Part shown: positions 1 to 50,237 of the stretch, one piece after another
How the letters are laid out: every line of letters starts with the position of its first letter
Position numbering within the stretch: the first letter of the stretch is position 1
Assembly (NCBI GenBank): GCA_029778565.1
Contig: JAKOQC010000575.1
Span: forward strand, 1 to 50,237
From: a bacterium
GTDB taxonomy: Bacteria > Patescibacteriota > Saccharimonadia > CAILAD01 > BJGX01
Length of the DNA stretch: 50,237 bases
Direction of reading: 5' to 3'
Made by a program: the position numbers and the translations under genes
The notes under the pieces: model-generated
Database searches by the model: none
Seen by the model: the letters and a program-made list of their open reading frames with translations, nothing else
Told to the model about the DNA's origin: nothing

Positions 1-63
1 CAACGCAGATGAAGTGAACCCAGCCAACAACAACAATCGGAACGCTGGGCTGTCTGTCCGCTG
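1..63 (+). CDS. C-terminal fragment of a protein truncated by the window edge (...NADEVNPANNNNRNAGLSVR*)
   Basis: Reading frame 2 is open from the window start to TGA at 61-63; AAC-rich, Asn/Arg-rich C-terminus. Confidence 0.5.
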
Positions 64-194
64 ACTCTTAGAGCATATTTTGTAACAGTTTTGCACTCAC
101 TACACCTCTATTGGCTCATCTTCCTCTGAGCCGGTATTTTAGCACTTTTTGCTTCATTCGTCTTTGTTTTAACTGTTCCTTGACGTTAGGGGAT

Positions 195-789
195 ACTCTC
201 GAACCAAGGTGTTCTTATTCATCAAGACAATAACCACGATGTCTTTAGTACCTCGGTAATTGGCAATAGTATTTATGGCAATGGTCAGTTTGGAATAGAC
301 TTAGCGGCCGATAGTGGCGGAGAAGGTACTGCCGATACTGACCTTGGCCCGAATTTATTAAATGATTATCTTATGAGTTATCCGACTACACTGGCAAACT
401 ACTACCTTAACAGACCAGTTATTAATTCTACGAGCTTTAGTGGGAATCAACTAACAATTGGCTATAACTTTACTGCCAATCAGGCCGATAATAGCACGCT
501 ACTTCAGACAGACGTAATTGGTTATCGTTTAGACTTTTATCTCAATGAGGGTAGTCAGGATGGTGCCTATGATGGATATAGTCAAGGTAAAACACACCTT
601 GGTAGCTTTGTAGTCGATGGTTCAGAAACCAATGCAAGCCATACTTTTACTAGCCCGGTAAGTCTAAGTAATAGTCAAAATATAACTACAACAGCAACAG
701 TCTTGTGGAGAGTGATACCAATTGATGAATGTAATGTTAGTACTAGTGTCTATGGGTCTGGACCACCATATTCAGCGTGTCCAATGTAA
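195..789 (+). pseudogene. 5'-truncated parallel-beta-helix surface protein, C-terminal part only
   Basis: Frame from ~201 reads NQGVLIHQDNNHDVFSTSVIGNSIYGNGQFGIDLAADS...LGPNLLNDYLMSYP..., matching the C-terminal half of the 3456-5252 product; no N-terminus or signal peptide upstream. Confidence 0.7.
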
Positions 790-812
790 CATTTGAGTTA
801 AAAGGAGTTATT

Positions 813-1121
813 ATGAAGAAAAATCTTGGTAAAGTAGCAAAAACATTAATAGTTAGTTTGGCAATTGCATTGTTAATTAGTGTAGTAAACATGAGTGTAA
901 GTATTGCACAAGAAATAAACCCTGCTGACGGCACCTATAGTTATGGTTCTACCTCAGAATTTTCGCCATATGTTACCCTTACATCTAGCGGTACATTGGC
1001 ACCAACTGGCGATAGCCAAACTGTCGGTTATATAGCTGCTTTAGCCATGTTACTAGTTTCGGGCGGAATTGTTATTGCTGTAGTAAAAAATAAAAATAAT
1101 TTACTTAATAATAAATGCTAA
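813..1121 (+). CDS. Small secreted protein with LAPTG-type sortase sorting signal
   Basis: SD aaaggag before ATG 813; N-terminal signal peptide MKKNLGKVAKTLIVSLAIALL; C-terminus LAPTGD + hydrophobic span + KNKNN. Confidence 0.7.
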   Translation: MKKNLGKVAKTLIVSLAIALLISVVNMSVSIAQEINPADGTYSYGSTSEFSPYVTLTSSGTLAPTGDSQTVGYIAALAMLLVSGGIVIAVVKNKNNLLNNKC

Positions 1122-3409
1122 AATTTCGCATATTACTACCAATACTACTTGGCCTGTTTTTGATGTTTGTATTTAGTAATACGGCTAGTGCAGCAAATTA
1201 CGATGTAACAAACACTGACGATAGTGGCGCAGGTAGCTTAAGACAAGCAATATTAGATGCCAATGCAAATTTAGGTGCCGATACTATTAGCTTTGCAATT
1301 GCAGGCGCGGGTGTACATACTATTACATTGGCAAGTGATCTGCCAGATATTACCGATACCGTTACTATAGATGGCACCACTCAGTCTGGCGCTAGTTGTG
1401 GAACCTTGGTACCATCCTTACCAGCTAACTCAAATACTCCACATACCCTTCTAATAGAAATAGATGGTAGTCAGCTTAGCGACCCTGGATTTTCTTACCA
1501 AGTAGGTGTACTTCGCATAGAATCTGGTGGCGATAACACTATAATAAAAGGCTTAATAATAAATAATGCTGGGCAGAGTGGCTTTGAAAGTGTTAATGGT
1601 ATTGCTACAAAGGCAAGTGGTGATGTTATTTCGAATATCTCTATTAACTGTAATTATATTGGTACCGACCCTACCGGAGATTCTGCAGAGGCAAATTTAC
1701 AAAATGGTATTTATATTGATTACGGGTCGGTTTCTGGGTTAACAATTCAAAACAACGTAATTGGTGGGAACGGCAAAGCTCAAATTTATCTATTGGGTAA
1801 TAATTCTACTATTGATATAGACCACAACCTTATAGGTTCGCAGGCAAATGGTACTACTGTACTTACAGGAGGCTTTGCAAATGGCGGGGTGAATTTTCAG
1901 AGCGCTACTAATGCTAACATTAATAACAATGTCGTAGTTAATCAGGTTGGAGGAATTAATGGAGGAGATACTCTTATTGACTCAGAAGTGAGTAATAACT
2001 ACGTAGGAGTGGGCCTAAATGGCAATTCTATTCCAAATGGTTATGGCATATATATTATCGCTGCAAATTTAACTCTTTCATCTAACCTAGTAGCAAATAA
2101 TACTCAGGGAGGCATTACTGTAGTGGCTGATGGGGCAAATATTAATGCTAATGAAATAAGAAACAATGATGTTAATGGTTTATATACTATTTCTATCTCT
2201 GATACAACTAATTTTATTGTACAAAATAATAATATCTATTCTAATAATGGAGAAGGTATTAACGTTCAAAGCTCTTATGGCGCATCTAAGACTCTCATTT
2301 ATAACAACAATATCTATTCGAATATAAAAAACGGGATTTTAGTCAATAATACAGGTCACGATATACAAATATACTCAAATAATATTGGCCTAGATGCGTC
2401 AAATAATCCGGCCGGCAATACCCAAGATGGTATTCGGTTGGGGAACGATAGTTATGATAGCACGGCAAGCCAGGTAACCATTGGAAGTGCTACAGCAGGG
2501 CAACAAAATGTTATTTCTGCTAACGGCGGTAGTGGGGTGCATATTACTAATACTTCTTGCGGAACCACAACATTAAATACGTTAATTGGTAATTATATAG
2601 GCACAAACACCTCTGGTACTATTGCTAATGGTTATGGCAACAGCCTATCTGGTGTTACGGTTAATGAATCAATTGCAAATTGTTCTAACCCAACTACTGT
2701 ATTAAAAAACCAAATAGGTGGTGATGGTCAGGGCGAACAAAATATAATTGCTGGTAATACTCAAGACGGTATTAGAATATTTCATGTGCCCGATGGCTAC
2801 CAAGATGATTGCGATTATGGCTTTGGGTTTACCGCATGTACGGGTTCTGATGTATTTAGTAATGTAGTTTTACCAAACACAATTTATGGTAATGGTAATT
2901 TAGGGGTAAATCTAGCAACAGATAACGATAACGACGGACAAGCCGATATAGATCTTGGGCCCAATGTATTAAATGACTTCTTAATAGATTACCCAGCCAG
3001 CTACTCGAATAATTACCTTAATCGTCCTACTATAACTTCGGCAGATATTAGTGGAAATCAACTAACAGTTGGATATAATTTTCAGGCACCACCCGGTATT
3101 ACGCCAAGTGATGATGGGTATAGCTTATTACCAACCGACTTACTCGGTTATCGATTAGACTTTTATTTGAATAATAATGCTCAAGATGGTGCTTATGCCG
3201 GATATAATCAGGGCAAAACGCACCTTGGTAGCTTTGTAGTTGATGGCTCAGAAACCAATGCTACCCATACATTTACTAGCTCGATACCACTCGATGGTAA
3301 TCAGAGTATTTCTGCGACTGCTACAATATTATGGAAAAACATTACTTGTCAGCAAAGTGGCTTTATTCGACAAGGCGATGGACCGCCATATCAAGGCTGT
3401 ACCGATTAA
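1115..3409 (+). CDS. Secreted right-handed parallel beta-helix repeat protein with DSGAGSLRQAILDAN N-terminal motif
   Basis: Signal peptide; NTDDSGAGSLRQAILDANAN motif; many NN-G-I / NGI repeats; start overlaps the upstream stop. Confidence 0.85.
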   Translation: MLKFRILLPILLGLFLMFVFSNTASAANYDVTNTDDSGAGSLRQAILDANANLGADTISFAIAGAGVHTITLASDLPDITDTVTIDGTTQSGASCGTLVPSLPANSNTPHTLLIEIDGSQLSDPGFSYQVGVLRIESGGDNTIIKGLIINNAGQSGFESVNGIATKASGDVISNISINCNYIGTDPTGDSAEANLQNGIYIDYGSVSGLTIQNNVIGGNGKAQIYLLGNNSTIDIDHNLIGSQANGTTVLTGGFANGGVNFQSATNANINNNVVVNQVGGINGGDTLIDSEVSNNYVGVGLNGNSIPNGYGIYIIAANLTLSSNLVANNTQGGITVVADGANINANEIRNNDVNGLYTISISDTTNFIVQNNNIYSNNGEGINVQSSYGASKTLIYNNNIYSNIKNGILVNNTGHDIQIYSNNIGLDASNNPAGNTQDGIRLGNDSYDSTASQVTIGSATAGQQNVISANGGSGVHITNTSCGTTTLNTLIGNYIGTNTSGTIANGYGNSLSGVTVNESIANCSNPTTVLKNQIGGDGQGEQNIIAGNTQDGIRIFHVPDGYQDDCDYGFGFTACTGSDVFSNVVLPNTIYGNGNLGVNLATDNDNDGQADIDLGPNVLNDFLIDYPASYSNNYLNRPTITSADISGNQLTVGYNFQAPPGITPSDDGYSLLPTDLLGYRLDFYLNNNAQDGAYAGYNQGKTHLGSFVVDGSETNATHTFTSSIPLDGNQSISATATILWKNITCQQSGFIRQGDGPPYQGCTD

Positions 3410-3455
3410 GACACTGTCTAGATATCTGGGAATTGATAAGGTATACTTTAATATT

Positions 3456-5252
3456 ATGAAACGCTTACGGTTGTTAATACTTGTAACTTCAGCTTCTTTA
3501 ATTGCATCAGTTGCTTTATGTGTCTCAACAGCCCATGCTGCAGATTATCCGGTTACTACTACTGCCGATTCTGGAGCTGGTAGTCTTCGGCAAGCAATCT
3601 TAGACGCTAATGCCAACCCAGGAGCAGACAGCATTAGTTTTGCCATTATTGGTGGTGGCGTACAAACCATTACACCGGCATCAGCATTGCCAGACATTAC
3701 TGATCAACTAACCATTGACGGTACCACACAAAGCGGAGCTAGTTGTGGAACACTAGTACCAGCTAGCTTGCCAGTGAACAATAATACACCGCACAATCTA
3801 TTAATAGAGATAAATGCGAGTGGCGCAAGTGGAATAAATGCTTTACATTTTACAACTGGCTCTACAAATTCAGTCGTAAGGGGTTTAGTAATGAATGGAA
3901 CTACTAATAATGCTGCTGCACTCTCAATAGATTCAACTGTAGGGGGTGTGTTGGTTGAGTGTAATTATATTGGTACCAATGCTAGCGGCAGTACTATAGT
4001 GGCTAATTCTGGTGCCGACATTTATGCCTTTGTTAATAATAGTGGGAATGTTTTTCAAAACAATTTAGTATCCGGCTCGAACTCAGAAGGTATTGTTATT
4101 AGTACTGGTACTTTTCAAAATAACTTAGTTGGTACTGATGCAACCGGTAAAGTTGCGCTTGCTAATAATACATATGGTGTTTCGACTGCAGATGGTACAA
4201 ACGTTACTATTTATCATAATGTTATTGCAGGTAATAATAACAATGGCATTTTTATGGGCGCAGCTACTCAAATTACCATTACCGGAAATTATATTGGCTT
4301 AAACATAGAAGGTAATCCTTTAGCAAATAATGGTAATGGTATTACTGCCTATGGAACAAGTAATTTTTCTATTGGTGGAACATTGGCGAGCGAGAGAAAT
4401 ATTATTTCTGCTAACAATAATAATGGTATTCATCTTTATAGAGATTGTAGTGCTAATGGTAATACTACTAACTCCACAGTGTTTAATAATTTTATTGGTA
4501 CCAAGGCTAATGGGGCAGTACAGGCTGGGTATGGTAACGGAGCTGCGGGAATACAAGTTAATGAATTCTATGGTGGCTGTGTTTCTGTGTACAAACACCA
4601 AATTGGCGGTGATAATACAGGCGAGCCAAACATAATTGCCGGCAATACGAATCAGGGTATTTTAATTCACCAAAGTGGTGCTCAAGATGTGTTTAGCGTG
4701 AGTGCTGTAAATAATAGTATTTATGCCAATGGTCAATTCGGTATTGATATTGCCTCTGATAGCAATCAAGACAACGGAATTGCCGATACTGATCTCGGGC
4801 CTAACCTGCTTAATAATTACTTGATGTCTCTGCCTACTGATGGTCATGCTAATTACTATTTAAATAGACCGACCATTACCTCTACGAGCTTTTCCGGTAA
4901 TCAATTAACTGTTAATTACAACTATACAGCAAATATGGCAGATAATGTTTCGCTGAATCAAGCAGATGTAGTTGGTTATCGCTTAGATTTTTATCTAAAT
5001 GACAATTCACAAGATGGTGCATATGTTGGGTACAATCAAGGTAAAACACACTTAGGATCTTTTGTTGTTAATGGAAGTGAAACGAATGCCACACATACAT
5101 TTACGAGCTCTGTTTTATTAAGTGCAGATCAATCAGTTAATGCAACCGCAACGGTATTATGGAAAAACATACCACAATCAGTATGTTCTAACCCAAATGC
5201 TTATTATGGTAATGGGGTACCGTATGATCCTTGTACTCCACCACAACCGTAG
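3456..5252 (+). CDS. Secreted right-handed parallel beta-helix repeat protein, paralog of 1115-3409
   Basis: ATG 3456 gives signal peptide MKRLRLLILVTSASLIASVALC; TTADSGAGSLRQAILDANANPGADSISFAI shared with the upstream paralog. Confidence 0.85.
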   Translation: MKRLRLLILVTSASLIASVALCVSTAHAADYPVTTTADSGAGSLRQAILDANANPGADSISFAIIGGGVQTITPASALPDITDQLTIDGTTQSGASCGTLVPASLPVNNNTPHNLLIEINASGASGINALHFTTGSTNSVVRGLVMNGTTNNAAALSIDSTVGGVLVECNYIGTNASGSTIVANSGADIYAFVNNSGNVFQNNLVSGSNSEGIVISTGTFQNNLVGTDATGKVALANNTYGVSTADGTNVTIYHNVIAGNNNNGIFMGAATQITITGNYIGLNIEGNPLANNGNGITAYGTSNFSIGGTLASERNIISANNNNGIHLYRDCSANGNTTNSTVFNNFIGTKANGAVQAGYGNGAAGIQVNEFYGGCVSVYKHQIGGDNTGEPNIIAGNTNQGILIHQSGAQDVFSVSAVNNSIYANGQFGIDIASDSNQDNGIADTDLGPNLLNNYLMSLPTDGHANYYLNRPTITSTSFSGNQLTVNYNYTANMADNVSLNQADVVGYRLDFYLNDNSQDGAYVGYNQGKTHLGSFVVNGSETNATHTFTSSVLLSADQSVNATATVLWKNIPQSVCSNPNAYYGNGVPYDPCTPPQP

Positions 5253-5294
5253 CAACAGTTGCGTAACAGTAAGCGAATAAGAGATAATAGTGTA

Positions 5295-6605
5295 ATGAAT
5301 AAAGTTACTCCACGCCGACCCTCTGGTTTTCCAGAATATTTACCTGCAGAACAAATCGAATTTAAGAGAATGATCTCGGCTATTAGCGAGACATATGAGT
5401 TATTCGGGTTTACACCAATAGAAACTCCAGCTATTGAATTGGCAGAAGTGTTATTGGCTAAAGGTGGCGGAGAAACAGAAAAAGAAATTTACCGATTTAG
5501 TAAAGGTGAAAAAGACTATGCTCTACACTATGATTTAACAGTGCCATTAGCTCGCTATGTTTCAGAACATCAAAGTGATTTGGTAATGCCGTTTAGGCGC
5601 TATCAAATTCAAAAGAATTGGCGCGCCGAACGAGCCCAAAAAGGTCGATTTAGAGAATTTTTGCAATGCGATGTGGACGTAATTGGTTCTCACTCGGTCT
5701 TACATGATGCCGAAATAGTTGCAGTTGTGAGTGAGGCTTTTTCTCGGCTAGCAATAGGTGACTACATTATTCGCATTAGTAATCGAAAATTACTGAGTGG
5801 TTTTGTGGATGCTATTGACCTAAGTGATAAGGCATCGGATGTTTTGCATCTGGTTGATAAGCTAGAGAAGCTGGATAAGGACGCGCTGATAGAAGAGTTT
5901 GGTAAGATTGGCCTAAGTAGTGATGATACTCAGCAAGTAATTGACTTTGTTTCTATGAGTGGCACGCCAGAAGAGGTATTAGAACAACTAGAAGGTCTTT
6001 CTATTGATAATAAAACTTTTCTTGCTGGTATTGCAGAAATGAAGGAGCTACTCTTCGCCCTAAAAGCTGCCAACGTTAATCCTAAAGTTTATTCTTTTGA
6101 TTTACGAATTGTAAGAGGCCTAGACTATTATACTGGCACTGTGTACGAAACTAACTTAGTTGATTACCCAGAATTTGGTAGTGTGTGCTCGGGTGGACGG
6201 TATAATGATCTCACAAAATATTACTCCAGCGCAGATTTACCCGGAGTGGGTATTTCTATTGGACTAACCCGGCTCTTTGCGGCTATGCAAGAAGCAAATA
6301 AAATAGATAGTAAAGCTGCTTCACCAAATAAAATATTAATCGTACAGTTTGGTGGTAAAAAAGTGCTTGCCAAAGCATTAGAGGTTGCAAGTGAGTTGCG
6401 CAGTCAAAAGATAAATACACAAATTTTTCTTGATGAAGCAAAGCTAGATAAACAATTTAAGTATGCCGATAAACTTGGTGTACCATATGTACTGGTAATT
6501 GGTGATGCAGAATTAGAAAGCGGTAAAGTAGTGCTTAAAGATATGAGTAGTGGCGATCAGGCAACTTTGACCGTTAAAGAAGTATTAGAAAAACTAAAAA
6601 ATTAA
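5295..6605 (+). CDS. hisS: Histidyl-tRNA synthetase
   Basis: Class II aaRS motifs; RGLDYYTGTVYE; GGRYNDL; GVGISIGLTRLF. Confidence 0.93.
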   Translation: MNKVTPRRPSGFPEYLPAEQIEFKRMISAISETYELFGFTPIETPAIELAEVLLAKGGGETEKEIYRFSKGEKDYALHYDLTVPLARYVSEHQSDLVMPFRRYQIQKNWRAERAQKGRFREFLQCDVDVIGSHSVLHDAEIVAVVSEAFSRLAIGDYIIRISNRKLLSGFVDAIDLSDKASDVLHLVDKLEKLDKDALIEEFGKIGLSSDDTQQVIDFVSMSGTPEEVLEQLEGLSIDNKTFLAGIAEMKELLFALKAANVNPKVYSFDLRIVRGLDYYTGTVYETNLVDYPEFGSVCSGGRYNDLTKYYSSADLPGVGISIGLTRLFAAMQEANKIDSKAASPNKILIVQFGGKKVLAKALEVASELRSQKINTQIFLDEAKLDKQFKYADKLGVPYVLVIGDAELESGKVVLKDMSSGDQATLTVKEVLEKLKN

Positions 6606-6615
6606 TCAAATAATA

Positions 6616-6640
6616 AAAACACCCAATTTCTGGGTGTTTT
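6616..6640 (+). terminator. Rho-independent terminator downstream of hisS
   Basis: aaaacaccca atttc tgggtgtttt perfect stem with T tract. Confidence 0.8.
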
Positions 6641-6736
6641 ATATTGTCTACATTATAGCACATAAGAGCATTAAAAAACAGTCTTGTTCTTTTGTCAAAT
6701 TAAGAGCAGAATACTTAAATAAATAGGAGTTATATT

Positions 6737-8026
6737 TTGAAATATAAGACCCATATAGTATCTTTAAAAAATGGTGCTAATCTTTTGGCTATAGATGTAG
6801 CAGATACTAAGAAATTTTTATTTAACTCATGTTTTCGAGCTGGCTGGGATTATACAGAACCATCAAAGCAAGAATTAGCACATTTATTAGAGCACTTAGC
6901 CTTTTGTGGTAATTCAAAATACAAAACTGAGGAAGCACTTTCATATGAGGCAGAAAAATATGGTGTAAGGGTTAATGCGAATACATCTGATCATCTAATA
7001 AGATATTACTATAATGGTGGTATTAATGAATATGAACATATTATAGATTTAGCCACTGCGCAAATTGGTAAGCCAATTTTTTCTAAAAAAGACATTGATA
7101 ATCAAAAAAAAGTTGTTGCTGTAGAACTTTCTAGAAAGAAAGATAACGACTCAGATAGGTGTGGTTACCTAGCAAGTCAAACAATAATGACAAAATTTTT
7201 GTCTATAGATGAAAGAATTGCATCTCTTAATAATATTAATCGTGAAGATATAGTTGATTATTTTAATAAATACCACGTAGCTCAAAATTTGTATTTTATT
7301 ATAGCAGGCGATCTTAGTAGCGGCAGATTATCAAATATTGAATCTATTTTAAATAAGTTTTTAGAAACATATAGAACAGGTGAAAAACAAAAATGGAAAA
7401 AGAAAGATCTAAGTAAGTTTAATAAAGAGATATTAGTTCAAGATTCTAAGTTAGAAACAGAACAGCATTTTGAATTACACTTTATTAAAAAAAAATACAA
7501 TAAACAATTAGAGGCTCCGATGCAACTATTTAATACGCTTTTAGGTGTTGGATTTGGTGCTAGATTATTTACAAAAACTCGCCAAGAAGGACTAAGTTAC
7601 GGCGCACATTCATATTATGCAATAGACGAAGATTACAGTTATTTTATAATAAAAGACCGAACCCAACCTAAAAATATTGCTGGATTGTTCGACATTTGCG
7701 TAGGAGAAGTTGCAAAAATTTTGGATGGTAAATTTACTAAAGAGGAGTGGGATAGAGCAAAGGGTTTTTGTTTGAATTCTTTAGAAATTGGATTTGAAAC
7801 ACCAGATGATCTTGAATATTGGTTTGACACAAACTTTTTAGAAGGTAAACCACTTGAGACACCAGATAGTTTTATTAATAAACTTAAAAAAGTGCAACCA
7901 AAAGATATATCAAAACTCAGAAATTCATTTTTTAAAGACTCAGAATGGCTAGTATCATTAGTGGGTAAGGATATTGGTAAAGATCAAGCAAAATATAAGC
8001 AAATTGTTGAAAAGTATTTTGGTTAG
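6737..8026 (+). CDS. M16-family zinc peptidase
   Basis: HLLEHLAFCG (HxxEH); R/Y-containing C-terminal half (GLSYGAHSYY); TTG start with taggagtt SD. Confidence 0.85.
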   Translation: MKYKTHIVSLKNGANLLAIDVADTKKFLFNSCFRAGWDYTEPSKQELAHLLEHLAFCGNSKYKTEEALSYEAEKYGVRVNANTSDHLIRYYYNGGINEYEHIIDLATAQIGKPIFSKKDIDNQKKVVAVELSRKKDNDSDRCGYLASQTIMTKFLSIDERIASLNNINREDIVDYFNKYHVAQNLYFIIAGDLSSGRLSNIESILNKFLETYRTGEKQKWKKKDLSKFNKEILVQDSKLETEQHFELHFIKKKYNKQLEAPMQLFNTLLGVGFGARLFTKTRQEGLSYGAHSYYAIDEDYSYFIIKDRTQPKNIAGLFDICVGEVAKILDGKFTKEEWDRAKGFCLNSLEIGFETPDDLEYWFDTNFLEGKPLETPDSFINKLKKVQPKDISKLRNSFFKDSEWLVSLVGKDIGKDQAKYKQIVEKYFG

Positions 8027-9270
8027 TTTGTTAATTCAGAGATTTTTATCATTTCTTTTTTGCCAGTTGCACGATCGACAAACTCTACCGAATCAGATTC
8101 TAGAGTCTTATTAGAAATAATTATTTGGTTTGGAATACCAATAAGATCGGCGTCACCAAATTTCTCACCTGGGCTTACATCTGCTCTGTCATCGAACAAA
8201 CAATTTTCTTCACCAAGCTGCTTGTATATATCTTCACCTGCTTTAATATTGGCCGTGTCTGGCAAAGCAATAATATGATACTTGTATGGAGCAACGTTCT
8301 CTGGCCATACTAATCCCTTATCATCATGATATTTTTCTGCTATTACACCCATTAAACGACTAATACCAATTCCATAGCTACCCATCCAGACTAAATGTCG
8401 TGTATTGTCTTGGTCGGTATAGTAGTAGTCTAATAATTCTGAGTATTTCGTGCCAAGAGGGAAGATATTCCCGACCTCACTCGCTTTTACTTCTTCGAGT
8501 TTGTTAAAATCAACTCCTAGTTTTTTGGCATCTTCTGGAGTGGCAACTTCTTTGTTGTAGGCTATCTTATTTTCTCTATCTAAGTAAATTGTATCTTCGC
8601 CACTCTCAAGTAAAGTTTGAAATTCGTGTGAGTATTCTTTGGTAAAATCTCCACCAGAGGCGAGCGTAATAAATGTGTCTTTTGCGAGACCTAGTTTTTC
8701 ATACACGGCTATGTAGCGTTCTTTAGCTACTTCGTAAAACTCTTTTAAGTTATCTTCTGAGGTATGAAAACTATACAGGTCTTTCATAATAAATTCACGT
8801 CCTCGCAAAAGACCAGATTTTGCTCGGGCTTCATTTCTAAATTTTGTTCGAATTTGATAAGTAGCAAATGGCAAGTCTTTGTAACTATTAGCATACTGCT
8901 TAGCAATAGGTGTAATTATGTCTTCGTGGGTTGGGTTAAGAATGTATTCAGCGGTACTCTTTTGTAGAGCTACCTCATTAGCAGCTTTGGTACTCATTAA
9001 TACGTCTACGCTATCGTGACGCTTTGTGGCCTGCCATCTTTCTCTAGGTGAGAGAGATGTAAGATGTAGCTCGGTAGCAATTTTGTCCATTTCTTCTCTC
9101 ACGATAGATTCGATGTTTTGAATAACTCGCCAGCCGAGCGGCAAGAATGCATAAGCACCAGCCAGCTCTTGATAAATAAATCCTGCTCGTGTAAGTAGCT
9201 TTGCATTAATCGATTCAGTTTCGGCCGAAACTGTTTTAGAGGTTTTGGTAAAGTTTTGAGAAAATTTCAT
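8023..9270 (-). CDS. proS: Prolyl-tRNA synthetase, short form without editing insertion
   Basis: LTRAGFIYQELAGAYAFLPLGWRV; RNEARAKSGLLRGREFIMKDLYSFH; GSYGIGISRLMG. Confidence 0.92.
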   Translation of the reverse strand: MKFSQNFTKTSKTVSAETESINAKLLTRAGFIYQELAGAYAFLPLGWRVIQNIESIVREEMDKIATELHLTSLSPRERWQATKRHDSVDVLMSTKAANEVALQKSTAEYILNPTHEDIITPIAKQYANSYKDLPFATYQIRTKFRNEARAKSGLLRGREFIMKDLYSFHTSEDNLKEFYEVAKERYIAVYEKLGLAKDTFITLASGGDFTKEYSHEFQTLLESGEDTIYLDRENKIAYNKEVATPEDAKKLGVDFNKLEEVKASEVGNIFPLGTKYSELLDYYYTDQDNTRHLVWMGSYGIGISRLMGVIAEKYHDDKGLVWPENVAPYKYHIIALPDTANIKAGEDIYKQLGEENCLFDDRADVSPGEKFGDADLIGIPNQIIISNKTLESDSVEFVDRATGKKEMIKISELTN

Positions 9271-9311
9271 GTTCTTATTATCTTATGGAACAGATTTGAA
9301 AGCAATGGAAA

Positions 9312-10490
9312 TTATTTTTTCATTAAAACTTCAATGCCAGGGAGTTTTTTTCCGGATAATAATTCTAGGCTTGCGCCCCCACCGGTTGAAACAAAACTAA
9401 AATGGGAATGTAGGCCTACGTTGTCAATATAAGCAGCGGTATCGCCACCACCAATAATTGTTTTTGCATCACTACTAATCATGGCATGTGCCAAACTTTC
9501 TGAAGCTTTTGCGAAGTTAGCAACTTCTGCCCGTCCAAGTGTGCCATTCCAGAATACCGTTTTACTACCAGCAATAACTTCATTAAACGAATCCATTGTT
9601 GATGGGCCGAGATCGAGTGCAATTTCTTTTGGCCTTAATTGATCAACTTTAGTTGTTCGTAAACCTTTTTTCCCGTCTATATCCAAAGCTACAACTACAT
9701 CACTGGGCAATAACAAACGAACCTTTCGACGCTTTGCGGCGGAAATAATCTTTTTGGCATCAGCAAATGAATCTTTTTCTACTAGGCTGGCTTGCATATT
9801 ATTCCCAAGAGCTGCTAAAAAAGTGTTTGCCATTGCTCCGCCGATTAATAAAGCATTGACGTGTTTGAGCAGCTCGTTGAGTACTTCTATTTTGTCAGAA
9901 ATTTTAGCACCACCAATGACGGCAGTATAAGGTTTGGCAGGAGTTTTCATGAGCTCTGAGAGCGTATTGTATTCTCGCTCTAGCAAGAGCCCGGCTGCAT
10001 GAGGTAATAACTTCGGTATGCCTACAATACTTGCGTGGGCCCGATGAACAGCTGCAAAGGCATCATCTATATACCACTCAGCAAGATCGGCAAGATTTTT
10101 GGCAAAGTTTTTGTCGTTGTCCTCTTCACCTTTATGAAAGCGTAAATTTTCGAGTAAAAGAATGTCACCAGTGCGTAAATATTTCGCCTCATTTTCTACC
10201 TCGCTACCCACACAGTTATCTACAAAAATAACGTCTCTATTGAGTAGCTTGGGCAGTAGCTTGGCAACTGGCCGTAGGCTCATAGAATCGACTACTTTGC
10301 CATCTGGTCGACCATTATGGCTTGCTAAGATTATTGAGCAATCCTTCTCGAGTAGATATTCAATGGTTGGCAAGCTAGAGCGTACACGAAACTCATCGGT
10401 TACCTCACCGTTATTAACCACGTTATAGTCGACTCGTAAAAATACTTTCTTGCCAGTGAGGTCAGCACTATCGAGCGTAAGCAGTTTCAT
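9312..10490 (-). CDS. pgk: Phosphoglycerate kinase
   Basis: FLRVDYNVV; LASHNGRPDGK; GGAKISDKIEVL; GGGDTAAYI; STGGGASLELLSGKKLPG. Confidence 0.95.
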   Translation of the reverse strand: MKLLTLDSADLTGKKVFLRVDYNVVNNGEVTDEFRVRSSLPTIEYLLEKDCSIILASHNGRPDGKVVDSMSLRPVAKLLPKLLNRDVIFVDNCVGSEVENEAKYLRTGDILLLENLRFHKGEEDNDKNFAKNLADLAEWYIDDAFAAVHRAHASIVGIPKLLPHAAGLLLEREYNTLSELMKTPAKPYTAVIGGAKISDKIEVLNELLKHVNALLIGGAMANTFLAALGNNMQASLVEKDSFADAKKIISAAKRRKVRLLLPSDVVVALDIDGKKGLRTTKVDQLRPKEIALDLGPSTMDSFNEVIAGSKTVFWNGTLGRAEVANFAKASESLAHAMISSDAKTIIGGGDTAAYIDNVGLHSHFSFVSTGGGASLELLSGKKLPGIEVLMKK

Positions 10491-10517
10491 TTTATCATTA
10501 TATCAAGAAAGACATTC

Positions 10518-11429
10518 TTACGGTAGCACGAGTGCATCCCGCACGCGCGGCATGGTATAACGATTAGCAGAAGTCTGGAAAATATCTGAGTGAGTGGTAA
10601 CAGCAGTAAGAAAGCCAGCTTTTTTAACCAGCTCTACGGTACTTTGATTGTATCGACCATACGGATAAGCAAAAGAACTAACCGTAATATTATATATCTC
10701 TTCAAGTCGTTTTTTACTTTCTATTATTTCTTGCCACTGTTCACTCTCGCTCAAGTTGGGTAGATCTGCGTGATTAAGTGTATGAGCTCCTATCTCTATA
10801 AGCCCAGAATCATGTAAATTCTTGAGTTCTGTCCAATTAAGATAGCTATCACCACAATTAAGATTAGTGCGAGATAGTCCAATACAATAATTACTTCTCT
10901 CACCACCTAAAATAATATAGTATGTAGCCTTCATTTTATATTTTTCTAACAGCGCAAAGCCTTTCAGCTGATCTTGAAATCCGTCATCAAACGTAATAAC
11001 AACTGGCTTAATTGGAAGAGGCGTTCCATTATATAAAAATTCACTTACCTCACGCATAGTGACTGATGTATAGCCGTGATTTTGTAGATGCTGTAATTGC
11101 GCTTCAAAATTACTAGGCGTGTAGTGATACATTAAAACAGGAATATTGCCAGAAAAATTACCGATTGGAACACTTGGCAAGGGCTCAACACTGGCGAGAG
11201 CTGTCTCGCCAAACATTCTGGGTTTGTTTATCTCCAGATTGTATTGTTTGAGTGATATGTGGGAATGTGTCGGTGACATTGAGACAATGTGGTATATAGT
11301 AGAAAAGATGAGTAAAACAAAAATAGCCCCCACCAAACTAATAATTGATACTTTGTGTGAGTTATGGTTACCGGTTTGATGTTTTTCAAAATCAAACTCA
11401 GTCTTAGAATGGAGTAATAGAATAGACAT
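10518..11429 (-). CDS. Membrane-anchored polysaccharide deacetylase (NodB-homology)
   Basis: N-terminal TM; PVLMYHYTPSNFEAQLQ; VVITFDDGFQD; GAHTLNH; FAYPYGRYN. Confidence 0.88.
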   Translation of the reverse strand: MSILLLHSKTEFDFEKHQTGNHNSHKVSIISLVGAIFVLLIFSTIYHIVSMSPTHSHISLKQYNLEINKPRMFGETALASVEPLPSVPIGNFSGNIPVLMYHYTPSNFEAQLQHLQNHGYTSVTMREVSEFLYNGTPLPIKPVVITFDDGFQDQLKGFALLEKYKMKATYYIILGGERSNYCIGLSRTNLNCGDSYLNWTELKNLHDSGLIEIGAHTLNHADLPNLSESEQWQEIIESKKRLEEIYNITVSSFAYPYGRYNQSTVELVKKAGFLTAVTTHSDIFQTSANRYTMPRVRDALVLP

Positions 11430-11469
11430 TTATTAGCTAGTATACGATGCTACTAAACTATTTTCGAGC

Positions 11470-12987
11470 TTAAGGGGAAAGCTGTGGACCTGGTGCGGGT
11501 GGTGTAGAGGGAGGAGGAGTTGGTAAGGGTGTATTGGGTAATGTCTGGGCTGGAGATGCGGCTGGTGGGTTAGAAGGATTATTTGTTGAAGTTGCAGGTG
11601 GAGCTTGCGTGGTTGGTGGTGCGACTGCCGGCTGGGTTGAACTAGTGTTCATCATTGGTGGAGTGGTCATTGGTGTTGGTGGAATTATAGAATTAGATTT
11701 TTCTGTTGCTGCAGGAGTTGGTGTATTTTGTGGTGTTGCCACGCTTGCGCTGGCTTGGTTGGCATCTAGGTCGGCTTGAATTTCTAAAAGTCGATTATAT
11801 TTTGCGACACGCTCACCACGCATAGGTGCACCAAGTTTCATACCCATTGCACCCACACCGTATGCTAAATCAACAACAAAATCATCATTTGTTTCGCCGC
11901 TTCGATGGCTAATAATAACTTTCGCCTTCGAAGTTCGCGCCGCTTTAATGGCCTCAAACGTTTCTGTGATAGTACCGACTTGATTAGGTTTAATAATAAC
12001 TCCATCGAAGAGTTCGTCCTTTTGTAGTTCTTCTATTCTTGCCTTGTTAGTAACAGTGTAATCATCGGCAATAATTAAAAATGGCTTTTCTGGTTTTGGT
12101 AGGGTTTTTAGTAGCTCAATACCCTCAACATCATTTTCTGCAAAAGGATCTTCAATTGAATAGATTGGAAATTTGGCATCCCAGGCTTCATAGAGTTTTA
12201 GTAAATCACTGGCATGTAATTGTTGATTTTCGATTGTATACACACCATCTTTATAAAACGTGTTTGCTGCAGCATCGAGTGCTACATCAAACTTCATTTC
12301 TAATTTTGAATTTAATTGGCTGAAGGCCTCTAAGATAACCTCGGTATTGGTACCAATTGGCGCTAAACCCCCTTCATCACCCACCAGTTTTGCAGAAGGG
12401 CCATACAGGTTTTGCATAACTTTTTGTATAGTATGGTACACATTATAAATAACTTTTATTGCATCGGTTGGTGTGTTTGTAGCAGGCACCACCATATATT
12501 CTTGTATATCTAAGCCCGGTGCATGTTTGCCACCGCCAATAATATTGGCAAATAGACGAGGAAACTCTGGTGTGGTTTGGTTGGCCTCAGCAATGTACTG
12601 CCAGAGTGGCTTTTCACTCTCTTGTGCACTGAGCTTTAAGTAAGCACCAGAAAGTCCTAGTAATGTATTGCCTCCAAGGTTGGCTTTTTTCTCTGAACCA
12701 TCGAGAGCAATTAGTAGACCGTCAAAATCATCTTGCTGATTAAGTGGATAACCAATAAATTTAGGGGCAATAACCTGAGTAATAATTTCGATACAACTAC
12801 TCACACCTTTACCGTTAAAATCTACGCCACCATCGCGCTTTTCGGCTGCTTCGTTAGCACCACGACTTGCACCGGCAGGAACAGCAAATTCGGCGCTATT
12901 ACCAGAGTCAGAAATCATTCTAACCATAATGGTAGGTTCGCCACGACTATCGAGTATTTGGTAGGGGGTAATTTGCTTAATATTCAT
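11470..12987 (-). CDS. eno: Enolase with long C-terminal Pro/Thr-rich extension
   Basis: DSRGEPTIMV; GASRGANEAAEKRDGG; SIEDPFAENDVEG; ISHRSGETNDDFVVDLA; ends in ~94 aa Pro/Thr/Ala-rich tail. Confidence 0.94.
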   Translation of the reverse strand: MNIKQITPYQILDSRGEPTIMVRMISDSGNSAEFAVPAGASRGANEAAEKRDGGVDFNGKGVSSCIEIITQVIAPKFIGYPLNQQDDFDGLLIALDGSEKKANLGGNTLLGLSGAYLKLSAQESEKPLWQYIAEANQTTPEFPRLFANIIGGGKHAPGLDIQEYMVVPATNTPTDAIKVIYNVYHTIQKVMQNLYGPSAKLVGDEGGLAPIGTNTEVILEAFSQLNSKLEMKFDVALDAAANTFYKDGVYTIENQQLHASDLLKLYEAWDAKFPIYSIEDPFAENDVEGIELLKTLPKPEKPFLIIADDYTVTNKARIEELQKDELFDGVIIKPNQVGTITETFEAIKAARTSKAKVIISHRSGETNDDFVVDLAYGVGAMGMKLGAPMRGERVAKYNRLLEIQADLDANQASASVATPQNTPTPAATEKSNSIIPPTPMTTPPMMNTSSTQPAVAPPTTQAPPATSTNNPSNPPAASPAQTLPNTPLPTPPPSTPPAPGPQLSP

Positions 12988-13035
12988 TGGAATAACTTAC
13001 TTAAAGTATATCATAAGCAGTATGGCTAAAAATAG

Positions 13036-14046
13036 CTATACTGTATTGGTTGGCATCTGTTTGAAGAAGTTAGAAATATTTTCTAGGGTTGTTGAGTTTA
13101 TTCTTTCTATAGCCTCCTTTGAATTAAAAGCATTGTGTGGCGTAATAATTACGTTGGGCATTTTTTCTAACATCATTTGTTCGACTGCATAGTTAAAACC
13201 ACGAAGATTTTTTCTATGTAACAGTTCGCTTTCTTCATCGAGCAATAAAAGATTTTCACCTTCAACCACATCAAGTCCTGCTCCGCCGAGTTTGCCACTT
13301 GCTAGCACAGCAACCAATGCTTTGGTATCCACCAGCTCGCCACGAGAAGTATTTATTAGTATGGCTCCTTTCTTCATAGAGGCAAAAGCCTGTGAATTAA
13401 CGAGGTGTTTATTTTCGCCTGTATATGGTGCGTGCAGGGTAATAATATCGGCGCTACCAAAAAGTTCTTGTAAACTTACATAACGCAAGTTGTAATCATT
13501 TTCGAGATTTTTATTTGGAAAAGGATCATATGCAACAACTGGCATACTAAACCCATTTGCTATACGAATTACATGTTGACCAATACTGCCGGTACCAATT
13601 ACACCAAGCGTCTTGCCACTTAAATCAAAGCCAGTTAATATAGTATGATCAATCTTGCCAGATTTACTTTGCTCGATTGAGGGGAGGATTTTTCGACTTA
13701 GCGCAAGAAGTAACATAAATGTATATTCTGCTACGGTGTTTTCTCCATAACGGGGAACATTCGAAACAACGATATGGGCTTTTTTGGCTGCTTCTACATC
13801 TATATTGTCATAACCAGTCGTACGGGCAGCAATAAATTGCAAATGTGGCAGGGCGTGTAGTACAGAATGACTTATCTTACTTGCTACATGAACACTAATA
13901 ACATTAGCATTTTCTGCGAGCTGAATATTTTGCTCGCTAAGAGGTTCTTTATGAAAAACCAACTCTGCACCATAATTACTGAGATGATGAGAAAAATACC
14001 GGTGATCGGCAGGGGTAGAATCGAAAAATACAAATCGGTTTTTCAT
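13036..14046 (-). CDS. D-isomer-specific 2-hydroxyacid dehydrogenase (D-lactate dehydrogenase-like)
   Basis: ARTTGYDNIDVEAA; LGVIGTGSIGQHV; ILINTSRGELVD; GAGLDVVEGE; ITPHNAFNS. Confidence 0.85.
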   Translation of the reverse strand: MKNRFVFFDSTPADHRYFSHHLSNYGAELVFHKEPLSEQNIQLAENANVISVHVASKISHSVLHALPHLQFIAARTTGYDNIDVEAAKKAHIVVSNVPRYGENTVAEYTFMLLLALSRKILPSIEQSKSGKIDHTILTGFDLSGKTLGVIGTGSIGQHVIRIANGFSMPVVAYDPFPNKNLENDYNLRYVSLQELFGSADIITLHAPYTGENKHLVNSQAFASMKKGAILINTSRGELVDTKALVAVLASGKLGGAGLDVVEGENLLLLDEESELLHRKNLRGFNYAVEQMMLEKMPNVIITPHNAFNSKEAIERINSTTLENISNFFKQMPTNTV

Positions 14047-14065
14047 GGGGGAATAATACTTATGT

Positions 14066-15331
14066 TTATCTTCTTAATACTACTATAAAATCTGATATAT
14101 TAGCAGTCACTTTACGGATTTTAAAAATCCCCTGAATCTTCTTGAGTGTAATATAACTTCTATTCATCTCAACTGCTTCTGTAGGGTCAGCATCAATTTG
14201 TTCCATCTTCCACACAGAGTAATCATCATCAACTAATCCTCCTGCAACCGGAATATTATCTTTTCCATCACTGGCGCATGACATAATAGCTGAATTTTCG
14301 GCTAAAAAGGGCATGGCCGAAAGCGCCACATCTTGATTACGCCCACCTTTCCCGGGATGAGTGACATGTACTTGTGTTTCGCCACAGGCGAGGAGTGCTT
14401 GTCCTGGGGCAACTGTCTGAGCCATTTGAGGGCCAACATTTTTTGCAAACCCGGTAAGGGCTTTAGAATATATTTTTGGAGAGTACCCAAGTTCAACAGC
14501 TTTGGTTTTCATGGCATACAAAGCCGTTTCGCCACTTGCTAAGACGATATTACTCACATGCTCAAAATACTTTTGGTCTTTAGGGGTTTCGACAAAATCG
14601 AGATTCGGCAAGCCGTATTTTTTTCCAAGCGCCCTAGCATCGGCAATTGTGGTGGTATCTCTTACTGTTGGCCCTGAGGCAATCATGTCTATCTTATTGC
14701 CCGGCACATCCGAGATAATCAAACTTAATACATGGGCCGGGTAAGCATATTTCGCCAGATAGCCACCGTGAATTTCACTTAAGTGTTTGCGAATAGTATT
14801 CATTTCTGTAATACTTGCACCACTTTTTAGTAAATGATCACCCACCGCTTGAAGATCGGTACAAGTAACCTTGTTGCAGGGACGACAAATGAGCGAACTA
14901 CCACCACCACAAATAATGGTAATTACTAAATCATCTTTTGTAGCTTTAGTAAGTATTTTAACTATTTCGTTGGTTGCAGCAATGTTTTTTTCTGAAGGTA
15001 GCGGATGGGTGCCTTTATAAGATTTAACTTTGCCAAGCCATTGTTTTTCGATATCAATTACCACACCGCCACTAAGCATACTGCCAGGAATTGTTTTTAA
15101 AATTGATTTAGTAGCCCGTGCCGAACCCTTACCTAACCCAATTATGTAAATTTTCTTATAACCTTCTAGGTTAAACTCATGCATACCTACACAAAGTTTG
15201 TTTTGCTCAAGCGAACAAACGTTTTGAAACAAACGATTAATTTCTATTGCTTCATAGCCAGCTTCGGCAATTAACAATGCATCACGGCGAATTTCGTTAA
15301 CGCCAAGTTTTGAGAAATTTTTGATTATCAT
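14066..15331 (-). CDS. Glycerate 2-kinase family (MOFRL/DUF4147)
   Basis: GLGKGSARATKSI; ICGGGSSLICRP; LIISDVPGNKIDMIASGPTV; GGRNQDVALSA; ASDGKDNIPVAGG. Confidence 0.85.
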   Translation of the reverse strand: MIIKNFSKLGVNEIRRDALLIAEAGYEAIEINRLFQNVCSLEQNKLCVGMHEFNLEGYKKIYIIGLGKGSARATKSILKTIPGSMLSGGVVIDIEKQWLGKVKSYKGTHPLPSEKNIAATNEIVKILTKATKDDLVITIICGGGSSLICRPCNKVTCTDLQAVGDHLLKSGASITEMNTIRKHLSEIHGGYLAKYAYPAHVLSLIISDVPGNKIDMIASGPTVRDTTTIADARALGKKYGLPNLDFVETPKDQKYFEHVSNIVLASGETALYAMKTKAVELGYSPKIYSKALTGFAKNVGPQMAQTVAPGQALLACGETQVHVTHPGKGGRNQDVALSAMPFLAENSAIMSCASDGKDNIPVAGGLVDDDYSVWKMEQIDADPTEAVEMNRSYITLKKIQGIFKIRKVTANISDFIVVLRR

Positions 15332-15394
15332 AATACTACTTACGTTTATTATAACAACTTGATTGATAGAATTGGCTTAATTTACATAGAAAAA

Positions 15395-15420
15395 GACCAA
15401 GCTGTTACTTGGCCTTTTTC
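15395..15420 (-). terminator. Terminator; minus-strand hairpin followed by T tract (tRNA-Glu side)
   Basis: gaccaag ctgtta cttggcc hairpin with T-rich flank on each strand. Confidence 0.6.
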
Positions 15421-15500
15421 TATGGTGACCCCAAGGGGAATTAAACTTCTGCCCGACAGGATGAAACATTGATAATGTTAACCTGTCTGTTAGGACACCG
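15420..15500 (-). repeat. Degenerate partial copy of tRNA-Glu 3' end (22-bp exact direct repeat plus diverged remainder)
   Basis: ctatggtgaccccaaggggaat occurs at 15420-15441 and 15531-15552; the left copy lacks a matching 5' acceptor strand. Confidence 0.7.
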
Positions 15501-15533
15501 GTTTTCTATTTGTATTTTACTGTATAAATTCTA

Positions 15534-15608
15534 TGGTGACCCCAAGGGGAATCGAACCCCTGTTGCCAGGATGAAAACCTGGTGTCCTAACCGCTAGACG
15601 ATGGGGCC
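15534..15608 (-). tRNA. tRNA-Glu (anticodon TTC), CCA encoded
   Basis: Reverse complement GGCCCCATCGTCTAGCGGTTAGGACACCAGGTTTTCATCCTGGCAACAGGGGTTCGATTCCCCTTGGGGTCACCA folds as a cloverleaf. Confidence 0.96.
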
Positions 15609-15710
15609 TGACGGCAGTTTTTAACCTTAAAATAGTACCACAAATAGTCGGTTCAATCAAGAATGTTGAAGAAAGTAATATTAGCAGGTATAGTAACCAC
15701 AAGGATATTT

Positions 15711-16433
15711 ATGGAAACACGAAACACATCTGATTATAACGGTGATAGACTAACACTTAGCGATATTGGCGTGAGTAAATCTGATTTACAGGCTGAGCTA
15801 GAAGCTATAAAACAAACGCCGGATAATGTAGTACAAATGAGTGATTATCGACCAGCAGAAGAGCAGGTCGAGATAGAGAAAAAACACTCCACTACCGAGC
15901 GAAAGAACAAGTTAAAAGCTGTTGCCTTAGCGGGAGCAGCATTGCTGGGAACGGCTAAACTGGGGTACGAAATGTTTAAAGAAAAAGTTCATCCTGCAGA
16001 GCGGATTGTTTCGACCGAAGCACTAAGTACAGCAAAAGACGTCGAGATAACAGACATTGTGCCAGGTGATGAAATTAAGGTCTCGCCATTTTCTTATACA
16101 ATTACTGGTGGGAATGTTCGTACCAGCGCCGGAGTTGATATGAATAACGAAAATCTTGTTAATATAGACTTATCTGGCAAAGTAATTACTCATCCGATAG
16201 AAGTTGCCGATGTAGCTAATGCAAAAAACGGTGATTGGTTTATTTTTTATGACAGTGATGGCCAAAAGTTTGCGGTAAATGAACAAAATGTAGCCGTAGT
16301 GCCAGATAATAACATTAGCGAAACGAAAGATATGACGGTAACGGTTGATAAAACCTCAAACTTTGGAATTATTGCCCATGATGGTAACAACATCTCTATG
16401 CAGGTCGCAACCGTAGTCGAAGTAAAAAGTTAA
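15711..16433 (+). CDS. Uncharacterised protein with central hydrophobic segment
   Basis: Uninterrupted ORF; ATG 15711 METRNTSDYNGDRLTLSDIG; ALAGAALLGTAKLGYEMF. Confidence 0.65.
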   Translation: METRNTSDYNGDRLTLSDIGVSKSDLQAELEAIKQTPDNVVQMSDYRPAEEQVEIEKKHSTTERKNKLKAVALAGAALLGTAKLGYEMFKEKVHPAERIVSTEALSTAKDVEITDIVPGDEIKVSPFSYTITGGNVRTSAGVDMNNENLVNIDLSGKVITHPIEVADVANAKNGDWFIFYDSDGQKFAVNEQNVAVVPDNNISETKDMTVTVDKTSNFGIIAHDGNNISMQVATVVEVKS

Positions 16434-16486
16434 TAAATTACATTTCTAATCAATAAAAGCATAACCATTTCTGGTATCATAAAGAT

Positions 16487-18022
16487 ATGAAAATTGATGC
16501 CAGTAAGTTTAAAAAAACCAAAATTGTTGCCACAATTGGCCCAGCTAGCGAAGAAAAAATAGAACAACTATTAGCAGCTGGAGTGAATGCGGTGCGACTC
16601 AACTTTAGTCACAACACGCATAACTGGCACGCTAATGTATTAAAAAGTGCCCGCCAAGCTGCCAAAAAGTTAAACCGATCCGTAGCGGTTATTGCTGATT
16701 TGCAGGGGCCTAAAATCCGCTTAGGCACGTTGTCCGAGGGAAGCATAGAACTTAGTGCAGGGCAAAAAATAGAACTTTGTGCGCATAAAAATTGTGCTGA
16801 TAAGCATTTACCCATTCAATTTGATTTTTCTAGTTTGGTAAAGAAGGGTGATAGTGTATTTTTGCGTGATGGTAGTATTCGTACTGAAGTAGTAAGTGTT
16901 AAAGACGGTGTCATAAACGTTGAAGTAAAAAATTCTGGTAAAGTTTCAAGCAATCATGGTATTAATTTGCCAGATACTATATTTGATTCTAAATCTCTGC
17001 TTACACCCAAAGATCTTAAAGATTTAGAATTTGTGTATAAAAACGATGTAGATTATGTTGCTCTTAGCTTTGTGCAAACCGCCAATGATATTGTGCACTT
17101 ACGTAAGTTATTGCAACAACATAAAAGTGAAGCACGTATTATTGCAAAGATAGAAACTCGTATTGCCACCCAAAACTTAAATGAAATTATTGCTGCGAGC
17201 GATGCAGTTATGATTGCGCGAGGCGATTTAGCCACCGAAACAAGCAACGAAGACGTTCCGCTAATAGGTAGAGAAATAATTCAACTTTGTAGACAGTATA
17301 AGAAACCAGTTATTATGGCCACGCAAATGCTCGAGAGTATGATTAGTAGCCCACAACCAACCCGTGCAGAAGTAAATGATATTGCCAGTGCAGTAAGTTT
17401 AGGCGTAAGTTGTGTAATGCTTTCTGGCGAAACAGCTATGGGACAATACCCCGTGCAGACTGTTGAGCTTATGAAGCGAGTGATTTTAAAAAGTGAACAC
17501 TATTTTGTAGAAAACCGTCTGGAGATAGACTTTGTGCCAGACAAAAATATTAATGATGCAATTGTGCCGATTGAATATAGCCAAGAAGTGGGTAGCCTAG
17601 AACGGCTTATTACAGGTTCTCGTAAAATATTTGGCCATTCGTTTCATTCCGGTAGGTTAGCAGGAGAAGAAGCCCAAACCAGCGTAAGCTTAGCGGCTAT
17701 TACTCTGGCCCAACAAGTAGGAGCCAAGCTTATTTTGGCTGAAACACTGACTGGTAGTACTGCACTGTCTATTGCATCCTTGCGACCACCGATGCCAATT
17801 ATTATAGCCAGCCCGAATGAGAGAGTGTGTAACCAAATGGCAATAGTATGGGGCGGTAAACCATTTTTGGTTTCTAAAAAACGCGAAATATCAGAAAAAA
17901 TTATTAAAGATTTACATAAAAGAGGTAACGTAAAAAAAGGCGACTGGATAGTGCAAGCCTTTGGTAAATCCCGAGGTGTAGCTGGTGGTACCGACACTAT
18001 AAGACTGGTAGAAGTTCAGTAG
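16487..18022 (+). CDS. pyk: Pyruvate kinase
   Basis: KIVATIGPAS; NAVRLNFSH; ADLQGPKIRLG; MIARGDLATE; VIMATQMLESM; MLSGETAMGQYP. Confidence 0.95.
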   Translation: MKIDASKFKKTKIVATIGPASEEKIEQLLAAGVNAVRLNFSHNTHNWHANVLKSARQAAKKLNRSVAVIADLQGPKIRLGTLSEGSIELSAGQKIELCAHKNCADKHLPIQFDFSSLVKKGDSVFLRDGSIRTEVVSVKDGVINVEVKNSGKVSSNHGINLPDTIFDSKSLLTPKDLKDLEFVYKNDVDYVALSFVQTANDIVHLRKLLQQHKSEARIIAKIETRIATQNLNEIIAASDAVMIARGDLATETSNEDVPLIGREIIQLCRQYKKPVIMATQMLESMISSPQPTRAEVNDIASAVSLGVSCVMLSGETAMGQYPVQTVELMKRVILKSEHYFVENRLEIDFVPDKNINDAIVPIEYSQEVGSLERLITGSRKIFGHSFHSGRLAGEEAQTSVSLAAITLAQQVGAKLILAETLTGSTALSIASLRPPMPIIIASPNERVCNQMAIVWGGKPFLVSKKREISEKIIKDLHKRGNVKKGDWIVQAFGKSRGVAGGTDTIRLVEVQ

Positions 18023-18057
18023 CCGCGCCAATCTAAAATTGTTATACTTATAAACAA

Positions 18058-18831
18058 ATGAATCTCCCCCACAAAATTATTATTGGTAATTGGAAGCTTA
18101 ACGATACTATCGCTGAGGGTACGGTCTTATTACAGAAAATTCACCAAGAGCTGAAAGGATTTTCTGCTGCTACTATTGTGGTTTGTCCACCAGCGACTCA
18201 CTTGTACCCACTGCATAGAGAACTCAAAAGTTTTAAGTCTGATCCTAAAATTGAGCTTGGAGCGCAAAATATTTCTGATTATGAAGCTGGGGCACATACC
18301 GGAGAAGTATCGGCCATAATGGTTCGCGATCTGGCAAAGTATTCTATTATTGGTCATTCTGAGCGACGTACCCATTATGGCGAGACAGACGACCAAATAA
18401 CTCGTAAAGTTGCTATTGCGCTCGAACATGGTTTGCAACCCATTTTGTGTGTTGGCGAAAATTTAGCACAGCGTCACGACGGCAAAGCACATCAAGTAGT
18501 ACTCGATCAACTTAATACTGATCTTTCAGATGTAACTGCCGACGAGATTAAAAAAATCATTATTGCTTATGAACCTGTGTGGGCAATTGGCACTGGTACA
18601 TTTGCGAAGCCTGGCGAAATAGAAGATATGCTGCGTCTTATTCGTAATGCTTTAGTACAACGCTTTGGCCGCTTGGCCAGTACTGAGAGTCGTATTGTAT
18701 ATGGTGGAAGCGTAGATGGTGAGAATGCCAAGGCTATTATGCAGCTGCAGGGTTGCGATGGTGTGCTAGTGGGCGGCGCCAGCTTAAAGCCTAAAGAATT
18801 TGCGGCCATTGTTCACGCCGGCCAGAAATAA
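18058..18831 (+). CDS. tpiA: Triosephosphate isomerase
   Basis: GNWKLN; IIGHSERR; AYEPVWAIGTG; YGGSVDGENA; GVLVGGASLK. Confidence 0.96.
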   Translation: MNLPHKIIIGNWKLNDTIAEGTVLLQKIHQELKGFSAATIVVCPPATHLYPLHRELKSFKSDPKIELGAQNISDYEAGAHTGEVSAIMVRDLAKYSIIGHSERRTHYGETDDQITRKVAIALEHGLQPILCVGENLAQRHDGKAHQVVLDQLNTDLSDVTADEIKKIIIAYEPVWAIGTGTFAKPGEIEDMLRLIRNALVQRFGRLASTESRIVYGGSVDGENAKAIMQLQGCDGVLVGGASLKPKEFAAIVHAGQK

Positions 18832-18890
18832 ACCTAGAAATCTCTTCTTATAATTGCTATAATGTAGCTGAAATTAACCGGAGAACATGA

Positions 18891-19409
18891 ATGTCACTCT
18901 TAGATATGACCTATGGCGACAAAGCGCCAAATATTGTAAATACCGTAGTCGAAAACTCGAAAGGTAGTCGACTTAAAATTGAATTTGATAGAGAATTAAA
19001 TAATTTTGTATTGGATAGAGTACACCAAACCCATCTTGGTAGCCCGGCTGAGTATGGTTTTGTGCCTTCTACACTAGACGAAGATGGCGATGCATTAGAT
19101 GTTTTACTTATTTCTGATGATCCAATGCCAATGGGGCTTGTTGTTCCTACTCGGGTAATTGGCGTGATGTATATGGTAGATAGTGGCGAGGTAGATAATA
19201 AGCTAGTGGGTGTACCTGCCGATGATAAACATTATGACGACATTCAAGCTATTGAAGACGTAAGTGAACACTGGAAGAAAGCAGTACAACATTACTTTGA
19301 ACACTATAAAGATCTTAAAGGTGATAAGGTAGAAATTAAAGGTTTTGCCGGTATTGAAGAAGCTACCAAAATTTTTAATGAATGTGTAGAACGCTATAAT
19401 AAGAAATAA
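18891..19409 (+). CDS. ppa: Inorganic pyrophosphatase
   Basis: EFDRELNNFVLDRV; AEYGFVPSTLDEDGDALDVLL; VPADDKHYDDI. Confidence 0.93.
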   Translation: MSLLDMTYGDKAPNIVNTVVENSKGSRLKIEFDRELNNFVLDRVHQTHLGSPAEYGFVPSTLDEDGDALDVLLISDDPMPMGLVVPTRVIGVMYMVDSGEVDNKLVGVPADDKHYDDIQAIEDVSEHWKKAVQHYFEHYKDLKGDKVEIKGFAGIEEATKIFNECVERYNKK

Positions 19410-19418
19410 ACGATTTCT

Positions 19419-19997
19419 ATGTCTGATTCTCCGGAAGTATCTAATGAGCCAGTGAATAATGGGCTGAATACTAAATTAACATCAGAACTCAAAGGTATAC
19501 AGAATGAAAAAGAAAGGGCTCAAGAGATTTCTGTAAAAGAAGTAACAGCGAAAGATCTTCTTGAGCTAGATAGAATTATGCCATTTGGACCAAAAAACTA
19601 TCATCAAGAAAGATTAAAGATGCAACAAGATGGAAAAAGTGTATATCTCATTGCAAGAAATGGCACAGAGTTAGCCGGGCATGCCGAACTTATTTTGGGC
19701 GGTCCTAAAGAGAGTGAAGTCAAAGAGTCGTTAAGCGATATACCAGAAATTAATGGAGCTGAAGTTCGACCTGAGATGCAATCGAATGGGATTGGTACGC
19801 AAATTATCCTTGCGGCAGAGCAAGCAGCGAGAGAAAAAGGGTACAAGCAAATATGTTTGGGTGTTAGTGAAAAAAATCCTCGTGCAAGAGCTCTTTATGA
19901 AAGACTTGGTTATACGGCCAGAAACTTACCTAGACGTTCTGTAACAACTCAATCTGGTGAACAATTTTCTGTTGAATATCTTGTAAAAGACCTGTAA
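19419..19997 (+). CDS. GNAT-family N-acetyltransferase
   Basis: EVRPEMQSNGIGTQIILAAEQAAREKGYKQICLGVSEKNPRARALYERLGY. Confidence 0.85.
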   Translation: MSDSPEVSNEPVNNGLNTKLTSELKGIQNEKERAQEISVKEVTAKDLLELDRIMPFGPKNYHQERLKMQQDGKSVYLIARNGTELAGHAELILGGPKESEVKESLSDIPEINGAEVRPEMQSNGIGTQIILAAEQAAREKGYKQICLGVSEKNPRARALYERLGYTARNLPRRSVTTQSGEQFSVEYLVKDL

Positions 19998-20065
19998 CTA
20001 ACTAGTAGTAGGAAATAATCGTGTGCTACAATCTGATAGTCATAATCTAGCCTAAGGAGGTAGAG

Positions 20066-20479
20066 ATGAAGATCTTTGTTTGTTGTAGTAAAGCGTTTTA
20101 CCCACGTGTTGCGCCCATTAAACATCAGTTAGAAGCAATGAGACACACCGTAACTTTACCCAATAGTTATGACAATCCAGGTAGAGAAGTAGAAATGCAT
20201 AATTTAGGCGCCAGAGAGCATGCGCAGTGGAAAGCCAGTATGCTTCGCTTGCAAAAGCAAAAAGTAGAAGACTGTGATGTTATTTTGGTACTTAACTTTA
20301 CTAAAAATGGCGTGCCTAACTATATCGGTGGAGCAACTTTTCTAGAGATGTACATGGCTTTTGAGGCTAGTAAACCAATTTTTCTGTACAACCAAATTCC
20401 CGAAGGGATGCTATGTGATGAAATACTGAGTTTTGAACCAACTGTAATTAATGGCGATCTTCAATTAGTTAGAATCTAG
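20066..20479 (+). CDS. Small Rossmann-like protein, possibly nucleoside 2-deoxyribosyltransferase-like
   Basis: MKIFVCCSKAFYPRV...DCDVILVLNFTKNGVPNYIGGATFLEMYMAFEASKPIFLYN; aaggagg SD. Confidence 0.6.
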   Translation: MKIFVCCSKAFYPRVAPIKHQLEAMRHTVTLPNSYDNPGREVEMHNLGAREHAQWKASMLRLQKQKVEDCDVILVLNFTKNGVPNYIGGATFLEMYMAFEASKPIFLYNQIPEGMLCDEILSFEPTVINGDLQLVRI

Positions 20480-20498
20480 AAATCTAGGTTCTTTTTTT
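20473..20498 (+). terminator. Terminator of 20066-20479 ORF
   Basis: gaatctag aaat ctaggttc followed by ttttttt; overlaps the stop codon. Confidence 0.75.
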
Positions 20499-20514
20499 AT
20501 GTTAGAATATATCT

Positions 20515-21006
20515 AACCCGCAAGCGTTTCGGGTTCTACAACGGCTTGGCTTTGCCGAACCTTCCTACGAGTAACGAAAAGCTGACACACGAACGTGATA
20601 AGGGAGAGAAAAAGTAAACGCTTCTCGACCTCCGGATAATCCGCCAACCGGCGGACGGAGCAAAATGCGGAAGTGGATCTGCAAAGATAGCCAGGACTAA
20701 GGCTTAAAAGCAGCCCTAGGTTTAAAGAGTGCGTAACAGCCCACTGGTTCGAGTAGGTCTGCTCTGCAACGCACGTAGGTACACTTGGTAATGCCGGTAT
20801 CGTGCTCGGTTGGGCCTAGTGCTCCATTTTGTACCAACTCCACTGCACGCAGCCGCGGTAACAGTGGTGTAGGGTAGAGGGCTGTGCCAAGCAGCTTGCT
20901 GCCACGTCTGGAAGGAAGAAGTGCTTCGGTGCGTAAACTTTCAGTCGGTACCGGTGTGGTAGGCAGAGATTCGCCCATAGTCTCTGTCTACCCACCGGGT
21001 TTTTTA
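20515..21006 (+). ncRNA. Large structured non-coding RNA with 23S GTPase-centre-like and 16S 530-loop-like domains
   Basis: -10-like tagaat 20503-20508; closing helix aacccg 20515-20520 / cgggtt 20996-21001; aagcgttt 20522-20529 / aaacgctt 20616-20623; rRNA-like segments at 20685-20762 and 20840-20867; 12-bp hairpin 20958-20992, then T tract. Confidence 0.75.
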
Positions 21007-21056
21007 TTTACGTGCGCTTTTTGTTCGCCGGTAATTATTCATAGTACAATAGAGTA

Positions 21057-21497
21057 ATGAGCAAATTAGTTATAAAAATAAAACGATTCGACAAAACTAT
21101 TCCCCTGCCAGAGAGAAAATCAGACGGCGCAGCATGTTTAGATCTCTCGGCCAGAGTCGACACCGTAATAGGGCCAAAAAGCTTTGGTAAAATACCACTC
21201 AATGTAGTGGTGCAGGTACCTAAAGGCCACTGGGTGATGCTGGCAGCACGTAGCTCGACCCATAAGTTAGGATTACTACCAGCAAATGGCATAGGTATTG
21301 GTGATGAAGACTTTTGTGGAGATGATGATGAATATCAGTTCTTAGTGTATAACACTAACGAAACAAAGGTAAAAATCGAAAAAGGTACAAGGGTAGCTCA
21401 AATGATGGTCTTATCTTACGAAATACCGGAAATAATAGAAGTAGAAAAAATGGAATCGCAAAACCGTGGTGGTATTGGGAGTACTGGTACAAAATAA
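21057..21497 (+). CDS. dut: dUTP diphosphatase
   Basis: SDGAACLDLSA; AARSSTHKLGLLPANGIG; NRGGIGSTG. Confidence 0.85.
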   Translation: MSKLVIKIKRFDKTIPLPERKSDGAACLDLSARVDTVIGPKSFGKIPLNVVVQVPKGHWVMLAARSSTHKLGLLPANGIGIGDEDFCGDDDEYQFLVYNTNETKVKIEKGTRVAQMMVLSYEIPEIIEVEKMESQNRGGIGSTGTK

Positions 21498-23650
21498 TGA
21501 GTAAAATTCTCGACGACCTTAACGATCAACAGCGCGAGGCTGTGTTGGCAATTGATGGCCCAGTACTAATGTTGGCCGGTGCCGGCTCTGGTAAAACAAA
21601 AACACTTACCCACCGCCTGGCGTATTTAGTGCAAGAAAAAAAAGTAAACCCGGCAAATATTTTGGCGGTAACGTTTACTAATAAGGCTGCCGGCGAAATG
21701 CGTAGGCGGGTGGCCAGACTTTTGCGCTTTGACGAAGACAATTCTCAATATCTGCCATTCTTAGGAACATTTCATTCTATAGCTAATCGTATTTTGCGTC
21801 GCGAGGCAGCCGAGATTGGGTATAGTAGTAACTTTCTTATTTATGACACATCTGATAGCCAGTCATTAATTAAGAAGATATTAAAAGATCTCAAAATTGA
21901 CGAAAAACAAATCACACCGAGTGGTATTGCTAATGCAATATCATCTGCTAAAAATGAGCTGGTAGATCCGCAGGAATATAAAACATTTGCGACTGGTAGG
22001 GTGCAGGAAGCAGCTGCCGAAGTGTACCCACTATATCAAAAAGAGCTACTTAAGGCGGGTGCAATGGACTTTGACGATCTTATTATGAAGCTTACTGTTT
22101 TGCTTATCGAAAACGAAGCAATTCGCAAAAAATACCAGCAACAATTTAAATACATTTTAGTAGATGAGTATCAAGATACTAATCAGGCTCAGTATCAGAT
22201 GGTAAAGTTACTAGCTCAGACACATCACAATATTTGTGTGGTAGGTGATGACTGGCAGAGTATTTATTCTTGGCGAGGGGCTAATTACGAAAACATCTTA
22301 AATTTCGAAAAAGATTATCCTGAAGCAAAGGTTATTAAGCTAGAACGCAACTATCGTAGCACCCAAAATATCTTAGATGCAGCCCATGCGGTTATTACAC
22401 GTAATACTTCACGATCAGAAAAAACCCTATGGACCGAGCAAGGCAGTGGCGAACAAATTCATATTGTAGGTGTACGCGACGAGCTCGATGAGGGTCGGTT
22501 TGTTATAGAAACATTAAAGCAACTGCAAAAAAATGATAGTCGTCTCGGCCTGCACGACTTTGCTATTTTGTACCGCACCAACGCACAAAGCCGTAGTTTA
22601 GAAGAAGCTTTTTTGCGTTATGGTATTCCATATCAAATTATAGGTGGGGTAAGATTTTACGAGCGCAAAGAAATAAAAGATATCTTGGCATATTTGCGAT
22701 TTATTTATCAGCCTAATGATGCCGTTAGTCTGGGACGTATTATTAATGTTCCGGCCAGAGCTTTAGGCCAAAAATCACTAAGTGTATTTTACGACCATGC
22801 TGCCAAGTATGAGTTACCCTTGCTTGATGCAATGGCGCAGGCTGGAGAAATTGAGGGCCTCAGTTCGCGAGCTTCGGCTAGCTTGGTAGAGTTTGGTGTA
22901 ATGATTACAGGTCTTGCCGAGCTAAGTAAAACTGTACCGGTAAGTGAATTTATCGATGCCGTACTAAAACGCAGCGGATATCTCGATTATCTTAACGATG
23001 GTAGTCTGAGCGCCGAAGAACGGGTAGAAAATGTACGTGAGCTAATAAGTGTCGCCAAAGCCTATGACACAACCGGGCTTGATGAGTTTTTGTCAGAGAT
23101 AGCCTTAATTGCCGATGTAGACAGCCTTAAAAATGGCGGCGAGGCGGTAGTTATGATGACTCTGCACTCTGCAAAAGGTTTAGAGTTTAATACGGTCTTT
23201 ATTTGCGGTATGGAAGAAGGAATATTTCCGCACAGTCGTACCTTTTTTGAGCCAACCGAGCTCGAAGAAGAACGTCGTCTCTGTTATGTAGGAATGACCA
23301 GAGCCAAAGAACGCTTGTATCTACTACACGCTCATGGCCGGCTACTCTATGGAACAACCCAACACAATGTACCTTCTCGTTTTCTTAGCGAGATTCCTGA
23401 CAATTTAGTGGTGCACGACAGTAAAAACACCATTGCTACTATGCAGTCGCAACACTTAGTAGAGAAAGAACAGCCGAGTGATCCGTTTATGTCTGAAGCC
23501 CCAATCCTCACCTCGGGCGATAGGGTAATGCACGAAAGCTGGGGAGAAGGCGAAGTTATTCATGCCGGAGAGTATGAAGTAACGGTGCGCTTTGCGAGTG
23601 TTGGACAAAAAACACTCAATCTTAATTTTGCTCCTTTAAGGAAGTTATAG
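21497..23650 (+). CDS. pcrA: UvrD/PcrA-family superfamily I DNA helicase
   Basis: LNDQQREAV; LAGAGSGKTKTLTHR; VDEYQDTNQAQY; LERNYRS; MTLHSAKGLEF; VGMTRAKERLYLL. Confidence 0.93.
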   Translation: MSKILDDLNDQQREAVLAIDGPVLMLAGAGSGKTKTLTHRLAYLVQEKKVNPANILAVTFTNKAAGEMRRRVARLLRFDEDNSQYLPFLGTFHSIANRILRREAAEIGYSSNFLIYDTSDSQSLIKKILKDLKIDEKQITPSGIANAISSAKNELVDPQEYKTFATGRVQEAAAEVYPLYQKELLKAGAMDFDDLIMKLTVLLIENEAIRKKYQQQFKYILVDEYQDTNQAQYQMVKLLAQTHHNICVVGDDWQSIYSWRGANYENILNFEKDYPEAKVIKLERNYRSTQNILDAAHAVITRNTSRSEKTLWTEQGSGEQIHIVGVRDELDEGRFVIETLKQLQKNDSRLGLHDFAILYRTNAQSRSLEEAFLRYGIPYQIIGGVRFYERKEIKDILAYLRFIYQPNDAVSLGRIINVPARALGQKSLSVFYDHAAKYELPLLDAMAQAGEIEGLSSRASASLVEFGVMITGLAELSKTVPVSEFIDAVLKRSGYLDYLNDGSLSAEERVENVRELISVAKAYDTTGLDEFLSEIALIADVDSLKNGGEAVVMMTLHSAKGLEFNTVFICGMEEGIFPHSRTFFEPTELEEERRLCYVGMTRAKERLYLLHAHGRLLYGTTQHNVPSRFLSEIPDNLVVHDSKNTIATMQSQHLVEKEQPSDPFMSEAPILTSGDRVMHESWGEGEVIHAGEYEVTVRFASVGQKTLNLNFAPLRKL

Positions 23651-23692
23651 CTCTCTACCTTATTTCGAACACATATTTTGTTCGAGTCAAGA

Positions 23693-23722
23693 TTGACAAG
23701 TGATAAGCATAAAAGATAAAAT
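23693..23722 (+). promoter_or_regulatory. Sigma70-type promoter for the Rpf-like gene
   Basis: TTGACA (23693-23698), 18-nt spacer, TAAAAT (23717-23722). Confidence 0.65.
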
Positions 23723-23783
23723 AGCGCTTAAGGTAAAACAAAAACAAAATCACGAGATAGTTTACTAACAAAGTGAGGCAGTT

Positions 23784-24995
23784 ATTTTACCGAAGTTTGA
23801 TAGCGTTTCTCGTAAACGTTTAATACGTAAAAAAAAGAGCAGAGTTAGAAAATCGAAGCCGTATACCTTCAAGCGAGGCTTGTTAGTATTTGGGCTTATT
23901 TTTATGTTTATTATGTTAGTCAGTAACTGGGCAAATAACCAGATTACTGTACCGTCCGATCAAAAGGCCTTTGCCGATGGTCAGAACCTTGTAAGTGTGT
24001 ATTATGATGGCAATAAAAAGACCGTTGCCACCAACGCCAATACTGTTGGCGAAGCCCTACAGAAGATGGGTGTTACTCTTAATAAAGGAGATGTGGTTGA
24101 ACCAGCTGCCGACCAACCGCTTAGCGAGGCAGTAACCAATATAAATGTCTATCGCGCTTATCCATATGTTATTTATGATGGTAACAAGAAGATTCAAACC
24201 CTATCTGGTTACCGTAGCCCTCGCAAAATTATTGAACAGGCCGGTATTACCGTTTATCCAGAAGACGACATTACAACTGATAGAATAGATCAGTTTGAGA
24301 GTGCCGGTTCGGTTGGCGAAAGTATTCATATTGACAGAGCCATGCCAGTTACGGTGGTGCTAGCCGGTAAAACGTTTGAGTTTCGCACACACAAAAATAC
24401 TGTTAGCGAGCTTTTTAGCGAGAAAGGCCTTGAAGTTAAGCCTACTGACGGGCTAAACATACCACTTACTACTAAGTTAACTCCTGGTATGAAGGTAATT
24501 GTTCGTCGTTTGGCCCAACATATTGTTACCGAGCAACAAGCAATAGAGCCAAACGTACAGTATATTACCGATCAATCTAAACCGGTTGGTTATAGTCAGG
24601 TGCAAGATCCGGGTGCTGCTGGTTCGCAAACACTTAGTTACTTGGTAACTGATCAAGATGGTGTCGAGCAGAGTAGACAGTTGCTTGATACTACGGTAAC
24701 TTTGCAGCCACACACTAAAGTTGTTGTTATTGGACCTTCTACCCTACATTCTGGCAATAGTTTGGCTGACGGTTGGGCTAAATTGCGTCAATGTGAATCT
24801 GGTGGTAATTATGCTAATAAGAGAAACCCACTTTATAGAGGTGCCTACCAGTTCGACTATTCTACCTGGGGTAACTATGGTGGCTATCACGATCCTGCCG
24901 ATGCTCCACCAGCCGTACAAGACGCTAAAGCCCAAGAAACCTATGCCCGTCGCGGTGCTAGCCCATGGCCGATTTGTGGTCGTTTCTTACGCTAA
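23784..24995 (+). CDS. Resuscitation-promoting-factor-like protein: TM, DUF348-type repeats, G5-like region, C-terminal transglycosylase-like domain; likely AUU start
   Basis: WAKLRQCESGGNYANKRNPLYRGAYQFDYSTWGNYGG; frame open upstream of the TTG at 23880; gagg 5 nt before ATT at 23784 gives a basic N-terminus plus TM. Confidence 0.82.
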   Translation: MLPKFDSVSRKRLIRKKKSRVRKSKPYTFKRGLLVFGLIFMFIMLVSNWANNQITVPSDQKAFADGQNLVSVYYDGNKKTVATNANTVGEALQKMGVTLNKGDVVEPAADQPLSEAVTNINVYRAYPYVIYDGNKKIQTLSGYRSPRKIIEQAGITVYPEDDITTDRIDQFESAGSVGESIHIDRAMPVTVVLAGKTFEFRTHKNTVSELFSEKGLEVKPTDGLNIPLTTKLTPGMKVIVRRLAQHIVTEQQAIEPNVQYITDQSKPVGYSQVQDPGAAGSQTLSYLVTDQDGVEQSRQLLDTTVTLQPHTKVVVIGPSTLHSGNSLADGWAKLRQCESGGNYANKRNPLYRGAYQFDYSTWGNYGGYHDPADAPPAVQDAKAQETYARRGASPWPICGRFLR

Positions 24996-25033
24996 ACTTC
25001 ACAGTTGGGCTTCTATAGCTCATACTACGTTGT

Positions 25034-25813
25034 ATGAAAGCAAAAAAATCACTTGGTCAGCACTGGCTATTTGATAAGCCGACACTCTATAAAATTGTAG
25101 AATCTGCTGAGGTATCAAAAAATGATACAGTTTTAGAAGTGGGGCCAGGCCGAGGCAGCCTAACAGAAGTCTTGGCCGAACAAGCTAGCAAAGTTATTGC
25201 CGTAGAATTCGATGCCGATTTGGTGCCTGGGCTTAAGGCTACTTTTGCTACCAAAGATAATGTAGAAATTACCCAAGCCGATATTTTAGATTACGATCTG
25301 TCGAATTTAGCAGTTGGGTACAAAGTAGTTGCTAATATACCGTACTATATTACTTCACCAATTATTCAAAAGTTTTTACAGGATCATAACCAACCAAGTG
25401 TAATGGTACTGCTCATTCAAAAAGAAGTCGCTCAGCGTATTGTTGCCAAGCCAGGACAAATGTCGGTGTTGGCAGTGAGCGTACAATTAAAAGCCGAGGT
25501 AGAATTGGTAGCCAATGTCGGTAAAGAACTTTTTCAGCCACCACCAGAGGTAGATTCGGCCATACTAAAGATCATCCCACGCATCAAACCATTATTTGAT
25601 GTGGATGAGCAAAAATTCTTCAGCTTAGTAAAAGCTGGCTTTGGTGAAAAACGTAAAATGTTGCGCAACAGCTTAGCTGGCGGTTTACAAAAAGAGCCTA
25701 CTCAAATAGAAGAGCTGCTTAAACAATCTGGGCTAGACGTGACTGCTCGTGCGCAAGAACTGAGCCTTAGTCAGTGGCGGGTGTTATATAATAAAATGAA
25801 TAACAATGACTGA
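25034..25813 (+). CDS. rsmA: 16S rRNA (adenine1518-N6/adenine1519-N6)-dimethyltransferase
   Basis: KKSLGQHWL; VLEVGPGRGSLTE; VANIPYYITSPII; FGEKRKMLRNSL. Confidence 0.93.
   Translation: MKAKKSLGQHWLFDKPTLYKIVESAEVSKNDTVLEVGPGRGSLTEVLAEQASKVIAVEFDADLVPGLKATFATKDNVEITQADILDYDLSNLAVGYKVVANIPYYITSPIIQKFLQDHNQPSVMVLLIQKEVAQRIVAKPGQMSVLAVSVQLKAEVELVANVGKELFQPPPEVDSAILKIIPRIKPLFDVDEQKFFSLVKAGFGEKRKMLRNSLAGGLQKEPTQIEELLKQSGLDVTARAQELSLSQWRVLYNKMNNND
25742..25765 (+). repeat. 24-bp direct repeat copy 1, inside rsmA 3' end
   Basis: actgctcgtgcgcaagaactgagc identical at 26709-26732. Confidence 0.9.
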
Positions 25814-26588
25814 ACAGCTAAACACCAATCGAGGAGACAAAGAACCTTTCTATCAACCCACAGAAAGAATTCGTACCGGCACTTTTTCCGATATCAAGAA
25901 GTTCCAAAATGATGATCGATATGTTGTGCGGGTTGAGCCAAGTATGCGTATCCCATCACGAGAATTTCTTAATAGTTTTGAAAATACACTACAAGACTTT
26001 GCGAAGACTACTGGCCTAAAGGTGCCCAATAATTGGCTAGTCAAAGCCAAAGCAAAATATGAATCTGGTAGCCCGCGCAGCGTTGTTAAAGATAACGATG
26101 GTGAATACGTCGCATTATATCGAGTCGTAGAAAGCGTAGATGGTATAAATGCTTCTGACAAATTAGTCCCAACTGACCAGCGGGTCAGACTAGTTAGTAG
26201 TCTTTTCCATTACTTTAAGAATAACTGGCAACTTGATAAACCATTTATTCCAGAAGTTAGACCTACGCAGTTTATATATGGACATACCAAAACTAACTCT
26301 CAATTAGATTTTTATATGGTTGATCTTGACTATTCATGGGAGCAAAGTACTGCTGAAGCAGATGTAATAAAAGCCGTATTGGACTGTTTTTCTTATATAC
26401 GTTATATGGGCTTGAATGTACAGTTTCAAACGATTGCTAAAGAAATGCTTGATTTTATCCGACGACCCCAAGCCCGCATTGCCATCGCACGTGGGGAGGG
26501 GACTTATCCAAGACTCCAACTGGAACAATTTGATAAATATTTGGCGCACGCAGAAAGTGATTTTCTTAAACTATCCCAAATCAACTGA
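25806..26588 (+). CDS. Uncharacterised 260-aa protein
   Basis: Clean ORF overlapping the rsmA stop; no family recognised. Confidence 0.7.
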   Translation: MTEQLNTNRGDKEPFYQPTERIRTGTFSDIKKFQNDDRYVVRVEPSMRIPSREFLNSFENTLQDFAKTTGLKVPNNWLVKAKAKYESGSPRSVVKDNDGEYVALYRVVESVDGINASDKLVPTDQRVRLVSSLFHYFKNNWQLDKPFIPEVRPTQFIYGHTKTNSQLDFYMVDLDYSWEQSTAEADVIKAVLDCFSYIRYMGLNVQFQTIAKEMLDFIRRPQARIAIARGEGTYPRLQLEQFDKYLAHAESDFLKLSQIN

Positions 26589-26705
26589 GGTAAAAAATAT
26601 ATTTAAGATCAAGCTTAACAAATTACTTAGTTTATTTTAAGTTTAGTTATTTTGCAGCTTTTGAAATATTTATTCAAACAATAAGTACAGCAAGCCAATA
26701 TTACA

Positions 26706-26786
26706 CCAACTGCTCGTGCGCAAGAACTGAGCTTAGAAGAATGGCAGAGGCTCTATAATACCGCTTTAGCATTACAGATTATCTAG
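26706..26786 (+). pseudogene. Remnant of a second, diverged rsmA C-terminus
   Basis: Reads PTARAQELSLEEWQRLYNTALALQII* vs rsmA VTARAQELSLSQWRVLYNKMNNND*; includes direct repeat copy 2 (26709-26732). Confidence 0.8.
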
Positions 26787-26827
26787 ATAAGATATAATAT
26801 TCACGTTCTGTTCACCGGCAAGAGAGA

Positions 26828-27322
26828 GTGGTGGATATGGAAGCACCTGATATTTTTGAACTCGTTCCTGGGCATTTTACAAAGTCGTTCCCGCATCATG
26901 ATTTGCATAATAAGCTAGCTACTCTATTTTCTCAATTACTTGATGAAGTAAATATTGGTTATATTACCGCTACCGTAGCATCAGAAAATTCAAGACTGGT
27001 GGTTGCTGAAGTTGGAAGAACGTATAAACCACAAGGTATTGAATATGGTGAAATTATTGGTGCTGCAACCCTTATTATTATGATTACTCCTCATGGCAAG
27101 GTTGGTTATGTACATGACGTGGTGGTAGATGAAAAACATAGAGGCCAAGGTATTGGTCAAAAGTTGATGAAAGAAATCATTGCTATTGCTCAATCTAGCA
27201 ACCTAAGAGAGTTAAACCTAACTACCAATGCCTCCAAACGACCAGATGCCGAAGCGCTCTATACAAAGCTAGGCTTTAGCCAGAAGCCAACAGGGTTTTA
27301 TGTGTTAAAACTTATTCCTTAA
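26828..27322 (+). CDS. GNAT-family N-acetyltransferase
   Basis: VHDVVVDEKHRGQGIGQKLMKEIIAIAQSSNLRELNLTTNASKRPDAEALYTKLGF. Confidence 0.87.
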   Translation: MVDMEAPDIFELVPGHFTKSFPHHDLHNKLATLFSQLLDEVNIGYITATVASENSRLVVAEVGRTYKPQGIEYGEIIGAATLIIMITPHGKVGYVHDVVVDEKHRGQGIGQKLMKEIIAIAQSSNLRELNLTTNASKRPDAEALYTKLGFSQKPTGFYVLKLIP

Positions 27323-27348
27323 CCTCAATTATTACGATTGAGGTTTTT
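27321..27348 (+). terminator. Rho-independent terminator
   Basis: aacctcaat tattacg attgaggtt + T tract. Confidence 0.85.
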
Positions 27349-27385
27349 ATATATTTCCAGATAAAGCTTATGATAAAATAAGCAT

Positions 27386-29374
27386 ATGAATTTAGGCGGC
27401 AAATACGCGCGGCAGCTACGGGGCTTAATTGCCGTTATTCTTGGTGCTGTTATTTTACTTACTGCTTTTGCTCACTCTACACAGGCAAGTAGTGACTTTA
27501 GCTATAACGTGGCAATTAATTATCGTGTTACCAGTGATGCTAATACACGCGTGCAAGAAACCTACAATGTTACTAGCCACACTGCTAATAAGTATCTTTC
27601 TAACATTCAGCTTTCAACACCCACCAATGATGTACGCAATATTAGTGTTGAGTATGGTGACGGTAGTAGCATACCGTTTACTACTACCAAAAAACACACC
27701 GAAGTATCGGGCTATCCATATGACTATGTAGAAATAAACATTAATTTTACTCGGCAAACCTCGGGCGTTGGCTCTAGCTGGAGCTTTATTGTTAGTTATG
27801 ATACTTCTAAGTTAGTAGAAACCAAAGGAGGTGCTCATACTGTTTACGTTCCGGCAATTTCGCAAGATACAAGCGAAAATTATTCGGTAAAACTCACCGT
27901 TCCCGAAAGTTTTGGAACACTCCACACTACTGGCCCCAAACCAATTAGTCAAAGTAGTAAAAATGGTCAAGTTACCTATGGATTTGACAAAAAAGATCTA
28001 ATCGATAAATCTCTTGCATTAGTTTTTGGTGATAGCACGGTTTATAAAATAAACTTTAATTTTCCTCTTAAGAATGATTCACCAATAACTCAAACTTTTA
28101 CGGTAACACTTCCGCCCAATACATCGGGGCAGAAGATTATAGTAAGAAGTCTTAGTCCTCAACCAAAAAACACCCGCCTCGACGTAGACGGTAATATTTT
28201 GGCTGATTATGACGTACCTGCTCATACTCACATAGTCGTACAAACCGATATACAAGCGATTATTCGCTATCTAGAATATGACATTTCAAAAAGTGGCACT
28301 AAGGCAGAAATACCCAAAGACTTAGTAGCACGTTATACCTCTAGCCAACAATATTGGTCGGCAAATAATGCACAAATACAAGCCAAAGCCAAAGAACTTA
28401 CGGCTGGTAAATCAAAAGTATCAGACCAAGTATTGGCAATTAATAATTATGTAATTGATACCCTAAGTTATAATAACGAAAAAATAAAATACAATATTCG
28501 CCAAGGTGGAATAAAGGCTTTGCAAGATCCTAATAACGTGGTTTGTCTAGAATATTCTGACTTAACCATTAGCTTACTAAGGGCTGCTGGTATTCCGGCA
28601 CGGATGCCGATTGGCTATGGCTATAGTGGCGATCTTAAACAGTCTAATTCGGTGACTGACTCACTACATAGTTGGGTACAAGCGTATGTGCCAGGCATTG
28701 GCTGGATGAATGTAGACCCTACATGGGGTGAGAAATTTCATAATTTTGGTAGCTCAGATTTAGACCATGTTGCCTTTGCAATTTGGGGACAAAGCGATGA
28801 TAGTCCTGTAGCAGTAACTGCATCCGGAAGAGATATTAATTATCAGTACGAAAACACTACAATTTCGTATGAGAGCTTGCCGGCCACTATTGTACTCGAC
28901 GGCAAACTAAGCGGTAGCAAATGGCAGATATTACCATTTCTCTCACTGGTAAAATATGATGTTGTGGCCCCAACCGCAACTGCCGGCGAAGACTATATGC
29001 TCGAAGCGCGCTCTGGGGCTTCGACGTTTACTATTATGCTGGGTAATTTGGCACCTCAGCAGAAGGCGACGTTTTATCGTCCAGAATTTGGTGTAATTGC
29101 CGCTAATAGTGAGACGGTAGAATTTACTCAAAGTGGTAATACGGCACTAATATTAGCAACAACTCGCTTTGGGGTGAACAACTGGCTGATGTGGATAGTA
29201 TTAATTCTTATAGCTAGCCTTATTATCTGGAAACTGGTACAATTAAGAGCCAAAAAGACAAAACGGGCCAGCAGTGATATTCCGAAGCCAATTCCTACAC
29301 TCACCGCAGCCCCAGATGAAAAAGAAGAAGTAAAAAATGAAGAAAACCACCAAAGTAAATCAACGAAAAAATAA
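27386..29374 (+). CDS. Secreted/membrane transglutaminase-like superfamily protein
   Basis: Signal peptide; VVCLEYSDLTISLLRAAGIPARMPIGYGYSG; LHSWVQAYVPGIGWMNVDPTWGE; C-terminal TM. Confidence 0.85.
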   Translation: MNLGGKYARQLRGLIAVILGAVILLTAFAHSTQASSDFSYNVAINYRVTSDANTRVQETYNVTSHTANKYLSNIQLSTPTNDVRNISVEYGDGSSIPFTTTKKHTEVSGYPYDYVEININFTRQTSGVGSSWSFIVSYDTSKLVETKGGAHTVYVPAISQDTSENYSVKLTVPESFGTLHTTGPKPISQSSKNGQVTYGFDKKDLIDKSLALVFGDSTVYKINFNFPLKNDSPITQTFTVTLPPNTSGQKIIVRSLSPQPKNTRLDVDGNILADYDVPAHTHIVVQTDIQAIIRYLEYDISKSGTKAEIPKDLVARYTSSQQYWSANNAQIQAKAKELTAGKSKVSDQVLAINNYVIDTLSYNNEKIKYNIRQGGIKALQDPNNVVCLEYSDLTISLLRAAGIPARMPIGYGYSGDLKQSNSVTDSLHSWVQAYVPGIGWMNVDPTWGEKFHNFGSSDLDHVAFAIWGQSDDSPVAVTASGRDINYQYENTTISYESLPATIVLDGKLSGSKWQILPFLSLVKYDVVAPTATAGEDYMLEARSGASTFTIMLGNLAPQQKATFYRPEFGVIAANSETVEFTQSGNTALILATTRFGVNNWLMWIVLILIASLIIWKLVQLRAKKTKRASSDIPKPIPTLTAAPDEKEEVKNEENHQSKSTKK

Positions 29375-30788
29375 GTTCTACGTAACGACACCAATTTATT
29401 ACATTAACGACGTGCCGCACATTGGTCATGCCTATTCTACAATTGCTGCCGATACATTAGCTCGATATTATCGCCGAAAACTTGGTAAAGATAATGTATT
29501 GTTTGTAACCGGTACCGACGAAAACTCGCAAAAGACAATCAATGCCGCCGAGCTAGCTGGTCAGGGTACCGAAGAATACACTGAACTAACGGCCGAAAAA
29601 TGGCAAAACATCTTTAATACACTCGACATTACTTACAATCGTTTTATCCGCACAACCGAAGACGATCACAAAAAAACCGTGCAAGACATTTTACAAAAAG
29701 TGTATGACAATGGAGATATTTATAAAGGTGTGTATGAAGGCCTATATTGTGTAGGGCACGAGGCCTTTATGAAAGAAGAAGATCTTGTTGACGGTCTTTG
29801 CCCTGATCACAAAAAAGCCCCCGAGCATATTAAAGAAGAAAACTGGTTTTTTAAACTGAGCAAGTATCAAGAGAGGTTAAAGCACTATATTTTAGACAAC
29901 CCAGATTTTATTCAGCCACAATCGCGCCGCAATGAGGTACTAAGTTTTATCGAAACCAAAGGACTCGAAGACTTTAGTATTAGCCGCGAAACTCAAGAGT
30001 GGGGAATTCGTTTGCCTTTTGATGATAGCCAGGTGGCGTATGTATGGTTTGATGCATTACTAAACTACGTAACTGCAGCTGGCTATGGTACAGATAAATT
30101 TAGCAAGTGGTGGCCTGCTGATTTACATATCGTAGGTAAAGATATTATTAAGTTTCATTGTATCTACTGGCCAGCAATGCTTTGGAGTGCTGGCTTGGAG
30201 TTACCACACCAAGTATTTGCGCATGGATTTTTTACAAATAATGGTGAAAAAATTAGCAAAAGTCTTGGCAATGCTATTGATCCAATTGCGTTGGTACAAA
30301 AATATGGTAATGATGCCTTGCGGTATTACTTACTGCGCGAGATAACCTTTGGTAGTGATGGCGACTTTAGCTTACAGCGCTTTAATGAAGTGTATAATTC
30401 TGATCTGGCGAATAACTTAGGCAATCTTGTCTCGCGCTTGGCAACAATGCTAATTAAATACAATAATGCTCAATACAATGAAGTAAAAGTAAAACCTCGG
30501 TATAGTTATGAAGACGACATTGTAAAGCTAAAGTTTCATTCTTGTCTGGCTGAGCTTTTCTCTTGGCTGGATAGTCTTAACGGGGCCATAGAAGAAAACA
30601 AACCGTGGGAGTTATTTAAAACCGATCCGCAAAAGACTGTTGAAGTGCTCAGTGGAATCGCTTGCGAGTTACTATTAATTGCTCAATACCTCGAACCATT
30701 CTTGCCCGAAGCAAGCAAGAAAATCCAGGCAGTATTTAGTAATGGAACAGTAGTAAATGCAGGTGTTTTGTTTCCAAAGTTTGAATAA
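29337..30788 (+). CDS. metG: Methionyl-tRNA synthetase, without C-terminal tRNA-binding extension
   Basis: FYVTTPIYYINDVPHIGHAYSTIAADTLARY; GEKISKSLGNAIDP. Confidence 0.94.
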   Translation: MKKTTKVNQRKNKFYVTTPIYYINDVPHIGHAYSTIAADTLARYYRRKLGKDNVLFVTGTDENSQKTINAAELAGQGTEEYTELTAEKWQNIFNTLDITYNRFIRTTEDDHKKTVQDILQKVYDNGDIYKGVYEGLYCVGHEAFMKEEDLVDGLCPDHKKAPEHIKEENWFFKLSKYQERLKHYILDNPDFIQPQSRRNEVLSFIETKGLEDFSISRETQEWGIRLPFDDSQVAYVWFDALLNYVTAAGYGTDKFSKWWPADLHIVGKDIIKFHCIYWPAMLWSAGLELPHQVFAHGFFTNNGEKISKSLGNAIDPIALVQKYGNDALRYYLLREITFGSDGDFSLQRFNEVYNSDLANNLGNLVSRLATMLIKYNNAQYNEVKVKPRYSYEDDIVKLKFHSCLAELFSWLDSLNGAIEENKPWELFKTDPQKTVEVLSGIACELLLIAQYLEPFLPEASKKIQAVFSNGTVVNAGVLFPKFE

Positions 30789-30798
30789 GGCAGCTTGA

Positions 30799-31599
30799 AT
30801 GAAGGTAATCGACTCACACGCTCACATTCACTTCGATGAGTTTAGTAACAATCTTGCCGATCTTTTTTCTCGATCCCGTAAGGCTGGTGTAGAATCGATT
30901 ATTACTGTTGGTACGGACGATGCAGATTCTCTTAAAGCTTTAACATTTGTGAATAACGCGCAAGTAAAAAACTTTGCTAAAGAAATTTCTTTGTTTGCCT
31001 CAGCTGGTATTCATCCTCACGAAGCCAAGCTGGGTGGGGATGCATTTTTGAGTATTAAAGAATTAACCCAAAATGAAGAGTATAGTAGTACTCTAGTGGC
31101 CATAGGTGAGTGTGGCTTAGATTATTATAAAAGTCTGTCATCTCCTGCCGAGCAAAAAGAAATGTTATGCTGGCAAATAGAACTTGCACTGGAATGTAAT
31201 TTACCACTTATTTTTCATGTGCGTGACGCCTGGGAAGATTTCTTTGCAATTATCAAAGATTATCCTAAGTTGCGAGGTGTTATTCATAGTTTTACTGGTT
31301 TTAAACACGAGCTAGAACAAGCTTTAGAATACAACCTCTACTTTGGGCTAAACGGCATAATTACTTTTACGAAAGAACAGGATCAACTAGATGCAGTAAT
31401 GGCCATGCCAAAAGAACGGATTCTTTTAGAAACCGACTGTCCATTTTTAACACCCGTGCCAATGCGTGGAAAACCGAACGAACCAAGTTATCTGCACTAT
31501 ACAGCTGAGTTTTTAGCTAATCTGCTTAGTGAAGATTTGGCGTCGTTAACCCAACAAATTTACCATAACACTACCACACTGTTTAAGCTTGAAAAATAA
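30799..31599 (+). CDS. tatD: TatD-family metal-dependent hydrolase
   Basis: VIDSHAHIHFDEF; AIGECGLDYY; PLIFHVRDAWEDF; GVIHSFTG; LLETDCPFLTP. Confidence 0.9.
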   Translation: MKVIDSHAHIHFDEFSNNLADLFSRSRKAGVESIITVGTDDADSLKALTFVNNAQVKNFAKEISLFASAGIHPHEAKLGGDAFLSIKELTQNEEYSSTLVAIGECGLDYYKSLSSPAEQKEMLCWQIELALECNLPLIFHVRDAWEDFFAIIKDYPKLRGVIHSFTGFKHELEQALEYNLYFGLNGIITFTKEQDQLDAVMAMPKERILLETDCPFLTPVPMRGKPNEPSYLHYTAEFLANLLSEDLASLTQQIYHNTTTLFKLEK

Positions 31600-31626
31600 T
31601 TTAAAAATCCGTATAATAATGCAACT

Positions 31627-32775
31627 ATGAAGCGGGTTTATTTAGATTATGCAGCGGCAACGCCAATAGAGCCAGAAGTAGCTACAGCCATGCAAACGGC
31701 TATGGCGAATTTTGCCAATCCGGCTGCAGCCTATACTTCGGCAAGACTAGCCAAAACCGAGCTCGATACGCATCGCAAGACACTAGCGATGTTTCTTGGT
31801 GCAAATAGTGATGAGATAATACTAACAAGTGGTGCCACAGAATCAAACAATCTTGCTATTTTAGGTACGGCCAGATTGCGGCAAAAGGGTGAAATTATAT
31901 CTAGCCTGAGTGAACATAGCTCTATTCGTGAGCCACTAAAGCAGCTAGAACAAGAAGGTTTTACAATTCATTGGTGTCCAGTAGATAAGAATGGTCGAGT
32001 AGATAAAGCACAGTTTAAAAAACTCCTAAATATTAATACAATTCTCGTTAGCGTTAGCTTGGCAAACTCAGAATTTGGAACAATAGAAGATATTACCGGG
32101 CTCGTAGAAATGGTGGGAGAGTTTGAGAATGAGCAGGATACTAGGGTGTTTTTTCATACCGATGCCAGTGCAGCAGCTATGGTAAATAATTGTAGTGTAT
32201 CTCGGTTGGGGGTAGATTTACTTACGCTCAGCAGCGCTAAGTTATATGGCCCCAACGGTATTGGACTTTTATATATTCGCAGAGGTAGCACGATTCAACC
32301 ACAAATATTTGGTGGTGCTCAAGAAAATGGTTTGCGCGCTGGAACAGAGAACGGGTTCTTACTGGCTGGCTTTGCGCGGGCTATAGAATTAGTTACGCAA
32401 AAACGCAAACAAGACGAAAAGCATTTTAAAGAACTCTACTTTAAGCTAGCAAATTATTTTAAAGAAAAGAACGTAGTAATTAATGGTGATAGTAAGCATC
32501 GTTTGTTTTCACTACTAAATGTAAGTTTTAGTAATGTTAATGGTGAAGATTTAGTTGCTTACCTAGACAGTAAGGGTTTTGAAGTTTCTACTGGGGCTGC
32601 CTGCGAAGTTAGCAACCAAGCGCCAAGCGCGGCACTACTTGCATTGGGGCGTACCAAAAAAGAAGCTCAAGGTAGCTTACGTATTTCGTTTGGTAGAACC
32701 ACTACAAGTAATGATATTGCGGCATTCACAAAAGCCTTAGATGAAACGTTAACTATATTGAAGGCTCAGCAATGA
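31627..32775 (+). CDS. Cysteine desulfurase (NifS/IscS-like)
   Basis: VYLDYAAATPIEPEV; TSGATESNNLAI; FHTDASAA; SSAKLYGPNGIGLLYIRRG; GAACEVSNQAPSAALLALG. Confidence 0.88.
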   Translation: MKRVYLDYAAATPIEPEVATAMQTAMANFANPAAAYTSARLAKTELDTHRKTLAMFLGANSDEIILTSGATESNNLAILGTARLRQKGEIISSLSEHSSIREPLKQLEQEGFTIHWCPVDKNGRVDKAQFKKLLNINTILVSVSLANSEFGTIEDITGLVEMVGEFENEQDTRVFFHTDASAAAMVNNCSVSRLGVDLLTLSSAKLYGPNGIGLLYIRRGSTIQPQIFGGAQENGLRAGTENGFLLAGFARAIELVTQKRKQDEKHFKELYFKLANYFKEKNVVINGDSKHRLFSLLNVSFSNVNGEDLVAYLDSKGFEVSTGAACEVSNQAPSAALLALGRTKKEAQGSLRISFGRTTTSNDIAAFTKALDETLTILKAQQ

Positions 32776-33362
32776 AAAAGTTTTTTATTACACTGGCAAT
32801 AATATTAGGAGTATTGGCGGTACTAGCAATGGCATTTTTTGTCGGCATTGGTTATTACCTTAGCCCACAATCAAAGCTCGAAAAAGCCGATGCTATTGTA
32901 GTAATTTCTGGAGGTCAGACAACATCACGGGCTGATAAAGGTATTGATCTGTATAAACAAGGCTATAGCAAAAATATTATTTTTTCGGGTGCTGCGTTAG
33001 ATGATGGACCAAGCAATGCTGCAGCTATGCAACAACAGGCACTCAGTGCCGGCATAAATGCACGGGTAATCTATACCGATGAGTCATCGCAAGACACCTA
33101 CCAAAATGCCGTTAATTCTAAAGAAATACTGCAAAAACTAAATGAGAAAAAGATTATTCTTGTTACCAGTCCGTATCATCAGCGGCGAGCCTACGAGACA
33201 TTTAAACAAGTGCTTGGTCAAGATTACACAATATTAAATGCTAGTGCTTTTGATGATCGGTGGAGTAAATCTCGCTGGTGGGAAAAGGGCTTTGCTTTTA
33301 ATATTACTTTAAGTGAGTCGGCTAAACTCTTTTATATTTTGGTAACCGGAAATTATAAATGA
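32772..33362 (+). CDS. YdcF/DUF218-like membrane protein
   Basis: KADAIVVISGGQTTSRADKGIDLYKQGYSKNIIFSG; DESSQDTYQNAVNSKEIL; VTSPYHQRRA. Confidence 0.82.
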   Translation: MKKFFITLAIILGVLAVLAMAFFVGIGYYLSPQSKLEKADAIVVISGGQTTSRADKGIDLYKQGYSKNIIFSGAALDDGPSNAAAMQQQALSAGINARVIYTDESSQDTYQNAVNSKEILQKLNEKKIILVTSPYHQRRAYETFKQVLGQDYTILNASAFDDRWSKSRWWEKGFAFNITLSESAKLFYILVTGNYK

Positions 33363-34399
33363 GCAAAGTTTTTGTGGGGCTCTCTGGCGGGGTAGATAGT
33401 GCTGTAGCTGCAGCATTATTAAAAGAGCAAGGGCACGAGGTAGTCGGTGTATATATGAAAAACTGGAGCCGAGATATTGCAGGTTTTCACTGCCCTTGGC
33501 AAGAAGATCTGGCTTCGGCTCGACTAGTAGCGGCGCATTTGCAGATACCATTTAAAATTTATGATTTCGAAAAAGAATACTACAAGAGTGTAACAAAGTA
33601 TTTGCTTAATACATACAAAAAAGGCCAAACACCAAACCCCGATATAATGTGCAATCAGTCGATTAAATTTGATGTCTTTTATACACAATGTAGAAAAGAC
33701 GGAGCAGACTTTATTGCAACTGGCCATTACGCAACTATTGAAAATGAGCAGTTATGTACCGCCACCGATGCAAGTAAAGACCAAACCTATTTTCTGTATC
33801 GAATGAATCCTAAAATCGCGAAGCACGTTCTTTTTCCGCTTGGTAATATTACAAAAACCGAAGTGAGAAAACTAGCTAAAAAATTCAATCTTCCAAACTA
33901 TAACCGACCCGATAGTCAGGGTTTATGCTTTGTTGGGCCGGTGCCAATGCGAGATTTCTTAAGCGAATTTATCCAGCCAAAGCGCGGTGATATTGTTGAT
34001 GAAAAGGGTAATACAATTGGTGAACACAATGGTGCGTACGCCTATACTATTGGTCAGCGTCATGGCTTGGGTATAGGTGGTGGCCAACCCTACTTTGTCT
34101 ATGGGATAGATACCAAGAAGAATGTTGTTTATGTAACAGCTGATAATAATTCACCAAAGCTCAACAGTAGTAAATTTTCTATAAATGACTGTATTTGGTG
34201 GCAAGAGCCACAAGAAAATAAAAAAGATCTTTTGGTAAGAGTGCGTTATCGCAGTAAGGCGATTCCTTGTACGATAACACAAATTGATGCTACTACTTGG
34301 CAAGTAAAATTGTCACAACCAGAACGGGCAATTGCTCCAGGCCAATCTGCGGTCTTTTATAGCAAGAATCGTGTGGTGGGCGGTGGTATTATTTGCTAA
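33359..34399 (+). CDS. mnmA: tRNA-specific 2-thiouridylase
   Basis: VGLSGGVDSAVAAALLKEQGHEVVGVYMKNW; TPNPDIMCNQSIKF; DQTYFLYRM; SQGLCFVG. Confidence 0.93.
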   Translation: MSKVFVGLSGGVDSAVAAALLKEQGHEVVGVYMKNWSRDIAGFHCPWQEDLASARLVAAHLQIPFKIYDFEKEYYKSVTKYLLNTYKKGQTPNPDIMCNQSIKFDVFYTQCRKDGADFIATGHYATIENEQLCTATDASKDQTYFLYRMNPKIAKHVLFPLGNITKTEVRKLAKKFNLPNYNRPDSQGLCFVGPVPMRDFLSEFIQPKRGDIVDEKGNTIGEHNGAYAYTIGQRHGLGIGGGQPYFVYGIDTKKNVVYVTADNNSPKLNSSKFSINDCIWWQEPQENKKDLLVRVRYRSKAIPCTITQIDATTWQVKLSQPERAIAPGQSAVFYSKNRVVGGGIIC

Positions 34400-34450
34400 G
34401 CATTAGACCTTACTTTTACTTAGTATAAGTACTTAGCTTATAATAAAACT

Positions 34451-35326
34451 ATGAATAGCGGCGAAGTACATCACACCAAAACAGATTTAGCAGATCGAAT
34501 TGATAAAGCTGTAAAAAAAGATACTACTGCTGATCTCCGTAATATTGCTGATGCAACTACACAGGGAGATTTGGAAATACGGAAGCCAGAGGAGACCTCG
34601 GCAGAAACAACAAGTGATGAACGTAAAGAGCCTGAACAGTCTTTAATTGAAGATCTACAAGAGTTAATTGTGCAGGAATTTGATCAGCTGAGGAATGGTA
34701 TTGAGCGTTACCGGTGGATGCAAAGAGACATAGAAGCGCACATTCGCAATATGTTACATATAGTGCATGCCGAACATTCACGAGATAGTCAGGTAGAGCG
34801 AATGGTAGCTCAGGTAGCAAACGACATTGCAGCCGCAACTATCGGTGAAGATATGCAGGGCCCGATTGGTCAAAAAGGTTATAGTGAGCAATTTTTAGCC
34901 GAAGTCGGTCAGCTTGGCGAAGTGTATCGCACTAGAGAAACCGAAATAGTTAGTGCACTCGAGCAAGGTAAGAATAGTGAACTAAGTGGTAAACGTGATG
35001 CATTTATTGATGAGTTAGTTCGTAAGCCTCTTGAACATGTAAGAAGTGCCATGTATACGACTGATGCTGAGTTGATACGACTCTTGCAGCAGCAAAAACG
35101 TGTCATTCGTGAAAATTTAAATACGTTTCAGCAACTACAATATTTTCAAACTGAAGAGGTCTGGCAAAATCCGGCTTATCGTTTATTACAAGAATATAGT
35201 GATAAAGCAATTCAGGTTATCGATACTCAATTGAAGAATTTATATAGCCAAACAGAGAGTGATGAGAAACAAATTGATGGTTTAGCTAGAGAATCACTGT
35301 TGGTAATTCAGAAGGTGCAAAGCTAA
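34451..35326 (+). CDS. Uncharacterised helical/coiled protein
   Basis: Clean ORF with leaderless-type promoter; Glu/Gln-rich helices. Confidence 0.65.
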   Translation: MNSGEVHHTKTDLADRIDKAVKKDTTADLRNIADATTQGDLEIRKPEETSAETTSDERKEPEQSLIEDLQELIVQEFDQLRNGIERYRWMQRDIEAHIRNMLHIVHAEHSRDSQVERMVAQVANDIAAATIGEDMQGPIGQKGYSEQFLAEVGQLGEVYRTRETEIVSALEQGKNSELSGKRDAFIDELVRKPLEHVRSAMYTTDAELIRLLQQQKRVIRENLNTFQQLQYFQTEEVWQNPAYRLLQEYSDKAIQVIDTQLKNLYSQTESDEKQIDGLARESLLVIQKVQS

Positions 35327-35338
35327 CAGATTACAAAG

Positions 35339-36001
35339 ATGAAAAAAGATTCAACACCAGATAGTCAAAATACCCAAGGAAAAACAGTTGCTATTGTGCT
35401 GCTTGTGTTGTGTATAGTAATTGCCTTAATACTGAGTTTTTTGGCATTCAGCTCGCGGGCACAGGTCTTAACCGAATTAAGTGATACACAAAACCAGTTG
35501 CAAATATCACGCGATCTTAATGCCCAGCTACAAACTCAAGTAGAAACAATGCGTAGTGCAAACAATAATGCACAATACATATTAATTTCTGATATGGGGG
35601 TGCGTATTCCCAAAACGGCTGATTTGCAAAATGTTATTACGGGGGTTGAGACAGTTGCTAATCCTAAACAACCGTTTGCACATTTTACCAGTGGCGAAAT
35701 ATTAGCAGCAGTAATGAGTAATCCAGCTGGTCCATATAGCAGCAATCAGTGTGCCCTAGGCGATAGTCCTCTGGGCGTAATAACTCGCTACAGTTCTGGA
35801 AGTATTGTCTTTGGCAAAAAAGTAGAAACTATTACAGACCCAAACGTAAAAAAAATTGGTGACTATTATTTTGTTTACTCTAACGCGGCCACATCGTGTA
35901 CCAGCAATAAGACAGTATCTGACTATATTACCGCCCAGCAGCAAAAATTTGCCGCAGCCTTTGCAAATCTCGAAGCTATTACAGCTTCGGTAAATAATTA
36001 A
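35339..36001 (+). CDS. Single-TM extracytoplasmic protein, paralog of 36047-36733
   Basis: N-terminal TM, coiled segment, shared C-terminal domain with conserved cysteines (NQCALGDSPLGVIT / SCTSNKTV). Confidence 0.75.
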   Translation: MKKDSTPDSQNTQGKTVAIVLLVLCIVIALILSFLAFSSRAQVLTELSDTQNQLQISRDLNAQLQTQVETMRSANNNAQYILISDMGVRIPKTADLQNVITGVETVANPKQPFAHFTSGEILAAVMSNPAGPYSSNQCALGDSPLGVITRYSSGSIVFGKKVETITDPNVKKIGDYYFVYSNAATSCTSNKTVSDYITAQQQKFAAAFANLEAITASVNN

Positions 36002-36046
36002 TAACGTGGTATAATTAGCATAAGAATTAAACAGGAAACCATACAC

Positions 36047-36733
36047 ATGGAACCCCAACAAGTACATCCCCAGGTCTCAGGGCTCGAACCAACTACGCAA
36101 ATGCCAGAATCTAACCCCATGCCTCCCAAGAAGGGCGGCAAAGGATGGATGATTGTAGCAATTCTTGCGATTGTCACCCTTATAGGTGTTAGCGCCTTTG
36201 GTTATTACAAGTGGCAAGCCTATCGCACCAAAGTTGGTGATCTGGGTGCACAAGTAAATGCTTTGCAAGCACAGGTAGATACACTTACTGCAGCTGCAGC
36301 ATCTACCACCATCTTAAAGATAAATGAATTTGGTGTGCAGATGAATAAACCAGCTGAAGCCAAAGATGCGTATTATTATGTCTCGAAAAATGCCGAGGGC
36401 AACCAAGTAGCCTCATTTACCTCACCTGGTTTACAAAACTTAGCTGCAACCAATCCATCGAGCCCAGCAGTTAGTAATGCGTGTGGGCTTAATAGCGCCC
36501 CGCTTGGCACTATCACTCAAGTAAAGGCCGGAACGCTCATTAAGGGTGTAAAAGTTGAAGATGTTAAGAGTACAGATGTATTAATCGTTAAGAAGCAAGA
36601 TGTATTCTACTACGTCTATACAGCACCAACCGCACAGTGCTCTACCGTAAAAACTGTTCAAGACTTACAAACCAAACAAGCAAAAGCGTTGCAAGAGAGT
36701 TTTAACACTAGCCTAGCTGCAGCTGCAAAATAG
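36047..36733 (+). CDS. Single-TM extracytoplasmic protein, paralog of 35339-36001
   Basis: TM; NACGLNSAPLGTIT / QCSTVKTVQDL aligned to the neighbour. Confidence 0.75.
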   Translation: MEPQQVHPQVSGLEPTTQMPESNPMPPKKGGKGWMIVAILAIVTLIGVSAFGYYKWQAYRTKVGDLGAQVNALQAQVDTLTAAAASTTILKINEFGVQMNKPAEAKDAYYYVSKNAEGNQVASFTSPGLQNLAATNPSSPAVSNACGLNSAPLGTITQVKAGTLIKGVKVEDVKSTDVLIVKKQDVFYYVYTAPTAQCSTVKTVQDLQTKQAKALQESFNTSLAAAAK

Positions 36734-36746
36734 AGGAGAATAAATA

Positions 36747-37325
36747 GTGAACGAACAAAACCAACATCCACACCAATCGCCAACTGATCATATACAATTA
36801 CCCAAAAGAGATAGAGCAAAAACTGTCTGGATAGTAGTAGCAGTTATTGCTATAGCTGCACTTATTGGCCTGGCAGTATTTGGATATGTAAAAGTAAAGA
36901 ATCTAAATAAACAGATTAGTGACCAACAAGCACAAATAACCGAATTGAATAATAAAAAGAAAACGTTAGAGGATGCGGCTAGTGCAGCTGCCAGTGCTGC
37001 AGCTAAATCCGCGGTTAATACGGCTATTAATGCAGTAACATCCAGTACGAGTGATCAAGATAAAATAAAACTAGCAATATCAGACTATTGTGCTGCACAA
37101 TCAAAAACCGTCATTGTCAGAACTGGCGCAATGATAAACTTTTCTTCAGACAAAAAAGCCGCCACCGTTTCTAAGGTTGTATGTAATTCAGGTGATGAAG
37201 GTGCTTTTACTTTAAAAAAAGGTAATAATGATTGGATAGTACTTCAGTTTGGTCAGTCACAGCCTGATACTTTAACCTCTCAATTTGGATTACCTAATAC
37301 TTATCCAAATTCGATTAATTACTAA
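36747..37325 (+). CDS. Single-TM extracytoplasmic protein
   Basis: TM, coiled Ala-rich region, C-terminal domain; GTG start. Confidence 0.7.
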   Translation: MNEQNQHPHQSPTDHIQLPKRDRAKTVWIVVAVIAIAALIGLAVFGYVKVKNLNKQISDQQAQITELNNKKKTLEDAASAAASAAAKSAVNTAINAVTSSTSDQDKIKLAISDYCAAQSKTVIVRTGAMINFSSDKKAATVSKVVCNSGDEGAFTLKKGNNDWIVLQFGQSQPDTLTSQFGLPNTYPNSINY

Positions 37326-37364
37326 ACATAGCTCTCTATCTGATTTCTTGCTATAATTACTGGC

Positions 37365-39188
37365 ATGACTACCAGTGAAATTCGCCAAAAATTCTTAGAA
37401 TTCTTTAAAGAAAAAGATCACGCCATAATCCCTAGCGCTCCTGTGGTACCAGAGCACGACCCAACGGTACTATTTACGACGGCCGGAATGCACCCTCTCG
37501 TACCGTATCTTTTGGGTACGCCGCATCCTCAGGGTAAGCGTCTGGCTGATGCACAAAAATGTATTCGTACTACCGATATAGAAGAAGTGGGTGATGATAC
37601 TCACTTAACGTTTTTTGAGATGCTAGGCAATTGGAGCCTGGGTGATTACTTTAAGAAAGAATCTATTGCCTGGAGCTGGGAATTCTTAACCAGCAAACAG
37701 TGGCTTGGTATTGATCCGCACAAACTCTACGTAACGGTCTACGAGGGCGATGGCGTGGTACCAAAAGACGAAGAATCTATTGAGCTCTGGATAGAACAAT
37801 ATAAATCGGTTGGCATTGAAACCAAAGAGGGCGATAGAATTCTTGCTTTGGGACGAGAACATAATTGGTGGGAACAGGGTGGTGTAGCTACTGGCCCCGC
37901 TGGGCCCGATACTGAGATTTTTTATTACGTTGGCACAGATAAAGATCCTAAATTTAGCGAAGATAATGATGATTTTGTAGAAATTTGGAACAATGTGTTT
38001 ATGGCGTACCAACGTCAGGCTGATGGTAGTTATACCGAATTAACCAACAAAAATGTTGATACCGGCATGGGTTTAGAGCGAACTAGTTTTATTTTGCAAG
38101 GATTAAGCAATGTCTATGACACCGATATGCTAAGCCAGATAAAATCGGCAGTACATAATTATGCTGAAGAAGTGCGCGAGCCTACCTTTGTTGCTACACA
38201 TCCCGATAGTAATGAACGTGCCGAAAGAATTATTACCGACCATACCAGAGCAGTCACCTTTATGGCAGCCGATGGTGTTGTGCCAAGCAATAAAGACCAG
38301 GGCTATGTAATGCGTCGTCTGGCCCGGCGGGCAATTCGCGAGGCATTAGTAATAGGCATTCAACACGATCTCTTTGCTCGTATTGTTCCACGTGTGGTTG
38401 CGCTCTACGAAGACGAATACCCAGAGTTAGGTATGAATCAAGTACAAATTATGGAGGTGCTTAAACGCGAAGAAAATGCTTTTCGACAAACTCTTGCACG
38501 AGGCTTAAAAGAATTTGAAAAACTCCTCAGCAACAAAAAAGAACTCGATGGCCACACGGCTTTTACGCTCTATGACACCTATGGTTTTCCGAAAGAACTA
38601 AGTCTAGAAGAAGCTAAACGTATTAATCTGGCAGTCTCAGAGTTATTTGAGGCAGAATTCGATCAACAACTAGAAGCTCAACGCAACAGAAGCCGCAGCG
38701 CTACGGCAGGTCAGTTTAAAGGTGGCCTGGCAGATGATAGTGAAATTGCTACTCGCTACCATACTGCAACCCACTTAATGTATAAGGCCCTGCGTAATGT
38801 ACTGGGCGACCACGTAATGCAGCGGGGTAGTAATATAACTGCCGAGCGTATGCGTTTTGATTTTAGTCATGGCGAAAAAATGACGCCCGAGCAAATTAAA
38901 CAAGTAGAAGATATGGTAAATGAGCAAATTAGCAAAGACTTGCCGGTAACATTTACCGAGATGAACAAAGACAAGGCTTTTGAGGCTGGTGCCCTGGGTG
39001 CTTTTGGTGAAAAATATCCAGATACAGTAAAGGTATATACCGTAGGCGATCCAGAAGGTGACTATTATTCTAAAGAAATTTGTGGTGGCCCGCACGTAAG
39101 TAAAACGTCTGAGATAGGTAAGTTTAAGATTATCAAAGAAGAATCCAGCTCAGCCGGGGTACGGCGCATAAAAGCTGTTATTGAATAG
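37365..39188 (+). CDS. alaS: Alanyl-tRNA synthetase, short form lacking C-Ala domain
   Basis: FTTAGMHPLVPYLLG; NVDTGMGLERTSFILQG; YHTATHLMYKAL; EICGGPHVSKTSEIG; ends at 607 aa. Confidence 0.94.
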   Translation: MTTSEIRQKFLEFFKEKDHAIIPSAPVVPEHDPTVLFTTAGMHPLVPYLLGTPHPQGKRLADAQKCIRTTDIEEVGDDTHLTFFEMLGNWSLGDYFKKESIAWSWEFLTSKQWLGIDPHKLYVTVYEGDGVVPKDEESIELWIEQYKSVGIETKEGDRILALGREHNWWEQGGVATGPAGPDTEIFYYVGTDKDPKFSEDNDDFVEIWNNVFMAYQRQADGSYTELTNKNVDTGMGLERTSFILQGLSNVYDTDMLSQIKSAVHNYAEEVREPTFVATHPDSNERAERIITDHTRAVTFMAADGVVPSNKDQGYVMRRLARRAIREALVIGIQHDLFARIVPRVVALYEDEYPELGMNQVQIMEVLKREENAFRQTLARGLKEFEKLLSNKKELDGHTAFTLYDTYGFPKELSLEEAKRINLAVSELFEAEFDQQLEAQRNRSRSATAGQFKGGLADDSEIATRYHTATHLMYKALRNVLGDHVMQRGSNITAERMRFDFSHGEKMTPEQIKQVEDMVNEQISKDLPVTFTEMNKDKAFEAGALGAFGEKYPDTVKVYTVGDPEGDYYSKEICGGPHVSKTSEIGKFKIIKEESSSAGVRRIKAVIE

Positions 39189-39196
39189 AAAAGTGA

Positions 39197-39222
39197 AGAG
39201 CCCCTGCTGATGCAGGGGCTCT
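39197..39222 (-). terminator. Perfect 11-bp inverted repeat; terminator for the minus-strand GC-rich gene
   Basis: agagcccctgc tgat gcaggggctct; T-rich tract only on the minus-strand exit. Confidence 0.7.
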
Positions 39223-39253
39223 GGGGTGGACGCCACTTGGGCGCTTGGTCGAG

Positions 39254-39736
39254 TCAGCGACCCATCGGGAAACCGTACTGGAGTCCCTCGGTGCTGACAC
39301 AGAAAGCAGGGGCCGACTCCTGCTTGTCGAACGGCACGGCCTGGAAGGCCGCGATGCCGAACGACTGCCCGTCCGGGCTCACCTCGACCGGGGCGGTGCA
39401 GCGCTTTTGCGCGGCCTCACCCTGGGTCCAGGTGGCGACGAGCTGATCACCCTTCCAGGTGACGCTCATCGTCTTCAGCGGCCCGACACCGGGGTTGGTG
39501 TCGTTGAAGCGCGCCCGCAGCACGGCCTCGGCCTTGCTGCGGGTCTCCTCCCGCTGAGCCTCGCCGTTGTCACCGCGCGAGGCGATGAAGGCGATGACGA
39601 GAGCGACGACGACCGCAACGGTGGCGATGATGAGCACCCACGGGTTGCGGGTGCTCTGCTTCGCCTTGGAGGGCTGCGGCTCGACCTTCGCCTTGGAGGG
39701 CGAAGGACCGGTCGGCTGGTTGATGGTGCTGGTCAC
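39254..39736 (-). CDS. GC-rich single-TM extracytoplasmic protein, paralog of 39932-40510
   Basis: GTG start at 39736; TM VLIIATVAVVVALVIAFIA; RCTAPVEVSPDGQ...AVPFDKQESAPAFCVS aligned to neighbour HCTAPVNAPSDQ...AVPLENLASARYKCVA. Confidence 0.8.
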   Translation of the reverse strand: MTSTINQPTGPSPSKAKVEPQPSKAKQSTRNPWVLIIATVAVVVALVIAFIASRGDNGEAQREETRSKAEAVLRARFNDTNPGVGPLKTMSVTWKGDQLVATWTQGEAAQKRCTAPVEVSPDGQSFGIAAFQAVPFDKQESAPAFCVSTEGLQYGFPMGR

Positions 39737-39786
39737 TTCTGACCACCTTACCTTTCATCTTGTCTTGGAACGATTGGAACATTAGC

Positions 39787-39815
39787 ATTATACGCTAGAA
39801 ACATAACAAAGTCAA
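39787..39815 (-). promoter_or_regulatory. Sigma70-type promoter of the GC-rich gene
   Basis: Minus strand TTGACT (39810-39815), N17, TATAAT (39787-39792). Confidence 0.8.
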
Positions 39816-39898
39816 TACTTTTTGACAATTTATTGTAACTAAACAAAACTATAAAACTACATATCAATAGTAAATTTATTAATATATGTTAACAATAA

Positions 39899-39925
39899 AA
39901 AACCCACATCGTTCTGATGTGGGAA
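39899..39925 (-). terminator. Terminator of 39932-40510
   Basis: cccacatc gttct gatgtggg flanked by A/T tracts. Confidence 0.75.
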
Positions 39926-39931
39926 AAATTA

Positions 39932-40510
39932 TTACGGATTGCTCACGCTAGCCCCTATGCCGGCTAACGGTACTGAAGCTACGCACTTATATCGAGCAGA
40001 GGCAAGGTTTTCGAGCGGAACTGCATCAACCTTATCCACCCAGTAAAGATTATGTTGATCACTCGGTGCATTAACAGGTGCTGTGCAGTGTGCATTACCT
40101 TGTGAGAAACTTACTTCCATAACCCCACCTAGGGGATATTGCACAGTAATACTGGTAATATCTACCTGGTTATTGCTAGGTAGATTGCGGTTGAGGGTAA
40201 TGGCGTAGGCCTTCAGCTCGCGTTCGGCAGTGGTCCGTGCCTCTTCGTGGCGGTACATCTGCCAGGCAAAAGCAGCCAAGATAGCGAGCATAATAGTAAC
40301 TACAGCTACAGAAACTATCCGAGTAGTGCTAAAACGTCTTTTAGCAGAAGTTTTACTTGTTACGCTTTGGTCTATTTTGGTCTGCTTTACACCAAAATCA
40401 CGAGCTTCGGCATGTTGACGCGCAATTTCGCGCTCTTCGTCAGTCAATAGACGTTTGCCAGCTTCTTTGCCATGTTGCCTAACTTCGGCAACTGCTTGCT
40501 CAGTACTCAT
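39932..40510 (-). CDS. Single-TM extracytoplasmic protein, paralog of 39254-39736
   Basis: TM; HCTAPVNAPSDQHNLYWVDKVDAVPLENLASARYKCVA. Confidence 0.8.
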   Translation of the reverse strand: MSTEQAVAEVRQHGKEAGKRLLTDEEREIARQHAEARDFGVKQTKIDQSVTSKTSAKRRFSTTRIVSVAVVTIMLAILAAFAWQMYRHEEARTTAERELKAYAITLNRNLPSNNQVDITSITVQYPLGGVMEVSFSQGNAHCTAPVNAPSDQHNLYWVDKVDAVPLENLASARYKCVASVPLAGIGASVSNP

Positions 40511-40551
40511 GTTGTTAACCTTCTGGTAGGTGGAACCTACTCCGCTCGAAT

Positions 40552-40580
40552 ATAATAGTAATAAACCTGTGTTATGTCAA
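40552..40580 (-). promoter_or_regulatory. Sigma70-type promoter of 39932-40510
   Basis: Minus strand TTGACA (40575-40580), N17, TATTAT (40552-40557). Confidence 0.78.
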
Positions 40581-40585
40581 GTATA

Positions 40586-41866
40586 TTATACCGAGAGGGT
40601 ACGACTGAGTCGCTGTAAGATATTTTCACTAACCGATCCGCTACCAACGATGTCGAGCGCTAAATTAGCGAGTCCCATAGGAGTAATATCTTGAGGGCTC
40701 GTTAATTCTCCAGTACTATCTATTACTCTATTAACTTCTTTTGGTTTTACAAAGTCCACCTTGGGCTTGCGGGTAAAAGGCAGAGATTTATACCAGTCAC
40801 TACTCGTTAGAGCTTTCTTTATCTCGGGTAGGGCTGAGCCACCACCACATAGTAAAATTCTATTTGGTAGATGTTCGACGTTATCAAATTCACCAAGAGC
40901 GAGCTCTACACCGCTTAGCCAGGTAGCAGCATCACTTTGCAGAGCATCTGAAACTTCCTTTTCTTTCTTGGCATCTAGCTTGCCGGCAGAATGATCGAGT
41001 TTAAGTTTTTCGGCCGAGTCAAATGTTATACCGAGGCTGGTAGCAATACGTTTGGTAAAACTACGCCCACCAATAGCAAACATTTGTGTACCTTCGACAC
41101 CGCCATTGTTTACCACGGCAATATCACTTGTACCACCACCAATATCAATAAATATGGCCGAAAATTCGGTACTATCGTCAGCACCAACACTTTTGGCTAC
41201 GGCAAAAGGTTCTGCGGCAATATTAACTAAATTCAGATCTAAATCAGCGGCCACGGTTTGCAGGGCACCCAAGTGAACCATTGGTGCAAAGGCATTAAAG
41301 ATTTGAATTGTAACGTCTTTGCCCTGAAACCCAACCGGGTTTGTTACTCTGTACCCATCAATATGTACATCTACCACAGCGGCATTTACCAGTTTTACCT
41401 CTAACTCTTTCTTGCCAGTCTCCCACATCAGCTGCTTGCGCACTTCTTCGTAAGCTTGTTTTTGTATACGGCCAATTATATCCATCATCTCGGCTTGGTC
41501 TATCTTTACGTCTGGCCTGGCACGCCTGTAACTCACACTGGTAGTACCACCTTTTACTAGCTCACCGGCAATACCGAGTACTGCGTCTTTGGCAACTATC
41601 TCGGCCATTTCTTCGGCCCTACGCAGTGCAGCATCACAATTTTCTACCACTCCGGCTATATCGGTTACGGCTCCACCAGCCATATCGGTAAGCCGTTGTC
41701 GCTGTCTACCTACACCAATTACCTCTACCACTTGGTAAGTCTTGCCTGTGGAGTCGGTATTATCACGTACTTGGCCAATTAAGGCCTTGGCGTATTCAGT
41801 ACCAATATCGAGTGCTACCAGATATTGGCCAGACTTTTTCTTTTTGGTAAAACCTGGCAATTTCAT
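40586..41866 (-). CDS. FtsA/PilM-like actin-fold ATPase
   Basis: YLVALDIGTEYAKALIG; AIFIDIGGGTSDIAVV; IGGRSFTKRIA; LCGGGSALPEI. Confidence 0.8.
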   Translation of the reverse strand: MKLPGFTKKKKSGQYLVALDIGTEYAKALIGQVRDNTDSTGKTYQVVEVIGVGRQRQRLTDMAGGAVTDIAGVVENCDAALRRAEEMAEIVAKDAVLGIAGELVKGGTTSVSYRRARPDVKIDQAEMMDIIGRIQKQAYEEVRKQLMWETGKKELEVKLVNAAVVDVHIDGYRVTNPVGFQGKDVTIQIFNAFAPMVHLGALQTVAADLDLNLVNIAAEPFAVAKSVGADDSTEFSAIFIDIGGGTSDIAVVNNGGVEGTQMFAIGGRSFTKRIATSLGITFDSAEKLKLDHSAGKLDAKKEKEVSDALQSDAATWLSGVELALGEFDNVEHLPNRILLCGGGSALPEIKKALTSSDWYKSLPFTRKPKVDFVKPKEVNRVIDSTGELTSPQDITPMGLANLALDIVGSGSVSENILQRLSRTLSV

Positions 41867-41939
41867 ATCTATATTGTAGCGCTTATGCTATTAATTGACC
41901 AGTCGGATATTTTACGCTACACATCATTTATGATATAGT

Positions 41940-42893
41940 ATGCGCGTATCTAAACCTGTCAAAAGGAGTAGATGTACCTTGTCGCAGCTCTCGACAATAC
42001 AACTTAGTAAAATGCAGCGTTTGCTGTATTTTCCGAGTCTTCATGGTAAAGATAGCAAATTAGTAGTTCCCTTTAAGTTTCTGTTCGAGACTGTTGCTAA
42101 ATTAACAATTTGTTGGTGGGCATTACCCCTAACATGGTTGGGCGAAAAAACCCGGCAGAATTGGTTTGTAACTCTTGTTAAGCAAATTCCTAATGCGCTC
42201 AGCTTTGTGCGAATTGTGATAACACCATTTATCTGTGTAAAGCTGGTGATGTATATTGCTAATAATGACCATAGTAGTGCAGAAAAATGGTTCTTCTTAC
42301 TCATGCTGGTTATTAGTCTCGATGCACTCGATGGTCCCGCTGCTAGAGATCTGGATGCAGTGAGTGAGTTTGGGGCTAGACTTGATCCGGCGAGTGATAA
42401 GTTTTGTTTTACTTTTATTGTACTGAGTTATTGCGTTGCTAGTCTGTTTGAATACAGTGTGGCGTTTTGTGGAGTAGCAATTGGTTTGGCACTGTGGTGT
42501 CTGCATGTCGAACTCAAGCTGATTAGGCTCTCAGTTGGTCCATTTCGACGTTTGCTGATTGTGTTAAAACACTTTGATCCAGAATTTTCCGACCCGGGTG
42601 CGTTTACGTCAGGAAAAATCAAATTCAATCTTCAGGTTGCTGCTTGTGCTATTGGTTGGGCTGGTCTTATTTGGCTTCCGGCCGACCCAACAGCCATTCT
42701 GCTGATGGCGATAATTTTGCTTGCGGCTCGCAGCTTTGGTGACAAATCTCTCGGTATGCATAGACAAGAGTTTGCTTGGTTGGCCATCGTGGCGATAATT
42801 TTGCAATATTCCACTGGTTTAAAGGAAATAACTCTTACTGAGAATGAAGAACCACCACCAAAAAATGTGTACCCTATTCGCAAGCCCGCTTGA
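41940..42893 (+). CDS. CDP-alcohol phosphatidyltransferase
   Basis: IPNALSFVRIVITPF; DALDGPAARDLDAVSEFGARLDPASDK matches the DGxxAR...G..LD...D pattern. Confidence 0.82.
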   Translation: MRVSKPVKRSRCTLSQLSTIQLSKMQRLLYFPSLHGKDSKLVVPFKFLFETVAKLTICWWALPLTWLGEKTRQNWFVTLVKQIPNALSFVRIVITPFICVKLVMYIANNDHSSAEKWFFLLMLVISLDALDGPAARDLDAVSEFGARLDPASDKFCFTFIVLSYCVASLFEYSVAFCGVAIGLALWCLHVELKLIRLSVGPFRRLLIVLKHFDPEFSDPGAFTSGKIKFNLQVAACAIGWAGLIWLPADPTAILLMAIILLAARSFGDKSLGMHRQEFAWLAIVAIILQYSTGLKEITLTENEEPPPKNVYPIRKPA

Positions 42894-42901
42894 GGCGTAT
42901 T

Positions 42902-42926
42902 ACTCCGAGAAAATCTCGGAGTTTTT
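42902..42926 (+). terminator. Rho-independent terminator
   Basis: actccgaga aaa tctcggagt + T tract. Confidence 0.85.
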
Positions 42927-43029
42927 ATTTTTGTACACAATTCTTGTCACACCAAAAAGCTCAAGCTAGTTATTTAGTAATGATAGTCTCTGCAAGCGTA
43001 AGCCGTTTGCGTTATAATACAAAGTAACT

Positions 43030-44682
43030 ATGCCAGAAGAACATACACCAGATATTATCTACCTAGAAGCTGATAGCGAAATTACCGAAGCTATCGACAA
43101 ATTTAAAGCTGCTAAAGCCCATGAAGTACGCGTAGCCGTACCGGCTCGTTCTACGCTTTTGCAAAGTGCGGTTAATATTAAGCTCTTTAAAAAAGCTGCA
43201 GAGAGCAACAAGAAGAAATTAGTATTAATAAGTAATGATAAAGCCACGCTTAGCTTGGCTGCCGGCCTCGGAGTATTGGTAGCAAAAAATGTCAAAGCCG
43301 AAGCTGCCATACCAGAAGTATTAACTGGCTCAATGGGCGAAAAGGCCGCCAATGAACCTATCGTTATAGAACAAGAAGCCGAACCCGAGCAATCAGGTGG
43401 CGGTAAGGGTAAAAAATCAAAACAGAGCAATAGTTTTCAAAAACAGCACATTGCGCTAGATGATGCAGACACAACAGAAGAAGAGCCGCAAAAACCACAC
43501 CATCATGCCGCGGCTCATGCAGAAAAAGAAAAGAAGGTGCCAAATTTTGGTGGCCTCAACAAAAAGATTTTTTGGATTGTTACGGGGGTTGTAGCACTAG
43601 TATTGCTGGTACTAGCTTATATATTTCTGCCAACCGCCAAAGTAACATTGGTTGCAAAAGCGCAAAAAACTCCTGTTAATCTTAAATTTACGCTCGATGC
43701 CGGCACGAAGCGCTCGGATTTTAGTAGTGGTGATGTTGCAGCCGATAGTATTTCTACCACAAAAGAATTAAGCGGCCAATTTAACGCGAGTGGTAAAAAA
43801 GATGTTGGTACAAAGGCAACTGGTAGTGTAACTATTAAGAATGCGGCTAGCTCGAATACAATCAACCTGCCAGCCGGAACAACAGTTGTGAGTGACGGGA
43901 AGGCTTTCATAACTAATCAAGCAGTGAGCGTTCCAGGCGCATCAGTATCTGGTGGACAGATTGTTCCAGGCACAGCTAATGTTGCAATTACCGCAACCCA
44001 AAGTGGGGATAGCTATAATTTCGGTAGTACTGCTTTCTTGGTGAGTGGATATAGCGGCCTTACTGGTAGTGGATCTACAAGTGGCGGAGTATCTAAAACC
44101 GTTACGGTTGTTACCCAGGCAGATATCGATAAGGCCCAGAAAGCGCTTATTGAAGAAGCAACTAATAATGCAAAAACCGAACTGCAGAACAAGGCAGGTG
44201 ATAATGAATATGTTTTTGAGCAAACGCTTACCACTGAGTCAACTTCTGTATCGAGCTCGGTACCAGTCGATAGCGAAGGAAGTATCGTTACTCTTACAGC
44301 CCAAGTAAAATTCTCTGAGCTTGCCGCTAAAAATTCTGATTTAGACGAGCTCTTTAGGACACAAATTCAAAACAAGGTACCTGGCGGTAATGATATTTAT
44401 CAGAGCGGTGCAGGTGATGCAAATTACACTCTAGTAAAAAGTTATGGTGCCGACAAAGCTGATATGTCGGCTAGTAGTAATGCGTTTTATGGTCAGAGTA
44501 TCAACAAAGACCAAGTAGCAAAATCGGTAGCAGGTAAAAGCAAGAAGGATGTCGCCGACGTTATTAAACCAACCTACCCACAGGTAACAGGAGTATTGGT
44601 AGAAACCAACCCGTGGCTAGATCCGAATCTGCCTTTCTTTGCTAACCGAATTAAGGTAGAAATTAGAGTCCAGACAGACTAA
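43030..44682 (+). CDS. Membrane-anchored baseplate-J-like/adhesin-like protein
   Basis: N-terminal cytoplasmic domain, TM WIVTGVVALVLLVLAYIF, PTAKVTLVAKAQ, KATGSVTIKNAASSNTINLPAGTTV. Confidence 0.65.
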   Translation: MPEEHTPDIIYLEADSEITEAIDKFKAAKAHEVRVAVPARSTLLQSAVNIKLFKKAAESNKKKLVLISNDKATLSLAAGLGVLVAKNVKAEAAIPEVLTGSMGEKAANEPIVIEQEAEPEQSGGGKGKKSKQSNSFQKQHIALDDADTTEEEPQKPHHHAAAHAEKEKKVPNFGGLNKKIFWIVTGVVALVLLVLAYIFLPTAKVTLVAKAQKTPVNLKFTLDAGTKRSDFSSGDVAADSISTTKELSGQFNASGKKDVGTKATGSVTIKNAASSNTINLPAGTTVVSDGKAFITNQAVSVPGASVSGGQIVPGTANVAITATQSGDSYNFGSTAFLVSGYSGLTGSGSTSGGVSKTVTVVTQADIDKAQKALIEEATNNAKTELQNKAGDNEYVFEQTLTTESTSVSSSVPVDSEGSIVTLTAQVKFSELAAKNSDLDELFRTQIQNKVPGGNDIYQSGAGDANYTLVKSYGADKADMSASSNAFYGQSINKDQVAKSVAGKSKKDVADVIKPTYPQVTGVLVETNPWLDPNLPFFANRIKVEIRVQTD

Positions 44683-45083
44683 TGGCAGGATATTTAGCGT
44701 TTGACTACGGAAGTCAGAGAATTGGGGTTGCTATTGGTGGTGGTAAGCTTGGCCGACCACAGGCACTCACTATTATTAATAATGACAAGTTAAGTATGAG
44801 TACTATTCAAACCCTTATAAAAGAACATAAACCTACCAAACTTATTGTGGGATTACCTCACAATTTAGATGGTGAAGAAACTGCTCAGTCAAAAGAGTGT
44901 CGAAAGTTTGCTCATCAACTTGAAGAATTTAAAACACCGGTGGTACTCTACGATGAGTCGCTTTCGTCAGAGCGGGCCGAGCATCGCCTAGGCTTGCTAC
45001 CGCTACGTAAAAAGAAACGTCAGCTCGATGCAGTGAGCGCACAAATAATTCTTGAGGACTATATTGCCCATGCAACTAAATAA
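44682..45083 (+). CDS. ruvX: YqgF/RuvX-family nuclease
   Basis: YLAFDYGSQRIGVAIG; LIVGLPHNLDGEE; VVLYDESLSSERAEHRL; DAVSAQIILEDYI. Confidence 0.9.
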   Translation: MAGYLAFDYGSQRIGVAIGGGKLGRPQALTIINNDKLSMSTIQTLIKEHKPTKLIVGLPHNLDGEETAQSKECRKFAHQLEEFKTPVVLYDESLSSERAEHRLGLLPLRKKKRQLDAVSAQIILEDYIAHATK

Positions 45084-46164
45084 TCATCATCCAGTACCGC
45101 CACAGAGGCCACAGACAGAAGTGCAAAACCAGCACCCTGTCCATCACACGAAAGAGGCAAAACAAAAAATGCCATTATGGCTACTGATACTGCTTGGTTT
45201 TTGTGGAATGGCTTTATTCGTTTTTGTAATAGGTATAATTTGGCTTTTTTCTGCCATTTATGCAGTACGAACCAATGTTTCTGTTAATGGTCAGATATTT
45301 GAGGTAAAAAAAGGTGAGAGTGTTAGTGAAATTGCCAATGAGTTAAGCCAACAAAATTTAATAGATAACCCTACCGCTTTTGTGCTGTACGCCAAACTCG
45401 GACCTACCCATGGTCAGATTATTCCCGGTCCATATCTTATTCGTCCATCTAGCTCGATTGCTTCGATAGTTTCTGATATGGGTAGTGGCAAGATAGCTCA
45501 AAACAAAATTACGTTTCCAGAGGGTATAACAATAGCCGATATGGCAACCCGATTTGCCAATGCTGGCTATGGTAGTAAAGAAGAATATCTCACTGCAGTA
45601 AAAAGTTTAGCAGCTAACTATTCCTTTATTCCTGCTAGTGCTAAAGACAATCCCGAAGGCTATCTTTTTCCTTCCACATATACCTTTATACCCAACAGGG
45701 GAGCGACAGAGCTGGTAAAGAAACAATATGAGGCTTTTAGTACCGAGATGCTGCCATTGTTGCAGAGTAAACAAGTTGCAAATCTCACGCCAAACCAAGT
45801 ACTTACCCTTGCTTCTATTGTAGAAAAAGAAGCCTTAACCGAAAAAGATAGAAAGCTTGTGGCAGGCGTTTTTATTAACCGTCTTGCCAAAAATATGAAG
45901 TTTGAAAGCGATGTTACGGTGAATTATGCCACTGGTAAAAAAACCACATCGCCGGCCGATCTTAGTGTAAATTCACCCTATAACACCTATAAAATCGTCG
46001 GTTTGCCACCTACACCCATTAATAATCCAGGTACAGATAGCGTAGAAGCGGTGCTAAATTACACTCCTAACGACTATATTTTCTTCCTTGCTGGTAATGA
46101 TGGCGTGGTATATTACGCCAAAACTTTGGCCGAACACAACCAAAATATCAAAAATCACCTATAA
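45070..46164 (+). CDS. mltG: Endolytic murein transglycosylase
   Basis: TFPEGITIADMATRFA; NPEGYLFPSTYTFIP; LTLASIVEKEALTEKDRKLVAGVFINRLAKNMKFESDVTVNYA; SPYNTYKIVGLPPTPINNPG. Confidence 0.92.
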   Translation: MQLNNHHPVPPQRPQTEVQNQHPVHHTKEAKQKMPLWLLILLGFCGMALFVFVIGIIWLFSAIYAVRTNVSVNGQIFEVKKGESVSEIANELSQQNLIDNPTAFVLYAKLGPTHGQIIPGPYLIRPSSSIASIVSDMGSGKIAQNKITFPEGITIADMATRFANAGYGSKEEYLTAVKSLAANYSFIPASAKDNPEGYLFPSTYTFIPNRGATELVKKQYEAFSTEMLPLLQSKQVANLTPNQVLTLASIVEKEALTEKDRKLVAGVFINRLAKNMKFESDVTVNYATGKKTTSPADLSVNSPYNTYKIVGLPPTPINNPGTDSVEAVLNYTPNDYIFFLAGNDGVVYYAKTLAEHNQNIKNHL

Positions 46165-46203
46165 AGTAGCATTTTTTACTTATATAAAAGCAAAAAATGC
46201 CTA

Positions 46204-46232
46204 TTGCACGCTTGTATTCTTCGTGCTAGTAT
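46204..46232 (+). promoter_or_regulatory. Sigma70-type promoter for LysM-CHAP gene
   Basis: TTGCAC (46204-46209), N17, TAGTAT (46227-46232). Confidence 0.6.
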
Positions 46233-46239
46233 AGGCAGC

Positions 46240-46465
46240 GTACTCTTTCTAAGGATAAGCAATTAGCTCTAGACAATGGTTTGTGAGCTTATCTTTGAAA
46301 GCGTTCCTGCAAATACCTTATCAGAAGAAGGAAAATAAGATAGCATAGCTGTTTTATAAGATTAATTAATAAGGTCGAATTTCCTGGTTCTAAAGCAAAC
46401 TTTAGAAGACGATAAGCTGCAGCGATTTCTCATCTCTTACGAAATGATGGGAAAGGGAGAATTTT
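46240..46465 (+). promoter_or_regulatory. Long structured 5' leader of LysM-CHAP gene (candidate cis-regulatory RNA)
   Basis: ~225 nt non-coding; ggataagc...gcttatc helix, ttctaaag caaa ctttagaa hairpin, tttctcatc...gatgggaaa hairpin adjoining the SD. Confidence 0.5.
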
Positions 46466-47671
46466 ATTCGTAAAAAAGTATTGGGATTGCCCCTACAAGT
46501 GCGCAGTGAATCTTTCACAAGCGTGGGGCAGCAAGATCAGCACTCTAAAACAAACAATCCCAACCAAATAAATGCAGATACTTCGGACCCGTTGCCGAAA
46601 GCTTCTGCTGTAGTTGATCCAAAAAACCGACTCTTTTCGAGTCTGGGTAGTAAAACCAAAAGTAAAAACCGTAAAAATAAGCATTTAGCACCTCGCTATT
46701 TATTGCACGCCACATTTATTGTAGGTGTCGTTTTGGCTGTTGGTGCAGGTAAAGTACAGTCGCAAGCTGGGCTAGTTTCTGCCAACTCAGACACACCGCT
46801 CGATCAAACCTCTATGATTACCACTGGTGCTGTGTTGGCACAAAGCTCGGTAAGTTTGGTTAACTCAGACCTCAACCAAGAAGCTAAAACCATCAACTCG
46901 CAAACCACGATGGCAACGGCTGGTAATGAATTCTTACAAAAAGGCCAACCAGTATTAGTAGGCAGCCAGAGCCGCGATATTATTACTTATACCATTCAGA
47001 ATGGTGATACTCTTAGTAGTATTGGCCAGAAGTTTAATATTACGACCGATACTGTTAAATGGGCTAATAATATTAGTGACGAAAACAGTATTAAGCCAGG
47101 CGATAAGATTATTATTTTGCCAGTCTCTGGTGTGCTCTATACTGCCACTGGCGGAGATGATCTTGTGGCTGTTGCAGCTCGTTATCAGGCTAATGTTGCT
47201 CTAATAGATAGTTTTAACAATCTCGAGGGCAAATCGCCTGTAGCCGGCCAGAAACTGGTTATTCCAGACGGTGTTATTGCTGCGCCAGCTCCAGTTGTAG
47301 CAAAGACAACTGTTGCTACTACTAGTCCTACACCAACAAACGTTATTACCGGCTTCCATGGCGGTGGTGGTAGCTCGAGCAATAGCTACTCGTACGGATA
47401 CTGTACCTGGTACGTTGCTACCCGTCGGTATGTTCCACCATTCTTAGGCAATGCCAACCAGTGGCCAAGTAATGCTCGCCGTGCAGGCATGAGCGTAAGT
47501 AGCTCTCCTGTAGCTGGTGCTGCTGGTGTAGCCAGATATGGTAACCATGTAGTCTATATTGAGCGTGTAGAAGGCGGAACAGTCTTTTATACCGAAATGA
47601 ACGGCCCAGCTGGATGGGGACGAGTTAACTCTGGTAGTGCCTCGGCTAGCAACTTTATCTACGTTTACTAA
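46466..47671 (+). CDS. Secreted cell-wall hydrolase with LysM domains and C-terminal CHAP amidase; likely AUU start
   Basis: ITYTIQNGDTLSSIGQKFNITTDTVKWANNI (LysM); GYCTWYVATRRYVPPFLGNANQWPSNARRAG (CHAP); gggag 6 nt before ATT at 46466. Confidence 0.85.
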   Translation: MRKKVLGLPLQVRSESFTSVGQQDQHSKTNNPNQINADTSDPLPKASAVVDPKNRLFSSLGSKTKSKNRKNKHLAPRYLLHATFIVGVVLAVGAGKVQSQAGLVSANSDTPLDQTSMITTGAVLAQSSVSLVNSDLNQEAKTINSQTTMATAGNEFLQKGQPVLVGSQSRDIITYTIQNGDTLSSIGQKFNITTDTVKWANNISDENSIKPGDKIIILPVSGVLYTATGGDDLVAVAARYQANVALIDSFNNLEGKSPVAGQKLVIPDGVIAAPAPVVAKTTVATTSPTPTNVITGFHGGGGSSSNSYSYGYCTWYVATRRYVPPFLGNANQWPSNARRAGMSVSSSPVAGAAGVARYGNHVVYIERVEGGTVFYTEMNGPAGWGRVNSGSASASNFIYVY

Positions 47672-47685
47672 GTAGAATAATCAAA

Positions 47686-47711
47686 AAACCCACAAGAGTG
47701 TGGGTTTTTTG
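47686..47711 (+). terminator. Terminator of LysM-CHAP gene
   Basis: aaaaacccaca agag tgtgggttttttg. Confidence 0.85.
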
Positions 47712-47719
47712 ATATAAAA

Positions 47720-47745
47720 AAGCCCCACGTAATATGGGGCTATTT
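47720..47745 (-). terminator. Terminator of minus-strand small ORF
   Basis: agcccca cgtaata tggggct with T tract on the minus-strand exit. Confidence 0.75.
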
Positions 47746-47770
47746 GCTTCTTTTAAAGCAATTAATTAAC

Positions 47771-47998
47771 TTAAAGCGCATCTCCTCTATCGGTACGACC
47801 CCTACCTCGTAGAGGTACTGGTCCTGAAGCGGCGATTTCAGAAGTACTTGCCAGGTTTAAATTCGGAAACTCATTCATGACACGTTCAAATTGTATTGAT
47901 TCTTTTTCGCCTCTATGCCAGTGCTTAGGCCTTTTCTTGCCTTTACTTTTCTGGCGTGATTCTTTTGGTCTTTTCTGCATTATGGCATTCCTTTCCAA
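47771..47998 (-). CDS. Small basic protein of unknown function
   Basis: KRPKESRQKSKGKKRPKHWHRGEKESIQFERVMNEFPNLNL; own downstream terminator. Confidence 0.55.
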   Translation of the reverse strand: MERNAIMQKRPKESRQKSKGKKRPKHWHRGEKESIQFERVMNEFPNLNLASTSEIAASGPVPLRGRGRTDRGDAL

Positions 47999-48054
47999 AT
48001 GGATGGGTACGATTAACGGTAGAAATTATAATACTACTATGCTATAATGTCAAC

Positions 48055-49317
48055 ATGTTTATAGATGTAGCGACAGTAAAAATACAGGCCGGCAACGGCG
48101 GTAATGGCTATCTTAGTTTTCACCGTACCAAAGGGAATGCCAAAGGTGGCCCAGATGGCGGCGATGGTGGTAAAGGCGGAGATGTTATTTTGCGTGCTAG
48201 CCACAATACCAGTACACTCTCTAAATATCGCACTAGCAAGCTCTGGGCGGCCGAAGATGGTGAGCAAGGTGGTAGTAATCGTCGACATGGTAAAAATGGC
48301 GAATCGGTAGTTTTGCTTGTACCACCAGGCACAATTGTGTTTGATGATGATAAGGTCTTAGCCGATCTTACCGAGGATGGGCATGAGGCGATTATTGCCA
48401 AAGGTGGCAGTGGTGGTTTTGGTAACACTCACTTTAAAAGCTCGGTACGGCAAGCACCACAAATGGCCGAGCTAGGTGAGCGAGGCGAGAATAAAACGCT
48501 CAAGTTAGAGTTAAAAATAGTTGCCGATGTTGGTCTTATTGGGTTGCCCAATGCTGGCAAAAGCACCCTACTCTCGGTAGTAAGCTCGGCCAAGCCAGAA
48601 ATTGCCGACTATGCTTTTACTACGTTAGTGCCCAATCTGGGTGTGGTAGATATTGATGGCAAGAGTTTGCTTCTTGCAGATATACCCGGGCTTATAGAAG
48701 GTGCCAGTAAGGGCAAGGGCTTGGGTATAGAATTCTTGCGCCATGTAGAGCGTTGTAGAGTGCTTTTGCAGCTTATTGATGCTACCTCTGCCGATTGGTA
48801 TAAAGACTTTACCACAGTCCGTTCTGAGCTATTACAATACTCTACAGAGTTGGGTAAGCGACCATTTTTGGTAGTTATTTCTAAGTCAGAAAGTGTAGCT
48901 GAGGCTGATTTGCAAAAGAAGATTCAAGTGTTTACTAAACAAGCCAAGCTAAAGAAGACTGATGTATATACTATCTCGGCAGTTGCCAACACTGGTGTTG
49001 TAACGCTTCTACGAGCAGCACTTAAATTGGTAGAAAAGAGTAATAAACAGAGCCAAACGGTAGAAAAGACCGAAGAGCTAGAGGTAATTACACTCGCACC
49101 AGGAGAAACTTGGGAGGTAAGCAAAGAAAAAGAAGGATACATTGTAACAGGTACACGGCTCGAACGTTTTGCTGCTCGCACAAATTTTGATCAGCCCGAT
49201 GGTATTAGACGTTTGCGCGATATTTTAACGCGCGAAGGTGTTGGTAGAGAATTGCACCGACTTGGCGCCGAGAGAGGCGACACCATAATAATCGCGAAGA
49301 AAAAACTGCAATGGTAA
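48055..49317 (+). CDS. obg: GTPase Obg
   Basis: MFIDVATVKIQAGNGGNGYLSFHR; GLPNAGKSTLLSVVSSAKPEIADYAFTTLVPNLGVV; DIPGLIEGASKGKGLG. Confidence 0.95.
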   Translation: MFIDVATVKIQAGNGGNGYLSFHRTKGNAKGGPDGGDGGKGGDVILRASHNTSTLSKYRTSKLWAAEDGEQGGSNRRHGKNGESVVLLVPPGTIVFDDDKVLADLTEDGHEAIIAKGGSGGFGNTHFKSSVRQAPQMAELGERGENKTLKLELKIVADVGLIGLPNAGKSTLLSVVSSAKPEIADYAFTTLVPNLGVVDIDGKSLLLADIPGLIEGASKGKGLGIEFLRHVERCRVLLQLIDATSADWYKDFTTVRSELLQYSTELGKRPFLVVISKSESVAEADLQKKIQVFTKQAKLKKTDVYTISAVANTGVVTLLRAALKLVEKSNKQSQTVEKTEELEVITLAPGETWEVSKEKEGYIVTGTRLERFAARTNFDQPDGIRRLRDILTREGVGRELHRLGAERGDTIIIAKKKLQW

Positions 49318-49865
49318 ATGTAGACGTAGCCGATATTCGCTTGCGTTGCGAAACCAAGCCAGATTTATTTTCTCCCAAGGGTCTCGATACTGGTTCTCGG
49401 CTCTTGCTAGAGACTATTATTAAGCAAGGCACACAATACCAGTGTGTCTTAGACTGGGGTTGCGGCTGGGGTGCAATTGGTCTTATTTTGGCGAGCCAAT
49501 TTACTAATGCTAAGGTAGTGGCGGTAGATTCTGATATTGCTGCTATTGCTGCTACCAAAGAAAATGTAGCAATTAATAAGCTTACCAATCTAGAAGTAAT
49601 TGCTAGCCATGGATTTAGTGAAATATCAGATTTTAAATTTGATCTTATTGCCTCTAACCCACCTACGCACCGTGGACGTGAGGTAGTAGATGCTATGATA
49701 CAGCAAAGTTATGATCATTTAGATGTCGATGGTGTGTTGGCAATTGTGGTAGAGGCGCGCTTAAAGCCCTGGGTGGCTAGACAAATGAAGTTGGTGTTTG
49801 GCAATTACAAAATAGCCAAGCGTGGCCCCAAACACGTAGTTCTGATTGCAAAAAAGTCTGAATAA
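49311..49865 (+). CDS. Small class I methyltransferase (RsmC/MTS-like)
   Basis: VLDWGCGWGAIGLILA; FDLIASNPPTHRGREVV. Confidence 0.85.
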   Translation: MVNVDVADIRLRCETKPDLFSPKGLDTGSRLLLETIIKQGTQYQCVLDWGCGWGAIGLILASQFTNAKVVAVDSDIAAIAATKENVAINKLTNLEVIASHGFSEISDFKFDLIASNPPTHRGREVVDAMIQQSYDHLDVDGVLAIVVEARLKPWVARQMKLVFGNYKIAKRGPKHVVLIAKKSE

Positions 49866-49880
49866 ACTTATGATTAGACT

Positions 49881-50090
49881 ATGGAAAAACGCGAACATAA
49901 GAACGCTGCCGCTAGCCAGTTTTTTAAAGAAGGCAGAGAACTGCAAGCTCGCGATATAGCTCGTAGCGCTCACTATACATATAGAGACGGTTTTAGACTA
50001 GGTCTGGGTATATTTATTGGCTTTCTCGTTGGTGCATTAGCACTCGTCTTAGTGGTATATCTTCTCAATCTTCTCTTGCGCCTTATCTGA
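49881..50090 (+). CDS. Small membrane protein of unknown function
   Basis: 69 aa; C-terminal hydrophobic span GIFIGFLVGALALVLVVYLL. Confidence 0.55.
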   Translation: MEKREHKNAAASQFFKEGRELQARDIARSAHYTYRDGFRLGLGIFIGFLVGALALVLVVYLLNLLLRLI

Positions 50091-50159
50091 TTGTTAAAAT
50101 TGTTATTTTCTGATAGAATTATTGCGTTCTAGAAACAAAAAAGTTTTCATAAAAATTAC

Positions 50160-50236
<77 letters not shown>

Positions 50237-50237
50237 G

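Follow-up and report, generated by a model that had tools for sequence, protein, structure and literature searches.

The imitation of ribosomal RNA by another RNA is known from cis leaders that regulate ribosomal-protein genes. Known L10 leaders lie in cis to rplJ and are without the L11-binding core of the 23S GTPase-associated center (GAC); CsrB and 6S RNA, by comparison, are protein-sponge RNAs. The GAC ranks with the most thoroughly studied RNA-protein sites, and standard L11 and L10 binding assays make any proposal that it is imitated elsewhere directly testable. In the account of Iben and Draper (2008) given by PMC4538822, the L10 leader of rplJL mRNA (Rfam family RF00557) mimics the L10(L12)4 site of 23S rRNA; the L10(L12)4 complex binds a kink-turn and UAA that are common to 23S rRNA and to its own mRNA leader, a molecular mimic (PMC4538822; PMC10931766). 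A survey of the open-access literature, a scope outside which most subscription papers fall, returned cis leaders with rRNA mimicry, no free-standing mimic, and none in Saccharibacteria.

The RNA described here is encoded in the window (that is, the whole stretch of DNA analyzed, 50,237 nt), which is contig C282 of assembly G000. This assembly comprises 2.25 Mb in 633 contigs, is larger than its relatives and is probably a mixed bin. The gene order at the locus is tpiA, ppa, a GNAT acetyltransferase gene, an ORF assigned to no Pfam family, the intergenic RNA, the dUTPase gene (dut) and pcrA/uvrD. Thus the RNA is not upstream of rplJ, its neighbors being a hypothetical ORF, dUTPase and pcrA/uvrD, and no RF00557 hit was obtained, either at the gathering threshold or with the cutoff relaxed to E ≤ 10. 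The ORF immediately 5' of the RNA (20066-20479) encodes 137 aa, and related DNA also precedes the RNA in one relative (G001). Elsewhere in the window, three consecutive ORFs (373-5252) contain similar repeats (NYYLNRP...) and apparently encode related proteins, and at 39245-39742 two opposite-strand ORFs (160 and 165 aa) overlap almost fully; the one on the + strand is very rich in R, G, D and L, and likely only one of the two is real.

The putative noncoding RNA is about 495 nt long (20514-21009, ends approximate; this and all window features below are on the + strand). Homologs occur between ppa and pcrA in three genomes of the same family, G001, G004 and G010 (the last on record JACDEK010000087.1, Candidatus Saccharibacteria); in each the RNA is upstream of pcrA, with ppa farther upstream where the contig extends. 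In all four carriers it begins right after a TGnTAnnAT box, in the window the putative extended -10-like promoter element TGTTAGAAT (20500-20508), and its 3' end is a strong hairpin plus T run, which is predicted to fold as an intrinsic-terminator-like element (20951-21005 in the window). No -35 consensus was found near the -10-like element and a promoter scan gave no sigma-70 site there; a simple terminator scan misses the 3' hairpin, for which a bulge probably accounts. The folding z-score of the RNA is -3.07. Its longest internal ORFs encode 93 aa (opposite strand) and 57 aa (RNA strand), and homolog lengths differ by about 200 nt. Because the RNA always occurs just upstream of pcrA in the window family, it might be regarded as a cis-acting leader of a downstream gene (dut/pcrA in the window, or the uvrA neighborhood in f7, a second Saccharibacteria family considered below). 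This is highly improbable, however, given that the RNA ends in a terminator hairpin before dut, that an opposite-strand ORF lies between the RNA and pcrA in G010, that uvrA is convergent in f7, and that neither pcrA nor uvrA codes for a ribosomal protein.

The Rfam model of bacterial LSU rRNA matches window positions 20669-20769 (69.3 bits, E = 1.9e-18; model positions 1071-1169 of 2925). The GAC is the sole 23S portion matched in the RNA, which is not collinear with a 23S gene; outside the GAC, Rfam 15 gave no credible match, the only matches being far below gathering scores. Local alignment of the RNA to 23S rRNA scores 69, and the best of 200 dinucleotide shuffles reaches 29. The assembly's complete 23S and 5S genes are located not in the window but on contig C35, and the C35 gene can be taken as the resident type because its GAC differs by a single base from the GACs of same-family genomes G006 and G007. 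(A second, divergent 23S gene of the same assembly, on C217, fits a mixed bin.) Over 85 nt, the window GAC shares 75% identity with that of C35 and is therefore neither an rRNA gene nor a recent copy. These comparisons uphold the central proposal of an earlier, sequence-only reading of this DNA, namely that a GAC mimic is embedded outside 23S rRNA: aligned to the genome's own 23S rRNA and to the Rfam model, the segment is not identical to the resident gene, which lies elsewhere; the re-paired stems postulated by that reading are recovered both by structural alignment and by RNAalifold; and the motif recurs at the same locus in G001, G004 and G010, although in degenerate form in the last of these.

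The GAC module (20673-20764) is delineated by the Rfam match, by RNAalifold covariation over eight GACs and by a structural alignment made by hand; the GAC secondary structure is present in the window segment in both the Rfam and the RNAalifold analyses. It consists of an H42-like stem (20673-20682 with 20753-20764), a 5' bulge, AAAGATA (20683-20689), and the GAC core (20690-20748). By the hand alignment, the core includes an A1067 loop, UAAAAGC (20705-20711), equivalent to 23S 1066-1072; it also includes an A1095 loop segment, GAGUGCGUAACAGCCC (20727-20742), equivalent to 23S 1087-1102. The extent proposed earlier (20685-20762) was too small, in that the feature takes in H42 with its 7-nt 5' bulge and lies within the larger RNA, and two of the proposed helices have to be redrawn. 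A CUA/UAG pairing (20697-99/20717-19) is impossible in the relatives, whereas ACU/GGU (20696-98/20719-21), the equivalent of AUG/CAU in 23S rRNA, is kept in G000, G001 and G004; and a GUG/CAC pairing (20729-31/20742-44) would require base 20744, which is already used by the CCAG/CUGG helix. That reading also missed the larger RNA, the L10 kink-turn bulge and the 16S-like loops described below.

Conserved structure extends beyond the GAC. In the 5' domain a predicted hairpin, CCGGATAATCCGCCAACCGGCGGACGG (20632-20658), is kept in G001. On the 3' side are a long-range helix, GGUACA (20778-20783) with UGUACC (20830-20835), in which four of six pairs show changes on both sides among the four carriers; a pseudoknot, CUUGGU (20784-20789) with GCCAAG (20886-20891), with 100% of cells paired and two pairs changed on both sides; and a hairpin, GGUAG...CUGCC (20873-20903), which presents the 3' side of the pseudoknot, is likewise 100% paired and shows both-side changes in two of its five outer pairs. 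When the four genomes are aligned 3' of the GAC (143 columns), the hand-derived structure, pseudoknot included, retains 95% of pair cells, a fit that is somewhat inflated inasmuch as the structure was read from the same four sequences on which it was scored. Both-side changes occur in 14 of 30 pairs of this part, as compared with a mean of 5.3 in shuffles, none of which (0/500) reaches 14; and sliding the pairing partners by 1-3 columns destroys the covarying structure.

The RNA family is rare. A model of the part 3' of the GAC matches only the four carriers among 393 class genomes and 380 phylum genomes (overlapping samples); a weak match of this model (R1) in G021 turned out to be that genome's own genuine 16S rRNA. 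The same part gave no plasmid match, and no exact copy of the A1095 segment was found in viral contigs. Matches in phages and plasmids are accounted for by 23S copies, not by the window RNA, and a viral-contig match to a composite pattern sits in an ordinary coding region; besides G001 and G010, genome matches to the composite patterns (GAC then 530 loop; 790 loop then GAC) look like chance (Colwellia, Idiomarina and a beta-proteobacterium). Among f1 genomes (L041-L054) the ppa-pcrA interval is variable, holding the RNA, other ORFs or nothing. The RNA is missing from this slot in G002, G003, G005 and others and, being absent from so many relatives, is therefore dispensable.

Certain hairpins resemble functional loops of the small subunit. 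In the window these are a 16S h18 (530-loop)-like hairpin, AACUCCACUGCACGCAGCCGCGGUAACAGUGG (20836-20867), identified by local alignment to 16S rRNA, and an h16-like hairpin with a UUCG loop (20914-20944), identified by such alignment and by homology to a G001 segment. Against Saccharibacteria 16S rRNA, the G001 RNA scores 42 at h16, 39 at h18 (the 530 loop) and 27 at h24 (the 790 loop), the shuffle maximum being 28, so that the 790-loop match in G001 alone is borderline by score; the same 13-nt loop, GGATTAGATACCC, recurs in G010, however (score 26, shuffle 95% level 25). The 530-loop match also scores 39 in G010, above every shuffle, as in G001, and 29 in the window (shuffle 95% level 25, maximum 32). 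Taken alone, the h16-like hairpin of the window scores 25, which equals the shuffle 95% level, and its assignment rests on homology to the G001 segment that scores 42. The 790 loop thus occurs in two relatives (G001 and G010) and the window is without h24. The module order (h24, GAC, h18, h16) matches no rRNA, and modules are lost one at a time: G004 retains only the GAC, and the 530-loop letters are absent there. That the locus is a decayed or misassembled rRNA fragment is scarcely credible: the rRNA similarity is genuine, but the 16S and 23S pieces are scrambled, the changes are compensatory and synteny is kept in four separate genomes, conservation that already contradicts such an origin.

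GACs outside 23S rRNA are not confined to this locus. Using the G004 GAC as a DNA query over 295 class genomes, together with a pattern search over 194, and inspecting surplus matches, five further genomes were found, all in the other family (f7): G054, G519, G104 and G073, in which the GAC lies between a DedA-family gene and uvrA (neighbor names here being read from ORFs rather than from a family search), and G520, in which it occupies a different locus. Surplus matches in G101, G524, G573, G630 and G055 proved to be additional 23S genes or to reflect mixed bins. The loci of G054, G519, G104 and G520 match no Rfam family, nor is there a clear 16S-like module in the RNAs of these four. The RNA of G520 (C4; L083 1112-1476, minus strand) is about 365 nt long, with the A1095 segment intact and the A1067 hairpin replaced; that of G073 (C1, about 251440-251540; L112, about 1040-1140) is a compact RNA of about 100 nt in which both loops (UUAGAAGC and GUGCGUAAUAGC) are kept and most stem letters are changed.

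Altogether, eight intact GACs outside 23S rRNA (those of G000, G001 and G004 plus the five of f7; the degenerate G010 GAC being left out) represent two families and three loci. In all eight the A1095 segment (1087-1102) is nearly unchanged and the 5' bulge ends in GACA (GATA in the window), is seven bases long except in G104, and lies opposite a short 3' bulge. Five retain the A1067 loop, slightly altered, and three (G054, G519 and G520) have a rebuilt one; the H43 stems are re-made in several. RNAalifold, given no hand structure, recovers H42, H43 and H44, with both-side changes in 7 of 19 pairs, and the G010 GAC, although excluded from the model, is recovered at E = 5e-8.

The f7 GAC letters depart from the resident 23S rRNA and are closer to other bacteria (the G054 GAC is 58% identical to its own 23S and 77% to that of Actinomyces oris), a divergence that may reflect either old age or foreign origin. 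In G054 and G519 (L082 and L084; G104 is L085) the letters are nearer to Actinomyces/Streptomyces 23S than to the resident 23S. The foreign look of these GACs, along with the loss of modules singly among relatives, is what would be expected if rRNA segments had been captured by recombination (for example, through uptake of host DNA) and served as stable building blocks, not mimics, of a structured RNA with some other function. We think this unlikely: it is the A1095 loop and the bulge that are kept rather than the stems, and the same GAC is found at three loci, in RNAs that are otherwise unrelated.

The Actinobacteria on which Saccharibacteria live produce antibiotics directed at the ribosome, and the modules correspond to known antibiotic sites: thiopeptides at the GAC, streptomycin at the 530 loop, and pactamycin or kasugamycin at the 790 loop. 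Hence the RNA could be a decoy that soaks up a ribosome-attacking agent, as a scrambled collection of functional-center loops and the affinity of f7 GACs with other bacteria would suggest. Yet three GACs lack the A1067 loop, h16 is not known as a drug site, thiopeptides require L11 besides the GAC, and such a sponge would have to be abundant; a drug decoy is thus decidedly unlikely. Another doubtful possibility is a multi-site ribosome decoy, in which a single RNA displaying loops of both subunits (530, 790, h16 and GAC) traps their recognizers, the GAC letters in other Saccharibacteria being fitted to a foreign ribosome, perhaps that of an actinobacterial host, instead of to the resident one.

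What the compared sequences contain, then, is a conserved, co-varying predicted fold bounded by a terminator-like hairpin and bearing a GAC in which the A1095 segment and a 5' bulge that terminates in GA(C/U)A are present, together with, in the window family, loops that resemble 16S h18, h16 and h24. The parts that are kept are those recognized by L11 (the GAC core) and by L10(L12)4 (the kink-turn), and for this reason the most likely interpretation is a free-standing structured RNA in which the base of the ribosomal stalk is reconstructed away from the ribosome as a decoy or scaffold for L11 and L10(L12)4, a proposal to which we assign an even chance of being correct. According to this proposal, the RNA would be transcribed and folded; L11 and L10(L12)4 would bind it as they do 23S rRNA, L10 also as it does the rplJ leader; and binding would titrate or store the stalk-base proteins or, alternatively, the RNA would present a stalk to which translational GTPases are recruited; in this way the capacity for translation would be coupled to some signal. 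The 16S-like loops would then act as additional baits, each of them dispensable on its own. Against this stalk-base proposal, not every carrier keeps the full L11/thiopeptide site, given the rebuilt A1067 loop of G054, G519 and G520 and the degenerate GAC of G010; many relatives do without the RNA altogether; nor is any target gene evident.

The assembly that includes the window encodes L11 (80% identical to that of same-family G005), and searches of G001, G004 and G010 returned no L11. A correlation between L11 loss and the RNA was considered and rejected: G000 and G005 have L11, and its absence elsewhere is not evidence because G004, of which 74,970 of 927,416 bases (8%) are masked as N, also lacks nusG. 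RelA-type factors, which the sequence-only reading had named as possible partners, are a weaker candidate: RelA/SpoT is present in f7 and was not found in the four carriers of the window RNA (masked stretches limit this search), and a RelA role in the window family is therefore unlikely.

How, then, does this RNA compare with known systems? With the 23S GAC (H42-H44) it has in common the fold, the A1095 loop and the kink-turn bulge, but it is 75% identical to the resident copy, has re-paired stems and lies outside any rRNA operon. With the L10 leader (RF00557) it would share mimicry of the 23S L10(L12)4 site, kink-turn included, inasmuch as the bulge geometry is kept; the former, however, is a cis leader of rplJ, whereas the window RNA is free-standing, has unrelated neighbors and combines a GAC core with 16S-like loops. 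The leaders for L20, S15, S4 and L1 (PMC7247131, PMC10931766) similarly set rRNA-like contact nucleotides within a re-made scaffold, but each of them imitates the site of a single ribosomal protein and regulates its own operon, and the window RNA is not in such a 5' UTR. Like CsrB and 6S RNA, the window RNA is free-standing and would imitate a protein's nucleic-acid partner, although here that partner is rRNA. The occurrence of stalk-site RNAs in distant cousins suggests an undescribed kind of ribosome-imitating RNA, best explained by rRNA mimicry having moved from cis leaders to trans. If so, a free-standing stalk-base RNA, joined in one lineage by 16S loops, would represent a regulatory or defensive RNA among bacteria whose genomes are very small; and if the combination of sites from both subunits were shown to function as a composite, it would constitute a new kind.
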